Under the pieces are notes generated by a model. That model saw only the letters and a program-made list of their open reading frames with translations. It was not told the DNA's origin and did no database searches. Position numbers and translations under genes: made by a program. From the NCBI GenBank assembly GCA_001801995.1, contig MGZB01000055.1:39129-103128 (forward strand): a stretch of 64,000 bases of DNA, written 5' to 3'. This DNA comes from Gammaproteobacteria bacterium RIFOXYD12_FULL_61_37 (GTDB taxonomy: Bacteria > Pseudomonadota > Gammaproteobacteria > Chromatiales > Chromatiaceae). This document shows positions 1 to 64,000 of this stretch, one piece after another. Numbering within the stretch: the stretch's first letter is position 1; each line of letters starts with the position of its first letter.

Positions 1-298
1 CTCTAGGATGGGTCGAGGAACGAGCCCTATCGGAAGGCTGCGAGATCCCTGGGGGATGGGGACGTGTCTACCAGCGTCTTGCTACTCCAGGCCCCCAGCC
101 GGACGCCCGCGTAAAACGTCCTTGCCTTGGTCGGCGAGCTGCCGCCGGCACGGCATGGCCTTTGATCTGGCCAAGGTGCAGGTGGATTTTGTACACGCCA
201 CTGGCGGTGTGATGCCATTTTCCGTCGAGGAAAGGCAGCAGGACTCCCGTATGCTGGGTGGTGTGGGGAGGGCAGGAGGGAAACCCGCGTTTGCCCGA
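1..298. other. left-edge stretch, no gene recognised
   Basis: GC-rich stretch at the window edge. Open frames exist on both strands, but their products are Arg/Pro/Ala-rich with no recognisable domain and no convincing ribosome binding site. It may be a remnant of a mobile element whose body lies outside the window, but I cannot show that. Confidence 0.3.
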
Positions 299-478
299 TT
301 AGGTATTGCTCAACTTTTTGATAATTGTCTTTGCCAAAATTTCATTAATCTCATTGTGTCGAGGTAATGGCTGAGACTGCTTTGTTTCCGGATTGGTGTA
401 CCAGTCGTGCCGTCCACCATTACGAACAAGTATGCATCCTATTTGCTCAAGTGCCTTGATTAAATCGCGCCTTTTCAT
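299..478 (-). CDS. hicA: HicA-type mRNA interferase toxin (59 aa)
   Basis: Small toxin of the HicA (YcfA-like) family, which folds like a double-stranded RNA-binding domain and cleaves mRNA. The product starts MKRRDLIKALEQIG and carries GGRHDWY, in which the His is the expected catalytic residue. It ends with a Lys-rich helix (IIKKLSNT). Length is normal for HicA (about 60 aa). Its ATG directly abuts the stop of hicB (478/479). The order is antitoxin first and toxin second, the reverse of the classical E. coli hicA-hicB order but common elsewhere. Visibly AT-richer than the neighbouring genes, as is usual for mobile toxin-antitoxin pairs. Confidence 0.85.
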   Translation of the reverse strand: MKRRDLIKALEQIGCILVRNGGRHDWYTNPETKQSQPLPRHNEINEILAKTIIKKLSNT

Positions 479-670
479 TTAGGCAACCAATAGCTCTTCG
501 ACTTTATGAATATACGGCACCTGACCTGACTCAAGGTCAATTAATAAGTCTTTCAAATTATCGATAAGTTCATCCTTACTTGTGCCCTGCGTTTGGTAGT
601 CAGGGTATTCGTTGATGAACCCAATATAAAAGTCACCATCTTGCCACGATGTGAATTTGATAGTTCTCAT
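479..670 (-). CDS. hicB: HicB-family antitoxin (63 aa)
   Basis: Antitoxin partner of HicA. The product shows the HicB partial RNase H-like fold pattern: beta strands with DGDFYIGFINEYPDY, then a helix beginning TSKDELIDNLKDLL. Proteins of this short form lack a separate C-terminal DNA-binding domain, so autoregulation may be weak or indirect. A GTG start three codons upstream (679) is possible, but GGAG at 681-684 stands 10 nt from the ATG at 670 and nearly touches the GTG, so I chose 670. Probably cotranscribed with hicA, which begins at the next base after this stop. Confidence 0.85.
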   Translation of the reverse strand: MRTIKFTSWQDGDFYIGFINEYPDYQTQGTSKDELIDNLKDLLIDLESGQVPYIHKVEELLVA

Positions 671-850
671 GTAAACCACTCTCCGTAAGTTAGTGAGAAA
701 GAAAGTCTACGACACCTAGCATTTTGCCTAGCTGGCCTACAACCACGCTGGCACAGGGTTGAAGTTTACCACTGATTTCGGCGCGTGGTTTTCGGCCGGC
801 GCTGAGGCGGCTGTTAGGCAATCTTTTGTTGGGTCAGCCAGCGGAGGCAA

Positions 851-879
851 CAGGAAAGACATGTCTCCATTCTTTCCTG
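851..879. other. stem-loop in the hicB-gspE intergenic region
   Basis: Perfect 9-bp inverted repeat CAGGAAAGA / TCTTTCCTG around an 11-nt loop, about 75 nt beyond the stop of the minus-strand GspE-like gene. It may help end that transcript, but no T-run follows on either strand, so it is not a classical intrinsic terminator. The rest of 671-952 shows no gene. Confidence 0.4.
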
Positions 880-952
880 TTGATAACTCGCAATTATTTC
901 AATGAATTAGTCGTTTTTCCAAGGACTTGGATCGAGAAGCAGGCGGCCCGGC

Positions 953-3355
953 CTAGCCCGCGCAGACCCGCCGCACTTGCGATATGTCGGTCAGCCCCGC
1001 CAGTACCTTTTCGATGCCGTTCTGGCGCAGTGACCGCATGCCTTCGCGTAGCGCCAATTGCGCCAGTTCGGAGACGGGGGCGTGTTTGACGATGAGTTGC
1101 TTGATGGCGGGGGTTGCCTCCATCAGTTCGTACAGCCCGATCCGGCCGGCGTAGCCGGTCTGGTTGCAGCGGTCGCAGCCCACCGCGTGAAACAGTTGCA
1201 GGCCTCCATCCTTGTCGGCATATCGATCCATCCACCGCTGACGGATTTCGGTGGTGAAGTGTTCGGCCTCGGTGGCGCCGGTAAACTTGAAATCCTGGCA
1301 GTATTCCGCCAGCAGGCTGTCGATCTCCTCCGGTTCGGGCCGGTAGGGGGTCTTGCATTCACCGCAGAGGCGGCGGGTCAGGCGCTGGGCCAGGACCCCC
1401 ACCAGGGCGTCGGCGAAGTTGAAGGGGTCCATGCCCATGTCGAGCAGGCGGGTGATGCTCTCCGGGGCGCTGTTGGTGTGCATGGTGGAGAGCACCATGT
1501 GCCCGGTGAGCGAGGCCTCGATGGCGGTGCTGATGGTCTCGGCGTCGCGCATCTCCCCTACCATGATGACGTCCGGATCGGCGCGCAGGAAGGCGCGCAT
1601 GGCGGTGGCGAAGGTGAGGTTGATCTGGGGATTGACCTGAAGTTGGCGAAGACCAACCTGGGTGATTTCCACCGGGTCTTCTACCGTCCAGATCTTGCGT
1701 TCCTCGGTATTGAGTTCCTTGAGCACCGAATGGAGCGTGGTGGTCTTGCCCGAACCGGTCGGCCCGCAGACCAGCAATAGGCCGTAGGGAATCTGGATCA
1801 GGCGCTTGATGGTGGCGAACTGCTCGTTGCTGAATCCCATGTCCTGCAAGGGGCGGGGGGTGCCGCCGGCCAGGATGCGCATGACGACATCCTCCAGCTC
1901 GCCGGCGGTCGGCAGGGTTGCCACGCGCAGTTCGATCTTGAGTTTGCCGTAGCGGCTGAAGTCGATCTTGCCGTCCTGGGGGCGCCGGCGCTCGGCGATG
2001 TTCAGCTTGGCCATGATCTTGATGCGGGCGACCAGTGCATTCCGCATCTGTCCCGGCACCTCCAGGTATTTGACCAGAAGCCCGTCCTTGCGGATGCGGA
2101 TGCGGGTCTTCTCCTTACCGGGGAGCGGTTCGATATGGATGTCGGAGGCACCCTTGTGATAGGCGTCGATGATGACCTTGTTGATCAGCCGGACGACGAC
2201 ATTGTCAGAGGCATCGGTCTCGGTCAGTTCCGGCGTCTCGCCGTAGGCCCCCGCGCTGGCGGCCAGCTCGTCGGTGCCGACATCCTCGATATTCACGGCG
2301 GAGTAATAGCTGTCGATGGCCCGGCGGATCTCCTCGGCCGCCGCCATGACCGGCTCTATGGTCAGTTTTGTTTGGAACTGCAAGGCATTGATCGCCTTCC
2401 AGTTGAGGGGGTTCTCGATCGCCACGACCAGTTTCGCGCCATAGCGGTAGAGCGGCAGGAGGTGGTGTTCCCGCGCGAGGGCCTCCGAGACCAACTGAAT
2501 TGCTTCGGGTCCAGCCTCGAACCGTCTCAGGTCCACATAGGGGGTGCCCATCTTCTTGGCCAGGCAGAGCTGCACATCGTTGGCCGTGACCAGCCCCCGT
2601 TCGATGAGGATCTCGCCCAGCGGCTTGTTGCGATTCAGCTTCTGCTCGGACAGCGCCATTTCCAACTGTTCATCACTGATCAGCCCCTCACCGATCAGGA
2701 TCTCGCCCAGCTTGAGATTGGGAAAGGATTTCTGTCTTTCCAGCGCCCGTTCCAGCTCGTGCGTGGTGACGACCGCCTTGCTGCGCAGATACTCGCCGAT
2801 GGTTTTCTTCCGGGCGATGTCCTGTTCCTGTAGCGTGCTGTTGATGCCCTCTTCGCTGACCAATTTCTCGTTTACCAAGACCTCGCCCAGGCGGGGGCCC
2901 ACGTCGTATTTTTTCAGCGCCTTGTGGTTGATGAAGAGGATGGAGAAGCGCCCATCGGTCTGGACTGGGAAGAAGAAGATGCCGTTGCTGTCGAACCGGA
3001 ATCCCTGAGTCTCCCCGTTCAACTGATCCCCATCCGTGAAGAGCACTTCAAACTTCTGGGGATTGGAGTGGACCTGGATCTCCCCCGCGCTCCCCTTGCG
3101 ATCCTTGCTGACAAGAAAGGGCCGGGTGAGGGGAAGCGTCATCATCTTCAGCTCGTCCAGTTTGAGCCTGACAGAAGTCCGCGCATTGAGCGGCTTGATC
3201 GAGATGGCGCCATCCTCGGGGCTATATTCGACAAGGTTGCCGGCCAATTTTGTCCCGTCGAGCGCCAGCAGGATCATCTGCTCGCCGGGGTAGACCAGTT
3301 CCGTTTCCGGGAGATCGCAGAGGGCGGGGAGCGGAAAAGGCTGGGATTGGGCCAT
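953..3355 (-). CDS. GspE/PilB/MshE-type secretion ATPase with MshEN repeats
   Basis: Cytoplasmic hexameric ATPase of the type II secretion / type IV pilus assembly family. The N-terminal ~150 residues form a beta-rich, PilZ-like region. About residues 155-360 hold several MshEN-type repeats (LGEILIGEGLISDEQLE, LGEILIERGLVTANDV), which bind c-di-GMP in MshE. The C-terminal half is a T2SSE ATPase with Walker A GPTGSGKTTT, an Asp box (VEDPVE), a His box around STMHTN, and two Cys pairs (CGEC, CDRC) for zinc. At 800 aa it is longer than typical PilB. Start 3355 is supported by AAGGAG 9 nt upstream; a start at 3382 lacks this. No pilin or secretin genes are adjacent. Two diguanylate cyclases in the window could feed c-di-GMP signalling to it, by inference only. 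Confidence 0.88.
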   Translation of the reverse strand: MAQSQPFPLPALCDLPETELVYPGEQMILLALDGTKLAGNLVEYSPEDGAISIKPLNARTSVRLKLDELKMMTLPLTRPFLVSKDRKGSAGEIQVHSNPQKFEVLFTDGDQLNGETQGFRFDSNGIFFFPVQTDGRFSILFINHKALKKYDVGPRLGEVLVNEKLVSEEGINSTLQEQDIARKKTIGEYLRSKAVVTTHELERALERQKSFPNLKLGEILIGEGLISDEQLEMALSEQKLNRNKPLGEILIERGLVTANDVQLCLAKKMGTPYVDLRRFEAGPEAIQLVSEALAREHHLLPLYRYGAKLVVAIENPLNWKAINALQFQTKLTIEPVMAAAEEIRRAIDSYYSAVNIEDVGTDELAASAGAYGETPELTETDASDNVVVRLINKVIIDAYHKGASDIHIEPLPGKEKTRIRIRKDGLLVKYLEVPGQMRNALVARIKIMAKLNIAERRRPQDGKIDFSRYGKLKIELRVATLPTAGELEDVVMRILAGGTPRPLQDMGFSNEQFATIKRLIQIPYGLLLVCGPTGSGKTTTLHSVLKELNTEERKIWTVEDPVEITQVGLRQLQVNPQINLTFATAMRAFLRADPDVIMVGEMRDAETISTAIEASLTGHMVLSTMHTNSAPESITRLLDMGMDPFNFADALVGVLAQRLTRRLCGECKTPYRPEPEEIDSLLAEYCQDFKFTGATEAEHFTTEIRQRWMDRYADKDGGLQLFHAVGCDRCNQTGYAGRIGLYELMEATPAIKQLIVKHAPVSELAQLALREGMRSLRQNGIEKVLAGLTDISQVRRVCAG

Positions 3356-3550
3356 TATTGAGAACTCCTTGATCTGAAACAATATCAGGGCGCAGAACCC
3401 AAATATTCGGCGAGCTTGTCTCTCGAAAATACGGCGACTTGCGGGTGGATGCGCTCTGGCTTCCCCCTTCGGGAAAGGGGGATTTTACTCGGGCTGCCTG
3501 TATGCACCGCGCGCAATCTCCTGTGTTGCCGGAAGAAGTAGGTTGCAGGA

Positions 3551-3590
3551 CAGGGCTTGGTATCAGGATAGCAGCAAAATCGAGACCAAC
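3551..3590. repeat. about 40-bp dispersed repeat, copy 1
   Basis: Contains CAGGGCTTGGTATCAGGATA followed by GCAGCAAAATC. A close copy occurs at 15673-15712. Both copies lie in non-coding DNA upstream of minus-strand genes (GspE-like here, V4R protein there). Function unknown. Confidence 0.55.
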
Positions 3591-3632
3591 CAGGGCAGCC
3601 CAGAAATTGCTGGATAGAGCGGGGGTTGTAGG

Positions 3633-3716
3633 GTGCAGCCTTACAAGGATTTGTTGCTGAGCCTGTTCTTCGTCACGGTGGGCATGGCTTTCAATTTCCC
3701 CCTGTCGGTTGCCATG
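3633..3716 (+). pseudogene. fragment of a CPA2/Kef-type cation-proton antiporter
   Basis: About 28 codons reading VQPYKDLLLSLFFVTVGMAF and continuing NFPLSV. This matches, by memory, the conserved helix of KefB/KefC-like antiporters (EPFKGLLLGLFFxxVGM). An in-frame TAG lies just upstream (3615), and similarity stops where the neighbouring operon's 3' end is approached. No other part of such a transporter is in the window. I read it as a gene scrap left at an insertion or deletion boundary. The rest of 3356-3729 has no further gene; the gspE promoter should lie here but none is obvious. Confidence 0.5.
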
Positions 3717-3729
3717 CGCGTGGCATTCT

Positions 3730-5490
3730 TTATCCGATTGACGGGTGTGACCACGCTGCAGCCAGATAGCGTCCCAGTTCCACCAGCGCGGCGGGGCGAC
3801 CGGATGCGAGCGCGGTCAGTTCGAAATGCGCCGGGACGGGAAGCGATGGACCCAACGCCAGGAGTATCTGGTTTTCAATCTCGCTCAGGCTGGCCGGTGT
3901 CCCATACAGGATTTCACGACCGTACTGAAGCAAGCCGGTGCGTATCCATATCTGATTCCAGTCACTCGCCAGCAGATGCCTATGCGGGTGGTCTTGCCCA
4001 AGAGACATGCAAATCGCCTGGGCGGGGGAGTCCCATAAATCATCAAGCCTGGTTGAGATCCGGCTTGCCTGATCAAGGTCGCCAGGCAGAGAAGCCCCCC
4101 GTTCCTCCGCGATGCGCCGCAGATTGGAATACACCCCGCCAGCGACCAGCCAGGCCAGGCCATGTAACTTCCTTGGCAACTTCAGATCACCCAGATATTT
4201 TCTGGTGGTCGAGTAGCCGATGGGTCCTAGACAGAACTCCACCTGCGACAAAGTGGCCAGCGGCGCCATACCCTTGTGCGGTGCCTGTGCCTTAGCTGCG
4301 CGTGCATTGGCGATGCGTTCGTACAGGCCGGTATTGCCCACCAGCACCCAGAAAAACTCCGCACCCATGGCCTGTTTCAGGCGCAGCATGGCGGCGAGCA
4401 GATCGTCCAGATGGCAGTCACATGCATACTTGCAGCCCTCCTCACCGCCAGTATCCAGGCCGCCGGGCTCCAGCTTGTCCAGTTCGTCCAGTACCAGCAC
4501 CGGTTCAATGCCGCAGCGATGCAACAAAAACAGGTAACGGCGTAATAGCGTGAGTGGCCAGGCCAGATTGTCCATGCCGTAACCGATATGGCTTTTTTCC
4601 CGCCGACTTCGCAGCAGATTCAGGGAGAGGACTCCGCCGAATACGGTTATCGCCAGCAGGATTTCTTCTCTCCACTCGGGATGCAACCACAAGGCAACAC
4701 CGCTGCTGGTCAGCAACAGGCTCAGCCCTGCAATCCCCCATTTGCGTTGGAAGCCGATTTCGATGTTTCGCTTCGAATCGTCGGATTCCCTGACTTCATC
4801 CGCATGGGCAAGGGCATAAAGTGTGCGATTCAACCGGGCGACTGCAAGCCAGTCGCGGGCACGAAGCATCATCCAGGCCGGCAGCAAAGCCAATGGCAGT
4901 AGTAACGATGGTTTGCCGACTATGAAACTGCAGAATGGTGACGCTGCCAATGTTGCCCATAGCGCGATTGTGCGGAAACGAAGGTCTCCTCTATGCTGTT
5001 CCAGAGTCAGAGCCGAGGGAGAAAGCCAGTAGTGCAAGGAGCCTAGCCGGGCGCGCAGATTGCGGCCAGAAGACCGTTGTTGCACGTTGGGGTCGAGGTT
5101 GCTGGTCAGCGCAAATAGGAGATTGCGCAACAGGGCGCGGGTTGGAGTGCTGATGTCCTTGCTCTGCTTATTGCTCTTCTTTTTGTTCCCCTTATCGGCA
5201 TAAATGTGTGGAAAGAACGGGTCCACATTCACCTGTATGATCTGCCGGTGGATACCGCGCGGCGGTCGCATCCGGCTTAGGCGCTTGCGGGTGCCTCCGT
5301 CCCCCAGCAACTTGTCCCACCAGCCAGTGCGTCTTTCGCCATTGAGCGCCTGATTCACCAGACGGGTCTTGCCTGCGCCGCGAGGCCCGCAGATGACGAT
5401 CACACCGCCCTCGTAGACCGGTCGCTCCAGGTAGCCCTGGATGGACTTGATCAGGTCTTCCCTCTCCAGTTCGTTGAATGAGTCTTTCAT
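3730..5490 (-). CDS. KAP-like P-loop NTPase with inserted membrane segments (586 aa)
   Basis: Last gene of a three-gene operon. Walker A is GPRGAGKT (residues 35-42). Walker B is VLVLDELDK (about 331-339). A sensor-like strand FFWVLVGNTG follows. Between the Walker motifs are two hydrophobic regions (about 168-206 and 250-293), each long enough for one or two membrane helices. Membrane helices inserted inside the P-loop domain are the hallmark of the KAP family (Kidins220/ARMS, PifA), so I call it KAP-like. PifA is a phage-exclusion protein, hence a defence role is thinkable but unproven. Its ATG overlaps the stop of the upstream 361-aa gene (ATGA), implying translational coupling. The C-terminal ~130 residues match nothing I recognise. 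Confidence 0.7.
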   Translation of the reverse strand: MKDSFNELEREDLIKSIQGYLERPVYEGGVIVICGPRGAGKTRLVNQALNGERRTGWWDKLLGDGGTRKRLSRMRPPRGIHRQIIQVNVDPFFPHIYADKGNKKKSNKQSKDISTPTRALLRNLLFALTSNLDPNVQQRSSGRNLRARLGSLHYWLSPSALTLEQHRGDLRFRTIALWATLAASPFCSFIVGKPSLLLPLALLPAWMMLRARDWLAVARLNRTLYALAHADEVRESDDSKRNIEIGFQRKWGIAGLSLLLTSSGVALWLHPEWREEILLAITVFGGVLSLNLLRSRREKSHIGYGMDNLAWPLTLLRRYLFLLHRCGIEPVLVLDELDKLEPGGLDTGGEEGCKYACDCHLDDLLAAMLRLKQAMGAEFFWVLVGNTGLYERIANARAAKAQAPHKGMAPLATLSQVEFCLGPIGYSTTRKYLGDLKLPRKLHGLAWLVAGGVYSNLRRIAEERGASLPGDLDQASRISTRLDDLWDSPAQAICMSLGQDHPHRHLLASDWNQIWIRTGLLQYGREILYGTPASLSEIENQILLALGPSLPVPAHFELTALASGRPAALVELGRYLAAAWSHPSIG

Positions 5491-6572
5491 GTCTGGCTCC
5501 CTGCAACTTCAGGTGGTGGTTCGCTGCGCGGATGCCAATAACCGCCGAACCAGTTGGGGTCATCTGCCCAGCCATAGTGTTTCAGGAAGGCTTCCGGCGT
5601 TTCGGTGTGGGGAAAATGGCAGTCATAGCGTTTGGCCGCCCAGTACAACAGCGCCAGGGAAGCCGGTTGCAGGCGCACTTGATCATCGAGGCCCTGCCAG
5701 GGAATCACCCAGCCATCCAGTAGCAGTTGGCGCAAATGCATGTTCAGGCGTTGGTCTACCAGGGTGCCCTGCCAGGGCAGGGGTCGGCCGGGGTTGTCTC
5801 CGATCACCGGGTAGACCTTGCCGAAGTGAGGAACCAGGCGCGCCGGAATGAACTGGCAGAGGGCGCGCAAATGGGCTTGCCCGGCCCGGCGGTTGTAAGC
5901 ATCTCTGTCCGGACTGCCGGTCAAGTAGGCAGCCACCTCGGCATCTGCACGCACCAGCCAGTCCAAGGAGGTGCGCAGACGTTCCTCCCAGTGGTCCGGG
6001 TGCGGGTATTCGGTTCCCCTCCCTGCCTCCTCACGCAACCACTGCCCCGCCCAGCCTGCGCCTAGCCAGGCCTGGTGATCGCGTTCCCTGGGGTCGGCCG
6101 GCCAGGCTGCGGCGCTATCCAGGCCGACGCTGTTCCAGATGAGGAGTTCCCTCTGCCCCAACAAATTGCTGCCGAGGGGGCGCGAGATCAGTAGATCCCA
6201 TGCCGTGGCGGGTAGCAGGAAGCCGCAGCAGCATTTCTTGAAATGGTCCTGGTCATCCAGTTTCCGCAAATGCGTGAACAGGGTGGCAGCGTCCGCCGGG
6301 TTAGCGGGCCTGTAGAGGTAGAGATGGCCTTTTTCCGGTTTCCAGTTTTCGATGCTGGCGGCGTGGGGAAGTTGCGACACGATCCAACCCAACTCCTGGA
6401 GTTTTGCGACCGGGTTGTGCGGGCTGGAATCCGGCGAAATATGGGCGGCCCGTGTGTAGTAGAAAAATAAGCCGGGGATTTTCGGGTATTCCAGGTCACC
6501 GGCTTTCGGTTGTGCCTGGTAGGCTGATTCCAGTGCCAGACAGCGCAAGGTGGTCGTGGTGGGTGCGGTCAT
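5487..6572 (-). CDS. unknown protein linking two NTPases (361 aa)
   Basis: I do not recognise a family. The protein is soluble-looking, rich in Trp, His and Pro, with no signal peptide or membrane segment. It has an unusual cluster KKCCCGF near residue 95 and repeated Trp-containing stretches (WGGAGWAGQWL-like and WADDPNWFGGYW). It sits between the propeller/ATPase gene and the KAP-like gene with 4-nt ATGA overlaps on both sides, so the three products are probably made in fixed ratio and act together. It may be an adaptor or effector of the two NTPases. No nuclease, protease or DNA-binding motif is evident by eye; structure prediction would be the useful test. Confidence 0.6.
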   Translation of the reverse strand: MTAPTTTTLRCLALESAYQAQPKAGDLEYPKIPGLFFYYTRAAHISPDSSPHNPVAKLQELGWIVSQLPHAASIENWKPEKGHLYLYRPANPADAATLFTHLRKLDDQDHFKKCCCGFLLPATAWDLLISRPLGSNLLGQRELLIWNSVGLDSAAAWPADPRERDHQAWLGAGWAGQWLREEAGRGTEYPHPDHWEERLRTSLDWLVRADAEVAAYLTGSPDRDAYNRRAGQAHLRALCQFIPARLVPHFGKVYPVIGDNPGRPLPWQGTLVDQRLNMHLRQLLLDGWVIPWQGLDDQVRLQPASLALLYWAAKRYDCHFPHTETPEAFLKHYGWADDPNWFGGYWHPRSEPPPEVAGSQT

Positions 6573-9500
6573 AGCGGATTTGCCTCCAGGTCGGCGACTA
6601 CTTGCAGCAAGGGCGCGGGGTAGTGGTAACGGTCCCTTTCGGCATCCCCTTCCAGGACGATGCTGCTGGCAAAACCGCGCAACACCACGTCGAGGTGCGA
6701 TAGGGCTGTTTCATCCCAATGGGGGCCGTGCAGTTCCACGACCAGTTCCTTGGTAGAAAAACCAGGTCGCTCTGTGGATGTCTTGCCGGTCACGGTCAGC
6801 AGTGCCGTCCACAAGCGGCCTTCACCCAGGCCGAGACGGTATTTGTGATCGGCGGCCTCCACCTCCTTAATCACCGTGGCCTGCATTTGCGTACGCACCT
6901 GTTTCGCTACCTGTTCGCGCGTCTGGCGCCAGTTGTCCGGCAGTACCAGGCGGCGTCCCGTTTCCGTGCCCGAGCAGAGCGCCAGGCCCAAGGCATGGAC
7001 CACCCAGGGCACGCCCCGGGTCAGACGCCAGGCCTCGTCGCGGTAACGCAATGGCAGGGTGATGCCCAGGCCGGCCAGCCTATCCCGCAGGAACGCCCAA
7101 GCGGTCGCCTCCTCCCAGGGGGGCAGATACAGGACGTCGGTAAAGGTATTGTAAAGTGGCGTACCCGCCGTCTCTTGCAGGATGTTCAGGCTGCCTCGCT
7201 CACCCAGGCCATACGGATAAGTCGTCGCTACCAGACAGAGGCGCCCGCATTGGATCAAGCGGCGCAAGACCGAGAACACCGGGAAAACCGATTGTCTGGG
7301 CGCTTCCAGGGCATCGAAACGCACTAGCCAGTCGGTTTCGTCCAGGGTCAGCAACAGGGCATGGCTGCTTTTCCTTTTTACCTCGTCTAGCCAGGTTTCG
7401 ATCTCCTGGAGTTGCGCCTGGGCGCGGTCAGCATTTTCCTTTTTGTCGTCCGTCCACACCCATTTCAGCGTTGGCAGACTCTGCCAAGCTGGCGTCTTTT
7501 TCACGTTTTCGACTTCGGTGCGGAACTGCCGCCAGAACCAGTAGCTCAACGACAGGCCTCTTTGTTCCACCATGCCTTCGCAGTTGATGTGGACAAAGGG
7601 ACGCGCCTCGGGCGAGTTCCCTAGATCGAACTCCAGACGCTGGCGCAAACTGGTCTTGCCCATGCGCCGCCCGGAGACGATGAGCGCGGCGCCGCTTCCC
7701 TGGTCGGCCGCGCGCAGGCATGCGTGCAGCGCGGCCAGTTGCTCGTCGCGGCCATGGAAATGCTTGGTGACCATATCGCCGGGCATGCCACCAGAGGTGC
7801 GGAAGACATGGACGGGGTCGACCGACGCCCGGCGTGCGGCGATCTGATTGAGCACTGCGCGGATTTGCACCCTGGGGGTCTGCACCAGACGCAGCACATC
7901 ATCCTGTTGCAGGCTCAGCACCCGGCCCGGTAGCCTGCCTTTGGTATCGTCCAGGGCCAACCAGAGGCCAGGGGATTGTTTCTCCAGTTTGCCTCTTTGC
8001 TGTGGGCTGGTATCCGGCATGACCAGATAGAGGTGCGGGTAGTCTACATAGTGCAGCTCAACAGGTGTATCGCTACGCCACACGCCACCGCTGGCAAGCG
8101 CCTTGCCGCCGAAGGATTCAAGCAGGACCTGGGCGCCGCGCTCGCGCAATTTCATGTCCTGCCCGAACAACGGGTAAACGGCTTGCCGGCGCTGCCGGTT
8201 GTCTTCCACCTTGCCGATGTCAGCACCGAGAAAACGGGCCTCCTCCTCCAACGGTACTGCGGACGGGTCCACCGCCTGCCAGAACGCCCAGCCCATCGCA
8301 CTGGCATTGTCGGCGTAGTAAGCCATAGCCTCGGCTTGGCCGACATAGAGGGTCTCGCCCATGCACCAAGCACCCAGCGCTTCGACCGGCAGGCCGGCCA
8401 ATTCGCTTTCCAGTTCCGCCAGACGGTACTCATGCGTTCCGCCCAGCAAGCGCGCCAGCAACCTCCGTATCTGTTCTGCGGGGAGCAGATAGCGGGCCAA
8501 GGCAAGTTCTAGTGCCACGCTCCATTCACCGGGACGTGCCATCCGCCAGCAGGACATCGCGGCCCAATCCAGGCGGGAGCCGGTGGAACCGTGGAACAAG
8601 GCATGCACCTCTTCCAGCAGTCGCGCGGAGGAAGCACCCAAGGCCAAGTCCGGGCTGAACACAGTGGTGTGTTCGTCCGGCACCTCGCCCAAGCGCTTTA
8701 TGGCGCGTGCGTACACGTCGACGCCGTATTTTGTCCGCACCAGATACGCCAGCCGGGTATGTTCCCTGGAAGGCCAGACATGGCCCTGCAACCAATACAA
8801 GGGGCGCCGCGCATCGAGCAGCCTGGACAGGCGTTTCCAAGTCGGTTGCCATTCCGGCTCCGAGGTGAAGGCGTCCACGTCTCGCGTTGCCCGGATGGTA
8901 TGCTCCAGGACGGACAGACGGGAACGCATCTGATCACGAAACTCCAAGCGCAGGCGACCACTCAGCTCACTCAGCTCGGTAGTGCCCAGGGGAATTGTCA
9001 GTTCCGCCGGCGAGCGGCTTTCCGCAAGGGTAAAAGCTGGGATTTGCAATGGCTGGCCGGACCAGTACACCTTGGCCAATTTCAGCTCATATGGGGTGCG
9101 ATTGGTAAGCGCCAGGCGCAATTCGACCTGCCCCCCCTCCAGCCAGCGGTCTTGGCAGGACAAGTTAATGTGGGGCTGGTCTTCCGACAGTGCTTTCTCA
9201 TCCAGTTGGTTCTGGCGCTGCTCCAGCAATCTTCTCCAGGCATCACGCAGGCGCGGCCAGAGCAAGGCCAGCAAAGGGTGGTCGTCGAGGCGGAACGGCG
9301 ATGTCCAGACATGACCGCCAATCTGGGTCAGGGCTTGGCGTTCTTCCCAGGCGAAGGGCAGCGTGGCCTGTTGCTTTTCCCGCCAGTGGCGCAGGCGTTG
9401 CCCAAGCTCCTCCACCCAGATGCGCCAACCAGGGGTGTCCGGCCAGAGACTGGACAAAGCATCGATCTGGCCCGGCACCAGGGGAGAAAGGCTAGGGGCG

Positions 9501-12500
9501 AGCAATACGTCGAGTGGGGTGGGTAGGGCGCCTTTCTCCGCGCCGGCCAAATGTTCCAGCCAGTCCAGCCAGGCATTGTCGTCACCCGCGAGCCAGGGCA
9601 GCTTCGCCTCTAGGATGCATTTCATGCGCACGGAAAAATCCGCTTCCGTGCTGGTCCGCCAGAGCGCGTTCAAGCGCTGGAACCACTTGGACAGGAGGGT
9701 GGCGCTGCCCTCAGTAGTGGCAACTGTATTGGCAACCCAGGCCCGCTGTGCCTGGGAAACACGCAGCATGGTCAGGCGGGATTTCTCCACCCAGTCTGGA
9801 CAGCCCTGGCTGTTCCACAGACAGGTATCAAGCTTGTTCAGCAAGGCTCGTTCGTTATCCGGTGCTTCGAGCGCGATTCGTTCCAGAGGCTCCAGCAAGG
9901 CGTTGAACCACTGGCACAGGGGTTCGCGCGGGGTTTTCGTTTCGGCCATGATTTCCCAGGCGGCCTCGGCGAATTTTTCCCACGCCGGATTTCCCTGGTC
10001 GTCGAGGTGACGAAGAAACCAGGCCAGGCGTAGCGGATGCTCGCTCAAGCCCTTTGCGATCTCGCGGTAATCTACCTCCCTGTGATAGGTGTCCCGTTCC
10101 AGCGCTTTCATCAATTTTTGCAACAGGGCCAGGCTATCGAGGGGCTCGACGGATTCCATCCTTGGCGCCAGCCTCAGCAGCTCATCCGGGTCGACCTCGC
10201 CGTCGCACTGCATGGGCCAGAGGTCCAGTCGTGGCATCGCCCTGATCTGACTCGCCGGGGTGCTTGCATCAAACAGGTTGATGCGGCCATCTATGCCACC
10301 CGCCAGCAGGTGCCCATCGGCCATGACACACAGGGTTGTAATTGGGCCGATGTCCTCGATTAAGCCTGCCAGCCTGCCTTGCCGGTTCAGGATCAAGACA
10401 TGCGGGCCATCGCCGGCTACTACCCAGGCGCCTTCACCCGCCTTCCATGTGGGCAGCCAGGCTGCCCGGCGCAAGGACTGCCTGCAGCCGGTCAGCCAGG
10501 CAAGCCGGCCATCCCCGGCGCGCAGGCTGTAACCGACACCGCTGTTGGCGCCGCAGAACAGTTGCTGCTCCTCCGCGCTGCGGTCGTCGATCTCCAGTGC
10601 ATGGAAGTGATCCGCCCGCTTTAACCGGGTGGCGGGCTCGATCAGTTTGAACCTGACACGCCTTTGCAGGGTTTTGTCGATGGCCTCCCAGAGTAGCAGC
10701 CGCCCCTGCTCGCGCTCGATCGCCCATAACCGGGAGCTGTTGTCCTGACGCAGCATGCGAATTTGACCAAGCTCTTTACCTTCCCATACATGGAAAGGCT
10801 GTTTGTTGGGCTGTTGCAAAGGGAAATTCCAGATAGCGGGTTTTCCCTTGCTGTCAGTCCCTCCCAGCAGGATGTCCAACCCCGCAGCATGCTGGACCGG
10901 CAAGCCACAGGCAACGGCCAGGTCGCAGTGCCATTCATTAACGATCTGCAAGCGATCTTGGACTAGGCGATACAACACCAGTTCGCCCCGGTTGCTGGCC
11001 AGTAGCACATGCGGCTCGTTTGCGTGGGAGCCGGAATGGAACCCCGCCAGATTCGGGTGCACCAGCAGCGTCGTACACAATCCCTGTAGGCCGTGCATTT
11101 CGGGTTCCAGCGCTGCGACCTGCAGCCAGGGTTGGGCCGGGTCGGACGGCAGTCGCACCACACGCAGGTGCCCTGGGTGTTCCCAGAAAACAAGCAAATC
11201 ATTGGCATTGGGAAACTGGCGCAGATGCCGGATCTGCCCGGCAAAACGGGCACCACCACGCAAGCTGAGGGGGCGCACCTGGTGCATGGCCGGCAGGAGG
11301 GTTCGGCGTACCCGCAACGTGTCGTTCTGCAAACCCTCGATCGCCTGTTCCACCGTCTCCACCGCACCCAGTTTCCAGGCATCGCGCAGAAGCGGCACCC
11401 GGTCGTGGTGGCGCAGGGTATAGAGGCAGAGGCGTTCCGGTGCGTCCTCGGGCAGGCGCAGCAGGCGCAGCAGCGCGGCTAGCCGTTCGGGGTCGGGAGA
11501 GATTGTTTCAGTATTCGTGCGGGTACGCCGGGTTTCCACCCGCATCCAGGCATAGAGGCGTTTCAGCACCTGATAGTGAAAATTCGCGCGCGGGTTGGCG
11601 CCCACATCGTCCAGGTAACTGCTGGCGAGCCAGCGTTCGATCCGTGCCATTGCCTCTGTGGGGAAGCCGTCCGTGGATAGGGACAACAAGGCGCGTTCGA
11701 GCAGTAGACGATCCTGATTTCCATCACGGGTTTCCGTTTCCGGCACGTCAGCGGTGAGGTCAAACACCGTTTTCGACCATATCTCCTCCCCACTCCGAGG
11801 GCAGATCAGGCGCAGGGGACGCAGGATGGCGTGTTGGTCCATGGCCAGGAGATGACCGTCAGCGCGCCCGGTGAGGCGGATCAGCGGGGCCACGAACTGT
11901 TGCTGGAAAAGGATATGCAGGCTGCCGTCAACGTCCTTGAGGAAATAGGTCGCGCCGTCTTGTGTGCAGGCCAGGATGGCGGTCTCCCCCTCCTTCTCCG
12001 GCAGCGGCGACACCAACACGTCGTTGGCGATGCCGCCCAGCCGATCAGTGGTTTTTGCGGCTTCGCCGCCAGCAGTGACGCGGACCATACAGGCTAGGTT
12101 ACTTGCCATGTAGACGGGCATATCGATGCCTTGGGCATCTGCACCACGCACTTTGCCCAGGGGGAAATTAACCTTGAACCGCAGTCCACCGGGTTGATAA
12201 ACGGCATCGTCGCGCCAGTTTTCGCTGTCCTGGATTTCCAGTACGGCGGGCATTGCTCCCCAGGAACTGCGTTCGACACGCCGAACAGGTGCGGGCGCAG
12301 GGCGGTCTATCCAGGTCACCTGCCCGATACTGCCATCGGCATTGGTTTCCAATTGCACCAAACCGGTCTCGAATTTCAGATACACACGGGTCTGCCCGGT
12401 GAATTCGTCTTCCCTTGCGCTGATGCTCAACAAACGCCGTTCCGTGGCGATGCGTGCCTCGTTGGGTTCGATAGGCGTGGGTTCGGCCCCTGGCTCTACC

Positions 12501-12805
12501 TCGGCCTGATTGTAGTTGCCGAACCATTTCAGTAGTTGCAGGGCGGGGGGCTGTTCGTTCTGACAGGGGTAAAGTGCGAGCAAAAAACGTAGGTTTGTAT
12601 CGCGGCCCAACGGCGGTAGCAGGTAGATAAAGGAAGGCTCGCGCGGCAGCGGGCAGGGAGTGCCTTCGGGGAGCAAAAAGCGGGACTCGCCCATGCCATA
12701 TACGTCCAGCAGGTATAGGCAGGCATCGGTGCGGACTTGCGGGTCCTGGTCGCCGAGTAATTCGAGTTGCTTTTCGTAGTCGGAAAAATTGTGGTTCTCC
12801 GGCAT
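6569..12805 (-). CDS. giant beta-propeller-like protein with C-terminal ORC/STAND-like ATPase (2078 aa)
   Basis: First and largest gene of the three-gene operon. Residues ~200-850 contain many short beta-rich repeats ending in hydrophobic-LYR/LWD-like blades (HVLLASNRGELVLYRL, HLLAGGIDGRINLFDA), typical of a WD40/PQQ-like propeller. Residues ~860-1200 are helical. Around 1210-1260 is an Ig-like stretch (VELRLALTNRTPYELKL). After an uncharacterised segment, a P-loop ATPase occupies about 1690-2078: Walker A SGRRMGKTS (near 1712-1718), Walker B LLLTLDETD (near 1817-1825), sensor strand LCLVATTYP, then a helical and probable winged-helix tail. No membrane helix seen. The order sensor-first, ATPase-last is reversed relative to Avs proteins. 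Likely a large sensor/switch; its ligand is unknown. Domain calls are by eye. Confidence 0.65.
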   Translation of the reverse strand: MPENHNFSDYEKQLELLGDQDPQVRTDACLYLLDVYGMGESRFLLPEGTPCPLPREPSFIYLLPPLGRDTNLRFLLALYPCQNEQPPALQLLKWFGNYNQAEVEPGAEPTPIEPNEARIATERRLLSISAREDEFTGQTRVYLKFETGLVQLETNADGSIGQVTWIDRPAPAPVRRVERSSWGAMPAVLEIQDSENWRDDAVYQPGGLRFKVNFPLGKVRGADAQGIDMPVYMASNLACMVRVTAGGEAAKTTDRLGGIANDVLVSPLPEKEGETAILACTQDGATYFLKDVDGSLHILFQQQFVAPLIRLTGRADGHLLAMDQHAILRPLRLICPRSGEEIWSKTVFDLTADVPETETRDGNQDRLLLERALLSLSTDGFPTEAMARIERWLASSYLDDVGANPRANFHYQVLKRLYAWMRVETRRTRTNTETISPDPERLAALLRLLRLPEDAPERLCLYTLRHHDRVPLLRDAWKLGAVETVEQAIEGLQNDTLRVRRTLLPAMHQVRPLSLRGGARFAGQIRHLRQFPNANDLLVFWEHPGHLRVVRLPSDPAQPWLQVAALEPEMHGLQGLCTTLLVHPNLAGFHSGSHANEPHVLLASNRGELVLYRLVQDRLQIVNEWHCDLAVACGLPVQHAAGLDILLGGTDSKGKPAIWNFPLQQPNKQPFHVWEGKELGQIRMLRQDNSSRLWAIEREQGRLLLWEAIDKTLQRRVRFKLIEPATRLKRADHFHALEIDDRSAEEQQLFCGANSGVGYSLRAGDGRLAWLTGCRQSLRRAAWLPTWKAGEGAWVVAGDGPHVLILNRQGRLAGLIEDIGPITTLCVMADGHLLAGGIDGRINLFDASTPASQIRAMPRLDLWPMQCDGEVDPDELLRLAPRMESVEPLDSLALLQKLMKALERDTYHREVDYREIAKGLSEHPLRLAWFLRHLDDQGNPAWEKFAEAAWEIMAETKTPREPLCQWFNALLEPLERIALEAPDNERALLNKLDTCLWNSQGCPDWVEKSRLTMLRVSQAQRAWVANTVATTEGSATLLSKWFQRLNALWRTSTEADFSVRMKCILEAKLPWLAGDDNAWLDWLEHLAGAEKGALPTPLDVLLAPSLSPLVPGQIDALSSLWPDTPGWRIWVEELGQRLRHWREKQQATLPFAWEERQALTQIGGHVWTSPFRLDDHPLLALLWPRLRDAWRRLLEQRQNQLDEKALSEDQPHINLSCQDRWLEGGQVELRLALTNRTPYELKLAKVYWSGQPLQIPAFTLAESRSPAELTIPLGTTELSELSGRLRLEFRDQMRSRLSVLEHTIRATRDVDAFTSEPEWQPTWKRLSRLLDARRPLYWLQGHVWPSREHTRLAYLVRTKYGVDVYARAIKRLGEVPDEHTTVFSPDLALGASSARLLEEVHALFHGSTGSRLDWAAMSCWRMARPGEWSVALELALARYLLPAEQIRRLLARLLGGTHEYRLAELESELAGLPVEALGAWCMGETLYVGQAEAMAYYADNASAMGWAFWQAVDPSAVPLEEEARFLGADIGKVEDNRQRRQAVYPLFGQDMKLRERGAQVLLESFGGKALASGGVWRSDTPVELHYVDYPHLYLVMPDTSPQQRGKLEKQSPGLWLALDDTKGRLPGRVLSLQQDDVLRLVQTPRVQIRAVLNQIAARRASVDPVHVFRTSGGMPGDMVTKHFHGRDEQLAALHACLRAADQGSGAALIVSGRRMGKTSLRQRLEFDLGNSPEARPFVHINCEGMVEQRGLSLSYWFWRQFRTEVENVKKTPAWQSLPTLKWVWTDDKKENADRAQAQLQEIETWLDEVKRKSSHALLLTLDETDWLVRFDALEAPRQSVFPVFSVLRRLIQCGRLCLVATTYPYGLGERGSLNILQETAGTPLYNTFTDVLYLPPWEEATAWAFLRDRLAGLGITLPLRYRDEAWRLTRGVPWVVHALGLALCSGTETGRRLVLPDNWRQTREQVAKQVRTQMQATVIKEVEAADHKYRLGLGEGRLWTALLTVTGKTSTERPGFSTKELVVELHGPHWDETALSHLDVVLRGFASSIVLEGDAERDRYHYPAPLLQVVADLEANPL

Positions 12806-13213
12806 GGTACGCTCCTTCGATTTGCATTTCCCATCCCCACATGGCGAGTGGGATATTCAAGGCGATTCTATGACGGAATGATCCAGATCGATACGGGTCA
12901 GAGCTCAGCATTACGCCGAAAACGAGGGGAAAAGAGGGAAAAATGGACAGCTCTAACATTCCAACACGGCTCCCCGTCTTCCTTTCCTGTCCTGTTTTCT
13001 TCATCTTGCATCTTCCTACCTCACCCCTGCCGTTGAGCAGGGGCGTGATGAGGCCGGTGACACCGTCCAGGTGTTGCAGGATACGGTGCATCTCGGATGG
13101 TGGGGGGCGTCCGGAAATGGGGAGAGAGTCGAAGAACTAGCCACGTCGCCGTTTTACCCCAGTCTCTTTTTCAGCACTTCGTAAAGCCTAAAACATTGCC
13201 TGTCCGTCAGCTC
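12806..13213. other. 408-bp intergenic region between divergent units
   Basis: Separates the minus-strand three-gene operon from the plus-strand higBA operon, so it must hold the promoter of the former, though I see no strong sigma-70 hexamer pair. A short palindromic stretch around 13020-13050 (CCCCTGCCGTTGAGCAGGGG) could form a stem-loop. No convincing gene. Confidence 0.5.
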
Positions 13214-13246
13214 ACGCTTTACAGTAGTCAATCGACGCTTTACACT
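13214..13246 (+). promoter_or_regulatory. higBA promoter with two phased direct repeats (putative HigA operator)
   Basis: -35 TTTACA (13218-13223), 17-nt spacer, -10 TACACT (13241-13246). The 10-mer ACGCTTTACA occurs twice, at 13214-13223 and 13234-13243, exactly 20 bp apart, so both copies face the same side of the helix and each covers one promoter hexamer. A start 7 nt after the -10 falls on the A of the higB ATG (13253), predicting a leaderless or nearly leaderless transcript. Autorepression by HigA is known for the family; the site assignment is inference. Confidence 0.7.
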
Positions 13247-13252
13247 TTACCC

Positions 13253-13528
13253 ATGATTTCAAGCTACCGCTATAAGGGTTTGCGCGAGCTGGCTGAAACC
13301 GGCAGGTCAGCGAGGGTGCTGAGCGATCTTGTGGCGCGCCTGGTTCGCAGGCTGGATGCGTTGGCTGCGGCCAAAACTCCGGAAGCGCTGAACATTCCGG
13401 GCTTCGATTTTCACGGACTACAAGGCGTTCCCAAGCGCTATAGCTTGCGTATAAACGGGCCATGGTGCCTGACCTTCGGCTGGGAGGGAGAAAATGCCAT
13501 GGATGTCGATCTGGAAAATTATCACTGA
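13253..13528 (+). CDS. higB: HigB-family ribosome-dependent toxin (91 aa)
   Basis: RelE-superfamily toxin that cleaves mRNA on the ribosome. Family marks: N-terminal helices with LAETGRSARV, then ALNIPGFDFHGLQG and RYSLRINGPWCLTFGWEG, closing VDLENYH with the usual C-terminal His. Length is typical. The open frame extends upstream to 13097, but the promoter lies within that extension, so the ATG at 13253 is the start. It directly follows the -10 region and has no separate ribosome binding site, consistent with leaderless initiation. The antitoxin gene follows after 11 nt. Confidence 0.88.
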   Translation: MISSYRYKGLRELAETGRSARVLSDLVARLVRRLDALAAAKTPEALNIPGFDFHGLQGVPKRYSLRINGPWCLTFGWEGENAMDVDLENYH

Positions 13529-13539
13529 GGAGACCGGAC

Positions 13540-13839
13540 ATGAATACAGCACCGTGCCCGACCCATCCGGGCGAGATTCTGCGGGAAGACAGTTTGCCGT
13601 CGATGGGCTTGTCTGTGGCGGCCTTCGCCCGCGCGCTTGGCGTATCGCGCCAGATGGTGCATGGCATTCTGGCCGAGCGTTCGGCAGTGTCGCCGGAGAT
13701 GGCGTTGCGTCTGGGGGCGTTTTTCGGCAATGGCCCGCAGTTGTGGATCGATATGCAGACGCGCCGCGATCTGTGGCTGGCCGGACAGAGCATTTCTGGC
13801 CATTTGCCCAAGGTATACCGGGCTCCGGCGAGCCCGTAG
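13540..13839 (+). CDS. higA: HigA-family antitoxin, XRE helix-turn-helix (99 aa)
   Basis: Antitoxin and autorepressor of higB. The N-terminus HPGEILREDSLPSMGLSVA and the helix-turn-helix FARALGVSRQMVHGILAER are characteristic of the HigA/VapI-type family. The C-terminal helix (FFGNGPQLWIDMQTRRDLWL) is also typical. ATG 13540 has GAGGAG 8-10 nt upstream, inside the end of higB. It probably binds the repeated 10-mer upstream of higB. Complete and apparently functional. Confidence 0.9.
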   Translation: MNTAPCPTHPGEILREDSLPSMGLSVAAFARALGVSRQMVHGILAERSAVSPEMALRLGAFFGNGPQLWIDMQTRRDLWLAGQSISGHLPKVYRAPASP

Positions 13840-13872
13840 GGTGAGGCACGAACCGCGCCGCATGCCGCGACT

Positions 13873-13901
13873 GGTGCGGTTCGCAGGCTCAACGCATCCT
13901 A
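13873..13901. repeat. dispersed intergenic stem-loop repeat, copy 1
   Basis: Core TGCGGTTCGCAGG followed by CTCAACGCATCC. It matches 39811-39838 almost base for base, and a more diverged copy lies in 18868-18956. REP-like element; no coding capacity. Confidence 0.6.
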
Positions 13902-13950
13902 TGGAACTGTTGCAGCCCGGTAAATGAAACATCAACCAACCGATGGACTC

Positions 13951-14024
13951 TGTAGGCTGGATAAGCGTAGCGCATCCCGCATCACCGCCGGTAAGGTGGA
14001 TGCGCTACGCTTATCCACCCTACA
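13951..14024. repeat. REP-like inverted repeat with 27-nt arms
   Basis: Arms 13951-13977 and 13998-14024 are complementary at 26 of 27 positions around a 20-nt loop. The core GATAAGCGTAGCGCATCC is a widespread proteobacterial intergenic repeat type. It lies between the convergent higA and diguanylate cyclase genes, so it may serve as a bidirectional transcript end as well. Confidence 0.75.
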
Positions 14025-14043
14025 TTCTTCGCATTCCAGCCCC

Positions 14044-15051
14044 CTACAGCGGGGGGCTGAAAACTGTCACCTTATTTCTTCCGGTCTTCTTCGAGGCATA
14101 GAGGGCCTGGTCCGCCTTGTTGATGAAATCCGTCAGAACCGTCTCCTGATAGCCCCCCTCCTTTACCTCAAGGACATCGCTGACGCCCAGGCTGGCGGTG
14201 ATCGCGATGGGACCCTTCTCTGTCTGGATGGGTGCGTTCTCGATGCGGCCCCGCAGTTTCTCGGCCACATTGGCGGCCTCCGCCGCCAGGGTCTCGGGTA
14301 ACAGAACGATGAACTCCTCGCCCCCGTAGCGGGCCGCGATGTCCGTGGTCCTCACCAGGGACTTTGTGATGCGGGCGATCTCCTGGAGCACCACGTCGCC
14401 GATGGTGTGTCCGTAGGTATCGTTGACGCGCTTGAAGAAGTCGATGTCGAGCATGAGGACCGAGAGTGGCCGCGAGTACCGGATTGCCCGGCGAATCTCG
14501 CTTTCCGCGAGCTGGTTGAAATGCCGCCGGTTGTAGAGGCCCGTCAGCGAGTCGGTGGTGGCCAGATGCCTCAGTATCTCTTCCCGCTCCAGCAGCGCCG
14601 CCTCGGTATGCTTGCGGATGGCGATCTCCTTGAGCAGTTCCTTGTTGCTCTTGCTGAGTTCCGTATCCTTGTCCACAAGTTCCTTCAGCGTCCGGTCGAG
14701 CTGCATCACCATGGCGTTGAAGGACTGGGCGAATTCACCCATGAATTCCACGCGCTGGGTGAAGTCCCCCGAAGCCACCATCTTCGTCTGCCAGGTCAGG
14801 TGCCTGAGATTGGCCTGGAGGGCCTTGAGGGTGCCCCCCATGTATCCCTTGAAGGGGACCGGCCTCGTCAGGTCGCCGTTGGCGGCGGCGTACAGCAATT
14901 CCCGGAGGGAGACGAGCCGGGCGTGGAGGGTTTGAAGGGATTCCACCGATGCATAGCGTTCCGGTAGCTCGGGCGGACTGCCGAGCGAGATGACATCGAG
15001 CAGGAGGTGCGAAACCTCCTCGACTATTTCATGGGTATTTTCAGGCAACAT
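14044..15051 (-). CDS. diguanylate cyclase (GGDEF) with N-terminal HAMP-like region
   Basis: Makes c-di-GMP from two GTP. The C-terminal GGDEF domain has the active-site form GGEEF. The allosteric inhibition site RTTD lies exactly five residues before it, so feedback control is expected. The middle contains a HAMP-like segment (GDFTQRVEFMGEF, FNAMVMQL) and a coiled-coil linker up to LLEREEIL. No membrane helix is visible, so it is probably cytosolic. I start at 15051 because the longer frame would overlap the upstream V4R gene by over 100 bases. Gap to that gene is 28 nt, so the two form an operon and the V4R protein is its likely input. Confidence 0.88.
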   Translation of the reverse strand: MLPENTHEIVEEVSHLLLDVISLGSPPELPERYASVESLQTLHARLVSLRELLYAAANGDLTRPVPFKGYMGGTLKALQANLRHLTWQTKMVASGDFTQRVEFMGEFAQSFNAMVMQLDRTLKELVDKDTELSKSNKELLKEIAIRKHTEAALLEREEILRHLATTDSLTGLYNRRHFNQLAESEIRRAIRYSRPLSVLMLDIDFFKRVNDTYGHTIGDVVLQEIARITKSLVRTTDIAARYGGEEFIVLLPETLAAEAANVAEKLRGRIENAPIQTEKGPIAITASLGVSDVLEVKEGGYQETVLTDFINKADQALYASKKTGRNKVTVFSPPL

Positions 15052-15079
15052 TCCAGAAACCCTGATGTACGGCGATGCG

Positions 15080-15598
15080 TCAATCCACGACCTGGGCGGT
15101 AAACCGGCAGGTCCTGTCGCCGGTACACCAGCAGTCGATCTCCTTAACCTTGAAGGATTTGCCGGTATAGCTTTCGAGTATCCCGGTGATAAAGCCTTCG
15201 TCATAGGTGCAGATCTCGTAACCCAGTTCGGGCAGACCCGAACAGTCCAGATCCTCGGAGACGGTCAGAATGAACGATCCGGCCTCCAGATCGGCCTGCT
15301 CGACACGCAGGATGCCGATCTCCTCTTCCCGGAGCACGGTCTGGAGCTTCTTCACGAAATCGTTGAAATCCTCGGACGGCGGCAGGGCGTTCTTGTAGAA
15401 CTCGGAGCCCGCCAGTTTGCCGGCCTCGTAAAAGATCTCTTCCGTCTTCTCCGAGCCCAGGCGCTGTTCGAGCACATCTCTGAAGGTGAACTGCATGAGC
15501 CGGTAAACGGCGAGGCGGGTGGAGAGGCCCAGATTCGGGCGGCCCTTTGCGATATCCCCCAGTAATTCCCATGAAAACTCATACTTTCTGCTGGTCAT
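15080..15598 (-). CDS. V4R-domain sensor protein (172 aa)
   Basis: Single V4R (4-vinyl reductase) domain protein, related in fold to heme-NO/small-molecule binding domains. Recognisable signs are the N-terminal helical segment (RLAVYRLMQFTFRDVLEQRL), the AGKLAGSEFYKN helix, and the conserved C-terminal EIDCWCTGDRTCRF, whose Cys residues could hold a metal. The start at 15598 has AGAGAGG about 7 nt upstream; an upstream in-frame start at 15640 lacks it. Immediately upstream of a GGDEF gene, it is likely its ligand sensor. Ligand unknown. Confidence 0.82.
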   Translation of the reverse strand: MTSRKYEFSWELLGDIAKGRPNLGLSTRLAVYRLMQFTFRDVLEQRLGSEKTEEIFYEAGKLAGSEFYKNALPPSEDFNDFVKKLQTVLREEEIGILRVEQADLEAGSFILTVSEDLDCSGLPELGYEICTYDEGFITGILESYTGKSFKVKEIDCWCTGDRTCRFTAQVVD

Positions 15599-15672
15599 TT
15601 GACACCTCTCTTTCCTAAGCGGCTGTGTTTGGCTATCCACCCTGTTTCCCAGGCTATCAGGCCGGACCGGGA

Positions 15673-15712
15673 GCAGGGCTTAGCATGAGGATAGCAGCAA
15701 AACCAGGAGCTA
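15673..15712. repeat. about 40-bp dispersed repeat, copy 2
   Basis: Contains CAGGGCTTAGCATGAGGATA and GCAGCAAAACC; matches 3551-3590 with few differences. Lies upstream of the minus-strand V4R gene. It may be a shared regulatory region or an inert repeat. Confidence 0.55.
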
Positions 15713-15786
15713 GAAGGTCAGCCCTGAATTGGCGCATGCGGGGATAGGGAGGGGGGAGCGGTCCATCCCTGGACCCGTTCAGGGGA

Positions 15787-16230
15787 TCAGCTCGCTGCTT
15801 TCCAGGAGCCGTCGGGTTGACGGCAGGCGGTGCCGCGGACGACATCGGCGCGGCCGTCGATGATCGCCTTGGTGGTGTATTCGCGGCAGGCGCCGGTACT
15901 GCCCTGGTAGCTGCGGGTCGGGGTGACGGTGTAGCTGTGGCCTGAATCGGGATTGCGCCAGGTGCTGGCCTCGCCGGTCCGGTTGTTTTCCAGCGCCCGG
16001 TCGGCTTGCATGCGGTCGTTGTCGTCCATTTTCTGGCCGATGTTTCCACCGATGTAGGCGCCCGCCAAGGCCCCCAGGCCCGTCATGATGACCTTGCCGG
16101 TACCCCCGCCGAATTGGCTGCCGAGCGCGCCGCCCACTAGTCCGCCGACCACGGTGCCCTGGTCGCGCTTGGTACAGGCCGCGAGCAGGGAAACGGACAG
16201 CAGGGCTACAATCATTGCGCGTTTATTCAA
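15787..16230 (-). CDS. glycine-zipper 2TM outer-membrane lipoprotein (147 aa)
   Basis: Begins with a lipoprotein signal, MNKRAMIVALLSVSLLAAC, with the lipobox LAAC. Acylation is predicted at Cys19. Next comes the glycine-rich double segment VVGGLVGGALGSQFGGGTG...GALAGAYIGG (residues ~27-65), the glycine-zipper 2TM domain of the 17-kDa surface antigen family. The C-terminal half (SYTVTPTRSYQG, CREYTTKAIIDG, GTACRQPDGSW) is a small beta domain with two Cys often seen in this family. Probably a structural lipoprotein. Monocistronic; nearest genes lie over 90 nt away. Confidence 0.85.
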   Translation of the reverse strand: MNKRAMIVALLSVSLLAACTKRDQGTVVGGLVGGALGSQFGGGTGKVIMTGLGALAGAYIGGNIGQKMDDNDRMQADRALENNRTGEASTWRNPDSGHSYTVTPTRSYQGSTGACREYTTKAIIDGRADVVRGTACRQPDGSWKAAS

Positions 16231-16323
16231 GTTAATTCTCCTGGGATGGTTTCTAAATCAATTTTGGCCTGAAATGCTTTTCAGACCCTCTGAAGACAAT
16301 CGAAGTTCCGGCGCTTTGGGCGA

Positions 16324-16812
16324 TCAGCGCCGCAGACGCCATGCGGGGATGTCGAAGCGATCGATCAGCCGATGTTCCAGCAGCCAGTCGCGGGCGTCCT
16401 CTGCGTCGCCCTCGAACCAGACCCGCGCCGAGCCCAGGCGGAAGGTATAGCCCCAGGTGTCCATGTCCCGCATCATCCGGTCGCGGCCCATGCCGCCGAT
16501 GTGATCGGCCAGCAGGATCTGGAGATAGCAGACCCCGTTTTCCTCCACGAATTCGCCCCCCGCGTCGGTATGCAAGGCGGACCGGCGTTCCTGGTCCATG
16601 CAGATGAAGTGGCAACCCTCGTGAAGCAGGGAGTGGACCGGCGTGTCCGGGCGAATGTAAAGGCTGTGGCCGACGAGGCCCGCCTCGGGCGGGCCGAAAT
16701 AGCTGCCGGGTATCTCTGCCTCCGGCCCCAGCACGATGAGGTTGATCTCGTAGCGTCGGCAGAGGGCGGCGATATCGGTGTGATTGCTGTCAGAATAGCG
16801 GAGTATATCCAT
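16324..16812 (-). CDS. putative zinc-binding protein with HExxH-like motif (162 aa)
   Basis: I cannot name the family. HEGCH at residues 64-68 follows a helix start (VHSLLHEGCHF), as in zincin metalloproteases. A third ligand might be in DAGGEFVEENG (~82-92), which fits a Glu further along the chain. No signal peptide or membrane segment. Product may be a small cytosolic metalloprotease-like protein or a relic that keeps only metal binding. Transcribed divergently from the acyltransferase-like gene. Confidence 0.6.
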   Translation of the reverse strand: MDILRYSDSNHTDIAALCRRYEINLIVLGPEAEIPGSYFGPPEAGLVGHSLYIRPDTPVHSLLHEGCHFICMDQERRSALHTDAGGEFVEENGVCYLQILLADHIGGMGRDRMMRDMDTWGYTFRLGSARVWFEGDAEDARDWLLEHRLIDRFDIPAWRLRR

Positions 16813-16909
16813 GGGGCTTGCGGCTGCGGCTCGTCAACGGGCTGGAGATTATTTCATACCCTTCCACACAGCCTATAATCAAACATCAACAGCAAAAAAA
16901 CCTACCCGA

Positions 16910-17803
16910 ATGAGAGTCCAGCAACTTCTCGCCCATCCGCGCCTCCTGGCCTCCCTGCCCGGCTGGCTGATCCAGCTCCTTGGCGGCTGGGCCGGCTGGT
17001 GGTCCTACATCTCCGCCGACAGGGATTGCAAGCTTGCCCGGCTCAACATCTACAGCTCTTTCCCCGAGATGAAGCGGAAGGAGAAGGAGCGCCTGTTGCA
17101 GCAGGCGCTCAGGGAGAACGCCAAGACCTTTCTGGAGATGCCCCGCCTTTGGCGCCAGGGAAAGGACGCCTACCCGGAGCATAGGGTCAGCCATAAGGGC
17201 CTGGAGATCCTCAATCGCGCCAAGGATTACGGCAAGGGGGTAATCCTTGCCGTTCCCTACGTCGGCAATTGGGAGATCGTTGTCGGCTTCCTCTCCACCC
17301 TGAACACGGAAGTCCTGATCAGTTCCACCACCCCCCTGGCGGGGCTTGAAGAGATGGCGGCCAGGGCGCGCGCCGCGACGGGGGCCACCCTCGTGCCCCC
17401 CGGCGAGGAAGAGGAAGAGACCTTTCTTCAGGCGCTCAGGGCCGGCGCCCTGGTCTGCCTTTTTCCCGATGCGTTTCCCCTGGAAGGGGGCGAGGCCCTG
17501 TCCGTTCCCCTCTTTCGCGGCCCCGTCCCGACTTCGACCTTGCTGCCCCGATTGGCGCGCGCCAGCGGCGCCGTCGTCGTCTACAGCTACGCCGAGCGCA
17601 TCCCAGGCAACGGTTACCGCATCCAATGGATCTTGGGTCCCCAGGAGGCCTACGACCCCGACCCCATGATCGCCGCCGCCGCCGTCAATAGCGGGGTCAG
17701 GCTTTGCGCCAAGCGCCACCCCGGTCAATATCTCTGGAACAACAAGCGACTTTCCCCCAGGGGCGAGTCCGTGGCTTCGAATCAGGGCAAGGGAGCGGCA
17801 TGA
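16910..17803 (+). CDS. LpxL/HtrB-type lipid A acyltransferase-like protein with altered catalytic site (297 aa)
   Basis: Family of late acyltransferases adding fatty acids to lipid A at the inner membrane. The N-terminal hydrophobic stretch (LPGWLIQLLGGWAGWW), LNIYSSFPEM, ENAKTFLEMPRLW, LVCLFPDAFPLEGG and the closing HPGQYLWNNKR all fit. The catalytic His-x4-Glu site reads VPYVGNWE here, so Tyr stands where His is expected. Start 16910 is chosen over an upstream frame because -10-like TATAAT lies at 16874-16879, just upstream. Its stop overlaps the alanine dehydrogenase start (ATGA). It may be inactive or use different chemistry. Confidence 0.75.
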   Translation: MRVQQLLAHPRLLASLPGWLIQLLGGWAGWWSYISADRDCKLARLNIYSSFPEMKRKEKERLLQQALRENAKTFLEMPRLWRQGKDAYPEHRVSHKGLEILNRAKDYGKGVILAVPYVGNWEIVVGFLSTLNTEVLISSTTPLAGLEEMAARARAATGATLVPPGEEEEETFLQALRAGALVCLFPDAFPLEGGEALSVPLFRGPVPTSTLLPRLARASGAVVVYSYAERIPGNGYRIQWILGPQEAYDPDPMIAAAAVNSGVRLCAKRHPGQYLWNNKRLSPRGESVASNQGKGAA

Positions 17804-18855
17804 AAATCGGCATTCCCAAGGAAATCAAGACGCTGGAGGGACGGGTCGGCCTGGTCCCCGAGGCCTGTGGCGAGCTGATCCGCCAGGGCCACGAGCTGTT
17901 CGTGGAGAGCGGGGCGGGCCTGCTCAGCGGCTTTCCGGATGAGAAGTATCTCGCCGCAGGGGTGAGCGTCGTCCCCGGCGCGGCCAGCCTCTATGGGGAA
18001 GCAGAGCTGGTGGTGAAGGTCAAGGAGCCCCAGCAGGCGGAATGGGGCTATCTCCGGGAAGACCATCTGTTGTTCTGTTTTCTCCATTTGGCGGCGGAAC
18101 CCATCCTGACGAATATGTTGCTGGACACCGGCCTTACCGCCGTGGCCTTCGAGACGGTTCAGGAGCAGGACGGCCTGCCGATCCTGGCCCCCATGAGCGA
18201 CATCGCCGGGCGCATCGCGATCCAGATCGGCGGGCATCTGTTGCATCGCCCTCAAGGCGGCAAGGGGGTGTTGCTGGGCGGCTTGCCGGCGGCCGAGCGG
18301 GGCAGGGTAGTGATCCTCGGGGCCGGTCAGGCGGGGGGAAGCGCCGCTGCCTATGCGGCGGCCTGCGGGGCCGAGGTGGTGGTGTTCGACAAGCGCCGTG
18401 ACCGCCTGGCCGCCATGCGTGCCCTGGGGGCCAACGTCACCGCGCTCTATGCCTATGCCGGGCAGATCGATCGCGAGGTGCGCCGCGCCGATCTGCTGGT
18501 GGGCGCGGTACTGGTCCCCGGCGCCAAGGCGCCGAAGCTGGTGAGCGCCGATCAGGTGGCAGGCATGGAACCGGGCAGCGTGATCGTCGATATCGCGGTG
18601 GATCAGGGCGGTTGCGTCGAGACCATCCATCCCACCAGCTATGCCGCGCCGACCTACCGGGTATCGGACGTCGTCCATTTCGGCGTGACCAATATGCCGG
18701 GGGCGGTGCCGAAAAGCGCCTCCCAGGCACTCTCCGCGTCCCTCATTCCCTATCTCCAGGCACTGACCCAAAAGGACTGGCGCAAGAATCCCACCCTGCT
18801 GAAAGCGGTCAATGTGGAACAGGGCAAGGTCCTTCACCCCGCGCTGAAGCCATAG
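17800..18855 (+). CDS. ald: alanine dehydrogenase
   Basis: NAD-dependent oxidative deamination of L-alanine to pyruvate and ammonia. N-terminal MKIGIPKEIKTLEGRVGL, substrate Lys in KVKEP, catalytic His in FLHLAAE, Rossmann GAGQAGG, and DIAVDQGGCVET with the catalytic Asp are all present. The C-terminal half ends MPGAVPKSASQALS, as expected. 351 aa, slightly short of the usual ~370. Start codon overlaps the acyltransferase-like stop by 4 nt, so translation is coupled, an odd functional pairing. No obvious terminator follows, but a dispersed repeat lies at 18868-18956. Confidence 0.9.
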   Translation: MKIGIPKEIKTLEGRVGLVPEACGELIRQGHELFVESGAGLLSGFPDEKYLAAGVSVVPGAASLYGEAELVVKVKEPQQAEWGYLREDHLLFCFLHLAAEPILTNMLLDTGLTAVAFETVQEQDGLPILAPMSDIAGRIAIQIGGHLLHRPQGGKGVLLGGLPAAERGRVVILGAGQAGGSAAAYAAACGAEVVVFDKRRDRLAAMRALGANVTALYAYAGQIDREVRRADLLVGAVLVPGAKAPKLVSADQVAGMEPGSVIVDIAVDQGGCVETIHPTSYAAPTYRVSDVVHFGVTNMPGAVPKSASQALSASLIPYLQALTQKDWRKNPTLLKAVNVEQGKVLHPALKP

Positions 18856-18867
18856 CCTTGTTTGGGC

Positions 18868-18956
18868 CGTAAGGTGCGGTGAGGTACGAACCACACCGAT
18901 CGCAGGTGGACTTGGCCGCGCGGCCGATGCGGATCGCTATCGCTCACCGCATCCTC
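18868..18956. repeat. dispersed intergenic repeat, diverged copy
   Basis: GGTGAGGTACGAACCACACC near the left end resembles GGTGAGGCACGAACCGCGCC at 13841-13860, and the right part ends CTCACCGCATCC like the copies at 13873 and 39811. The remaining intergenic DNA up to 19095 carries the ftsK promoter region; I see no further gene. Confidence 0.5.
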
Positions 18957-19095
18957 GAAACTCCCTCAACCCGAATCCCCCGCCAGAAGGCCGATGCGGA
19001 GTCAATTTTCCGGCGAGTGGAAAAAATTCGGCATTGCAACTAGAATTGATGTAAGCTTTGGTTCGTAACTAATCATTTCTATTGAAATTATAGGC

Positions 19096-21465
19096 ATGTT
19101 CACCACGGTAATACAGGCTCGGAAGCTTGACTCGCCAACCCTGGCGGAGCAGATCAACCGCCGCATGCGGGAAGGCGGGTTGCTGCTGGCCGTCACGGTT
19201 GCCTTGATGGGATTGCTCGCCCTGGCCAGCTACTCTCCCGGCGATCCCGGCTGGTCCCACATAGGCCAGGATGTCAAGGTGGACAACCTGGCCGGCAGGG
19301 TCGGCGCCTGGCTTGCCGATGTCTTTTTCTATCTGTTCGGGCTGGTTTCCTTTCTCTTTCCTTTTCTGTTCGGCTGGGTGGCCTGGGATGCCTTGCGCCG
19401 GATGGGGGCGCTGAGCTTCCATGTCCTCTTGATGCGCTGGGCCGGGCTCTTCATGATCCTGTTCGGCGGCACCCTGCTCGGGGCGTTGCAACTGGGGCAA
19501 AAGGCCTCGTCCATGCCCATGGGCGGCGGTGGCGTTCTGGGCCATCTCCTCACCGGAATCGCCGTGCCCATGTTTAATCCCGTGGGCAGCTCCCTGTTGT
19601 CGCTCATGGCGCTCCTGCTCGGGATCACCCTCTTCACGGGCCTTTCCTGGTTTGTCCTGATGGAGGCTGTCGGCGGCGTCACCCTGTGGCTGGTGCGCCT
19701 CTTCACGGGCGGCAAGGCGCCCGAGGAGGTCCGGGAAGCCCCCGCGCGCCGGCAGGATACGGGCCGAATGAAGATAGCGACAGGCCGGAACGAGACCCAA
19801 TTCGGGACGGACCCGAGATTGAAGATCGAGCCGCTTTTCCGGCCCGAGGCCATTCGCGAAAATAAGCCGGAACCGGCCAAGATCGAGCCTCATATGAAGC
19901 CGATCAAGGTTGCCACCGGGGCCGGAAGGGCGAAGCAGGTCCCGCCCTTTCAGGAGGTGAAGGAGAACAACCCCTTGCCGCCCCTGTTCCTGCTGGATGA
20001 GCCGCGCGCCACCCGGAGCGGCTACTCGCCCGAGAAGCTGGAGGCCCTGTCGCGCCAGGTGGAGCTCAAGCTGAAGGACTTCGGTGTCCTGGTCGAGGTG
20101 GTGGATGTCCATCCGGGTCCGGTGGTGACCCTGTTCGAACTGCAACTGGCCCCCGGCACCAAGGCCAGCAAGGTGACCGGCCTTTCCAGCGACCTCGCCC
20201 GTTCCCTCTCGATCATCAGTGTGCGCGTGGTGGAGGTGATTCCCGGCAAGACCACCATCGGCCTGGAGATCCCCAACGAGCGCCGGGAGACCGTCTACCT
20301 GGGCGAAATTTTGCGTTCGCCGGCCTATGATCATGCCAAATCCCTGCTGACCCTGGCCCTGGGCAAGGACATCAGCGGTGAACCTTCGGTGGCCGATCTG
20401 GGCAAGATGCCCCATCTCCTGATCGCGGGCACCACGGGTTCGGGCAAGTCGGTGGCGATCAATGCCATGATTCTGAGCCTGCTCTACAAGGCGACACCGG
20501 AACAGGTGCGCATGATCATGGTCGATCCCAAGATGCTGGAGCTGTCGGTCTATGAGGGCATCCCCCACCTGCTGACGCCGGTGGTGACCGACATGAAGGA
20601 GGCGGCCAACGCCCTGCGCTGGTGCGTGGCCGAGATGGAACGGCGCTATAAATTGATGGCGTCCCAGGGTGTCCGCAACATCACCGGCTTCAACCGCAGG
20701 GTCGAAGAGGCCGATGCCGCCGGAGAACCCATCGTCGATCCCTTCTACCAGCCCGAGCTGATGCTGGATGTGGACCATGAGCCTCCGGTGCTGGAGGCAT
20801 TGCCCTACATCGTCGTCGTCATCGACGAACTGGCCGACATGATGATGGTGGTGGGCAAGAAGGTGGAAGAGCTGATCGCCCGCCTGGCGCAGAAGGCCCG
20901 CGCGGCGGGTATTCACCTGCTGCTGGCGACGCAACGGCCCTCGGTGGATGTCATCACCGGCCTGATCAAGGCCAACATCCCGACCCGTCTCGCCTTCCAG
21001 GTCTCTTCGCGCATCGACTCGCGGACCATCCTCGACCAGATGGGCGCGGAGAACCTGCTGGGCAACGGCGACAGCCTCTTCATGATCCCCGGCGGCAGCG
21101 TCCTCAGGCGCGTTCACGGCGCCTTCGTGGACGACCACGAGGTTCATGCGGTAGTGGAATATCTGAAAAAGACCGGCCGGCCGAACTATATAGATGCCAT
21201 TCTTCAGGAACCAACCGAGGCCATTCCCGGTCTATCAGCTCAGGCATCGGGCGTGGATGTGGAAGAGGCCGATCCGTTGTACGATGAAGCCGTCAATTTC
21301 GTCATCGAAAGCCGCCGCGCCTCCATCTCCAGCGTGCAGCGCAGATTGAAGATCGGGTATAACAGGGCCGCCCGATTGATTGAAGAGATGGAAAGGGTTG
21401 GTATAGTGTCCCCCCCGGAACATAACGGCAACCGGCAGGTACTGGTAGCGGCCCCCGGCGAATAG
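19096..21465 (+). CDS. ftsK: DNA translocase FtsK
   Basis: Septum-anchored motor that pumps chromosome ends during division and activates dimer resolution at dif. N-terminus has four membrane helices (about residues 28-200). A short linker follows, rather than the long Pro/Gln-rich linker of E. coli. The motor has Walker [10 protein letters not shown] (~445) and Walker [12 protein letters not shown]. The C-terminal gamma winged helix ([20 protein letters not shown]) reads KOPS. 789 aa. It heads the common gammaproteobacterial order ftsK-lolA-rarA. Complete. Confidence 0.95.
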
Positions 21466-21549
21466 GGCGGTTGCGCCGGGTCCGGGAGTTCCAAGTCGCG
21501 GGAATCTAAGGTTCCTGCTTTTTGTTTATCGTCACCCAGGATTCCGGTT

Positions 21550-22152
21550 ATGCGTTGGTTAATGGCCCTTTTCATGCTGGCGATGAGTCACGCGGCATTC
21601 GCCGGTGGCGTCGAGCAGTTGAAATCCTTCCTCAAGGGTCTGGAGAGCTTCCAGGCCGATTTCAAGCAAACCATCGTTCAGGGCACCAAAAAGGAGCGCT
21701 CCGGCGGCTTGCTGACCCTCCAGCGGCCGGGGAAATTCCGCTGGGATTACGAGGAGCCCTACCCCCATCTGGTGCTGGCGGACGCCACCTATGTCTGGAT
21801 CTACGATCCCGACCTGGAGCAGGTGACACGCCGCACCCAAGCGCCCGCCCTGGAAGGGACTCCCGCCCAGTTGCTCACCAACGACGTGCCCATCGAGAAG
21901 AATTTCACCCTCGGCGACAAGGGCAGCAAGGATGGCATGATCTGGGTCGAGCTGCTGCCCAAGGACAAGGAAGGCCAGTACGTCCGCTTCAACCTCGCCT
22001 TCAAGGGCGATGAGCTTCGGATCATGCAGATCGTCGATAAGTTCAACCAGGTCACGGACATCGAATTCAGCGCCATCAAACGCAACCCCAGCCTGGAAGA
22101 CGATTTCTTCGTCTTCGAGCCGCCGGAAGGGGTGGACGTGCTCCAGCAGTAA
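21550..22152 (+). CDS. lolA: outer-membrane lipoprotein carrier LolA
   Basis: Periplasmic chaperone moving lipoproteins from LolCDE to LolB. Signal peptide [18 protein letters not shown], then [19 protein letters not shown], the family's opening. [20 protein letters not shown] and the hydrophobic-cavity strands follow. 200 aa, normal. Lies 84 nt after ftsK and 25 nt before rarA, the usual order. Confidence 0.94.
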
Positions 22153-22177
22153 TCGCCCTTCGAACCGGGGCGCCCGC

Positions 22178-23509
22178 ATGAGACCGGAGTCCGGGGACCT
22201 GTTCGACCGCAGCGGCATAGGTCCCGCCCGGCCCCTGGCCGACCGTATGCGGCCAACCAGCCTCGGCCAATTCCAGGGCCAAGCCCACCTGCTCGGCCCC
22301 GGCAAGCCGCTCAGACAGGCCATCGAATCGGGCCGGCTGCATTCCATGATCTTCTGGGGCCCGCCGGGGACCGGCAAGACCACCCTGGCCCACATCATCG
22401 CCAAGCAGTGCCAGGCCGCCTTCCTCAGCCTCTCCGCCGTCTTGGCCGGGGTCAAGGACATCCGCGAGGCAGTGGAAAAGGCCCGCGAGACCCGCCGCAT
22501 TCATGGTCGCCCCACCGTCCTCTTCATCGACGAAGTCCATCGCTTCAACAAGGCCCAGCAGGACGCCTTCCTGCCCCACGTGGAGGACGGCACCCTGGTC
22601 TTCGTCGGCGCCACCACCGAGAACCCCTCCTTCGAACTCAACAACGCCCTGCTGTCGCGGGCGCGGGTCTACACCCTCAAGTCCCTGGACGCCGATACCC
22701 TGGAAGAGATCGTTTCCGCCGCGCTACGGGAGGTCCGTGGCCTGGGTGAGCGGGCATTGACCCTGGCGCCGGAATCGCGCCGCCTGATCGCAGAGGCCGC
22801 CGACGGCGACGCCCGCCGCGCCTTGAATCTGCTGGAGATCGCCGCCGACCTCACCGAGGGCCATGAGATCCCGCCCCCGGTGGTGGAGGAGATCGCCGCC
22901 GGCAATGTGCGCCGTTTCGACAAGGGCGGCGACCTCTTCTACGACCAGATCTCCGCCCTGCACAAATCGGTCCGGGGCTCCTCGCCGGACGCCAGTCTCT
23001 ATTGGCTTTGCCGCATGATCGACGGCGGCTGCGATCCGCTTTATATCGCCAGAAGGGTGGTGCGCATGGCCTCCGAGGACATCGGCAACGCCGATCCCCG
23101 CGCCTTGGAACTGGCCCTCAGCGCCTGGGATGTGCAGGACCGGCTCGGCAGCCCCGAGGGCGAACTCGCCATCGCCCAGGCGGTGGTCTACATGGCCTGC
23201 GCCCCCAAAAGCAACGCCGTTTACAGCGCCTTCAAGGCCGCCATGGACGACGCCAAGCGCTCCGGCAGCCTGGAAGTGCCGGTCCACCTGCGCAACGCCC
23301 CCACCCGGCTCATGAAGGAACTGGGATACGGTAGGGCCTACCGCTACGCCCACGACGAACCCGGCGCCTACGCCGCCGGGGAATGCTACTTCCCCGACGG
23401 CCACGGCGAACCCCGCTACTACCAGCCCCCGGAACGGGGCCTTGAACTCAAAATTGCCGAGAAGCTGGAAAAATTGCGGGAACTGGACCGGAAGGCGAGG
23501 GGAGAATAG
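22178..23509 (+). CDS. rarA: replication-associated recombination protein A (RarA/MgsA)
   Basis: AAA+ clamp-loader-like ATPase acting at stalled forks. Walker [11 protein letters not shown], Walker [16 protein letters not shown], sensor 1 [12 protein letters not shown] and Arg finger in LLSRARV are present. The tetramerisation domain ends the protein (YLPYDE-type region reading [12 protein letters not shown]). 443 aa. ATG 22178 chosen because homologs begin shortly before DLFD; the frame's upstream part runs inside lolA. Confidence 0.94.
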
Positions 23510-23524
23510 CCCGGAGCGATAAGT

Positions 23525-23695
23525 ATGGCAGAAGCGATTATTGAAGTTATCGGTGGGTGCTTTACTTATCTCATCGGGAAGATTCTCGGTAAAACAGGGG
23601 GCATCGATCAAGAAAAGGCGATGGTCATCGGGGAATACGTTGTGATTGGGTTAGTAGTTACAGCGGCCATCGTCGTCACTATTGTCTATTCCTGA
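23525..23695 (+). CDS. small membrane protein (56 aa)
   Basis: Not recognised. Starts at ATG 23525 with GGAG 8 nt upstream. Product MAEAIIEVIGGCFTYLIGKI, then a short charged stretch (DQEKAMVIGEY), then a C-terminal hydrophobic helix VVIGLVVTAAIVVTIV. Two amphipathic or membrane segments joined by a polar loop suggest an inner-membrane microprotein. It lies 15 nt after rarA on the same strand, so it is probably cotranscribed. Codon use is less GC-biased than the neighbours. Confidence 0.6.
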   Translation: MAEAIIEVIGGCFTYLIGKILGKTGGIDQEKAMVIGEYVVIGLVVTAAIVVTIVYS

Positions 23696-23749
23696 TTGGA
23701 TTGAGCGAGCGCCGCAGGTTGGGCTTCGTGCCTCAGCACTATCGGCTGG

Positions 23750-26641
<2,892 letters not shown>

Positions 26642-26684
26642 TCTGACCGGCGTTCAGTCTAGCCTGGAAAAACCGGACCCGTCC

Positions 26685-27578
26685 ATGAACCACTATCCCA
26701 CCATCGAAGATTGCATCGGCAACACCCCCCTGGTGCGGCTGCAACGGCTCCAGGGCCATTCCGGCAATCTGATCCTGCTCAAGCTGGAAGGCAACAACCC
26801 GGCCGGATCGGTCAAGGACCGGCCCGCGATCAGCATGATCAAGCACGCCGAGGCGCGGGGCGCAATCCGGCCCGGCGACACCCTGATCGAGGCCACCAGC
26901 GGCAACACCGGCATTGCCCTGGCCATGGCGGCCGCCATTCGCGGCTATCGCATGGTACTGGTGATGCCGGAAAACATGAGCCTGGAACGGCGCGCCGTCA
27001 TGAAGGCCTACGGCGCCGAGATCGTTCTGACCCCGGCCAAGGGCAGCATGGAAGCCGCCATCGACACCGCCCGGCAGATGGAAGCGGAGGGTAAGGGCGT
27101 CGTCCTCGACCAATTCTCGAACGAAGATAATCCCCTGTCCCATGCGGAGGGCACGGGGCCGGAGATCTGGCGCGATACCCAGGGCGGGGTCACCCATTTC
27201 GTCAGCGCCATGGGCACCACCGGCACTATCATGGGGACCGGGCGTTTCCTGAAACGGCAAAATCCGGCCATCGAGATCGTCGGCGTCCAGCCCGCGGAGG
27301 GTTCCGCCATTCCCGGCATCCGCCGCTGGCCTGCGGAATATCTGCCCAAGATCTACCACCCCAACGAGGTGGACCGGCTCATCGACGTGACCCAGGCCGA
27401 GGCGGAACAGACCACCCGCGAGCTGGCGGCGCGCGAGGGGATCTTCACTGGCATCTCTTCCGGCGGCGCCGTGGCGGCCGCGCTCAGGCTCTCCGCTCTG
27501 GTGGAAAATGCCGTCATCGTCACTATTGTCTGCGACCGGGGCGACCGCTATCTCTCGACGGGCGTCTTCCCTGCATGA
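26685..27578 (+). CDS. cysM: cysteine synthase B (O-acetylserine sulfhydrylase)
   Basis: PLP enzyme making cysteine from O-acetylserine and sulfide or thiosulfate. MNHYPTIEDCIGNTPLVRLQ, the PLP Lys in NPAGSVKDRPA, TSGNTGIA for phosphate binding, and SSGGAVAA near the end fit CysM; EIGNTPLVRL and the short C-terminus are CysM-like. 297 aa. Heads a four-gene run, overlapping the exonuclease-like gene by ATGA. Confidence 0.92.
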   Translation: MNHYPTIEDCIGNTPLVRLQRLQGHSGNLILLKLEGNNPAGSVKDRPAISMIKHAEARGAIRPGDTLIEATSGNTGIALAMAAAIRGYRMVLVMPENMSLERRAVMKAYGAEIVLTPAKGSMEAAIDTARQMEAEGKGVVLDQFSNEDNPLSHAEGTGPEIWRDTQGGVTHFVSAMGTTGTIMGTGRFLKRQNPAIEIVGVQPAEGSAIPGIRRWPAEYLPKIYHPNEVDRLIDVTQAEAEQTTRELAAREGIFTGISSGGAVAAALRLSALVENAVIVTIVCDRGDRYLSTGVFPA

Positions 27579-28204
27579 ATTTCGTCGCCTTCGCCCTCCG
27601 GGCGATTCCTGACACCGAGTCTGAACGCAAGCGGGACCAGGGGCTTGCCGGCCTGAGCGACGACGATGTCGCCAAGATCATGTTTCACCGCCACCGTCAG
27701 AACGGTGGCGTCAATGGCGGACTCCCGGTGCATCAGATGCGTATCGCGGCCATCGCCTGGCTCGCGGTCCGGGACGAATCCATCCGCGCCGGCACCTCCA
27801 CCGAGGCTGGGGAAGCTGCGGCGATCGAGACGTTGCTGGATGTCTGCGAAGTTTCGGGTTTGCACGAGTTGGTCAGTTGGCACGGCGAGGGGTTCGACTT
27901 TCCCTTGCTGCGCCTCCGCGCCCTGCACCATGAAATGGCCGCCGCGCCGTTTTTCCGTCCGCCGCTCGTCGGGCTCCAGCAGGCCCTGATGGTGGGGCCG
28001 GTTCCCCTGGGCGGGTTCCTGGATCTGCCTCCATCGGCGGACGATGGCCCCTGCCCGCACCGCCGGTGCCAACAGGAGGCACGCAACACCGCCTTGATCT
28101 ATCTGCGCCTCAAGCGGGCGCGGGGTGAACTGGAGCGGGATCTCTATCAGTCCCTGACGGCAGCGCTCGTCGCCATAACAATCCAGGAGTCTCCCATTGG
28201 CTAG
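27575..28204 (+). CDS. PolB-type 3'-5' exonuclease-like protein, metal ligands lost (209 aa)
   Basis: Belongs by pattern to the predicted 3'-5' PolB exonuclease family often found beside rlmD. LAGLSDDDVAKIMFHRHRQ, LPVHQMRIAAIAW and WHGEGFDFPLLRLRALHH match. In active members the first strand ends with Asp-x-Glu before VPD; here it reads FALRAIPD, so both acids are gone. The last motif C-x-x-D-x-x-N-T reads CQQEARNTALIYL, with Glu for Asp. Only the central Asp (GFD) is retained. So it is probably a non-catalytic relative. Overlaps cysM by 4 nt and rlmD by 8. Confidence 0.72.
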   Translation: MNFVAFALRAIPDTESERKRDQGLAGLSDDDVAKIMFHRHRQNGGVNGGLPVHQMRIAAIAWLAVRDESIRAGTSTEAGEAAAIETLLDVCEVSGLHELVSWHGEGFDFPLLRLRALHHEMAAAPFFRPPLVGLQQALMVGPVPLGGFLDLPPSADDGPCPHRRCQQEARNTALIYLRLKRARGELERDLYQSLTAALVAITIQESPIG

Positions 28205-29528
28205 GGGAAAGGGGGCGAGACTGCCCCAGGATGCAGTCGAGGTGGTGGTGGAAGGTCTCTCCCACGATGGGCGCGGCGTGGCGCGGGTCGAGGGGAAGAC
28301 GGTCTTCATTCAGGGCGCCTTGGTGGGAGAGCGGGTCAGTTTTCGCTATCGCAAGTCCTCGCGCCGTTTCGACGAGGGGGTGGTTGAGGCCGTATTGCAG
28401 GCCTCGCCTGACCGGGTCGTCCCCAAATGTGCCCATTTCAACCTCTGCGGCGGATGCAGCCTGCAACATCTCTCCGACCAGGCGCAGATCCGCGACAAAG
28501 AACGCGTCCTGCGGGATGCCCTGACCCATATCGGCAAGGTCGAACCGAAGGAGATTCTGCCGCCCCTGGTCCCGGCCAATCACTGGGGCTATCGCAAGAA
28601 GGCGCGCCTCGGCGTCAAGCATGTGGAGAAAAAGGGCCGGGTGCTGGTGGGTTTTCGCGAGAAGGGCAGCGCCTTCATCGCCGAGATCTCGCGCTGCGAG
28701 GTGCTCGATCCCCTGGTCGGCCGCCGGTTGGATGAACTGTCGCAATTGATCGGCCAGCTCTCCATCCCCGCCCAGATCCCCCAGATCGAGATGGCCATGG
28801 GGGACCGGGGCTGCGTCCTGATCTTCCGCACCCTGGCCCGGCTCAGCGAGGCGGATCGCGCCATGCTTCTGGAGTTCGGGCAGCGCCACGACATCCTCAT
28901 GGCGGAGCAGCCGGGCGGGGTGGACAGCATCGCGCCCCTGCGGGCGGGTGACCGGTTGGAGTTGAGCTATCAGCTCCCCGAGTTCGACATCGAGATCCAT
29001 TTCCAGCCCACCGATTTCACCCAGGTCAACAGCGACATCAACCGCCGGATGGTAAAGCGTGCGGTGGAGATGCTGAACCCGCTTGGGGACGAGCGGGTGC
29101 TCGACCTCTTCTGCGGGCTCGGCAACTTCACCCTGCCGCTGGCGCGGCGGGCGGGGCAAGTCGTGGGCGTGGAGGGTGACGCCGGGCTGGTGGAACGCGC
29201 CCAACGCAACGCCCAGGCCAATGGATTGGGCAATGTCAGCTTCCATACCGCCAACCTGTACGAAGATTTGAACCACGCCCCCTGGCTGCAAGCCAGCTAC
29301 GACAAGGCCCTGCTCGATCCGCCCCGCACCGGCGCGGCCGAGGTCCTGCGGCTGCTGCCCGTGCTGGGGGTGCGGCGGGCCGTTTACGTCTCCTGTTACC
29401 CCGCGACCCTGGCGCGCGACGCCGGGACCCTGGTGCAGGAGCACGGCTATCGCCTGGTCTCGGCCGGGGTCATGGACATGTTCCCCCATACCGGCCATGT
29501 GGAATCCATCGCCCTATTCGAGAAGTAG
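28197..29528 (+). CDS. rlmD: 23S rRNA (uracil1939-C5)-methyltransferase RlmD
   Basis: SAM-dependent m5U methyltransferase with an N-terminal TRAM domain (VVVEGLSHDGRGVARVEGK). An iron-sulfur cluster is expected from CAHFNLCGGC and a later Cys (SRCEVLD). SAM motifs DLFCGLGNFTLPLA and GVEGDAGLVERA, and the catalytic Cys in YVSCYPATLARD, are present. 443 aa. It starts at TTG 28197 with AGGAG 7 nt upstream, inside the upstream gene. Sits in a cysM-exonuclease-rlmD run typical of gammaproteobacteria. Confidence 0.93.
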   Translation: MARGKGARLPQDAVEVVVEGLSHDGRGVARVEGKTVFIQGALVGERVSFRYRKSSRRFDEGVVEAVLQASPDRVVPKCAHFNLCGGCSLQHLSDQAQIRDKERVLRDALTHIGKVEPKEILPPLVPANHWGYRKKARLGVKHVEKKGRVLVGFREKGSAFIAEISRCEVLDPLVGRRLDELSQLIGQLSIPAQIPQIEMAMGDRGCVLIFRTLARLSEADRAMLLEFGQRHDILMAEQPGGVDSIAPLRAGDRLELSYQLPEFDIEIHFQPTDFTQVNSDINRRMVKRAVEMLNPLGDERVLDLFCGLGNFTLPLARRAGQVVGVEGDAGLVERAQRNAQANGLGNVSFHTANLYEDLNHAPWLQASYDKALLDPPRTGAAEVLRLLPVLGVRRAVYVSCYPATLARDAGTLVQEHGYRLVSAGVMDMFPHTGHVESIALFEK

Positions 29529-29531
29529 ATC

Positions 29532-30497
29532 ATGGGCATCGAGATTGAACGCAAGTTTCTGGTGGTCAACGACGCCTGGCGCAGGCAGGTGGCCGCCAGC
29601 GAGCACCTGAGTCAGGGCTATCTCTGCAATCAGGGCAACAGCTCGGTCCGGGTGCGGATCGGCGGCAGCCAGGCCAATCTGAACATCAAGCGCGGCGGCC
29701 TGACCGTCACCCGGCTGGAGTACGAATACCCGATCCCGCTGGCGGACGCCAAGGAACTCCTGGCGGGACTCGCGGGCGGGCTGGTGGAGAAAACCCGTTA
29801 CCATGTCCGCTGCGGCGGTCATCTCTGGGACCTGGATGTCTTCGAGGGCGCGAACGCCGGTCTGATAATGGCCGAGATCGAACTGGGTTCGGAAGACGAA
29901 CCCTTCGAGATGCCCGCCTGGGCGGGCCGCGAAGTCTCCGGCGACCCGCGCTATTACAACGTCAACCTGATCGGCAATCCCTACTGCAACTGGCGGGAAG
30001 ATGCCGGGCGGATCGAGTCGCGGCGTATTGTCATCTCACTGCCGGAACAGCGGCTGAGTTTGTTCGAGGAGGGGCGGCTGGTGAAGGAATACCCCATCTC
30101 CAGCGGCGCCAACGGCCCCGGCGAACAGCGCGGTAGCGGCCGCACCCCAAGGGGACTGCATCGCATCCGCCTCAAGATCGGCCAGGATGCCGCGCCCGGC
30201 AGCGTCTTCGCCGGCCGGCGGCCAACCGGCGAGGTCTACTGCAACGAACTTTGCGAGCAGAACCCCCAGCGTGACTGGATACTGAGCCGCATTTTCTGGC
30301 TCACCGGCGCCGAACCGGGCCGTAACCGGGGCGGGCAGGTCGATACCCTGCGCCGCTTCATCTACATCCACGGCACCCCGGACAGCGAACCCCTGGGCGA
30401 ACCCCGCTCCCACGGCTGCATCCGCATGCGCAACGCCGATGTCATCGACCTCTTCGAGCGCGTTGCCAACGGGGACTGGGTGGAGATTCAGGGGTGA
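29532..30497 (+). CDS. CYTH domain fused to L,D-transpeptidase (YkuD) domain (321 aa)
   Basis: Residues 1-155 form a CYTH triphosphate tunnel domain: ExExK as EIERKF, then SSVRVRI, LNIKRG, RLEYEYPIP, VEKTRYHV, WDLDVFEG and AEIEL, all of the strands expected. Residues 163-321 form a YkuD L,D-transpeptidase domain with the His of IYIHGTPD (280) and catalytic SHGCIRM (293-299, Cys296). There is no signal peptide or membrane helix, so the transpeptidase fold would be cytosolic unless exported unusually. Only 3 nt after rlmD, probably the same transcript. I do not know this fusion as a described protein; its reaction is unknown. Confidence 0.82.
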   Translation: MGIEIERKFLVVNDAWRRQVAASEHLSQGYLCNQGNSSVRVRIGGSQANLNIKRGGLTVTRLEYEYPIPLADAKELLAGLAGGLVEKTRYHVRCGGHLWDLDVFEGANAGLIMAEIELGSEDEPFEMPAWAGREVSGDPRYYNVNLIGNPYCNWREDAGRIESRRIVISLPEQRLSLFEEGRLVKEYPISSGANGPGEQRGSGRTPRGLHRIRLKIGQDAAPGSVFAGRRPTGEVYCNELCEQNPQRDWILSRIFWLTGAEPGRNRGGQVDTLRRFIYIHGTPDSEPLGEPRSHGCIRMRNADVIDLFERVANGDWVEIQG

Positions 30498-30564
30498 TGC
30501 CTGATTTGCCGATGCTACAGCGGCTTGCTACTCTCAGGGCATGATCTAAACGGGAGGCGTATCG

Positions 30565-31125
30565 ATGGGCGCATTACCAGAAGCAATCTACCTTTCCCCC
30601 GAAGAATACCTGCTTTGGGAGAACGACCAGCCCGAGGGCGTAAAGCACGAGTACGTCAACGGGCAGGTCTATGCCATGGTCGGGGCGAGCCGGGGGCATA
30701 ATCAGGTCTCCATGCGGTTTGCTACCCGTTTGGCCTATCATCTGGAAGGCAGCAAATGCCAGGTCTTCCAGTCCGACATGAAGGTGGCCATCCAGACCCT
30801 CGGCAACAGCCGTTACTATTACCCCGATGTCCAGGTGGCCTGCGAGGAGGAGACGGCCTCCCACTACAACACCTCCCCCTGCCTGATCATCGAAGTTCTG
30901 TCCGAAAGTACCGCGAGAAAGGACCGCACCGAAAAACTGGCAAACTATCGCTTGATCCCCGCCTTGCAGGAATACCTGCTCTGTTCCCAGGATTCCCCGC
31001 ACATCGAGGTCTATCGCAAGCGGTCGGACTGGGCGCGGGAGACATTCGGCGCGGGCCAGGCCCTGATGCTGGAATCGGTCGGGCTGGAAGTGGCGGTGGA
31101 CGACATTTACGGTTTTCTGTCCTGA
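30565..31125 (+). CDS. Uma2-family putative endonuclease (186 aa)
   Basis: PD-(D/E)xK-like fold of the Uma2 (DUF820) family, abundant in cyanobacteria and some proteobacteria. YLSPEEYLLWENDQPEGVKHEYVNGQVYAM, in parts, gives the family opening; YYPDVQVAC and LIIEVLSEST carry the Asp and Glu of the active site; the C-terminus has KLANYRLIPALQEYLL. Role is unknown; nuclease activity is predicted only. A second Uma2 gene is at 61074. GGGAGG lies before the ATG. Confidence 0.85.
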   Translation: MGALPEAIYLSPEEYLLWENDQPEGVKHEYVNGQVYAMVGASRGHNQVSMRFATRLAYHLEGSKCQVFQSDMKVAIQTLGNSRYYYPDVQVACEEETASHYNTSPCLIIEVLSESTARKDRTEKLANYRLIPALQEYLLCSQDSPHIEVYRKRSDWARETFGAGQALMLESVGLEVAVDDIYGFLS

Positions 31126-31144
31126 TCGCCCTTCAGGTCACCGG

Positions 31145-31849
31145 CTAATCACCCATCCTCATACCCGCCAACCGATAACCCACCTGCAATTCGGTGAGCA
31201 GGTACTGGGGCTGGGTTGGGCTGTCCTCCAGTTTCTGCCGCAGGTTGCCCATGTAGATGCGCAGGTAGTGGCCCCGATCAGCGTAGCCGGGACCCCAGGT
31301 GTCGAGCAGGAGTTGGCGGTGTGTCAGGACGCGGCCGTGGCCCTTGATGAGGGCGGCGAGGAGACGGAATTCGGTGGGGGTGAGGTGGACCGGCTGGCCG
31401 GACTTGCTGACTTGGTGTTCCGCCAGATCGACCCGGACCTCGCCGAAGCTCACTTGGCTGGAACTGCCGCCGCTCAGACTGATGGCGCCACGCCGCAGTT
31501 GGGCTCGGACGCGGGCGAGCAGTTCGGGCACGCCGAAGGGTTTGACCAGGTAGTCATCGGCCCCGGCGTCCAGGGCGGCGACCTTCTCTTCCTCCCGGTC
31601 CCTGGCAGACAGAACCAGGACGGGAACACTGAGCCAGCCGCGCAGCTCACGGATCAGACTTTTCCCATCATCGTCCGGCAGCCCCAGATCGACGATGACC
31701 AGCCCTGGCTGGCGGCTCGCCGCCTCGATCAGGCCGCGCCGGGCGCAGTCGGCCTCGGCCACCTGATAGCCCTCGTCCTCCAGGGCCAGGCGCAGAAAGC
31801 GGCGGATGTTGTTGTCGTCCTCGATGATCAGGATGCGGACCGGGCTCAT
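31145..31849 (-). CDS. kdpE: KdpE response regulator
   Basis: OmpR/PhoB-type regulator turning on kdpFABC under potassium limitation or salt stress. Receiver: IIEDDNNIRRF, phosphoacceptor in VIVDLGLPDDDG, and KPFGVPEL. DNA-binding wing: LTPTEFRLLAALIKGHGRVL, then HYLRIYMGNLRQKLE. 234 aa. The ATG overlaps kdpD's stop by 4 nt (ATGA), so the pair is coupled; conserved order kdpD-kdpE. Confidence 0.93.
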   Translation of the reverse strand: MSPVRILIIEDDNNIRRFLRLALEDEGYQVAEADCARRGLIEAASRQPGLVIVDLGLPDDDGKSLIRELRGWLSVPVLVLSARDREEEKVAALDAGADDYLVKPFGVPELLARVRAQLRRGAISLSGGSSSQVSFGEVRVDLAEHQVSKSGQPVHLTPTEFRLLAALIKGHGRVLTHRQLLLDTWGPGYADRGHYLRIYMGNLRQKLEDSPTQPQYLLTELQVGYRLAGMRMGD

Positions 31850-34494
31850 TCCTCCTCCGGTTCCGGCGGGGTTCCCGCCGGCAGGGTGAAGCGGAAACGG
31901 GCGCCGCCCTCGGGCCGGTTTTCGGCGGAGATCCTGCCGCCGTGGGCCTCGACGATGATCCGGCTCAGGGCCAGGCCCAGGCCGACGCCGGGGGTGGCCG
32001 GTTCGCTCTCGCCGCGAGTGAAGGGCTCGAATAGCTTGTCCGCGTCCTTGAGCGGCAGGCCGGGGCCGTTGTCCTCCACCATCACCACCAGTTCCTCGTC
32101 CACCCGGCGCGCGCTCACGCGGATACGGCTGCCGGCGGGGGTGTATTTGGCGGCATTGTCGAGCAGATTGACCAGGACCCGCTCGATCAACAGGGCGTCG
32201 AACTCCACCAGGGGCAAGTCGGCGGGGACATCGGTCCGCACCTGATAGCGGGCCAGGGGCAGCCGAAGCTGGTGCAGGGCACTGCCCACCACCTCCTCGA
32301 CGGACTGCCATTCCTTGCGCAAGCGCGTCCCACCGCTTTGCAGCCGGGCCATTTCCAGCAGATTGGCCACCAGGCGGTGCATCTGCTCCGCCTCCTCGCG
32401 GATGGCGGCGGTCAGCTCGTGGCGGATCTGGGGCGAGGGGTCGCGCTCCAGGGTGCCGGCCAGGCCGATGATGGCGGTCAGGGGCGTCTTGAGATCATGG
32501 GACACCGCCGCCAGCAGGGCATTGCGCAGCCGCTGCCCCTCCATGTTGACCAGGGCCTCCTGGGCGACCTCGACATAATGGACCCGCTCCAGGGCCAGGG
32601 CGATTTGAGACAAGCAGGCATCCAGCAGCCGCCGTTCTTCCGGTTCGTCGAAGACCGCCGGGTGACGGGGTTGCAGGGCGCAGACGCCGCGCGTGCGCAT
32701 GGGGGCCTTGAGCGGCAGGTAGCGGGCGCTGGCGGCGGCCAATGTGGTGGTGCCGAGCCCCGCCTCCTGCTGATGATCGTAGACCCATTGGGCCACGCCC
32801 TCATCGGCCGGGCGGTTGCCGCAGGGGTGAACCCGCTCCTGGGCATCGGGCAACAGCACCGTCACCCCAGCATCGAATAGCGGGCCGAGATACTCCTCGG
32901 CGATGCCAACGATCTGGTCCTGCTTCAGCGCCCCGGAGAGCTGCCGCGCGATGTTGGCCAGGGCCATGGCGCGCCGCTCGCGCTGCACCGCGACCCTGGC
33001 CTCCAGCCGCAGCTTGGCGGCAAGCTGGCCGATGACGAGGGCGACCGCCAGCATCAGGGCAAAGGTGAAGAGGTATTGGCTGTCGTGGACGCTGAGGGAG
33101 CCGCGCGGCTCCACGAAAAAGAGATCGAAGCAGAGCACCGCCAGCAGCGAGGCCCAGGCGCCGGGACCGCGCCCGAAGCGGATCGAGACCAGGACCACCG
33201 TCAGCAGGAACAGCATCACCACATTGGCCAGATCGAAAAACCGCAGCAGGCCCGCCGCGAGCAGGGTGGCGCCGGCGCAGGCGAGGGTCGCCCAGAGGTA
33301 GCCGGACCAGGGCAGGGTTGCAGCCGGACGGGGTTGCGGCCGGTGACTGGGCTTGCCTTTCTCCAGACCGATCAGCACCACATCCAGATCGGGGTGGGTC
33401 TCGGCCAGCTTGTTGGCCACGCCGCTGAACCAGCGCAGCGGTCCGGGGCGCAGGGTGCGACCTACCACCAATTTGGTGGCGTTGCGGGCGCGGGCGAAGC
33501 TGGCCAGGGCCTCGGCGACGTGGGCGCCGGGGATGGTCAGGGTCTCGGCGCCGAGTTGCTCGGCCAGCTTGAGGACTTCCAGTGCTTGGCGCCGCCCCTT
33601 TTGCGCGCCCTCGCTCAATTCCGGATCGTCCACATGGACCGCGATCCAGTCGGCCTGCAACTTGGCCGCCAGGCGCGAGGCCTCGCGCACCAGCTTCTCG
33701 CCGCGAGCCCCCGAACCGACGCAGACCACCAGCCGCTCCCGCGCCTCCCAAACGGTGGCGATGGCCTGGTCAGTGCGGTAGGCCCGCATCTGCTCGTCCA
33801 CCCGGTCGGCGGTGCGGCGCAGGGCCAGCTCGCGCAGGGCGATCAGGTTGCCCTTGCGGAAGAAATTCTTGGCGGCGTGCCGGGCCATGTCGGGCAGATA
33901 GACCTTGCCCGCCGCCAGCCGGATCAGCAGCTCATCGGGGGGCAGATCGACCAGAGTCACATCGTCGGCCCGGTCGAAGACATGATCCGCCACCGTCTCC
34001 CGCACCCGCACCCCGGTGATGCCGGCGACGATGTCGTTCAGGCTCTCCAGGTGCTGGACGTTCAGCGAGGTATAGACATCGATCCCCGCCGCCAGCAGCT
34101 CCTCCACGTCCTGCCAGCGCTTGGCGTGGCGGCTGCCGGGGACATTGGAATGGGCCAGCTCATCGACGATGATCAGGGCCGGCGCCGCTGCCAGCGCCGC
34201 CTCCAGATCGAACTCCGGCAGCACCCGGCCCCGGTACTCGACCTTGCGCGACGGCAGCAGCGGCAAGCCGTCCAGCAACTGGAGCGTCTCCCGCCGCCCG
34301 TGGGTCTCCGCCACCCCGATCAGCAGATTCACCCCCTCCGCCTGCCGCTCCCGCGCCGCCAGCAGCATGGCGTAAGTCTTTCCCACGCCGGGACAGGCAC
34401 CGAAAAAGACCTTCAGCTTGCCGCGTTTGGCAGCGGCTTCCTGTTCTTTCAAGGACTCCAGCAGGCGATCGGGGTCGGGGCGTTGGGGGGGCAT
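31846..34494 (-). CDS. kdpD: KdpD osmosensitive potassium sensor kinase
   Basis: Membrane kinase for KdpE. The N-terminal KdpD domain has Walker A FGACPGVGKTYAML and LLDGLPLLP-type conserved parts. A universal stress protein domain follows (~250-370). Four membrane helices sit near 400-500. Then GAF, HisKA (SHDLKTPLTAIIG) and HATPase (NLLDNAAKY, EDNGPGLP, GVGLGLALS). 882 aa, full length. It is separated from kdpC by an orphan HicB-like gene, unusual for this operon. Confidence 0.93.
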   Translation of the reverse strand: MPPQRPDPDRLLESLKEQEAAAKRGKLKVFFGACPGVGKTYAMLLAARERQAEGVNLLIGVAETHGRRETLQLLDGLPLLPSRKVEYRGRVLPEFDLEAALAAAPALIIVDELAHSNVPGSRHAKRWQDVEELLAAGIDVYTSLNVQHLESLNDIVAGITGVRVRETVADHVFDRADDVTLVDLPPDELLIRLAAGKVYLPDMARHAAKNFFRKGNLIALRELALRRTADRVDEQMRAYRTDQAIATVWEARERLVVCVGSGARGEKLVREASRLAAKLQADWIAVHVDDPELSEGAQKGRRQALEVLKLAEQLGAETLTIPGAHVAEALASFARARNATKLVVGRTLRPGPLRWFSGVANKLAETHPDLDVVLIGLEKGKPSHRPQPRPAATLPWSGYLWATLACAGATLLAAGLLRFFDLANVVMLFLLTVVLVSIRFGRGPGAWASLLAVLCFDLFFVEPRGSLSVHDSQYLFTFALMLAVALVIGQLAAKLRLEARVAVQRERRAMALANIARQLSGALKQDQIVGIAEEYLGPLFDAGVTVLLPDAQERVHPCGNRPADEGVAQWVYDHQQEAGLGTTTLAAASARYLPLKAPMRTRGVCALQPRHPAVFDEPEERRLLDACLSQIALALERVHYVEVAQEALVNMEGQRLRNALLAAVSHDLKTPLTAIIGLAGTLERDPSPQIRHELTAAIREEAEQMHRLVANLLEMARLQSGGTRLRKEWQSVEEVVGSALHQLRLPLARYQVRTDVPADLPLVEFDALLIERVLVNLLDNAAKYTPAGSRIRVSARRVDEELVVMVEDNGPGLPLKDADKLFEPFTRGESEPATPGVGLGLALSRIIVEAHGGRISAENRPEGGARFRFTLPAGTPPEPEEE

Positions 34495-34576
34495 GGGAGT
34501 GAGGCTTTAGGCTTGAGACTTGAGGGAAGGAGGGCGAGCTAATTCAGCGGTGCGGCTGCTGTTGTCATCAGAAGCC

Positions 34577-34789
34577 TCATCCAGCGCGTGAATCCTGGGT
34601 GGTCATCAGTTTGGCCTGTTGATGGTGTTCTGCTTGCGCTTCCAGCAGCTTCCTGGCCACGTCACGCGCAATCTCCAACGTCTCGGTTATGGTGCGGCCT
34701 TGGGCGACCAGTCCCGGCACCTCGTCCGAGGTGGCCAGATACACAGCTTCCGGCAGTTTCTCGATATGCAAATTGGCAAACTGTTCCAT
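34577..34789 (-). CDS. orphan HicB-like/DUF1902-type protein (70 aa)
   Basis: MEQFANLHIEKLPEAVYLAT, then PGLVAQGRTITETLEIARDVARKLLEAQ is the antitoxin pattern of HicB-like proteins. GAGG 8 nt before 34789 fixes the start; the longer frame to 34906 is Arg-rich non-coding-like. No HicA-like partner is found on either side, so it is an orphan or regulates something in trans. It lies between kdpC and kdpD on the same strand. Confidence 0.72.
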   Translation of the reverse strand: MEQFANLHIEKLPEAVYLATSDEVPGLVAQGRTITETLEIARDVARKLLEAQAEHHQQAKLMTTQDSRAG

Positions 34790-34905
34790 GGGTTTACCTC
34801 GGTGCATGAAATTTCCTCCCCTGCTCCGTGGAGCAAGTGTAACGCCGCACAACCTGGGGCTGTAACGGATTCGGGAAAATGGACTAACCGGCACCCATCG
34901 ACCCA

Positions 34906-35484
34906 TCAGTTCCCCGCCACTGCATCCAGCGCCAGATTCAGCTCCAGCACATTCACCCGCGCCTCGCCAAAGATGCCGAGGCCGGGGCCTTCCACATGGG
35001 TCTCGATCAGGGCGCGCACCCGTTCCAGGGGCAGTTTACGTTCAGCGGAGATGCGTTCTTCCTGATAGTGAGCGGCTGCGGGGGAAATGTGGGGATCGAG
35101 GCCGCTGGCGGAGGCGGTGACCAGATCGGCGGGGGGAGGTCCCACATGATCCGGGTGGGCGGCGATGAGGCGGGTGATGCGGGCCTTGACGGCATCCACC
35201 AGGGCGGGGTTGCGCGGCCCCAGGTTGCTGCCGCTGGAGGCGAGACCGTTGTTCTCCATAGGGCCGGTCGCGGAGGGTCGGCTCCAGAAGTAGCGCGACG
35301 AGGAGAACGCCTGGCCGATCAGGCTACTGCCGATAACCTTGCCTTCCTGCTCGATCAGGCTGCCGTTGGCCTGGACCGGAAAAAGAACCTGGGCCAGACC
35401 GGTGACGGCCAGGGGATAGAGGAGCCCGGTCAGGAGGCTCAGTAGAGTGAACAGGACCAGGGCGGGACGGATAAGCTGTTTCAT
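34906..35484 (-). CDS. kdpC: KdpC subunit of the potassium P-type ATPase
   Basis: Single-span subunit that raises ATP affinity of KdpB and aids KdpA. TM helix near the N-terminus (LVLFTLLSLLTGLLYPLAV), then GSSLIGQAFSSSRYFWSRPSAT-like core with the conserved SNLGPRNPAL and SASGLDPHISPAAA. 192 aa from 35484. An ATG at 35499 exists but GAGG at 35495-35498 sits 9 nt from 35484, which I prefer. Separated from kdpB by an inverted repeat, whereas kdp genes usually abut. Confidence 0.92.
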   Translation of the reverse strand: MKQLIRPALVLFTLLSLLTGLLYPLAVTGLAQVLFPVQANGSLIEQEGKVIGSSLIGQAFSSSRYFWSRPSATGPMENNGLASSGSNLGPRNPALVDAVKARITRLIAAHPDHVGPPPADLVTASASGLDPHISPAAAHYQEERISAERKLPLERVRALIETHVEGPGLGIFGEARVNVLELNLALDAVAGN

Positions 35485-35498
35485 TTCGAATAACCTCA

Positions 35499-35590
35499 TT
35501 TACCGCAAAGGACCCAAAGAAACGCAAAGGAATTCATTTTTCCCGAAAAGGATCTTCTTCCTTGGCGTACTTTGCGTCCTTTGCGGTTAA
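35499..35590. repeat. inverted repeat between kdpB and kdpC
   Basis: Arms 35499-35513 (TTTACCGCAAAGGAC) and 35576-35590 (GTCCTTTGCGGTTAA) match at 14 of 15 positions, with inner ACGCAAAG/CTTTGCGT pairing. A MITE- or REP-like dispersed element that could form a long hairpin in the transcript. Confidence 0.7.
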
Positions 35591-35598
35591 GCAGAATT

Positions 35599-37662
35599 TC
35601 AAACAAGCCCGACGGCCCCCAGCACCAGATCTATGACCTTGATGCCGATGAAGGGCGCGATCAGCCCGCCGCCGCCGTAGATCAAGAGATTCCGCCGCAG
35701 CAGGGGGGCGGCGGCCAGGGGGCGGTAGCGCACGCCCTTCAAGGCCAGGGGGATCAGGGCGACGATGATGAGGGCGTTGAAGATCACCGCCGAGAGGATG
35801 GCCGAGGCGGGGCTGTTCAGGCCCATCACATCCAGCGCCAGCAGTTGCGGGTAGGTGGTGGCGAAGGCAGCGGGGATGATGGCGAAGTACTTGGCCACGT
35901 CATTGGCCACCGAAAAGGTGGTGAGCGCCCCGCGTGTCATCAGCATTTGTTTGCCGACCTCGACGATCTCGATCAGCTTGGTGGGGTTGCTGTCGAGATC
36001 GACCATGTTGCCCGCCTCCTTGGCCGCCTGGGTGCCGCTGTTCATGGCCACGGCCACGTCGGCCTGGGCCAGCGCCGGGGCATCGTTGGTGCCGTCGCCG
36101 GCCATGGCCACCAGCCGTCCCTGGGCCTGGTGGTCACGGATCAGTTTCAGCTTATCCGCCGGGCGCGCCTCGGCCAGGAAGTCGTCCACCCCCGCCTCGG
36201 CGGCGATGGCGGCGGCGGAGAGACGGTTGTCGCCGGTGATCATGATGGTCTTGATCCCCATGCGCCGCAGTTCGGCGAAGCGCTCGCGGATGCCCCCCTT
36301 GACGATGTCCTTGAGTTCGATCACCCCCAGCACAGCCGCATCGTCGCAGACCACCAGGGGCGTGCCGCCGCGCCGGGCGACCTGTTCCACCAGCCCTTGC
36401 ACGGCGCTGGAGAAGACCCCGCCGAGGGACTCCACATGATGCCGGACCGCCTCGGCCGCCCCCTTGCGGACGCGGCGGTCGCCGATATCGACACCGCTCA
36501 TGCGGGTCTGGGCAGTGAAGGGGATGAAGTGGGCGTCGGCCAGTTCGCGGCCGCGCAGGCCGTATTTCGTCTTGGCGAGCACCACGATGGAACGGCCTTC
36601 GGGTGTCTCGTCGGCCAGGGAGGCCAGTTGCGCCGCCTCGGCCAGGATGCGCTCGTTCACGCGGGGCGCGGGCAGGAAGGCCGACGCCTGGCGGTTGCCC
36701 AGGGTGATGGTGCCGGTCTTGTCGAGCAGCAGCACGTCCACGTCGCCCGCGGCCTCCACTGCCCGGCCCGAGGTGGCGATGACATTGGCCTGCATCATGC
36801 GCCCCATGCCAGCCACACCGATGGCCGAGAGCAGCCCGCCGATGGTGGTGGGAATCAGACAGACCAGCAGCGCGACCAGCACCGTGATAGTCACAGGCTG
36901 GCCGGTCCCGGCGGCCTGGACGCTGTAGATCGAGAACGGCAGCAGGGTGGCGGTGGCCATGAGAAAGATCAGGCTGAGGGCCACCAACAGTATGGTCAGG
37001 GCGATCTCGTTGGGGGTCTTGCCGCGCTTGGCCCCCTCGACCATGGCGATCATGCGGTCCAGAAAGGCCTCGCCCGGATTGGCGCTGACCCGCAGCACCA
37101 GCCAGTCGGAGAGGATGCGGGTGCCGCCGGTCACGGCGGAGAAGTCGCCGCCCGATTCGCGGATCACCGGGGCCGATTCGCCGGTGATGGCCGATTCATC
37201 GACCGAGGCCACCCCCTCGATCACCTCGGCGTCGGCGGGGATGGTGTCGCCCGCCTCCACCAGGATGTAATCATCGATGCGCAGGCTTAAGGAGTCGGTC
37301 ACCGTGACCTTGGCCCCGTGGCGCGGCTCGGCCAGGCGCTTGGCCGCCACATTCTTGCGCGTGCCGCGCAGGGCAGCGGCCTGGGCCTTGCCGCGCCCCT
37401 CGGCCAGGGCCTCGGCGAAGTTGGCAAACAGCACCGTGAACCAGAGCCAGGCGGCGATGGAGAAAATAAAGCCAGCCGGAGCCTCCCCCTGGCCGGTCAG
37501 GGCCTGAATGCCCAGGATCGTGGTCAGCAGGCTGCCGGCCCAGACCAGGAACATCACCGGATTGCGTAATTGGGCAGCGGGGGCGAGTTTCAGGAAGGCA
37601 TCGGTCAGCGCGGCCTTTACCAACCGGGGTTCGAAGAGGGCGGTTTTTTGGGATTTAGACAT
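35599..37662 (-). CDS. kdpB: KdpB, catalytic P-type ATPase subunit
   Basis: Energises potassium uptake. Phosphorylation motif [14 protein letters not shown] (ITGESAPV), [10 protein letters not shown] hinge and several membrane helices are in place. 687 aa. The preceding non-coding DNA on its upstream side (37663-37815) is filled by an inverted repeat. Confidence 0.95.
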
Positions 37663-37683
37663 GATTCTGAATTCCTTGCCTTT

Positions 37684-37812
37684 ATGTAGGTCGGGTTAGG
37701 CGCGCAGCCCCACCTGATTTTGCCGGGCCGGAGAGGGTCAAGCGCGCCGTAACCCGGCAACCGGCGCCGAATGTCGGGTTACGGCGGAAATACCGCCTAA
37801 CCCGACCTACAT
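37684..37812. repeat. nested inverted repeat between kdpA and kdpB
   Basis: Outer arms ATGTAGGTCGGGTTAGGC (37684-37701) and its exact complement at 37795-37812; inner arms CGCCGTAACCCG (37745-37756) and complement 37775-37786. Two stacked hairpins of a common proteobacterial repeat type. May reduce kdpB/C expression relative to kdpA or act as an RNA stabiliser; untested. Confidence 0.78.
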
Positions 37813-37815
37813 GAC

Positions 37816-39522
37816 TCATCGCGGCACCCCGAAGAGTTGCAAATGTTCGATCACCGGGCCAAGCGCCAGGGCGGGGATGTAGGTGAGGGCGCCGATCAGG
37901 ATCACCGTGCCGACGAGCAGGGCGACGAACAAGGACCCATGAGTCGGCATGGTGCCGCTCGATGCCGCCAGACGGGGCTTGGCCGCCAGGCTGCCCGCAA
38001 TGGCCAGCACGGGGACGATGACGCCGAAGCGGCCGAGCGCCATGGCCAGGGCCAACATCAGGTTATAGAAGGGGGTGTTGGCGGAGAGGCCCGCAAAGGC
38101 CGAACCGTTGTTGTTGGCCGCCGAGGAGAAGGCGTAGAGCACCTCCGAGAAGCCCTGGCCGCCGGGATTGAGCATCCCGGCGCGCCCGGCATCGGCCAGG
38201 ACGGCGACGGCTGTCCCACCCAGCACCAGCAGAGGGGTGATGAGGATGGCGATGGAGACCATCTTCATCTCGAAGGAGCCGATCTTCTTGCCCAGGTATT
38301 CCGGGGTGCGGCCGATCATCAGCCCCGCCAGGAACACGGCCAACAGGGCGAACAGCAGCATGCCGTAGAGCCCCGAGCCGACCCCGCCGAAGACCACCTC
38401 GCCCAGTTGGATCAGCCACATTACCGCGCCGCCGCCCAGGGGCATGAAGCTGTCGTGCATGGCGTTGACCGCGCCGCAGCTTGCCGCCGTGGTGATGGTG
38501 GCGAACAGGGCCGAGGCCAGAATCCCGAAACGGGTCTCCTTGCCCTCCATATTGCCCATCGAACCGTCCATGCCGAGGTTCAGGAGTAGCGGATTGGCCT
38601 GGGACTCGGACCAGACCACCACCGCCAGCATACCCAGGAAGAGCAGGGTCATGGATGCCAGGACGGTTACACCCTGTCGCATGTCGCCCACCATCCGGCC
38701 GAACATAAAGACCAGTGCCGCCGGGATCAGGAAGATCGACAACATCTGGGCGAAATTGGCGACTGGTGTCGGGTTCTCAAAGGGATGGGCCGAGTTGGCG
38801 TTGAAGAAGCCGCCGCCGTTGGTCCCCAGCATCTTGATCGCCTCCTGGGAGGCCACCGGCCCCATGGGCAGGGATTGGGGCACCAAGGTCTCAACCGTTT
38901 GCACCTGCCGTGGGGCGTCCAGGTTCTGGATCACCCCCTGGCCGGCCAGAAAGAGTGCGAACAGGAAGGAGAGGGGTAGCAACAGCCAGAGGGTGGCGCG
39001 GCTCAGGTCCAGCCAGGCGTTGCCTATGTTTACTGCCGAGCGGTGCGCGAAACCACGTATCAGGGCCACCGCCACCGCGATGCCCGTCGCCGCCGAAAGG
39101 AAGTTCTGCACCCCCAGCCCCAGCATCTGGGTCAGGTGGCTCATGGTGGATTCACCGGCGTAGCCCTGCCAATTGGTATTGGTGACGAAGGAGACGGCGG
39201 TATTGAGGGCGGAATCGGGGCTGACCGCACCCATGGCCGCCGGATTGAACGGTAAATATCCCTGAAACTGCTGCAACAGATAGAGCGCAACCACGCCGAT
39301 CAGGTTGAACAGCAGCAGCGCCAGGGCGTAGCGCCACCAGGACATCTCCTCGTCCGTCGTGCCCATCAGACGCAGCAGGCCCCGCTCAGTGGCGGCCATC
39401 CAGCGGCAGCGTTCCGAGAGACGCCCCGCCAGCAGGGCCTCCAGATACTGGCCCAGGGGCCAGGCCAGGGCGAACAGCAGGCCGAAATAGAGCAAGGTTT
39501 GAAAGATCGCGGACGGGTTCAT
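37816..39522 (-). CDS. kdpA: KdpA, potassium-channel-like subunit
   Basis: Selectivity subunit with about ten membrane helices and four K+-channel-like loops. Conserved [37 protein letters not shown] and [15 protein letters not shown]. 568 aa. ATG 39522 overlaps the stop of kdpF; the longer frame would run over kdpF. Confidence 0.95.
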
Positions 39523-39623
39523 GACAGCTCCTCTGCATTGAACAGGGCGTAAAGCAGGTAAAGGAACAGCCCGGCCGCCGCCAGGCCCGCCAGCCAATGG
39601 ATCCAGGTGAAATCAAGGTGCAT
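39519..39623 (-). CDS. kdpF: KdpF-like stabilising peptide (34 aa)
   Basis: Tiny single-span peptide. From ATG 39623 it reads [20 protein letters not shown], then [14 protein letters not shown]. The YALFNAEEL ending matches KdpF (LVYALINAE). Its TGA overlaps the kdpA ATG (ATGA). KdpF binds between KdpA and KdpB and stabilises the complex. It is below common gene-finder limits, so easily missed. Confidence 0.85.
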
Positions 39624-39807
39624 CGTGAAACCCCAGCTAGTAACCCTCTGAGCCTCATGATAGAAGGCCGGGGGTAAAAGCGGGGAAGAGTTCTAGGTCT
39701 GGGGTGTAAAGGGGGCGTAAAGAGACGGGCAGGGGAGGGATCGGAAAGGAAAGGAGTGAAATAGATCAACCAGCGAGGTGAGTGCACGCTCAGGTGCAAT
39801 TGTGCCC

Positions 39808-39839
39808 CCGGATGCGGTTCGCAGGCCCACCGCATCCGG
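39808..39839. repeat. dispersed stem-loop repeat, copy 2
   Basis: Perfect 10-bp stem CCGGATGCGG/CCGCATCCGG with a 12-nt loop, same core as 13873-13901. It lies in the 302-nt gap (39624-39925) between kdpF and the stomatin gene; it could end the stomatin transcript. The kdp promoter should lie in 39624-39800, but no clear hexamer pair was found. Confidence 0.6.
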
Positions 39840-39925
39840 ACCAACCGTCGACTAATTCACCCCAAATTACTCTGTGCCGCCTGCGAGCCCCCATGGTTCT
39901 TTGCGGATTACCCTTCGCGCGCCAG

Positions 39926-40840
39926 CTACTTTTGCGCCTTCAAAATGCTCATGGCCGCGGCCACCATCGATCCCATTTCGGCCATGTTGCCCGGCAGGAT
40001 CAGGGTGTTGCCTTGCTTGGCGACGCCGGCGAAGGCTTCGACGTATTTCTCGGCGACTTTCAGGTTTACCGCATCCATGCCGCCGGGCGATTGGATCGCC
40101 TGGGCGATCTGGTTGATGGCTTGGGCGGTGGCCTCGGCGACGGTGATGACGGCAGTGGCTTCGCCTTGGGCTTGGTTGATGGCGGCCTGCTTTTCGCCTT
40201 CGGAACGCTGAATGAAGGCTTCACGTTCGCCGGTGGCGATGTTGATCTGTTCCTGCTTGCGCCCTTCGGAGGCAGCGATCAGGGCGCGTTTTTCCCGTTC
40301 GGCGGTGATCTGTGCCTGCATGGCGTGGAGGATTTCTTTCGGTGGCGTCAAGTCCTTGATTTCGTATCGTAATACCTTCACGCCCCAACTGGCTGCCGCC
40401 TCGTCGAGCGCGGCGACCACGGCGCGGTTGATGTCATCGCGTTCCTCGAAGGTCTTGTCCAGTTCCATCTTGCCGATGACCGAACGCAGCGTGGTCTGGG
40501 CAAGCTGGGTGATGGCGACGATATAGTCGCTGGAACCATAGGATGCCAGGCGGGGATCGGTCACCTGGAAATAGAGGATGCCGTCCACCTGTAGCTGGGT
40601 GTTGTCCCGCGTAATACAGATCTGACTCGGCACGTCGAGCGGGATTTCCTTCAACACATGGCGATAGGCGACGCGGTCGATGAACGGCAGAACGATATTC
40701 AGCCCCGGCGCCAGCGTGGCGTGGAAGCGCCCTAGCCGTTCGACCACCCAGGCGTGTTGCTGTGGCACTACCTTGACGGCTTTGACGACGAAGATGGCGG
40801 CGGCGATAAGCACGAACAGAGTGATTTGCATGATTTCCAT
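39926..40840 (-). CDS. SPFH/stomatin-family membrane protein
   Basis: Band-7 protein forming ring- or raft-like assemblies (QmcA-like). One N-terminal membrane helix (ITLFVLIAAAIFVVKAV), then VPQQHAWVVERLGRF, LVPFIDRV-type, LDVPSQICITRDN and a long coiled-coil (HAMQAQITAEREKRA). 304 aa. Follows the NfeD partner gene after 11 nt, the classic SPFH/NfeD pair. Confidence 0.92.
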   Translation of the reverse strand: MEIMQITLFVLIAAAIFVVKAVKVVPQQHAWVVERLGRFHATLAPGLNIVLPFIDRVAYRHVLKEIPLDVPSQICITRDNTQLQVDGILYFQVTDPRLASYGSSDYIVAITQLAQTTLRSVIGKMELDKTFEERDDINRAVVAALDEAAASWGVKVLRYEIKDLTPPKEILHAMQAQITAEREKRALIAASEGRKQEQINIATGEREAFIQRSEGEKQAAINQAQGEATAVITVAEATAQAINQIAQAIQSPGGMDAVNLKVAEKYVEAFAGVAKQGNTLILPGNMAEMGSMVAAAMSILKAQK

Positions 40841-40851
40841 GGTTTTTCCCC

Positions 40852-41268
40852 TTAGGGTTTGTGGTGCGTCAGGATCAGTGTGGAGCCACGCAGCGCCTTG
40901 ATATAAAGCGCGCCGTCGCGTGGCATATCATGGGATTCCGGCTCGGCGTCCCATTCCGCGCCCCGGTAATAGACCCGCCCCGTGCCGTTGTCGCGCCAGG
41001 CGACGACCTTCACCGTTTGACCGATGTCCAGGCTTTGGCCGGTTTGCCCGGCGGGGCGAAGACCTCGGGTTTTGTGCAGGACGATGGTGCCGGCGATGCC
41101 GGCAATGGCTGCCAGGGTAAATTGCATCGGTGTTCCAAGCCCGAGCAAGGCCGCACACCCGCCGATCGCCAGGGCGATGCCCAGCATCAGCAGATAGAAG
41201 GTGCCTGTGACCATTTCCAGCCCAACCAGGACCAGTCCCGCCAAGAACCAATAGACGTAAGCCGCCAT
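40852..41268 (-). CDS. NfeD-family protein partner of stomatin
   Basis: 138 aa, with hydrophobic N-terminal helices (YVYWFLAGLVLVGLEMVTG, LGIALAIGGCAALLG) and a C-terminal OB-fold (VKVVAWRDNGTGRVYYRGAEW). NfeD proteins act with SPFH proteins in membrane quality control. Short form lacking the ClpP-like protease domain. Coupled closely to the stomatin gene. Confidence 0.9.
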   Translation of the reverse strand: MAAYVYWFLAGLVLVGLEMVTGTFYLLMLGIALAIGGCAALLGLGTPMQFTLAAIAGIAGTIVLHKTRGLRPAGQTGQSLDIGQTVKVVAWRDNGTGRVYYRGAEWDAEPESHDMPRDGALYIKALRGSTLILTHHKP

Positions 41269-41393
41269 GCCGTTTCCCCTTTTCTCGATCCGTTTGGATT
41301 TTCTAAGGGCAAGTGTAGTCGCATATTGGCGCTTGATCAGTACAGCGTCGTTACTGAATGTCCATGGTGAGAATCTTGTCTTTCACGCCAGAA

Positions 41394-43790
41394 CTACTCC
41401 TCGCCGGATGGCGGGGATGAGGCATAGTGCTGCCGCAGGGCGATCCATTCCAGAAGCCGCACTTGGATCTGGTGATTGAAGCTCTCCTCCGGGAAAAGCC
41501 CGTTGATATCGGGGGTGCCGGGGCGCAGGCCGCACAGCAGTTCCATGGCCTCTTCCACATAGCGCACGGCGTAGATCTGGAATTGCCCTTGGGCGGCGGC
41601 ATCGCGGATGTCGTCCCGCAGCATCAGGTCCTTGATGTTGCTGGCAGGGATGATGACTCCCTGGTTGCCGGTCAGTCCCCTGGCCTGGCAGATATCGAAA
41701 AAGCCTTCGATTTTTTCGTTGACCCCGCCGATGGCCTGGATCTCGCCGTGCTGGTTGATTGAGCCGGTAATGGCGAGGGATTGCCTAAGCGGCAGGTCGC
41801 CGATGGCGGAGAGCAGGGCGCAAAGCTCGCCCGCCGAGGCGCTGTCACCCTCGACCATGCCGTAGGTCTGTTCGAACGCCAGGGTGGCGGAGAGGCTGAG
41901 CGGCTGGTTTTTGGAGTAGCGCCGCGCCAGGTAGGAGGAGAGGATCAGCACGCCCTTGGAATGGATCTGGCCGCCCTGGTCCACTTCCCGTTCGATGTCG
42001 ATGATCTCGCCCCCGCCGAGACGGGCGGTGGCGCTGATGCGGGTGGCGGTGCCGAAGCTGTAGTCGCCCATTTGCAGGACCGAGAGTCCGTTGACGCGGC
42101 CCAATTGGCTGCCCTGGGTATCGATCAGCAGGATGCCGCGTTGGATGTGCTCCTGAATCCGCTCCCGCCATTGCCCCATGCGCCGGGCCTGGGCATCGAT
42201 GGCCATCTGCACCTCGGCCGCCGAGGTGATTGTCTTGCCGAGGCGGCCGGCCCAGTAATCGGACTCCTGCAACAGCTCCAGAAGATTATCGAGATGCAGG
42301 GAGAGCCGCTCCCCATCCTCGGCGCGACGGGCGCTCTGTTCGATGATGCGGCAGACGCCGGAGTGGTCGATCTCCCTCAACTTATCGCGGTGGACCAGGG
42401 TGGCGATCAGGCGGGCGAAGAGCATCTCGTTGCCGTTGTGGCGCGTCAGCTCATCGGAAAAATCCGCAGCCACCTTGAACAGCTTGATGAACTCGGGATC
42501 ATATTCCTTCAGCAGGAAGTAAAGCAGGCGGTCGCCGATCAGGACGACTTTCAGTGCGGTGGGGATGGGCTCAGGTTCCAGTGAGATGGTGCTGGCCAGG
42601 CTCAGGACCCGTTCCAGGGATTCGATGCGGATCTCCCGCGACTTGAGCACCCGTTTCAGCGCCGTCCAGACAAAGGGTGTGGTCAGCACCTTCTCGGCGT
42701 CGAGAACCAGATAGCCGCCGTTGGCCTTGTGCAGGGCGCCGGGCTTCACCAGGGTGAAATCGGTAATCAGGGTGCCCTGGCTGGCCAGGTGCTCGATGCG
42801 GCCGATCAGGTTCTGGTAGCTGGGATTGTCCTCGTAAAGGAGGGGGGAGCCTTGGCTGCCGGCATTGTCCACCAGCACATTCACCCGGTAGCGGTTCAGC
42901 TCGGGGCGAAGGCCGAGGGCGCGGAATTGGAAGGGGTGCTCGCGCGGCTCCCGGAACAGCTCGCCGTTATCGATCACATCCGCCTTGACGGCCTGGAGGT
43001 AGTCGAACACGTTGGGCAGTTCCCTGTAGGACTTTTCCAGGTCGAGGAAGAGGTGGTTGACCGTCTCCTCGGTGACCGCCCGGTCGAGGGCCTTGATCTC
43101 CCGGTGCAGGTCCTTCTGCCAGGAGGGGATCTTGCGCATGCTCTCCTTCAGCTCCTCCTTGAGTGTCTCCACCTTGCGCTCAATCTCCTGCCGCTCCTCC
43201 GGGGGGAGCTTTTCGAACTCCTTGGGGCCGATGACTTTGCCATCCTTCAGCGGCGCTAGAGTGAAGCCGTTCGAAGTCCGCATCAGACCGATATCGAGCG
43301 CCTGGGCGTGCTCGTCCAGTTGTCCCGAGACAGCGTCCTCTTTGGCCTTGTACTTGCTGTGGATCTCCTGCGCCTGCCGGTGATATTCGTCGGTCTGGAA
43401 GGCGGCGGGAAGGGCGTTGAGCAATTCCTCGATCTGCTGCTCCATATCCTGGGCCAGCCGGGAACCGGCGCCGGCCGGCAGTTTCAGACAGTTGGGCAGA
43501 TGGGGGGAGCGGAAATTGTTGATGTAGCACCAGTCGAAGGGCTGCGGTCCCTCCTTGGCCCTGGCGAGCAACGCCTCCTGTACCACCGTGTGCTTTCCCA
43601 GGCCGGGCGAGCCCATGACATAGAGGTTATAGCCCTCATGATGGATGCCGACGCCGAACTCGATGGCGTCCAAGGCACGTTCCTGGCCGACGATCTCGTC
43701 CAGATCCTCCAGTTCCAGGGTCGTGGCGAAGGTCAGCATGCCGGCCTCGCAGGGGTGGTAGAGCTGGTCGATGGCAAGGGGTTGTAACAC
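41394..43790 (-). CDS. Lon-like ATP-dependent protease (AAA_32/LonB type, 798 aa)
   Basis: AAA+ protease lacking the Lon LAN domain. Walker A GSPGLGKHT (60-68). A helical insertion with coiled coil follows. The proteolytic Ser is in VEGDSASAGELCALLS and Lys in GGVNEKIEGFF, the Ser-Lys dyad. Family of E. coli YcbZ/LonH-like proteins; substrates unknown. No membrane helix. Divergent from the integron-cassette-like region on its upstream side. Confidence 0.85.
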   Translation of the reverse strand: MLQPLAIDQLYHPCEAGMLTFATTLELEDLDEIVGQERALDAIEFGVGIHHEGYNLYVMGSPGLGKHTVVQEALLARAKEGPQPFDWCYINNFRSPHLPNCLKLPAGAGSRLAQDMEQQIEELLNALPAAFQTDEYHRQAQEIHSKYKAKEDAVSGQLDEHAQALDIGLMRTSNGFTLAPLKDGKVIGPKEFEKLPPEERQEIERKVETLKEELKESMRKIPSWQKDLHREIKALDRAVTEETVNHLFLDLEKSYRELPNVFDYLQAVKADVIDNGELFREPREHPFQFRALGLRPELNRYRVNVLVDNAGSQGSPLLYEDNPSYQNLIGRIEHLASQGTLITDFTLVKPGALHKANGGYLVLDAEKVLTTPFVWTALKRVLKSREIRIESLERVLSLASTISLEPEPIPTALKVVLIGDRLLYFLLKEYDPEFIKLFKVAADFSDELTRHNGNEMLFARLIATLVHRDKLREIDHSGVCRIIEQSARRAEDGERLSLHLDNLLELLQESDYWAGRLGKTITSAAEVQMAIDAQARRMGQWRERIQEHIQRGILLIDTQGSQLGRVNGLSVLQMGDYSFGTATRISATARLGGGEIIDIEREVDQGGQIHSKGVLILSSYLARRYSKNQPLSLSATLAFEQTYGMVEGDSASAGELCALLSAIGDLPLRQSLAITGSINQHGEIQAIGGVNEKIEGFFDICQARGLTGNQGVIIPASNIKDLMLRDDIRDAAAQGQFQIYAVRYVEEAMELLCGLRPGTPDINGLFPEESFNHQIQVRLLEWIALRQHYASSPPSGEE

Positions 43791-43828
43791 AGGCGTCTCC
43801 CGCTTTTTGTTTCTAATTAAGAGAGGCT

Positions 43829-43957
43829 ATGCAAGCGTTTCGAGATGCCTCCGAGTTTACTCTTCGTGGCCCCTTCATGAAGGAAATAGGCATTTCGCTC
43901 ATCGTCGCCGGTGTCGTCGTCCTCAATCTCTTTTCCAATACCGTTTCTCACCCATGA
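43829..43957 (+). CDS. possible small membrane peptide (42 aa)
   Basis: ATG 43829 to TGA 43957: MQAFRDASEFTLRGPF, then MKEIGISLIVAGVVVLNLF, a single predicted membrane helix. The start has only GAGAGG 2 nt before it, too close, while an internal ATG (43877) lacks any site. It ends 9 nt before the first attC, the position expected of a gene in an integron cassette. Could be non-coding. Confidence 0.35.
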   Translation: MQAFRDASEFTLRGPFMKEIGISLIVAGVVVLNLFSNTVSHP

Positions 43958-43966
43958 CCATGAGCC

Positions 43967-44032
43967 GCCCAACCCATCATTCCACCGGACCGGCTAAAAA
44001 AACAGCGCAGGCCGTTCACTTCTACGTTGGGC
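43967..44032 (+). other. integron attC site 1
   Basis: Outer boxes R'' GCCCAAC (43967-43973) and R' GTTGGGC (44026-44032) are perfectly complementary and fit the RYYYAAC/GTTRRRY consensus. The right side TTCACTTCTAC before R' follows the usual attC pattern (TxAACTTxxAC). Inner L boxes pair only moderately. 66 bp, within the attC size range. Confidence 0.7.
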
Positions 44033-44537
44033 GTCGTAATATCTGCCTCGTCGATTTATGGAGCGAGCCTAATGGCAATGAAACCCACCACCATCGATGA
44101 ATACCTTTCAGGTATCAGCGAAGACAAACGGGCCGCGCTTGAGCAACTGCGAAAAGTCATTGCAGCCGCAGCGCCGAAGGCCGAAGAGTGCATCAGCTAT
44201 CAACTTCCCGCGTTTCGCCTTGATGGGAAACTACTGGTGGCGTTCGGGGCGGCAGCACACCACTGCGCCCTTTATCCAATGAGTGCTTTCTGCGTGGAAG
44301 CCCATGCAAGTGAGCTCAAAGATTACAAAACCAGTAAAGGCACCATTCAGTTTCAGGCGGAGCAACCTTTGCCGGCGGCTCTTGTGCGGAAGTTGGTGAA
44401 GGCACGTATCGCAGAGAATCGCGCTGCTGAATGAACAGCTTCCGCAACAACATCATGTATTTCGCCGCGTCGTCCAACCCGGCGTTGCAGGGGACGCTGC
44501 TCGATAAAGCGTTGTATAGCGCCCCTGAACTTGAACG
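44027..44537 (+). mobile_element. integron gene cassette carrying a DUF1801 gene
   Basis: DNA between the recombination points (after the G of GTT) of attC site 1 and attC site 2: one promoterless-type cassette with one gene (44072-44434) and its own attC, as in a cassette array. No integron integrase or attI is in the window, so it is a CALIN-like array fragment. Confidence 0.65.
44072..44434 (+). CDS. DUF1801/YdhG-like (frataxin-like fold) protein (120 aa)
   Basis: MAMKPTTIDEYLSGISEDKR, LEQLRKVIAAAAPKAEECISYQLPAFRLDG, and LLVAFGAAAHHCALYP are, in parts, the family pattern of the YdhG/YjdI-like DUF1801 proteins, some called iron chaperones. The C-terminal part (SKGTIQFQAEQPLPAALVRKLVKAR) is also typical. 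Start 44072 has GGAG 8 nt upstream; 44078 is also possible. It sits inside an integron cassette. Biochemical role unknown. Codon use is less GC-rich than the flanking chromosomal genes. Confidence 0.82.
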   Translation: MAMKPTTIDEYLSGISEDKRAALEQLRKVIAAAAPKAEECISYQLPAFRLDGKLLVAFGAAAHHCALYPMSAFCVEAHASELKDYKTSKGTIQFQAEQPLPAALVRKLVKARIAENRAAE

Positions 44538-44543
44538 TTATGC
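44472..44543 (+). other. integron attC site 2
   Basis: R'' GTCCAAC (44472-44478) fits RYYYAAC. R' reads GTTATGC (44537-44543). The inner arms GCAGGGGACGC and GCGCCCCTGAAC pair strongly, and CTGAACTTGAAC precedes R', as in many attC sites. R'/R'' mismatch at the distal bases is expected when the next cassette boundary differs. 72 bp. Confidence 0.65.
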
Positions 44544-44775
44544 ATAAACGAAACGGTGATTTCCATGCTTGATTCAGCAATAGAAAAGTTGATCTATGGA
44601 CATCCCGTTAAGAAAGCATTAGAGGGAACATTTTCCAATTAATCATCTAGCCGATTCGCCCTGGGGATGACCATGGCACGGGGCTCCCGGAATTCCATCC
44701 TTGGACCCTTTGCCGGTGCATCCCTGCACCACTTCTCGCTACGCTCCTTCCGGGCTACGGGCTAAAGTCTTTGAC
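44544..44775. other. post-attC intergenic region with truncated reading frame
   Basis: ATG 44565 opens a 25-codon frame (MLDSAIEKLIYGHPVKKALE, ending TFSN, TAA 44640-44642) that looks like the truncated start of a further cassette gene. No family recognised. The rest, up to the DUF2892 stop, shows no gene. Confidence 0.4.
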
Positions 44776-44958
44776 CTACTTGTTGGTATTGATGCCCAAC
44801 AGGGGATAGAAGGGACAGAAGTTGATCAGGCCAGTGGCCAAAGGCACCACGCCGATATAGCCCCAGATGGGCAGAACACCCAGCGCAGTCGCGGCGATCA
44901 ACGCCACACCGACCACAATTCGCAGGATTCGATCGATACCGCCAACGTTTTTTTGCAT
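44776..44958 (-). CDS. DUF2892 inner-membrane protein (60 aa)
   Basis: MQKNVGGIDRILRIVVGVAL, then two hydrophobic stretches ending INFCPFYPLLGINT is the DUF2892 pattern, as in the C-terminus of YgaP-type rhodanese proteins. Two membrane helices joined at GVLPIWGYIG. Often found near sulfur-metabolism or Crp/Fnr genes, and a Crp/Fnr regulator gene lies 76 nt upstream on the same strand. Function unknown. Confidence 0.82.
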   Translation of the reverse strand: MQKNVGGIDRILRIVVGVALIAATALGVLPIWGYIGVVPLATGLINFCPFYPLLGINTNK

Positions 44959-45034
44959 AGCCTTGGTCTCTCTAGGTTAGGGAATGGAGCAGCTAGATAA
45001 TAGTTGAGCCAGGTTGGTAAGGTAAGTAACTAAA

Positions 45035-45712
45035 TCACCGAGCTGGCGACTTGGCCAACCCTCGCAAGGCGTTGCGATCCAACAACAGGATATGGCCCCG
45101 GCCCAGCTCCACCCAGTCGTGGCGCTCGAACTCCTTCAACAGGCGGCTCACCACTTCCCGCGCCGTGCCCAGTTCCCTGGCCAGATCCTGGTGGGTGATC
45201 TCGATCCCGTCCGAGGCACCGGCCATCTGATCCAAGGCCGAGGCCAGACGGCCGTCCATGCGGCCAAAGGCCACGGCATCGATCAGCAACACGAGCCCGG
45301 CGATCCGCTCGCCATAGGAGGCAAACACGAATTCCCGGAAACAGGGTGAACTGGCCAGTGCCTGCTGGAACAGCACCCTCGGCAAGGCCACAGCCCTCAC
45401 ATCGGTCTCCGCGATCCCCTCGGCGCAATAACTCTCGCCCGAAAGCAGGCAGGATGTCGTCAGCACGCAAGACTGCCCCGATTCCACCCGGTAAAGCACG
45501 ATCTCCCGCCCCGACTCCGACAGCTTCTGCACCCGGACAGCCCCCTCCAGCACCAGCAGATAATTCTGGCAGCAGCCACCCGCATGGAATATCTGGGTCC
45601 CCACCGGCACCACCAAAGGCAACGCCTGCTCCGCCAGCAAACGCCGGATCGGCTCGTCCAGCCCCCTCAATGCAGGAAAGGTATCGACCCAGTCAGCTTG
45701 TTCCATGTTCAA
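45035..45712 (-). CDS. Crp/Fnr-family transcription regulator (225 aa)
   Basis: cNMP-binding-like N-terminal jelly roll (GTQIFHAGGCCQNYLLVLEGAVRV, in parts) then a C-terminal helix-turn-helix (THQDLARELGTAREVVSRLLKEFE). Cys residues lie at GGCCQ and elsewhere, but not in the full Fnr N-terminal four-Cys layout, so oxygen sensing by a 4Fe-4S cluster is not assured. ITHQDLA is typical of the Dnr/Fnr-like branch. Likely controls the adjacent DUF2892 gene. Confidence 0.85.
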   Translation of the reverse strand: MNMEQADWVDTFPALRGLDEPIRRLLAEQALPLVVPVGTQIFHAGGCCQNYLLVLEGAVRVQKLSESGREIVLYRVESGQSCVLTTSCLLSGESYCAEGIAETDVRAVALPRVLFQQALASSPCFREFVFASYGERIAGLVLLIDAVAFGRMDGRLASALDQMAGASDGIEITHQDLARELGTAREVVSRLLKEFERHDWVELGRGHILLLDRNALRGLAKSPAR

Positions 45713-45867
45713 AACCCTATGATCGCGGGATACGCCACAAGACTATCCCGAATCAGGTCTGGAAACTCAAATCCTTGACCGCCCATCGCCCCTGAACCAG
45801 GCCGCGGCATTCTATCGGCAGACGTTGTCCCCCGTTGGCCGCTTGAGTCTTCAATCCGAAGCGCCAT

Positions 45868-46806
45868 TCACCCCGCCCCCAACGCCTTCTCCTTCAATTC
45901 GCGGAACTGGCTGCTGAGGCGGCTGAGCTTTTCGTCCCATTCCGGGTTTGGGCGCTGGCCCTCGATCAGTTTGAAGTAAGCCTGCATGAGGGCTGCGACG
46001 GCGAAGGGTTCGAGCAAGGCGGCCTTGAAGCTCCAGGCGAAGACGATGGCGACGGGCACGGCCCAGGGCGCGAGCCCCTGGGAGATGAAACCGACGAGGA
46101 CGGCCACCGGGCCGAGGATCAGCAGAAAGATGAGCAGCGCCAGTCCGTATTGGATGATCATGAGGAAGAAGGCATTCTTCAGCATGGCCTTGTAATTCTG
46201 GGCGTAGAGAATCAGGCCGTCCTTGCCGGCGGCCCAGGGGTTGGTGGATTCGGTGCGCAGGCTGTAGGCGAGGATGATTTCGTCAACGTAAGTCAGCGAG
46301 AGATTCAGCACCCGCTGGACCATGCGCATCAGCCCCTCCAGCGCCGGGATGGGCAGCAGAAAAGAGATGGTCATAAGCAGCCCGTTCACCGCACGCAGCA
46401 CCCCCTTGACGATCTGGTCCAGCAGGAAAAGGCTGGAAGCCTCGGCGAAGCGCTGGCGCACGATGCCCTGGGCGTAGTCGATCTGTCCCTTGCCGCCGGG
46501 CAGCGTCTCTCCCTGCAACACCTTCACCAGCACCGCGATGTGGCCGGCCTTGACCAGGTAGAGCAGGTATTCGCGCGCCCAGTAGAGGACCCCGCTGACC
46601 GCGCCGAAGCCCAGTATCCCGCCGATACCCGCACCGCTGCCGGGGTCGCCGGCAAAGGCGGTGAAGGCGTATCCCAGCCCTGCGCCCGTGCCTATGCCGA
46701 GGGCGTAGGCCAGGCCGATACCGATATAGATCAGCAGGCGGAACAGGATGAAGGGAAATGTGGCGCGCATGGCGGCGAGGGTCTTGAAGGTGTCGAAATC
46801 CCACAT
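45868..46806 (-). CDS. multi-pass membrane protein of unknown function (312 aa)
   Basis: Not recognised. Has several membrane segments: FILFRLLIYIGIGLAYALG, GSGAGIGGILGFGAVSG, a segment near 130-155 (LMTISFLLPIPAL), and two near 215-265 (LMIIQYGLALLIFLLIL, WAVPVAIVFAWSF). Gly-rich loops and a C-terminal charged coil (EKLSRLSSQFRELKEKA). Not a known transporter type by eye. Transcribed with the GGDEF-EAL gene just upstream (46 nt gap), so it may work with it. Confidence 0.55.
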   Translation of the reverse strand: MWDFDTFKTLAAMRATFPFILFRLLIYIGIGLAYALGIGTGAGLGYAFTAFAGDPGSGAGIGGILGFGAVSGVLYWAREYLLYLVKAGHIAVLVKVLQGETLPGGKGQIDYAQGIVRQRFAEASSLFLLDQIVKGVLRAVNGLLMTISFLLPIPALEGLMRMVQRVLNLSLTYVDEIILAYSLRTESTNPWAAGKDGLILYAQNYKAMLKNAFFLMIIQYGLALLIFLLILGPVAVLVGFISQGLAPWAVPVAIVFAWSFKAALLEPFAVAALMQAYFKLIEGQRPNPEWDEKLSRLSSQFRELKEKALGAG

Positions 46807-46852
46807 GGATTGGTTCCTCCGGTCAGAGTGCTGGGCCGCGCGACCCAGTTGG

Positions 46853-49273
46853 CTAGGGCAAAGGCTCGGGCCTCGCGATGGCGAAGCCTTGGACGAAATC
46901 GACGCCGAGTTTTTCCAGTTCCTCCTTGATGGCCTCGCTTTCCACGAATTCGGCGATGGTCCGTTTACCCAGCACTTGGGCGATGTCGTTGATGGAACGC
47001 ACCATGGCCAGGTCGATGGGGTCGTTCAGCATGTCGCGGACGAAGGTGCCGTCGATCTTGAGGAAGTCCACCGCCAGGTTTTTCAGGTAGCCGAAGGAGG
47101 ACATGCCGCTGCCGAAATCGTCCAGGGCGAAGCGGCAGCCCAGGCCCTTGAGCTTGCCGATGAAGCGGACCGCCACTTCCAGGTTGGAGACGGCGGCGGT
47201 CTCGGTGATTTCGAAACAGATCTTCTCCGGGGGGATGGCGAACTCTTCCAGGATGCGGGTCACGCAGTCGCCGAAGTTATCTTCGCTGAGGGTATGCCCG
47301 GACAGGTTGATGGTGGCGAAGTCGAGCCGCTGAAGTTCGCCGGGATGGGCGGCGAGCCAGGCACAGGCATTGCGCACCACCCAGCGGTCGATGGCGGGCA
47401 TCAGTCCGTAGCGTTCGGCCGGGGCCAGGAAAGCCCCCGGCGCCAGCAGGACGCGGTCCCAGAGGCGGATCAGGAATTCGAAGCGCAACGGCCTGTCGGG
47501 CATCTCTTCCTTCAGGGCGACGATGGACTGGCGGTAAAGCTGGAAGCGGTTTTCTTCCAGGCCGCTCTTGATCCGTTCGACCCAGTCCATCTCCTCGCGC
47601 CGCCGGGCCAGTTCCAGGTCGTTGGGCGAGTAGATCTGGATGCGGTTGCGGCCCTGTTCCTTGGCGGTGTAGCAGGCCGCGTCGGCGGCGCTCATGATCT
47701 CGGTGTAGGTCTCGCCGCCGTGGATGGGGACGACGCCGATGCTGATGCCGACGGTATAGCGCCGTTCGTCCCAGAAGAATTGGAAGGATTCGACCGCCTT
47801 CAATATGGCCTCGGCGACCCGTTGCGCCGCCTTCAGCGAACAGTATTCCAGCAAGACGCCGAATTCGTCGCCCCCCAGCCGGGCCAGGGTGTCGCTGATG
47901 CGTACCTCGTTTTTCAGCATCTGGCTCAACTGCCGCAGCAGTTCGTCCCCGGCGACATGGCCCGAGGTGTCGTTGACCACCTTGAACTGATCCAGGTCCA
48001 TGTAGAGCAGGCAGTGCTCGCCCTGGGCCTCCGCCAGCACCCGCTGCATGCGGCGTTCGAACTCTCGCCGGTTGAACAGGTCGGTCAGGGCGTCGTGGCT
48101 GGCCTGGTGGCTGAGCTTCCTTTCCATCTCCTGGGCCGAGGTCAGGTCCCGCAGGAAGGCGGTGTAGATGGTTTCATGCCCCAGTCCATCCTGGGTGATG
48201 ATGAGTTCCACCGGGAAGCAGCGGCCGTCGGCATGCTGCGCCGATACCTCGAAACGCCGGTTCAGGGCGCTCAGGGCGCCTCCCTGTTGCAGCCGGATCA
48301 TGCCTTCCAGGTGCCGCTCCCGCTTGTCCTCCGGAATCAACAGCCCGGCCAGATTGCGCCCTAGCATCTCCGTCCGCCGGTAGCCGAAGGTCTTTTCCGC
48401 CGCCGGGTTGAACTCCTGGATGCGTCCGGCGCTGTCGATGGAGATGATGCAGTCGAGGGCGGCGTCGAGGATGGATGCCTTGCGCGCCTCGCTCTGGCTG
48501 AGCCGGTCGACGATCTGACGCTGGGCCTCCTGCTGCTTCGCCATCTGCCAGTAGCGGATGTTGATCCCGAGGACGCCCAGCAGCCAGAGGCTGGCAAAGA
48601 TGGCGAGCACCCGGTGGATGTTTCCTTCCTGGATCGCCAGGTATCCCGCCATGGGCAAGGCCACGCCGACGGCGCCGCCGATGCCGCCGAGCGTCCAGCC
48701 CTGATGCCCGTGACAGAGCAGGCAGCCCGGCTCGACCTTCAGCGGGCGCATCAGGCGGAGATGGGGTTTGCCGGCGATGCCGCTGAACTCGAACACCTCC
48801 TCCGCGCCCTGATGGAAACGGGCCAGGGCCTTACGCTCCCAGTCGTCGGGGGCATTTTCCGGCCGCAAGGGATCAGTATTGGTGATGCGTCCGGCGACCC
48901 CGTAGAGGTTGCCGAAATGCTCGTCCATCTGGCGCACCATGGTGGCCGGATTGATCAGGGTCAGCCGATTGCCGGAAGGGGTGGTCAGATCCCGCTCGGG
49001 GATGTGCGCCATGTATTTGTCGGGCTGATGCATGGCCGAGACCGGCACGTAGATGCGCCCGTGGCTGGTGGCCCAGAGGCGGAAGGCGCTGTCCTTGAAG
49101 AAATGGGCGCGCGCCTCGGCGGTCGCCAGCGCCAGGGTGTTGTCGCGGATCTTGGCGCTTTCCCAAAACCCCAGCGCCAGAAAACCCAGGGACCAGATCA
49201 GCCCAAGGAGCAGCGCGGAGCGCCTGAGACTGTTTTTCTCGACCTCGCCAAAACCTTCGCTTGTCAGGCCCAT
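46853..49273 (-). CDS. heme-type sensor diguanylate cyclase/phosphodiesterase (806 aa)
   Basis: N-terminal membrane helix, then a periplasmic Tll0287-like (DUF3365) sensor with CLLCHG near residue 182, a c-type heme site, likely redox or ligand sensing. Second membrane helix, PAS domain (ASILDAALDCIISID), GGDEF (RLGGDEFGV, I-site RISD five residues before), and EAL with catalytic LDDFGSG and DFLKIDG; the EAL motif itself reads EFL but keeps Glu. Both output domains look intact, so net effect on c-di-GMP is undecided. Confidence 0.85.
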   Translation of the reverse strand: MGLTSEGFGEVEKNSLRRSALLLGLIWSLGFLALGFWESAKIRDNTLALATAEARAHFFKDSAFRLWATSHGRIYVPVSAMHQPDKYMAHIPERDLTTPSGNRLTLINPATMVRQMDEHFGNLYGVAGRITNTDPLRPENAPDDWERKALARFHQGAEEVFEFSGIAGKPHLRLMRPLKVEPGCLLCHGHQGWTLGGIGGAVGVALPMAGYLAIQEGNIHRVLAIFASLWLLGVLGINIRYWQMAKQQEAQRQIVDRLSQSEARKASILDAALDCIISIDSAGRIQEFNPAAEKTFGYRRTEMLGRNLAGLLIPEDKRERHLEGMIRLQQGGALSALNRRFEVSAQHADGRCFPVELIITQDGLGHETIYTAFLRDLTSAQEMERKLSHQASHDALTDLFNRREFERRMQRVLAEAQGEHCLLYMDLDQFKVVNDTSGHVAGDELLRQLSQMLKNEVRISDTLARLGGDEFGVLLEYCSLKAAQRVAEAILKAVESFQFFWDERRYTVGISIGVVPIHGGETYTEIMSAADAACYTAKEQGRNRIQIYSPNDLELARRREEMDWVERIKSGLEENRFQLYRQSIVALKEEMPDRPLRFEFLIRLWDRVLLAPGAFLAPAERYGLMPAIDRWVVRNACAWLAAHPGELQRLDFATINLSGHTLSEDNFGDCVTRILEEFAIPPEKICFEITETAAVSNLEVAVRFIGKLKGLGCRFALDDFGSGMSSFGYLKNLAVDFLKIDGTFVRDMLNDPIDLAMVRSINDIAQVLGKRTIAEFVESEAIKEELEKLGVDFVQGFAIARPEPLP

Positions 49274-49360
49274 TATCTCGATCGCGGGTGATAGGAATGA
49301 GGTAAAGGCTAGACCAGGACCTGCCTCCGGTCTACGGAACGGATCATTGACAGGGGGCTG

Positions 49361-51283
49361 TTAGGGCAAATCGAAATAATTGGGCGCCTTTCCCGGCTCG
49401 CTTCTGGGTTCGTTGAAAATAGGCATCCCGATGATTTCGGGCTCGGGGCCGAGCAGATTCGCGGTACTGGCGCTGGCGGACACCAGTTGCGCCCTTTTCC
49501 TTGCCTGGGCCTCCTTCGGCAATTCAGAAAGGGCAGGCTGAAACGGCCCGTCCAGGGCGGCCAGCAGTTGGGCGTCCCGTTTGTAGATGTCCTCCCGGAA
49601 TGAAACCTCGTTTTCCGCCGCTACTGCCGTGCTGTACTGGATGAGTATGGGCAGGGGGGTTTCCAGGTTGGTCTGGGTGGTATTGCCCGTGGCCAGGACC
49701 TTGTCGATCCTCGCCCGGTCCCATCCTTGCCGCGCCAGCAGGTGTTCGGCGAGGTAGAAGGGATCCCTCAGACGGATGCAGCCGTTGCTGGTGGTCCGCT
49801 CCTGTTTCGTGAAGAGATCGCGGTGGTTGGTGTCGTGCAGGAACACCGAAAACTTGTTGGGGAACATGAACTTCACCAGGCCCAGGGCATTGCCGTTGCC
49901 CGGCGGCTGGCGGACGGTGAAGGGCATTTTCGACAAGGATTCCCAGTCGATGGAGTAGGGGTTGATGGGATTCCCTTTATCGTCCAGGAGCTGATAGCCC
50001 TTTTTATCCAGATAAGAGGCATCCAGCTTCAGGCTCGGCAGTATGGTGCGGCGGTTGATGCCGGGGGGCACCGACCAGGTGGGGTTGAAAATGACGTGTT
50101 CGATCTGGTCCCGGAAAATGGGCGTCTTGGTCATCCTTTGGCCGACCTGCACCCGTTCCTGCCATTGGACCTCCTGTCCCTTCATCCAGAAGATGGCGAA
50201 ACCCGCCACATCCACGATCAGGTGTTCGTCCAGATCCTTGGCGAAATACCAGCGCTGACGTTCCATGTTGAGGCGCAGTTGATCGATGCGCTGCTCGACC
50301 GGCACGTTCAGCGCGGCGAAGGTGGCGGGACCTATGACCGCGTTCGCCTCCAGGTTATGGCGCTGCTGGAATTTTTTGACGCCCTGCACCAGGTCCTCGT
50401 CAAACCGGATCGACTCCGTGGCGGGAGCAGCATCCGTCGCGGCCGTCTCCTGGACGGGGGGAGGCAGATCCCCCGTTATGACCAAGCGGCGCCTGATCAG
50501 CGGGATACGGCTATCGCTGCCGCCCGGTTTGATGCTTTTCCCCGCCGGGACCGGGGACCAGCCACCGGCCTCCTTGATCTGCCGGTATTGGCCCAGGGCC
50601 ACCTTCAGCCATTTATAGCGATCATGCTGCGGCCTGGCCCCGTTGAAGGCCTCGTCGATCCGGCCCTGTTTTATCCAGGAGAGAAGCTGCGGGATACGGT
50701 CCTTGCCGTCGCGCGCCGGGGCATAGTTGCTGTCGGCATCCAGGCTGTCCGGATCAACCTTGCCGTATTGCAGATTGTCCAGGGCGCGCAGGCAGGCCTC
50801 GGTCAGCAGGATATCGGCCTTCGCCTGCTCCGCCGGGGACGGCGGGGTCTGGGCCGGGGCATCGAGATAGGGCGCGATCGCCCCGAAGCGGTATTCGTCC
50901 GGATTCAACCCCTCCTCCGTCAGGCCCTTCAGGGCATCGGAGAGGGACTGTATCGCCGCCGGATTCCACAGGGGCTGCTGGCCGTTCTCCTTGTACAGAC
51001 GAAGGATCAGCGGCTTGTAATAGAGGGTCATCTCGGCACCCAGCTTGCCGAACCGCTGGCCATCCTGGGGCAGAATCTGGTTGACCAGGGCCTGAAATGA
51101 GGGCGCCTCCACGGGAGGGGCAGCCTCCGCCTGGGGAGCTGGCACTGGGGACGGGGCCGTCTCAACGGGCACAACAGCCTCCGCAAGGGGGGCAGGCTCA
51201 GCGGGCGGTGGCTCCGCGAAGGCAGTGCTCGCAGAAAATAGAAGAAAAAGCAGCCTGTTAGCGAGCGAACAGTAATTCCACAT
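49361..51283 (-). CDS. murein L,D-transpeptidase, YcbB/LdtD-like
   Basis: Periplasmic enzyme making 3-3 cross-links in peptidoglycan. From ATG 51283: MWNYCSLANRLLFLLFSAST then AFA, a signal peptide, followed by a Pro/Ala-rich linker (~25-60). A peptidoglycan-binding-like domain near 290-340 (FQQRHNLEANAVIGPATFAA) precedes the YkuD domain with HDTNHRDLF and catalytic SNGCIRL. 640 aa. An upstream TTG (51313) is possible, but 51283 gives a clean signal peptide. Divergent from the ATP synthase gamma-like gene. Confidence 0.88.
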   Translation of the reverse strand: MWNYCSLANRLLFLLFSASTAFAEPPPAEPAPLAEAVVPVETAPSPVPAPQAEAAPPVEAPSFQALVNQILPQDGQRFGKLGAEMTLYYKPLILRLYKENGQQPLWNPAAIQSLSDALKGLTEEGLNPDEYRFGAIAPYLDAPAQTPPSPAEQAKADILLTEACLRALDNLQYGKVDPDSLDADSNYAPARDGKDRIPQLLSWIKQGRIDEAFNGARPQHDRYKWLKVALGQYRQIKEAGGWSPVPAGKSIKPGGSDSRIPLIRRRLVITGDLPPPVQETAATDAAPATESIRFDEDLVQGVKKFQQRHNLEANAVIGPATFAALNVPVEQRIDQLRLNMERQRWYFAKDLDEHLIVDVAGFAIFWMKGQEVQWQERVQVGQRMTKTPIFRDQIEHVIFNPTWSVPPGINRRTILPSLKLDASYLDKKGYQLLDDKGNPINPYSIDWESLSKMPFTVRQPPGNGNALGLVKFMFPNKFSVFLHDTNHRDLFTKQERTTSNGCIRLRDPFYLAEHLLARQGWDRARIDKVLATGNTTQTNLETPLPILIQYSTAVAAENEVSFREDIYKRDAQLLAALDGPFQPALSELPKEAQARKRAQLVSASASTANLLGPEPEIIGMPIFNEPRSEPGKAPNYFDLP

Positions 51284-51427
51284 CGGAAAATCCCAGATAT
51301 CGAGGCCAGTCAAAGAAGGTGCAAAAGGTTATCACCCAAATGCAAATTTGGTCGAATTGAAGCGGCGGCGAAACTTCCAGCTACAATCGGCACCCATGGC
51401 TACCTTCACCTTCATACGGACTGCATC

Positions 51428-52267
51428 ATGAGCCACCGCCAGGATCTGGAGCGCCACCGCCGGGGGCTGGAGGAGATACGGGAGATCATGAACTCCATGA
51501 AGACCCTGGCCTACATGGAAACCCGCAAGCTGGCCCAGTTCCTGGATGCCCAACATGCCTCTACCCGGAGCGTCCTGGAGGCGGCGGAGGACTTTCTCGC
51601 CTTCCATCCCGAGGCCCTGCCCGAATTCCAGACCGAGGCCGAGGTCTATCTCCTGATCGGCACCGAGCGCGGCTTTTGCGGCGACTTCAACCATGCCCTG
51701 CTGCTGCGGCTGGATGAATGTTTCGCGGGACAGGACCGGGCCAATCCCATCCTGGTCGCCCTGGGCCACAAGCTGCACCTGCTGCTGGAGGGGGATGCGC
51801 GGGTCGCGGCCTTCATCGACGGCGCGGGTGTAACGGAGGAGGTCGGCGCGGTGCTGGGCCGGTTGGTGGAGGAACTCGACGCCCTGCAAGGGCAACGGGG
51901 GTTGTTCTCCCTGAAGGTCATCCATCAGATCGACAACGGCGGCAGCGTCCGGGTCCAGGAGCTGCTGCCGCCCTTCCGCCACTGCCGGGACCTGGCGCCC
52001 CGCTTCCCCCACCCGCCCCTGTTTAATCTCTCCCCGGCGTTGTTTCTGAGCGGTCTCAGGGAACAATATCTCATCACCGTCCTGCACGAGATTCTCTACA
52101 GCTCCCTCATGGCCGAGAATCACCGCCGCCTGACCCACTTGGACGGCGCCATCCGCCACCTGGACCAGACCGCCGAGGAACTGAAACACCGCTGCAACGC
52201 CCTGCGCCAGGAGGAGATCATCGAGGAGATCGAGGTGATTTTGCTGAGCGCGGGGGAAACGGGGTAA
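51428..52267 (+). CDS. orphan F-type ATP synthase gamma-subunit-like protein (279 aa)
   Basis: Central-stalk gamma subunit features: N-terminal coiled coil with EIREIMNSMKTLAYMETRKL, the GFCGDFNH turn, and a C-terminal coiled coil ending ITVLHEILYSSLMAENHRRLTHLDGAIRHL, in parts. No other ATP synthase gene is in the window on either side; it is flanked by a transpeptidase and a helicase. Most like gamma of the N-ATPase (second F-type) operon, where it is the last gene, or a stand-alone relic. A TTGAAG-19-TACAAT promoter may precede it (51357-51388). Confidence 0.78.
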   Translation: MSHRQDLERHRRGLEEIREIMNSMKTLAYMETRKLAQFLDAQHASTRSVLEAAEDFLAFHPEALPEFQTEAEVYLLIGTERGFCGDFNHALLLRLDECFAGQDRANPILVALGHKLHLLLEGDARVAAFIDGAGVTEEVGAVLGRLVEELDALQGQRGLFSLKVIHQIDNGGSVRVQELLPPFRHCRDLAPRFPHPPLFNLSPALFLSGLREQYLITVLHEILYSSLMAENHRRLTHLDGAIRHLDQTAEELKHRCNALRQEEIIEEIEVILLSAGETG

Positions 52268-52306
52268 ATCGTCCGGTTTTTTCCAGACAGAACTGTTTGA
52301 AAAAGA

Positions 52307-52312
52307 TATAAT
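52307..52312 (+). promoter_or_regulatory. consensus -10 upstream of deaD
   Basis: TATAAT at 52307-52312, in AT-rich AAAAAGATATAATTC. No good -35 is seen. A ~95-nt leader before the deaD ATG would result, a length often seen for cold-shock helicase mRNA. Confidence 0.45.
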
Positions 52313-52411
52313 TCATGGCCTCGACTCAGTCGCCCCATTGGCCGAATCTTTTGTATCAACCCTCACAGAGCCCCCCTTTCCGGCCCTGTTTTTCCGCAAG
52401 GAACCCTTTCG

Positions 52412-54169
52412 ATGCCCGCTTCCAACACCCCGTCGCCCGGTTTTCGTGACCTGGCGCTTATCGAGCCCGTGCTCAAGGCCCTCGACGACGTGGGGTATGA
52501 AACCCCTTCCCCCATCCAGGCCCAGACCATCCCCCACCTCCTGAGCGGCAGGGATCTGCTCGGGCAGGCCCAGACCGGCACCGGCAAGACCGCCGCCTTT
52601 GCCCTGCCCATCCTGTCGCGCATCGAACTGAGTCAGTCCGAACCCCAGGCCCTGGTGCTGGCCCCTACCCGCGAGCTGGCCATCCAGGTAGCCGAAGCCT
52701 TCCAGCGCTACGCCGCCCATCTGCGAGGTTTCCACGTACTGCCCATCTACGGCGGCCAGGACTACCGCGCCCAACTGCGCGGCCTTCAGCGCGGCGTCCA
52801 TGTCGTGGTGGGCACGCCGGGCCGGGTCATGGACCACATGCGGCGCGGCTCGCTCAAGCTGGACAACCTCAAGTGCCTGGTCCTGGACGAAGCCGACGAG
52901 ATGCTGCGCATGGGCTTCATCGACGACGTGGAATGGATTCTGGAGCAGACCCCGGCCACCCGCCAGACGGTGCTCTTCTCGGCCACCATGCCGGGCGCCA
53001 TCCGCCACATCGCCCAGACCTACCTGAGAAATCCGGAAGAAATCACCATCAAGGTGAAGACCACCACCGCCGATACCATCCGCCAGCGCTACTGGCTGGT
53101 GAGTGGACTGCATAAGCTGGATGCCCTGACCCGCATCCTGGAGGCGGAGACCTTCGACGGCATCATCGTCTTCGTCCGTACCAAGACCGCCACCATCGAA
53201 CTGGCGGACAAGCTTCAGGCGCGCGGTTACGCCGCCACTCCCCTCAACGGCGACATCGCCCAGAAGGATCGCGAACGGACCATCGATCGCCTGAAAAAGG
53301 GCGAACTCGACATCCTGGTGGCCACCGATGTGGCAGCACGCGGCCTGGACGTGGAACGCATCAGCCACGTCATCAACTACGACATCCCCAACGACACCGA
53401 GGCCTATGTCCACCGCGTCGGCCGCACCGGCCGCGCCGGCCGCGCCGGTGACGCCATCCTCTTCGTCGCCCCCCGCGAGCGGCGTCTGCTCAACGCCATC
53501 GAAAAGGCCACTCGCAAGAAGATCGAGCTGATGGAACTCCCCTCGACGGAGATCATCAACGACAAGCGCGTCTCCTCTTTCAAGGACCGCATCAGCGACA
53601 CCCTGGCCACGGAAGAGCTGGGCTTCTTCTATCAACTGCTGGAGCAATACCAGCAGGAACACAACGTACCCGCCCTGGAAATCGCCGCCGCCCTGGCCAA
53701 GCTCGTGCAGGGCGACCAACCGCTGTTGCTGCCCAACAAACCGGAACGGCGCGAATCCTTCGCGGACGATGACCGGGGAGACCAGAGGGACAGGCCAAGG
53801 GAACGCAAATCCCGCAAGGGCGAAGGGCTATCTGCCGGTGAGTCGGAACGCTTCCGCATCGAGGTCGGCCACCTCCACGGCGTAAAACCCGGCAACATCG
53901 TCGGCGCCATCGCCAACGAGGCCGGAATCGACAGCCAATTCATCGGCCACATCAAGATCCTCGACGACTACAGTCTGATCGACCTGCCCAAGGGCATGCC
54001 CAACGACATCTTCCACGACCTCAAAAACACCCGCGTCTGCGGCCACAAACTGCTCATCACGCGGTTCGAGGAATCCAAGTCCCCTTCCTGGAAGGGCGCG
54101 GGCAAGGACAAGATCAAAGACAAACCCAAGAAAAAGCCCCGCGCCAAGCCCGAGGGCACGTCGGAATGA
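52412..54169 (+). CDS. deaD: DEAD-box RNA helicase DeaD/CsdA-type
   Basis: ATP-dependent RNA helicase for ribosome assembly and mRNA turnover, mostly in the cold. Q motif (LALIEPVLKALDDVGYETPS), AQTGTGKTAAF, LDEADEML, SAT, and HRVGRTGRAGR are present. C-terminal RNA-binding tail with DbpA-like domain (VEVGHLHGVKPGNIVGAIAN) and Lys-rich end (KDKIKDKPKKKPRAK). 585 aa. ATG 52412 with GGAA nearby. Confidence 0.92.
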   Translation: MPASNTPSPGFRDLALIEPVLKALDDVGYETPSPIQAQTIPHLLSGRDLLGQAQTGTGKTAAFALPILSRIELSQSEPQALVLAPTRELAIQVAEAFQRYAAHLRGFHVLPIYGGQDYRAQLRGLQRGVHVVVGTPGRVMDHMRRGSLKLDNLKCLVLDEADEMLRMGFIDDVEWILEQTPATRQTVLFSATMPGAIRHIAQTYLRNPEEITIKVKTTTADTIRQRYWLVSGLHKLDALTRILEAETFDGIIVFVRTKTATIELADKLQARGYAATPLNGDIAQKDRERTIDRLKKGELDILVATDVAARGLDVERISHVINYDIPNDTEAYVHRVGRTGRAGRAGDAILFVAPRERRLLNAIEKATRKKIELMELPSTEIINDKRVSSFKDRISDTLATEELGFFYQLLEQYQQEHNVPALEIAAALAKLVQGDQPLLLPNKPERRESFADDDRGDQRDRPRERKSRKGEGLSAGESERFRIEVGHLHGVKPGNIVGAIANEAGIDSQFIGHIKILDDYSLIDLPKGMPNDIFHDLKNTRVCGHKLLITRFEESKSPSWKGAGKDKIKDKPKKKPRAKPEGTSE

Positions 54170-54321
54170 GGGATTGATATAAACCCATTGCGCCAGACGC
54201 ACTGAAGGGCGAAGCGCATCGATCAAGGGACGGATGATCGATGCGCTTACAGGTTCACTGCAACTTACGGACTGCGGACTTTCGAAACCTTCAGCGGTCG
54301 ATCACCTGGAGCCCGAGAGAG

Positions 54322-56568
54322 ATGGCCCGACTGACAGAACAGGAACAACAGGAAGTCATCCGCTACCTGGAAGCGGGCAAGCCGCTGCCGGACAAATACC
54401 GTTTTCTGCTCTTCGAGGACAAGCGCGAGATCGAACTGATCTGGAACGGCAAGACCGGCGAGGTCTGCAATGTCGTGCTCCCCTTTCAGGTCATCGAACA
54501 GGTGGACGAGCCCCGCGCCGAAAAGCCCGCCGCGCTGCAATTCGATCTCTTCGACACCGACGCCCGTGGCCGCCAGCTCAAGGGCTGGACCAACAAGCTC
54601 ATCTGGGGCGACAACAAACTCATCCTCTCGTCGCTCAAAAACGGCCCGCTGCGCGGCGAGATCGAAAGGCAGGGCGGCCTCAAGCTCATCTACATCGACC
54701 CGCCCTTCGACGTGGGCGCCGACTTCTCCATGGACATCGAGATCGGCGGCGACACCTTCACCAAAAGACCCAACATCCTCGAAGAGATTGCCTACCGCGA
54801 CACCTGGGGCAAGGGCGCGGATTCCTTCATCGCCATGATCTACGAACGGCTGGTGCTGATGCGGGATCTGCTGGCGGAGGATGGGAGTATTTATGTGCAT
54901 ATGGGGCCAAATGTCGCACATACAGTTGAGGCTGCTGTGCGTGAAGTGTTTGGCAACACGGGCGCTGGTGCCGCAGTTACCTGGAAGCGCGTCACTGCAC
55001 ATAGTGACAGTCAGCGTTGGGGCATTACGCACGATGTAATTATCTGGAGAACAAAGGGCGAGAGCTTTGTTTGGAACCCCCAACATGAGCCTTACAGCAA
55101 TGAATACCTTTCTCGGTTCACACTAAAAACAACTGAGGGGCGCGCATATCAACTCGATAACATTACAAGTCCAAATCCGCGCCCGAACATGATGTATGAG
55201 TGGCGCGGATGCCCGCCACCGCCAATGGGCTGGCGCTATGAACTTGCAACAATGGAAAAACTATTTTCTGAAGGAAGAATTGAGTTACCAAAAAAGTTAG
55301 GGGGACGACCCCGGTTGCGGCGCTTTCTTGACGAGAGCAAAGGCGTACCTGTTGGCACAGTTTGGGCTGATATTTCGCCTATCAATTCCCAAGCAAAAGA
55401 AGATACAAGTTACGCTACCCAAAAACCCGAAGCCCTCCTCGAACGCATCATCAAAGCCTCTTCCAACGAAGGCGACCTGATCGCCGATTTCTTCTGCGGT
55501 TCAGGTACCACTGCGGCGGTGGCGGAAAAGCTCGGGCGCAAGTGGATTGCCACCGACCTGGGCAAATTCGCCATCCACACCACCCGCAAACGCCTCATCG
55601 GTGTGCAGCGCCAGTTGAAGGCAGAGGATAAGAACTACCGCGCCTTTGAAATCCTCAACCTCGGCAAGTACGAACGCCAGCACTACATCGGCGTCAACCC
55701 CAACCTGCGCGAGGCCGAGAAACAGCGGCAACTGGAGGAAAAAGAAGCTGCCTTCCTCGGCCTGATCCTGCGCGCCTACCGGGCCGAAAAGACATCGGGC
55801 TACGCCAGCTTCCACGGCAAAAAGACCGGGCGGCTGGTGGCGGTGGGGCCGGTAAATCTACCGGTGACCCGGCTCTTCGTCGAAGAGATCATCCTGGAGT
55901 GCCGCAAGAAGCACATCCCCAAGGTGGACATCCTCGGCTTCGAGTTCGAGATGGGCCTGTTCCCCAACCTGCTGGACGAGGCCAGGAACAAGGGCATCGA
56001 CATCGCGCCAAAATATATCCCCGCCGAGGTGTTCGATAAACGCGCGGTGGAAAAGAATCAGGTGGTGTTCCACGATGTCTCCTTCATCGAGGTAAGACCG
56101 CACATCAAAGGTAATAAACTGGCCGTGGAACTGACCGATTTCTCGGTGTTCTATTCCCAGGACTCCATCGCCGCTGCTGAATCCTCGCTCAAGGAAAAAC
56201 AGAGCAAGATCGTGGTGGAGAAAGGCCAAATCGTAAAAGTGAGCAAGGACAAGGACGGCATCACCACCCGCGAGGCCCTCACCAAACATTGGACCGACTG
56301 GATCGACTACTGGTCCGTGGATTTCGATTACGAGAGCAAACGCGAGATCATCCGGCAGCAAAACCCCGAAACCGGCGAATCCGAAGAGATCTGGACCGGC
56401 GATTATATTTTCGAAAACGAATGGCAATCCTTCCGCACCAAAAAAGACCGCAAGCTTGAACTGAAAAGCGTGGAACAAGAAGTCATGCCCGGACGGCGCA
56501 AGGTCGCGGTCAAGGTGGTGGATATTTTCGGCAATGACACCATGACGATTGTGGAGGTGAGCGTATGA
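54322..56568 (+). CDS. mod: Type III restriction-modification Mod subunit, adenine methyltransferase
   Basis: N6-adenine methyltransferase that also sets target specificity for Res. From ATG 54322 MARLTEQEQQEVIRYLEAGK opens. Catalytic DPPF in YIDPPFDVG, SAM motif DFFCGSGTTAAVAEKL near residue 390, so beta-class order. The middle (roughly 54885-55420) is visibly AT-richer than both ends and is the target-recognition region, pointing to specificity exchange. 748 aa. An upstream in-frame ATG (54241) exists, but the family N-terminus begins at MARLTE. Overlaps the AAA gene by 4 nt. Confidence 0.92.
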   Translation: MARLTEQEQQEVIRYLEAGKPLPDKYRFLLFEDKREIELIWNGKTGEVCNVVLPFQVIEQVDEPRAEKPAALQFDLFDTDARGRQLKGWTNKLIWGDNKLILSSLKNGPLRGEIERQGGLKLIYIDPPFDVGADFSMDIEIGGDTFTKRPNILEEIAYRDTWGKGADSFIAMIYERLVLMRDLLAEDGSIYVHMGPNVAHTVEAAVREVFGNTGAGAAVTWKRVTAHSDSQRWGITHDVIIWRTKGESFVWNPQHEPYSNEYLSRFTLKTTEGRAYQLDNITSPNPRPNMMYEWRGCPPPPMGWRYELATMEKLFSEGRIELPKKLGGRPRLRRFLDESKGVPVGTVWADISPINSQAKEDTSYATQKPEALLERIIKASSNEGDLIADFFCGSGTTAAVAEKLGRKWIATDLGKFAIHTTRKRLIGVQRQLKAEDKNYRAFEILNLGKYERQHYIGVNPNLREAEKQRQLEEKEAAFLGLILRAYRAEKTSGYASFHGKKTGRLVAVGPVNLPVTRLFVEEIILECRKKHIPKVDILGFEFEMGLFPNLLDEARNKGIDIAPKYIPAEVFDKRAVEKNQVVFHDVSFIEVRPHIKGNKLAVELTDFSVFYSQDSIAAAESSLKEKQSKIVVEKGQIVKVSKDKDGITTREALTKHWTDWIDYWSVDFDYESKREIIRQQNPETGESEEIWTGDYIFENEWQSFRTKKDRKLELKSVEQEVMPGRRKVAVKVVDIFGNDTMTIVEVSV

Positions 56569-57716
56569 CTAATAAATCCATCAAGACACTGAAAATCACC
56601 AACTTCAAGAGCATCGACTCGCTGGAACTGAACAATCTTGGCCCGTTTTCCGTATTTGCCGGGCCAAATGGCTCAGGAAAAAGTAATTTTTTCGACGCAT
56701 TGGATTTCGTCAGTATTTTTGTGCGAAGTGGAATTGATTTGGCGCTCCGGTCATATGGTGGATTCGGAAATATCCATTCGGAAAAGCGAAGAGCCGAATA
56801 TTCCAGGAAATTCAGCTTTGAAATTGAATGTGAACTGCCGGATAACCGAGATCAGGAAAAAAAGGGAAATTCGACTTTTCACTATGCATTGAGCATCCAT
56901 GATCTCGATTATTCTCCAAAAATTGAAGAGCGTTTGACTGTAAATGGAAGCCCTCTACTTGTTAGGGACAAAGGTGAGAAGCCTATCATTAAGGTGGGTG
57001 AGGAAAGGGGGATAGAGCAATTTCCAGAAACCTATTCGGCTTTGTTGCTGTTCTTCCAGATGCCGCTTGCCGAATTGCTTAGAAATTTGAGGTTATATCG
57101 AATTGATCCAATTGGCGCGAAAGAGCCTAGCCAGTCTGACCGTGACCCCACAGAGCTGGATCGCAAGGGGCATAACCTGGCGAGTGTTTTGAGCCGCATG
57201 GAGCGTAATAAGCAGGCACGTGAAATCATTCTCGACTGGATGGAGATGATCGCGCCCGGAGTCGAGAATATCCAAACTGAGCAACAGCAGCTTGATAGCA
57301 AAACTGCGCTCCTGTTCAAGGAACAGGGTACAAGGAGGCGATTCCCGGCACACATGGTTTCCGATGGCACGATTTACGCGCTCTGCTTGCTGGTGGCGGT
57401 ACTCGATTCGGCATCCGGCCATGGAATTACATTGATTGAGGAACCGGAAAGAGGGCTTCATCCCAAGGCAATTCGAGAAATGATTGAGCTAATACGGGAG
57501 CAGGCGTCCCCCGGAAATCCAGTCTGGTTGACCACCCATAGCGAGTCGGTTGTCCGTGAGTTGAGGCTGGAGGAGTTGGTATTGGTAGATAAAAAAGATG
57601 GCCGAACAAGAATGAAACGTGCCGATTCAGGAAGGCTTACCCAGGAAAACCTTGCTCCACTAAACCTTGATGAGGCATGGCTTTCCAACCTTCTGGATGG
57701 GGGGCTGCCATGGTGA
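56565..57716 (+). CDS. AAA/ABC-type ATPase nested in the Type III R-M operon (383 aa)
   Basis: SMC-like ATPase of the AAA_15/AAA_21 group, as in OLD nucleases, RloA, AriA (PARIS) and Abi proteins. IKTLKITNFKSIDSLEL leads into Walker A AGPNGSGKS (33-40); signature SDGTIYALCLLV; Walker B ITLIEEPERGLHP; H-loop LTTHSESV. Unlike full OLD proteins it stops without a TOPRIM domain, which is supplied by the next gene. Overlaps mod (ATGA) and the TOPRIM gene (7 nt). Visibly AT-richer than mod and res, suggesting separate origin. Likely a phage-sensing or guard ATPase, by inference. Confidence 0.85.
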   Translation: MTNKSIKTLKITNFKSIDSLELNNLGPFSVFAGPNGSGKSNFFDALDFVSIFVRSGIDLALRSYGGFGNIHSEKRRAEYSRKFSFEIECELPDNRDQEKKGNSTFHYALSIHDLDYSPKIEERLTVNGSPLLVRDKGEKPIIKVGEERGIEQFPETYSALLLFFQMPLAELLRNLRLYRIDPIGAKEPSQSDRDPTELDRKGHNLASVLSRMERNKQAREIILDWMEMIAPGVENIQTEQQQLDSKTALLFKEQGTRRRFPAHMVSDGTIYALCLLVAVLDSASGHGITLIEEPERGLHPKAIREMIELIREQASPGNPVWLTTHSESVVRELRLEELVLVDKKDGRTRMKRADSGRLTQENLAPLNLDEAWLSNLLDGGLPW

Positions 57717-58315
57717 CAGTCGGATTTGTGGTTGAAGGTGATTCCGATGAGTTCTTGCCGCAAAGCCAGGCATTCAGGAACTGGTTGCGGGATGAATGCA
57801 ATCTTGAGGTTGTCGATCCTGTAGTCAATGCGGGTGGCAACGGAAATATGTGTAACCGCAAGATCAAGGATTACGTTGACAAGTTGAGGATTCAAGCCAA
57901 TCCGGACAAGGTTGTTGTACTTGCGGACCTTGATCCAGACCAATGCGCTCCCTGCATCGAGAAACGTAAGGAGATTATTGGCGACAACAACGGGATTGAC
58001 TTGGTGGTCATCGCTCGAAAAGCCATTGAATCCTGGTTTCTTGCAGATACTGAAGCAATGAGAAGCTGGACTGGGGATAAAGATTTTCATGAGGACTTGC
58101 CGGAAACCATGGAAGGCATGCCGTGGGAACGGCTGAAACAAATTGGCATCGACATGGGGCGTGGCCCTGGAAGTAGCAAGCCAAGTTTTGCGAAGAAATT
58201 TATCCGCAAGAATGGATTTGACGTAAGACGTGCCGGGAATCATCCCAATTGCCCTAGCGCACGTTACTTTGTCGAGAAACTTTGCGCACTGGGAAAAGCT
58301 GATGGCGCTGCATAA
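57710..58315 (+). CDS. TOPRIM-domain (DUF4276-like) putative nuclease partner (201 aa)
   Basis: From ATG 57710 it reads MVTVGFVVEGDSDEF, with the TOPRIM Glu in VEGDSD, then VVVLADLDPDQ with the DxD, and ARKAIESWFLAD, typical of DUF4276/RloB-like proteins. C-terminal Lys/Arg-rich segment (FAKKFIRKNGFDVRR). TOPRIM partners of SMC-like ATPases (AriB, RloB, OLD) cleave nucleic acid or tRNA when released. Sits between the ATPase gene (7-nt overlap) and res (14-nt overlap). AT-richer than res. Confidence 0.8.
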   Translation: MVTVGFVVEGDSDEFLPQSQAFRNWLRDECNLEVVDPVVNAGGNGNMCNRKIKDYVDKLRIQANPDKVVVLADLDPDQCAPCIEKRKEIIGDNNGIDLVVIARKAIESWFLADTEAMRSWTGDKDFHEDLPETMEGMPWERLKQIGIDMGRGPGSSKPSFAKKFIRKNGFDVRRAGNHPNCPSARYFVEKLCALGKADGAA

Positions 58316-61001
58316 AGACTTCCCCTCCTCCCCCCCCGCCATCCTCGACCCCGCCATCCGCTGGTTTCCGGCGGATGAGGCTTTACGCGCGTCCAGCTTT
58401 GAAAAACTGCTGCCGCCGCTGGTGCCGGAACTGCGCAATCAGGTAAAGACATGGCGCGACAGCGGCTATGCCAGGGCCACGGAAACCAGCAAAAGCCTGC
58501 TCCATTGGTGGTTCAAGGAGCCGCATTTACTCCCCTCGCCGTCCGAGAGAGGGGCTGGGGGTGAGGGCGGCATGACCGAATTCCACTACTTCTTCGCCCA
58601 GCGCGAGGCGCTGGAGACCATCATCTATCTCTATGATGTGATGGGGGCAAAGGACAAATTCGATCTGATGCGCTTCGACAGCAGCGGAGCAGTGTCGTCC
58701 GGGATGTTCGACGAATCCTGGCGGCGCTATGTGGTGAAGATGGCCACCGGCAGCGGTAAGACCAAGGTGATGAGCCTGGCGCTGGCCTGGAGTTTTTTTC
58801 ACAAGCGGTATGAACCGGGCTCTGAATTGGCGCGCAACTTTCTGGTGATCGCACCCAATATCATCGTGCTGGATCGCATCTATAAGGATTTCCAGGGCCT
58901 GCGCATCTTCTTCGAAGACCCGGTGATCCCCGACAACGGTTTTGATGGCCGCTATTGGCGCGACGATTTTCAGCTCAGTCTGCATATTCAGGATGAAGTC
59001 CGGGTGACAGATCACAGGGGCAATATCTTTCTGACCAACATCCACCGCGTCTATTCGGGCGATGAGATCCCGCCATCGCCCGATGACGACAACAGCATGG
59101 ATTATTTCCTGGGCAAGCGGCCCAGCGGCGCGACCACTGATTCCAAGGTGGACCTGGGCATGATCGTGCGCGATATCGATGAGCTGATGGTGTTGAACGA
59201 CGAGGCGCACCATATCCACGATGCCAGGCTGGCCTGGTTCCAGTCGATCCAGGAGATTCACCACCGGCTGTTGCAGAAGGGGGATGCGCTCAGTCTGCAA
59301 TTGGATGTGACGGCCACGCCGAAGCACAACAACGGTGCCATCTTCGTCCAGACGGTGGCGGACTATCCGCTGGTAGAGGCCATCTGGCAAAACGTGGTGA
59401 AACACCCGGTTCTGCCCGATGCCGCCAGCCGCTCCAAGCTGGAGGAACGGCAGAGCGCGAAATACACGGAAAAATATGCCGACTACATCGACCTGGGCGT
59501 GATCGAGTGGCGCAAGGCGTATGAAGAACACCAGAAGCTGGGCAAGAAGGCCATCCTATTCGTGATGACCGACGACACCCGCAACTGCGATGACGTGGCG
59601 ACGTATCTGGAGGGCCATTACCCGGAGCTGAAAGGCGCCGTGCTGGTGATCCATACCAAGAACAACGGCGAAATCTCTGAAGCATCGTCGGGCAAGGCCA
59701 AGGAGGAACTGGAACGGTTACGCAAGGAGTCCAACGAAATCGATGACCCCAGCAGTCCCTGGAAGGTCATTGTCTCGGTGCTCATGCTCAAGGAGGGCTG
59801 GGACGTGCGCAACGTGACCACCATCGTCGGCCTGCGCGCCTATTCGGCCAAGAGCAATATTCTGCCGGAACAGACGCTGGGGCGCGGCCTGCGCAAGATG
59901 TACCCCGGCGGCGTGGAGGAGTACGTCAGCGTGGTGGGCACGGATGCCTTCATGGAATTCGTGGAGTCGATCCAGGCCGAGGGCGTGGAACTGGAACACA
60001 AACCCATGGGCGAAGGCACCGGCCCAAAGGCACCGCTGGTGGTGGAGATCGACCGGGAAAACGAGAACAAGGACATTGAGGCGCTGGATATTGAAATCCC
60101 CCTGCTGAGTCCTCGCGTCTACCGGGAATATAAAAATCTGGCCGATCTGGACGCTGGGTCTGTGGGATTCCAGCCGGTGATGTATCAGCAGTTCAGCGAG
60201 GAAGAGCAGCGGGAGATTGTCTTCAAGGACATCACCACCGGCGAGGTGACGCACACTACCCTGCTGGATTCAGCCGGGGTTGCCGACTATCGCAGCGTGA
60301 TCGGCTATTTCGCCCGGACGATCATGAAGGATCTGTGCCTGATCAGCGGCTATGACCTGCTTTATGGCAAGGTCAAGGCCTTCGTGCGGGATGAGCTGTT
60401 CGGCCAGCCGGTGGAACTGGAAGACCCCAACAGCCTGCGTAATCTCTCTGAACTGGCCGTCGCCAAGGCGCTGATCGAGGCCTTCAAAAAGGCCATCAAC
60501 GCCTTGACGGTGCATGACAAGGGGGACGCCGAGATTCGCGACTCCATCAAGCTGCGGCACACCCGCCCCTTTGTGGCGAAGGATCAGGGTTATCTGGTGC
60601 CGAAGAAGAGCCTGTTCAACAAGATCATCGGTGACAGCCAGTTCGAATTGGTCTTCGCCAGTTTCCTGGAAAAATGCGATGACGTGGCCGCCTACGCCAA
60701 GAACTACCTGGCGGTCCATTTCAAGCTGGATTATGTCAATGCGGCGGGCGACATCTCCAACTACTACCCAGATTTCCTGGTGAAGCTGCCGTGCGGGGCA
60801 ATTTACATCGTCGAAACCAAGGGCCAGGAAGATCTGGATACACCGCTGAAAATGGCCCGGCTCAGGCAGTGGTGCGAGGACATCAACCGGATTCAGCCGG
60901 ACGTGAAATACGACTTTGTCTATGTGGATGAGGAGGGGTTCGAGAAATACCGGCCATCCAGCTTCAGGCAGTTGATCACTGGCTTCACTCAATACAAATA
61001 A
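58302..61001 (+). CDS. res: Type III restriction-modification Res subunit (helicase-nuclease)
   Basis: SF2 translocase and endonuclease. MALHKDFPSSPPAIL opens from 58302. Walker A MATGSGKT, DEAH as NDEAHHIHD, motif III TATPKHNN, motif VI-like QTLGRGLRKM, and a C-terminal PD-(D/E)xK nuclease (YYPDFLVKL, IVETKGQ). 899 aa. It carries an in-frame insert of about 13 codons near residue 77 (LPSPSERGAGGEGG) identical in style to a dispersed genomic repeat. ATG overlaps the TOPRIM gene by 14 nt. Confidence 0.9.
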   Translation: MALHKDFPSSPPAILDPAIRWFPADEALRASSFEKLLPPLVPELRNQVKTWRDSGYARATETSKSLLHWWFKEPHLLPSPSERGAGGEGGMTEFHYFFAQREALETIIYLYDVMGAKDKFDLMRFDSSGAVSSGMFDESWRRYVVKMATGSGKTKVMSLALAWSFFHKRYEPGSELARNFLVIAPNIIVLDRIYKDFQGLRIFFEDPVIPDNGFDGRYWRDDFQLSLHIQDEVRVTDHRGNIFLTNIHRVYSGDEIPPSPDDDNSMDYFLGKRPSGATTDSKVDLGMIVRDIDELMVLNDEAHHIHDARLAWFQSIQEIHHRLLQKGDALSLQLDVTATPKHNNGAIFVQTVADYPLVEAIWQNVVKHPVLPDAASRSKLEERQSAKYTEKYADYIDLGVIEWRKAYEEHQKLGKKAILFVMTDDTRNCDDVATYLEGHYPELKGAVLVIHTKNNGEISEASSGKAKEELERLRKESNEIDDPSSPWKVIVSVLMLKEGWDVRNVTTIVGLRAYSAKSNILPEQTLGRGLRKMYPGGVEEYVSVVGTDAFMEFVESIQAEGVELEHKPMGEGTGPKAPLVVEIDRENENKDIEALDIEIPLLSPRVYREYKNLADLDAGSVGFQPVMYQQFSEEEQREIVFKDITTGEVTHTTLLDSAGVADYRSVIGYFARTIMKDLCLISGYDLLYGKVKAFVRDELFGQPVELEDPNSLRNLSELAVAKALIEAFKKAINALTVHDKGDAEIRDSIKLRHTRPFVAKDQGYLVPKKSLFNKIIGDSQFELVFASFLEKCDDVAAYAKNYLAVHFKLDYVNAAGDISNYYPDFLVKLPCGAIYIVETKGQEDLDTPLKMARLRQWCEDINRIQPDVKYDFVYVDEEGFEKYRPSSFRQLITGFTQYK
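58531..58570 (+). repeat. dispersed repeat inserted in frame in res
   Basis: CCCTCGCCGTCC, GAGAGGGGCTGG and GGGTGAGGG segments match a widespread proteobacterial intergenic repeat. Here it lies inside res and encodes SPSERGAGGEGG without breaking the frame. Confidence 0.6.
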
Positions 61002-61073
61002 CGCCCCTTTGCACCTTCCCGGTGGGGCTGGTATGTTCAGGGAGCCCCGTCACCTGAAACCCGGAGAGTCACC

Positions 61074-61664
61074 ATGTCCTTAGCCCCTGCTGACAAGCAA
61101 CGTTTCACCTGGGCTAACTATCGCACTTGGCCGGATAGCGAGCGCTGGGAACTCATCGATGGCCAGGCCTACAACATGTCGCCCGCGCCAACCATCAAGC
61201 ACCAGTCAGTGACGGGCAGGCTCTATTCACGGCTGGAACAACGCCTCGCCGGTAAAGGCTGCACGCCCTTTATCGCCCCGACCGACGTGCGGCTGTCCGA
61301 TTTCGACGTGGTGCAGCCCGATGTCCTGGTGGTCTGTGACCCCAGCAAGATCACCCCGACCCATATCGAAGGCGCGCCGGAGTTGGTGGTGGAGGTCCTC
61401 TCCCCCTCCACTTCGGTCAAGGATCTGCGCGAGAAAAAAGCCCTCTACCAACGCGCCGGCGTATGCGAATACCTGGTGCTCGATCCCCTGGAACACTACG
61501 GCCTGCTGTTCCGCCGCGACGAGTCGGGGCGCTTCGGCGAAGGAGAGGTCATCGGCGCCCAGGAATCGGTCAGCTTCGCCACCCTGGAAGGGGTGGAAAT
61601 CCCCCTGTGGGAGCTGTTCGAACTCCCCGGCCCGAGCAGCGACGCCCCCGCCGTACAGCCCTGA
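61074..61664 (+). CDS. Uma2-family putative endonuclease (196 aa), second copy
   Basis: FTWANYRTWPDSERWELIDG, then YNMSPAPTIKHQSV is the family opening; VVQPDVLVVCD and LVVEVLSPSTSVKDL carry the acidic active site of the PD-(D/E)xK fold. C-terminus has EKKALYQRAGVCEYLVLDP. Differs clearly from the copy at 30565. Starts at 61074 with GGAG 7-8 nt before ATG. Role unknown; next to the R-M operon it may be a passenger of the island. Confidence 0.85.
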   Translation: MSLAPADKQRFTWANYRTWPDSERWELIDGQAYNMSPAPTIKHQSVTGRLYSRLEQRLAGKGCTPFIAPTDVRLSDFDVVQPDVLVVCDPSKITPTHIEGAPELVVEVLSPSTSVKDLREKKALYQRAGVCEYLVLDPLEHYGLLFRRDESGRFGEGEVIGAQESVSFATLEGVEIPLWELFELPGPSSDAPAVQP

Positions 61665-61748
61665 TCGCAACGGTATCCATCAGATGTCCACAGCAGGCTT
61701 TGGTTATTTTGGCTGTGGCGCCGGAGTTGTTGCGGCAGTCTGAAGCCC

Positions 61749-61940
61749 ATGCACGCCGCCCCCATCCTGCAATCGACCCTGACCTGTGTCCCCACTGCGG
61801 GCAGGTCCGCACCGAAACCATGCCCACGGACGCCTGCCAGTGGTTCTGCGAATGCAGCGGCTGCTATACGCTGCTGCGGCCCAAGTCGGGCGATTGCTGC
61901 GTCTTCTGCTCCTATGGGGACGTGCCCTGCCCGCCCAACA
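61749..61940 (+). pseudogene. GDCCVxC-domain protein gene, frameshifted
   Basis: N-terminal frame reads MHAAPILQSTLTC (61749-61787), then the family continues in another frame: PHCGQVRTETMPTDACQWF, later LLRPKSGDCCVFCSYGDVPC. The break is an extra GT in TGTGT at 61785-61789, where TGT followed by CCC is expected. GDCCVxC proteins (about 65-80 aa, Cys pairs, some selenoproteins) usually occur near mercury or metal genes; none are here. After CPP the frame runs on past the normal end, so the C-terminus is altered too. I read it as a decaying gene; a sequencing error would explain only the frameshift. Confidence 0.6.
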
Positions 61941-61974
61941 AAAAGGCGCCATCCCGCCACTCTCCGCCGATAGT

Positions 61975-62463
61975 CTACCGCCCAAACACCGCCGCTTTAC
62001 CCAGCTCCCGCTCAATCTCCAGCAGCCGGTTGTACTTGGCGATGCGTTCCGAACGGCAAGCGGAGCCGGTCTTGATCTGGCCGCCGCCCATTGCCACCGC
62101 GAAGTCGGCCATGAAGCTGTCCTCGGTCTCGCCGGAGCGGTGGGAGATGACGTAGCCCCAGCCGGCCTTGCGGCAGAGGTGGAGGGCGGCGAGGGTCTCG
62201 CTCACCGTGCCGATCTGGTTGAGCTTGATCAGCACCGCGTTGCAGGCCTTCTCCTCGACGGCGCGGGCGATGAAGCGGGTGTTGGTCACCAGCAGGTCGT
62301 CGCCGACGATCTGGACACGGTCGCCGAGGGCCGCGGTCATCCCCTTGAACCCCGCCCAGTCGTTTTCGGCGTGGCCGTCCTCAATGGAGACGATGGGGTA
62401 TTTCGCCACCCATGCCTGGAACAGCGCGGTCATCTCCTCGTCGCGCAGGTAGTTGGAGATGGA
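61975..62463 (-). pseudogene. enolase fragment (C-terminal ~160 residues)
   Basis: [44 protein letters not shown] and [18 protein letters not shown] are the enolase C-terminal barrel motifs. The first two-thirds (about 270 residues) are absent; similarity stops near 62463, and an in-frame TAG lies upstream. It cannot encode active enolase. A full eno presumably lies elsewhere. Probably a truncated horizontally moved or duplicated copy at an island junction. Confidence 0.85.
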
Positions 62464-62514
62464 TGACCGGCGGGCCTAAAATCGAGATGAAACGCAGAGG
62501 TTACAGAGGCCAAC

Positions 62515-62751
62515 ATGGACATCCTGCTCCATCTCAATGCCGAGCCATCCCATCGACTCGATGCAACCAGCCGCCAGCGCGGCAAGCCGCTTGACGCCGT
62601 GGTGCTTGAAGTACTGAGGAGCGACCTCCCGAACCCTACCGATAGCGAGTGGCCGCCGGAGGTGCTGAACTTCAAGGGGGTTCCTGACATGCCGCCCTTC
62701 GAGAACTACCGGAGTGGGCTTGTGGCGCCGAAGGACGATCCGTTCGCGTGA
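62515..62751 (+). CDS. VapB-like antitoxin (78 aa)
   Basis: MDILLHLNAEPSHRLDATSR, then GKPLDAVVLEVLRSDLP and the end FKGVPDMPPFENYRSGL, PKDDPFA fit antitoxins paired with PIN toxins. The ending FKGVPDMPPFE is the most telling. Its TGA overlaps the GTG of a vapC-like start (GTGA). As the toxin is broken, the antitoxin is probably left without its target. Confidence 0.72.
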   Translation: MDILLHLNAEPSHRLDATSRQRGKPLDAVVLEVLRSDLPNPTDSEWPPEVLNFKGVPDMPPFENYRSGLVAPKDDPFA

Positions 62752-63027
62752 ACTACCTTCTCGACACTTGCATCATCAGCCAGTTCGCCCGAGGAATTAG
62801 ACGGACTGCTGAACACCGCAAACATTCTTGACTAGGACCGAGAGGACGCTTTGACAACCGCCGCTATACGCGCAACCCTCAAGGCGCGGGGAACACCGAT
62901 TGGCCCTTATGACGTAATGCTGGCCGGATGTGCGCTGCGACGAGGCTTGATGTTCGTCATCGATAATGTCTATGAATTCAAACGAGTGAATGGACTGGCG
63001 ACAGAGAACTGGATACCGAGAAGCTGA
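62748..63027 (+). pseudogene. VapC-like PIN toxin, disrupted
   Basis: From GTG 62748 MNYLLDTCIISQFARG gives the PIN start with its first Asp, but the frame ends at 62829-62831. About 30 nt later, in another phase, IRATLKARGTPIGPYDVMLAG, then FVIDNVYEFKRVNGL to TGA 63025-63027 gives the PIN C-terminus with its Asp. The middle of the domain (about 50 residues) is missing, so there was an internal deletion plus a frame change. Toxin inactive. Confidence 0.78.
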
Positions 63028-63044
63028 AGCGCTCAGGAAATTAA

Positions 63045-63149
63045 CGCGAGCCTGACCCCATTAAATTTCTAGCTTGGTTGGAAGAGACACTGCCTACGCT
63101 GAATCGGCCGCTGACTTCGGATGCTTGGTTGGGGGTGGAGGTGAAGTGA
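63045..63149 (+). other. 34-codon fragment, unrecognised
   Basis: Open from 63045 to TGA 63147-63149, ending FLAWLEETLPTLNRP, then LTSDAWLGVEVK. It looks like the C-terminal end of a larger protein whose start is gone. No family named. Between it and the next gene (63150-63227) nothing is seen. Confidence 0.35.
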
Positions 63150-63227
63150 TGACTACAAGGAACCTTGGCCTGTCCCGATTACCCAGACCTCGCGATTTAC
63201 ACGATATTTAACTGGTGCTAATAACAA

Positions 63228-64000
63228 ATGACTATCCTGCAAGAAATTCAAAAATGGTCTGTGGCTTTGCCCTCATGGCAACAAGATGCCATTGTGCGTT
63301 TATTTAATAAAGGAAAGCTTGATATTGCTGACTTCGATGATCTGTATGCATTGTTGAAATCGGCACATGCTATCAGCGACCCCATTGGGCGTGTCGCTTC
63401 AAAACTCGCCGCAGGGCAGGTCACCGCACCACAAGCAGCAAATTCAGTTGTTCGGCTTACTGCGTTAAAAAACTTGCGCCATGTAAATGCCTTGGCTGAA
63501 AAGCAAACTTTAACTTTTAAGGAAGATGGCTTAACTGTTATTTATGGCAACAATGGCTCTGGAAAGTCTGGCTACACTCGTGCTTTAAAGCGAGCATGCA
63601 GAGCGCGAGATCAGAGTGAAAGCATTTTTCCAAACGCAAAGCTCACTCCTAATCAAGTTGGCAAACCTGAGGCGGAATTTGATTTGGTTATCAACGGTCA
63701 GCCCATCACTACCAAGTGGGAAGATGGAACGCCAGCACTCGATGCGCTTTCAAACATTGCCATCTTTGATTCACGTTGTGCTAGGGCATATCTCGATGAA
63801 GAGGGCGATTTTGCCTATGTGCCTTATGGATTGGACATTTTGGAGGAGCTTGCCAAAGCTTGCGCCAAGCTAAAAGCCATGCTTGATGAGGAAGGGCGGA
63901 AAAATGCTGTAAGCAGCGCTATCTATGCGCACTTGGCTAATTCATCGACTGTCGTTGGTAAGCTAATCACTTCATTGTCCGGCAAGACTAAGCCCGCCGC
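63228..64000 (+). CDS. large AAA/ABC-type ATPase, partial (5' part only)
   Basis: Runs off the window with no stop. From ATG 63228 MTILQEIQKWSVALPSWQQD starts a helical N-terminus. Walker A YGNNGSGKSGY lies near residue 106; IAIFDSRCARAYL near 180 is typical of large SMC/RecF-like ATPases of the RloC/PrrC-associated or AAA_13 type. Clearly AT-richer than the rest of the window, so likely acquired. The second ATPase half and any nuclease domain would lie past 64000, so function cannot be set. Probably an anti-phage protein of the same island. Confidence 0.75.
   Translation, partial: MTILQEIQKWSVALPSWQQDAIVRLFNKGKLDIADFDDLYALLKSAHAISDPIGRVASKLAAGQVTAPQAANSVVRLTALKNLRHVNALAEKQTLTFKEDGLTVIYGNNGSGKSGYTRALKRACRARDQSESIFPNAKLTPNQVGKPEAEFDLVINGQPITTKWEDGTPALDALSNIAIFDSRCARAYLDEEGDFAYVPYGLDILEELAKACAKLKAMLDEEGRKNAVSSAIYAHLANSSTVVGKLITSLSGKTKPA

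Follow-up and report, generated by a model that had tools for sequence, protein, structure and literature searches.

The locus lies between a Lon-like gene and a YgaP-like gene in a 64-kb window (the whole stretch of DNA analysed here, C55:39129-103128, where C55 is the contig) and holds two attC sites, a complete gene cassette with a DUF1801 gene, a gene stump ahead of the first site and a short reading frame behind the second. The coordinates of these features are listed in Table 1. The Lon-like gene noted earlier beside the array is present, with a LonB-type AAA domain plus Lon_C, and is an ordinary neighbour.

Table 1. Features of the array, in window positions, with the matches or composition of each
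Feature	Position	Strand	Match or remark
3' stump of SMR-type (qac/EmrE-like) efflux gene, truncated cassette, 42-aa frame	43829..43957	+	NF033137
attC site 1	43967..44032	+	R1 29.8 bits, E 2.7e-5; R2 28.4 bits, E 2.4e-5
Complete gene cassette	44027..44537	+	Runs from TTGGGC, just past the site 1 G^TT crossover, as far as the G that precedes the crossover of site 2
DUF1801 (YdhG-like) gene, 120 aa	44072..44434	+	PF08818 62.9 bits (cut-off 27.2), E 3.9e-17
attC site 2 (of the DUF1801 cassette)	44472..44543	+	R1 35.8 bits, E 8.3e-7; R2 28.1 bits, E 3e-5
25-aa frame, perhaps the 5' remnant of another cassette	44565..44642	+	35% GC vs 61% in the window

The frame before site 1 had been described as that of a small membrane peptide. 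The frame stands, but its reading as an independent small membrane protein was rejected, since its last 23 residues are the C-terminus of an SMR pump. It matches the SMR_qac_int model (E 2.6e-4) at profile positions 87-109 of 109, that is, over the last ~23 residues, and five further SMR models agree at the same end. In tblastn comparisons with annotated SMR transporters the identity was 58-73% over 22-31 aa, the length on which the SMR assignment rests. SMR/qac genes are classic integron cassettes, and the stump resembles the qac/SMR cassettes of class 1 integrons in that the gene ends a few bases before attC, with its stop codon nine bases upstream of site 1. Unlike in those cassettes, just the last ~23 codons are present here, and no close DNA match to a known qac cassette was found. 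The 5' part of the gene would have been lost; no other SMR_qac piece occurred above chance in the whole assembly, and a search of plasmid DNA with the array returned two attC matches only, with no qac cassette carrying the stump.

Behind site 2, the 25-aa frame starts 21 bases past the end of the site and had no family or sequence match in profile and sequence searches. A third cassette may begin with it. The earlier proposal that the array once extended into more cassettes at either end is supported on the left by the SMR stump, and is suggested on the right by the low-GC frame after the crossover.

Detection of the attC sites

Two home-made covariance models, R1 and R2, stood in for the IntegronFinder model attC_4.cm, and the attC bit scores given here belong to these two models. 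R1 was trained on both arms of 16 attC sites, with the window excluded. The training sites came from arrays of related genomes, a Shewanella plasmid, a class 1 GES integron and, for one of them, the neighbourhood of the genome's own intI. Some of these sites had originally been found through their likeness to site 1; the held-out model R2 therefore comprises 11 sites, all those found via likeness to site 1 or its close relatives having been removed. The models were built from attC arms with N loops, as a whole-site MAFFT alignment misplaced the L' box.

On both strands of the 64 kb, sites 1 and 2 were the sole matches of R1 at E<=10, and the same two sites were again the sole matches of R2 in the 64 kb at that threshold. 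With filters off, the runner-up of R2 in 6 kb scored 9.4 bits vs 28 for the two sites. Both models thereby recovered exactly the two sites that the initial annotation had placed here, and the covariance-model check proposed with them was carried out with the substitute models. The sites lie on the same strand, 440 bp apart. Rfam scans at the gathering score and at E<=1 gave no family matching either of them. Site 2, with GTTATGC as its R' box, escaped a scan for the strict R-box pattern. Both attC sites are genuine and not chance matches.

The R boxes of site 1 (GCCCAAC/GTTGGGC) are complementary at all seven positions and both follow the consensus RYYYAAC/GTTRRRY exactly. Those of site 2 (GTCCAAC/GTTATGC) match this consensus fully in R'' and at all but one position in R', and are complementary at four of seven positions. 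The last six bases of site 2 are not those of its own cassette but belong to the following cassette or flank. When its R'' box is instead set against the opening bases of its own cassette (G+TTGGGC), as in the excised circle, six of seven positions pair, as would be the case for a site whose end is supplied by the unit that follows it. The L stem of site 2 is long, with one extra base; that of site 1 has only ~5 pairs left, and three pairs are non-standard against the model.

The DUF1801 cassette and its Gallionella counterpart

The initial annotation saw a complete DUF1801 cassette framed by the two attC sites, and this view was confirmed by the PF08818 match and by the presence of the exact unit in a Gallionella integron. 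The predicted protein has a putative YdhG-like fold and structurally solved relatives (2kl4 and 9t2w). A protein search of 84,980 species genomes returned one near-identical relative, in a Gallionella metagenome-assembled genome (92% over 116 residues), with a drop to 76% for the next-best relative; a search of plasmids returned distant relatives only. The closest relatives outside Gallionella (<=76% identity; loci L092-L170) belong to Acidobacteria, Planctomycetota and Verrucomicrobia, not Proteobacteria, and a few of these loci (L107, L096, L117, L094) have attC-like matches 0.7-3 kb off.

The Gallionella locus (Gallionella sp. STA_17, JAQTLM010000027.1; L091) is a complete integron with the DUF1801 gene as its third cassette. 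A full integrase gene on the opposite strand is followed by cupin-like, OsmC-like, DUF1801, nuclease-like and HNH-like genes and more, the names of the neighbours being read from their translations, and R1 placed attC sites at 2364, 2893, 3398, 3892 and 4475. Its IntI is 61% identical to that of the genome studied here. At the DNA level, 477 of the 511 cassette positions (44027-44537) are identical (93.3%), and identity outside the cassette is 30% left of site 1 and 27% right of site 2. Between the two loci, the attC ahead of the unit is 70% identical; it is part of another cassette. The right edge of the homology is exactly the GTT of the site 2 R' box, the IntI crossover G^TT, and both loci have 505 bp between the attC starts and attC lengths of 66/72 bp. 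The Gallionella integron thus shares with the array the same cassette and a homologous attC; it differs in being an intact array beside its own intI, with other neighbouring cassettes and intact attC copies.

Integron cassettes are excised and inserted as circles by the integrase IntI, which binds attC as a folded bottom strand and cleaves it at G^TT. Sharp homology boundaries at G^TT are what IntI-mediated exchange leaves. The DUF1801 unit is bounded by G^TT crossovers and present as a unit in a second integron, the properties of a gene cassette; judged from the sequences, it is a bona fide mobile cassette, shared by two genera with the same exact limits and among different genes in each. It was probably acquired from a shared environmental cassette pool via IntI, and would have passed undivided between a Gallionella-like iron oxidiser and a distantly related lineage. 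The two DUF1801 genes differ by 13 synonymous and nine nonsynonymous changes (dN/dS 0.2), and the protein appears to have been under purifying selection for at least part of its history. A literature search found no paper linking DUF1801 with an integron, or Gallionella with integron cassettes.

Folding of the bottom strand, which had also been suggested as a check, was less telling: taken by themselves, sites 1 and 2 fold only modestly better than shuffles (z -1.35 and -1.7), and plain strand folding tells nothing, its outcome being governed by spacer and loop lengths. The fold of site 1 is weak (z -0.93). The Gallionella homologue of site 2 is a textbook attC, with 46.2 bits under R1 and a bottom-strand fold of z -6.2, whereas the fold of site 2 of the window, taken in its circular form, has a z of only -2.0. 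The weaker fold is due to lost pairs in the inner stem, and the mobility of site 2 is therefore probably reduced, yet the site could still be driven in trans.

That the sites are chance or non-integron inverted repeats (REP elements, a terminator or other palindromes) beside an ordinary DUF1801 gene is extremely improbable and was ruled out: the modest folds fit such repeats, but the sequence-plus-structure models including the held-out R2, the same unit in the Gallionella integron and the precise boundaries all oppose them.

The integrase and other attC sites of the genome

The initial annotation called the array integrase-less and recommended a search of the genome for intI. Within the 64-kb window the description is correct, as no TIGR02249 match above the cut-off was found there. 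It fails for the genome: an intI gene lies on the array's own contig, 166 kb from the array (C55:249371-250312). It encodes 338 aa without stops, scores about 472-473 bits against TIGR02249 (cut-off 265) and is apparently intact and full-length. An array that is integrase-less within a 64-kb window thus need not be so within its genome. Beside intI are one strong attC (51.8 bits) and a second that is degraded but recognisable. The integron to which this integrase belongs (C55:240000-259900; locus L005, 6442-10316) consists of intI and then cassettes with mostly degraded attC, and by reading of the translations the cassettes carry a gene for a zinc-ribbon-like protein and BrnT-like, CopG-like and RelE/ParE-like genes that read as toxin-antitoxin-like.

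Besides the sites on C55, more than 12 further candidate attC sites, missed by the initial annotation, occur on seven other contigs (C3, C10, C15, C30, C40, C41 and C44), none of which carries an IntI above the cut-off. At a contig end (C44:1-720; L019/L077), a degraded attC (19 bits) that is a cousin of site 2 is followed by what reads as a BrnT/BrnA-like toxin-antitoxin pair. Two other loci (C3:25564-29129, L188, and C41:73455-74991, L190) have three attC sites each and no integrase above the cut-off on their contigs, and are further CALINs. The sister genome (G001) has nine attC sites, and integron integrases above the cut-off are present in 27 of 55 related genomes. Together, the intI gene, the scattered attC sites and the proportion of relatives with an integrase show that integrons are common in the family. 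The distant IntI could in principle mobilise the array in trans.

IntegronFinder 2.0 defines a CALIN as at least two attC sites without an integrase (PMC9024848), and the array, with two co-oriented attC sites and the nearest integrase 166 kb away, agrees with that definition and with the original CALIN reading. We consider it almost certain that the locus is a two-site CALIN, an integron array relic composed of an SMR stump with its attC, the DUF1801 cassette and perhaps the start of a third cassette; the reduced GC content also counts in favour of this reading. The array would later have been separated from an integrase and then eroded. It is small and eroded, as CALINs have been proposed to be, with a complete cassette between its co-oriented sites and no nearby intI; it differs in having just two sites, flanks that are stumps, an apparently hybrid site 1 with a damaged L stem, and a distant intI. 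CALINs are regarded by the IntegronFinder authors as degraded integrons and were counted at 2961 against 2760 complete integrons (PMC9024848). In Xanthomonas, about half of the genomes studied have CALINs outside the intI locus (PMC12444791). These are likewise small and located at other chromosomal loci, with intI kept elsewhere; by contrast, the array described here sits where synteny with the sister genome breaks off, at a position not known to be conserved between species. The array is an ordinary relic, and CALINs of its sort are well known.

Site 1 and the origin of the array

The two halves of site 1 have different affinities, a feature that the initial annotation had missed. The first 24 nt are identical to an attC of the sister genome (G001:C52), the 3' half of which differs (12/26). 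The 3' half of site 1, on the other hand, matches the attC of the class 1 GES array at 24 of 26 positions and the type found on G001:C208 at 23 of 26, and the 5' halves of these two differ from site 1 (19/25 and 20/25, respectively). Compared in this way, site 1 looks like a hybrid, a fusion of two attC types within the loop. A fusion inside the attC loop is not a product of IntI; a deletion between two attC sites would yield one. Site 1 was probably remade by such a loop-to-loop deletion away from the IntI crossover, which would have broken its L stem.

The surroundings of the array were compared with one sister genome, of the same genus. On the left, homology to it ends at 43814, a position 15 bp before the ATG of the stump and, for the Lon-like gene, 24 bp upstream of its start codon; on the right it resumes at 44776, on a different contig of the sister genome with different neighbours. 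The Lon-like and YgaP-like genes that flank the array lie apart in the sister genome, where glnD adjoins the YgaP-like gene. In the genome studied here glnD is found at a distance of 72 kb and in the opposite orientation, the arrangement that an inversion would leave. The apparent ~72-kb inversion (C55:83900-158900 vs G001 C167) has its breakpoints at the array and at the 3' end of glnD.

How the relic came to lie here admits several accounts. It is possible, though short of probable, that the array was split from a larger one by a chromosomal rearrangement with a breakpoint inside the array. Its position exactly at the synteny break, with glnD reversed 72 kb away, and the truncated gene on its left (maybe also on its right) fit a cut array. 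Against such a split, a search for attC at the other breakpoint found none, the remainder of the SMR gene is absent from the assembly, and the RND gene on the other side of Lon in the sister genome lacks a clear orthologue in the genome studied; moreover, a single comparison genome cannot tell which gene order is ancestral.

Direct insertion in trans, by which IntI would have placed the cassettes at an attG-like chromosomal site between the Lon-like and YgaP-like genes without any integron having been split or abandoned, we regard as rather unlikely. It would draw on the intact-looking intI 166 kb away, and it agrees with the attC sites on seven other contigs, all without IntI above the cut-off. 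Cassette insertion at non-integron attG sites has been demonstrated experimentally (Loot et al. 2024, as cited in PMC12444791 and PMC12901181). However, the array ends on the left in a gene stump and not in a clean G^TT junction, the sister genome ceases to be homologous 15 bp before the stump's ATG, so that no clean empty site can be read, and the flanks are non-adjacent there.

More speculative, and quite unlikely in our estimate, is that attC sites here acted as ordinary recombination sites independent of IntI, with a loop-to-loop deletion giving the hybrid site 1 and the ~72-kb inversion having its breakpoint in the array. If this were true, attC repeats dispersed through the genome would give rise to rearrangements in the family, apart from cassette exchange. 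By whichever route the CALIN relic arose, its hybrid attC and its synteny break suggest the question of whether scattered attC sites promote rearrangement.

The intergenic DNA to the right of the array also holds, at 44692-44737, an element of ~45 bp (GGACCCTTTGCCGGTGCATCCCTGCACC...) that is repeated at 84-87% identity on contigs C1, C15, C24 and C55 and in the sister genome, and that resembles a REP-type dispersed repeat.
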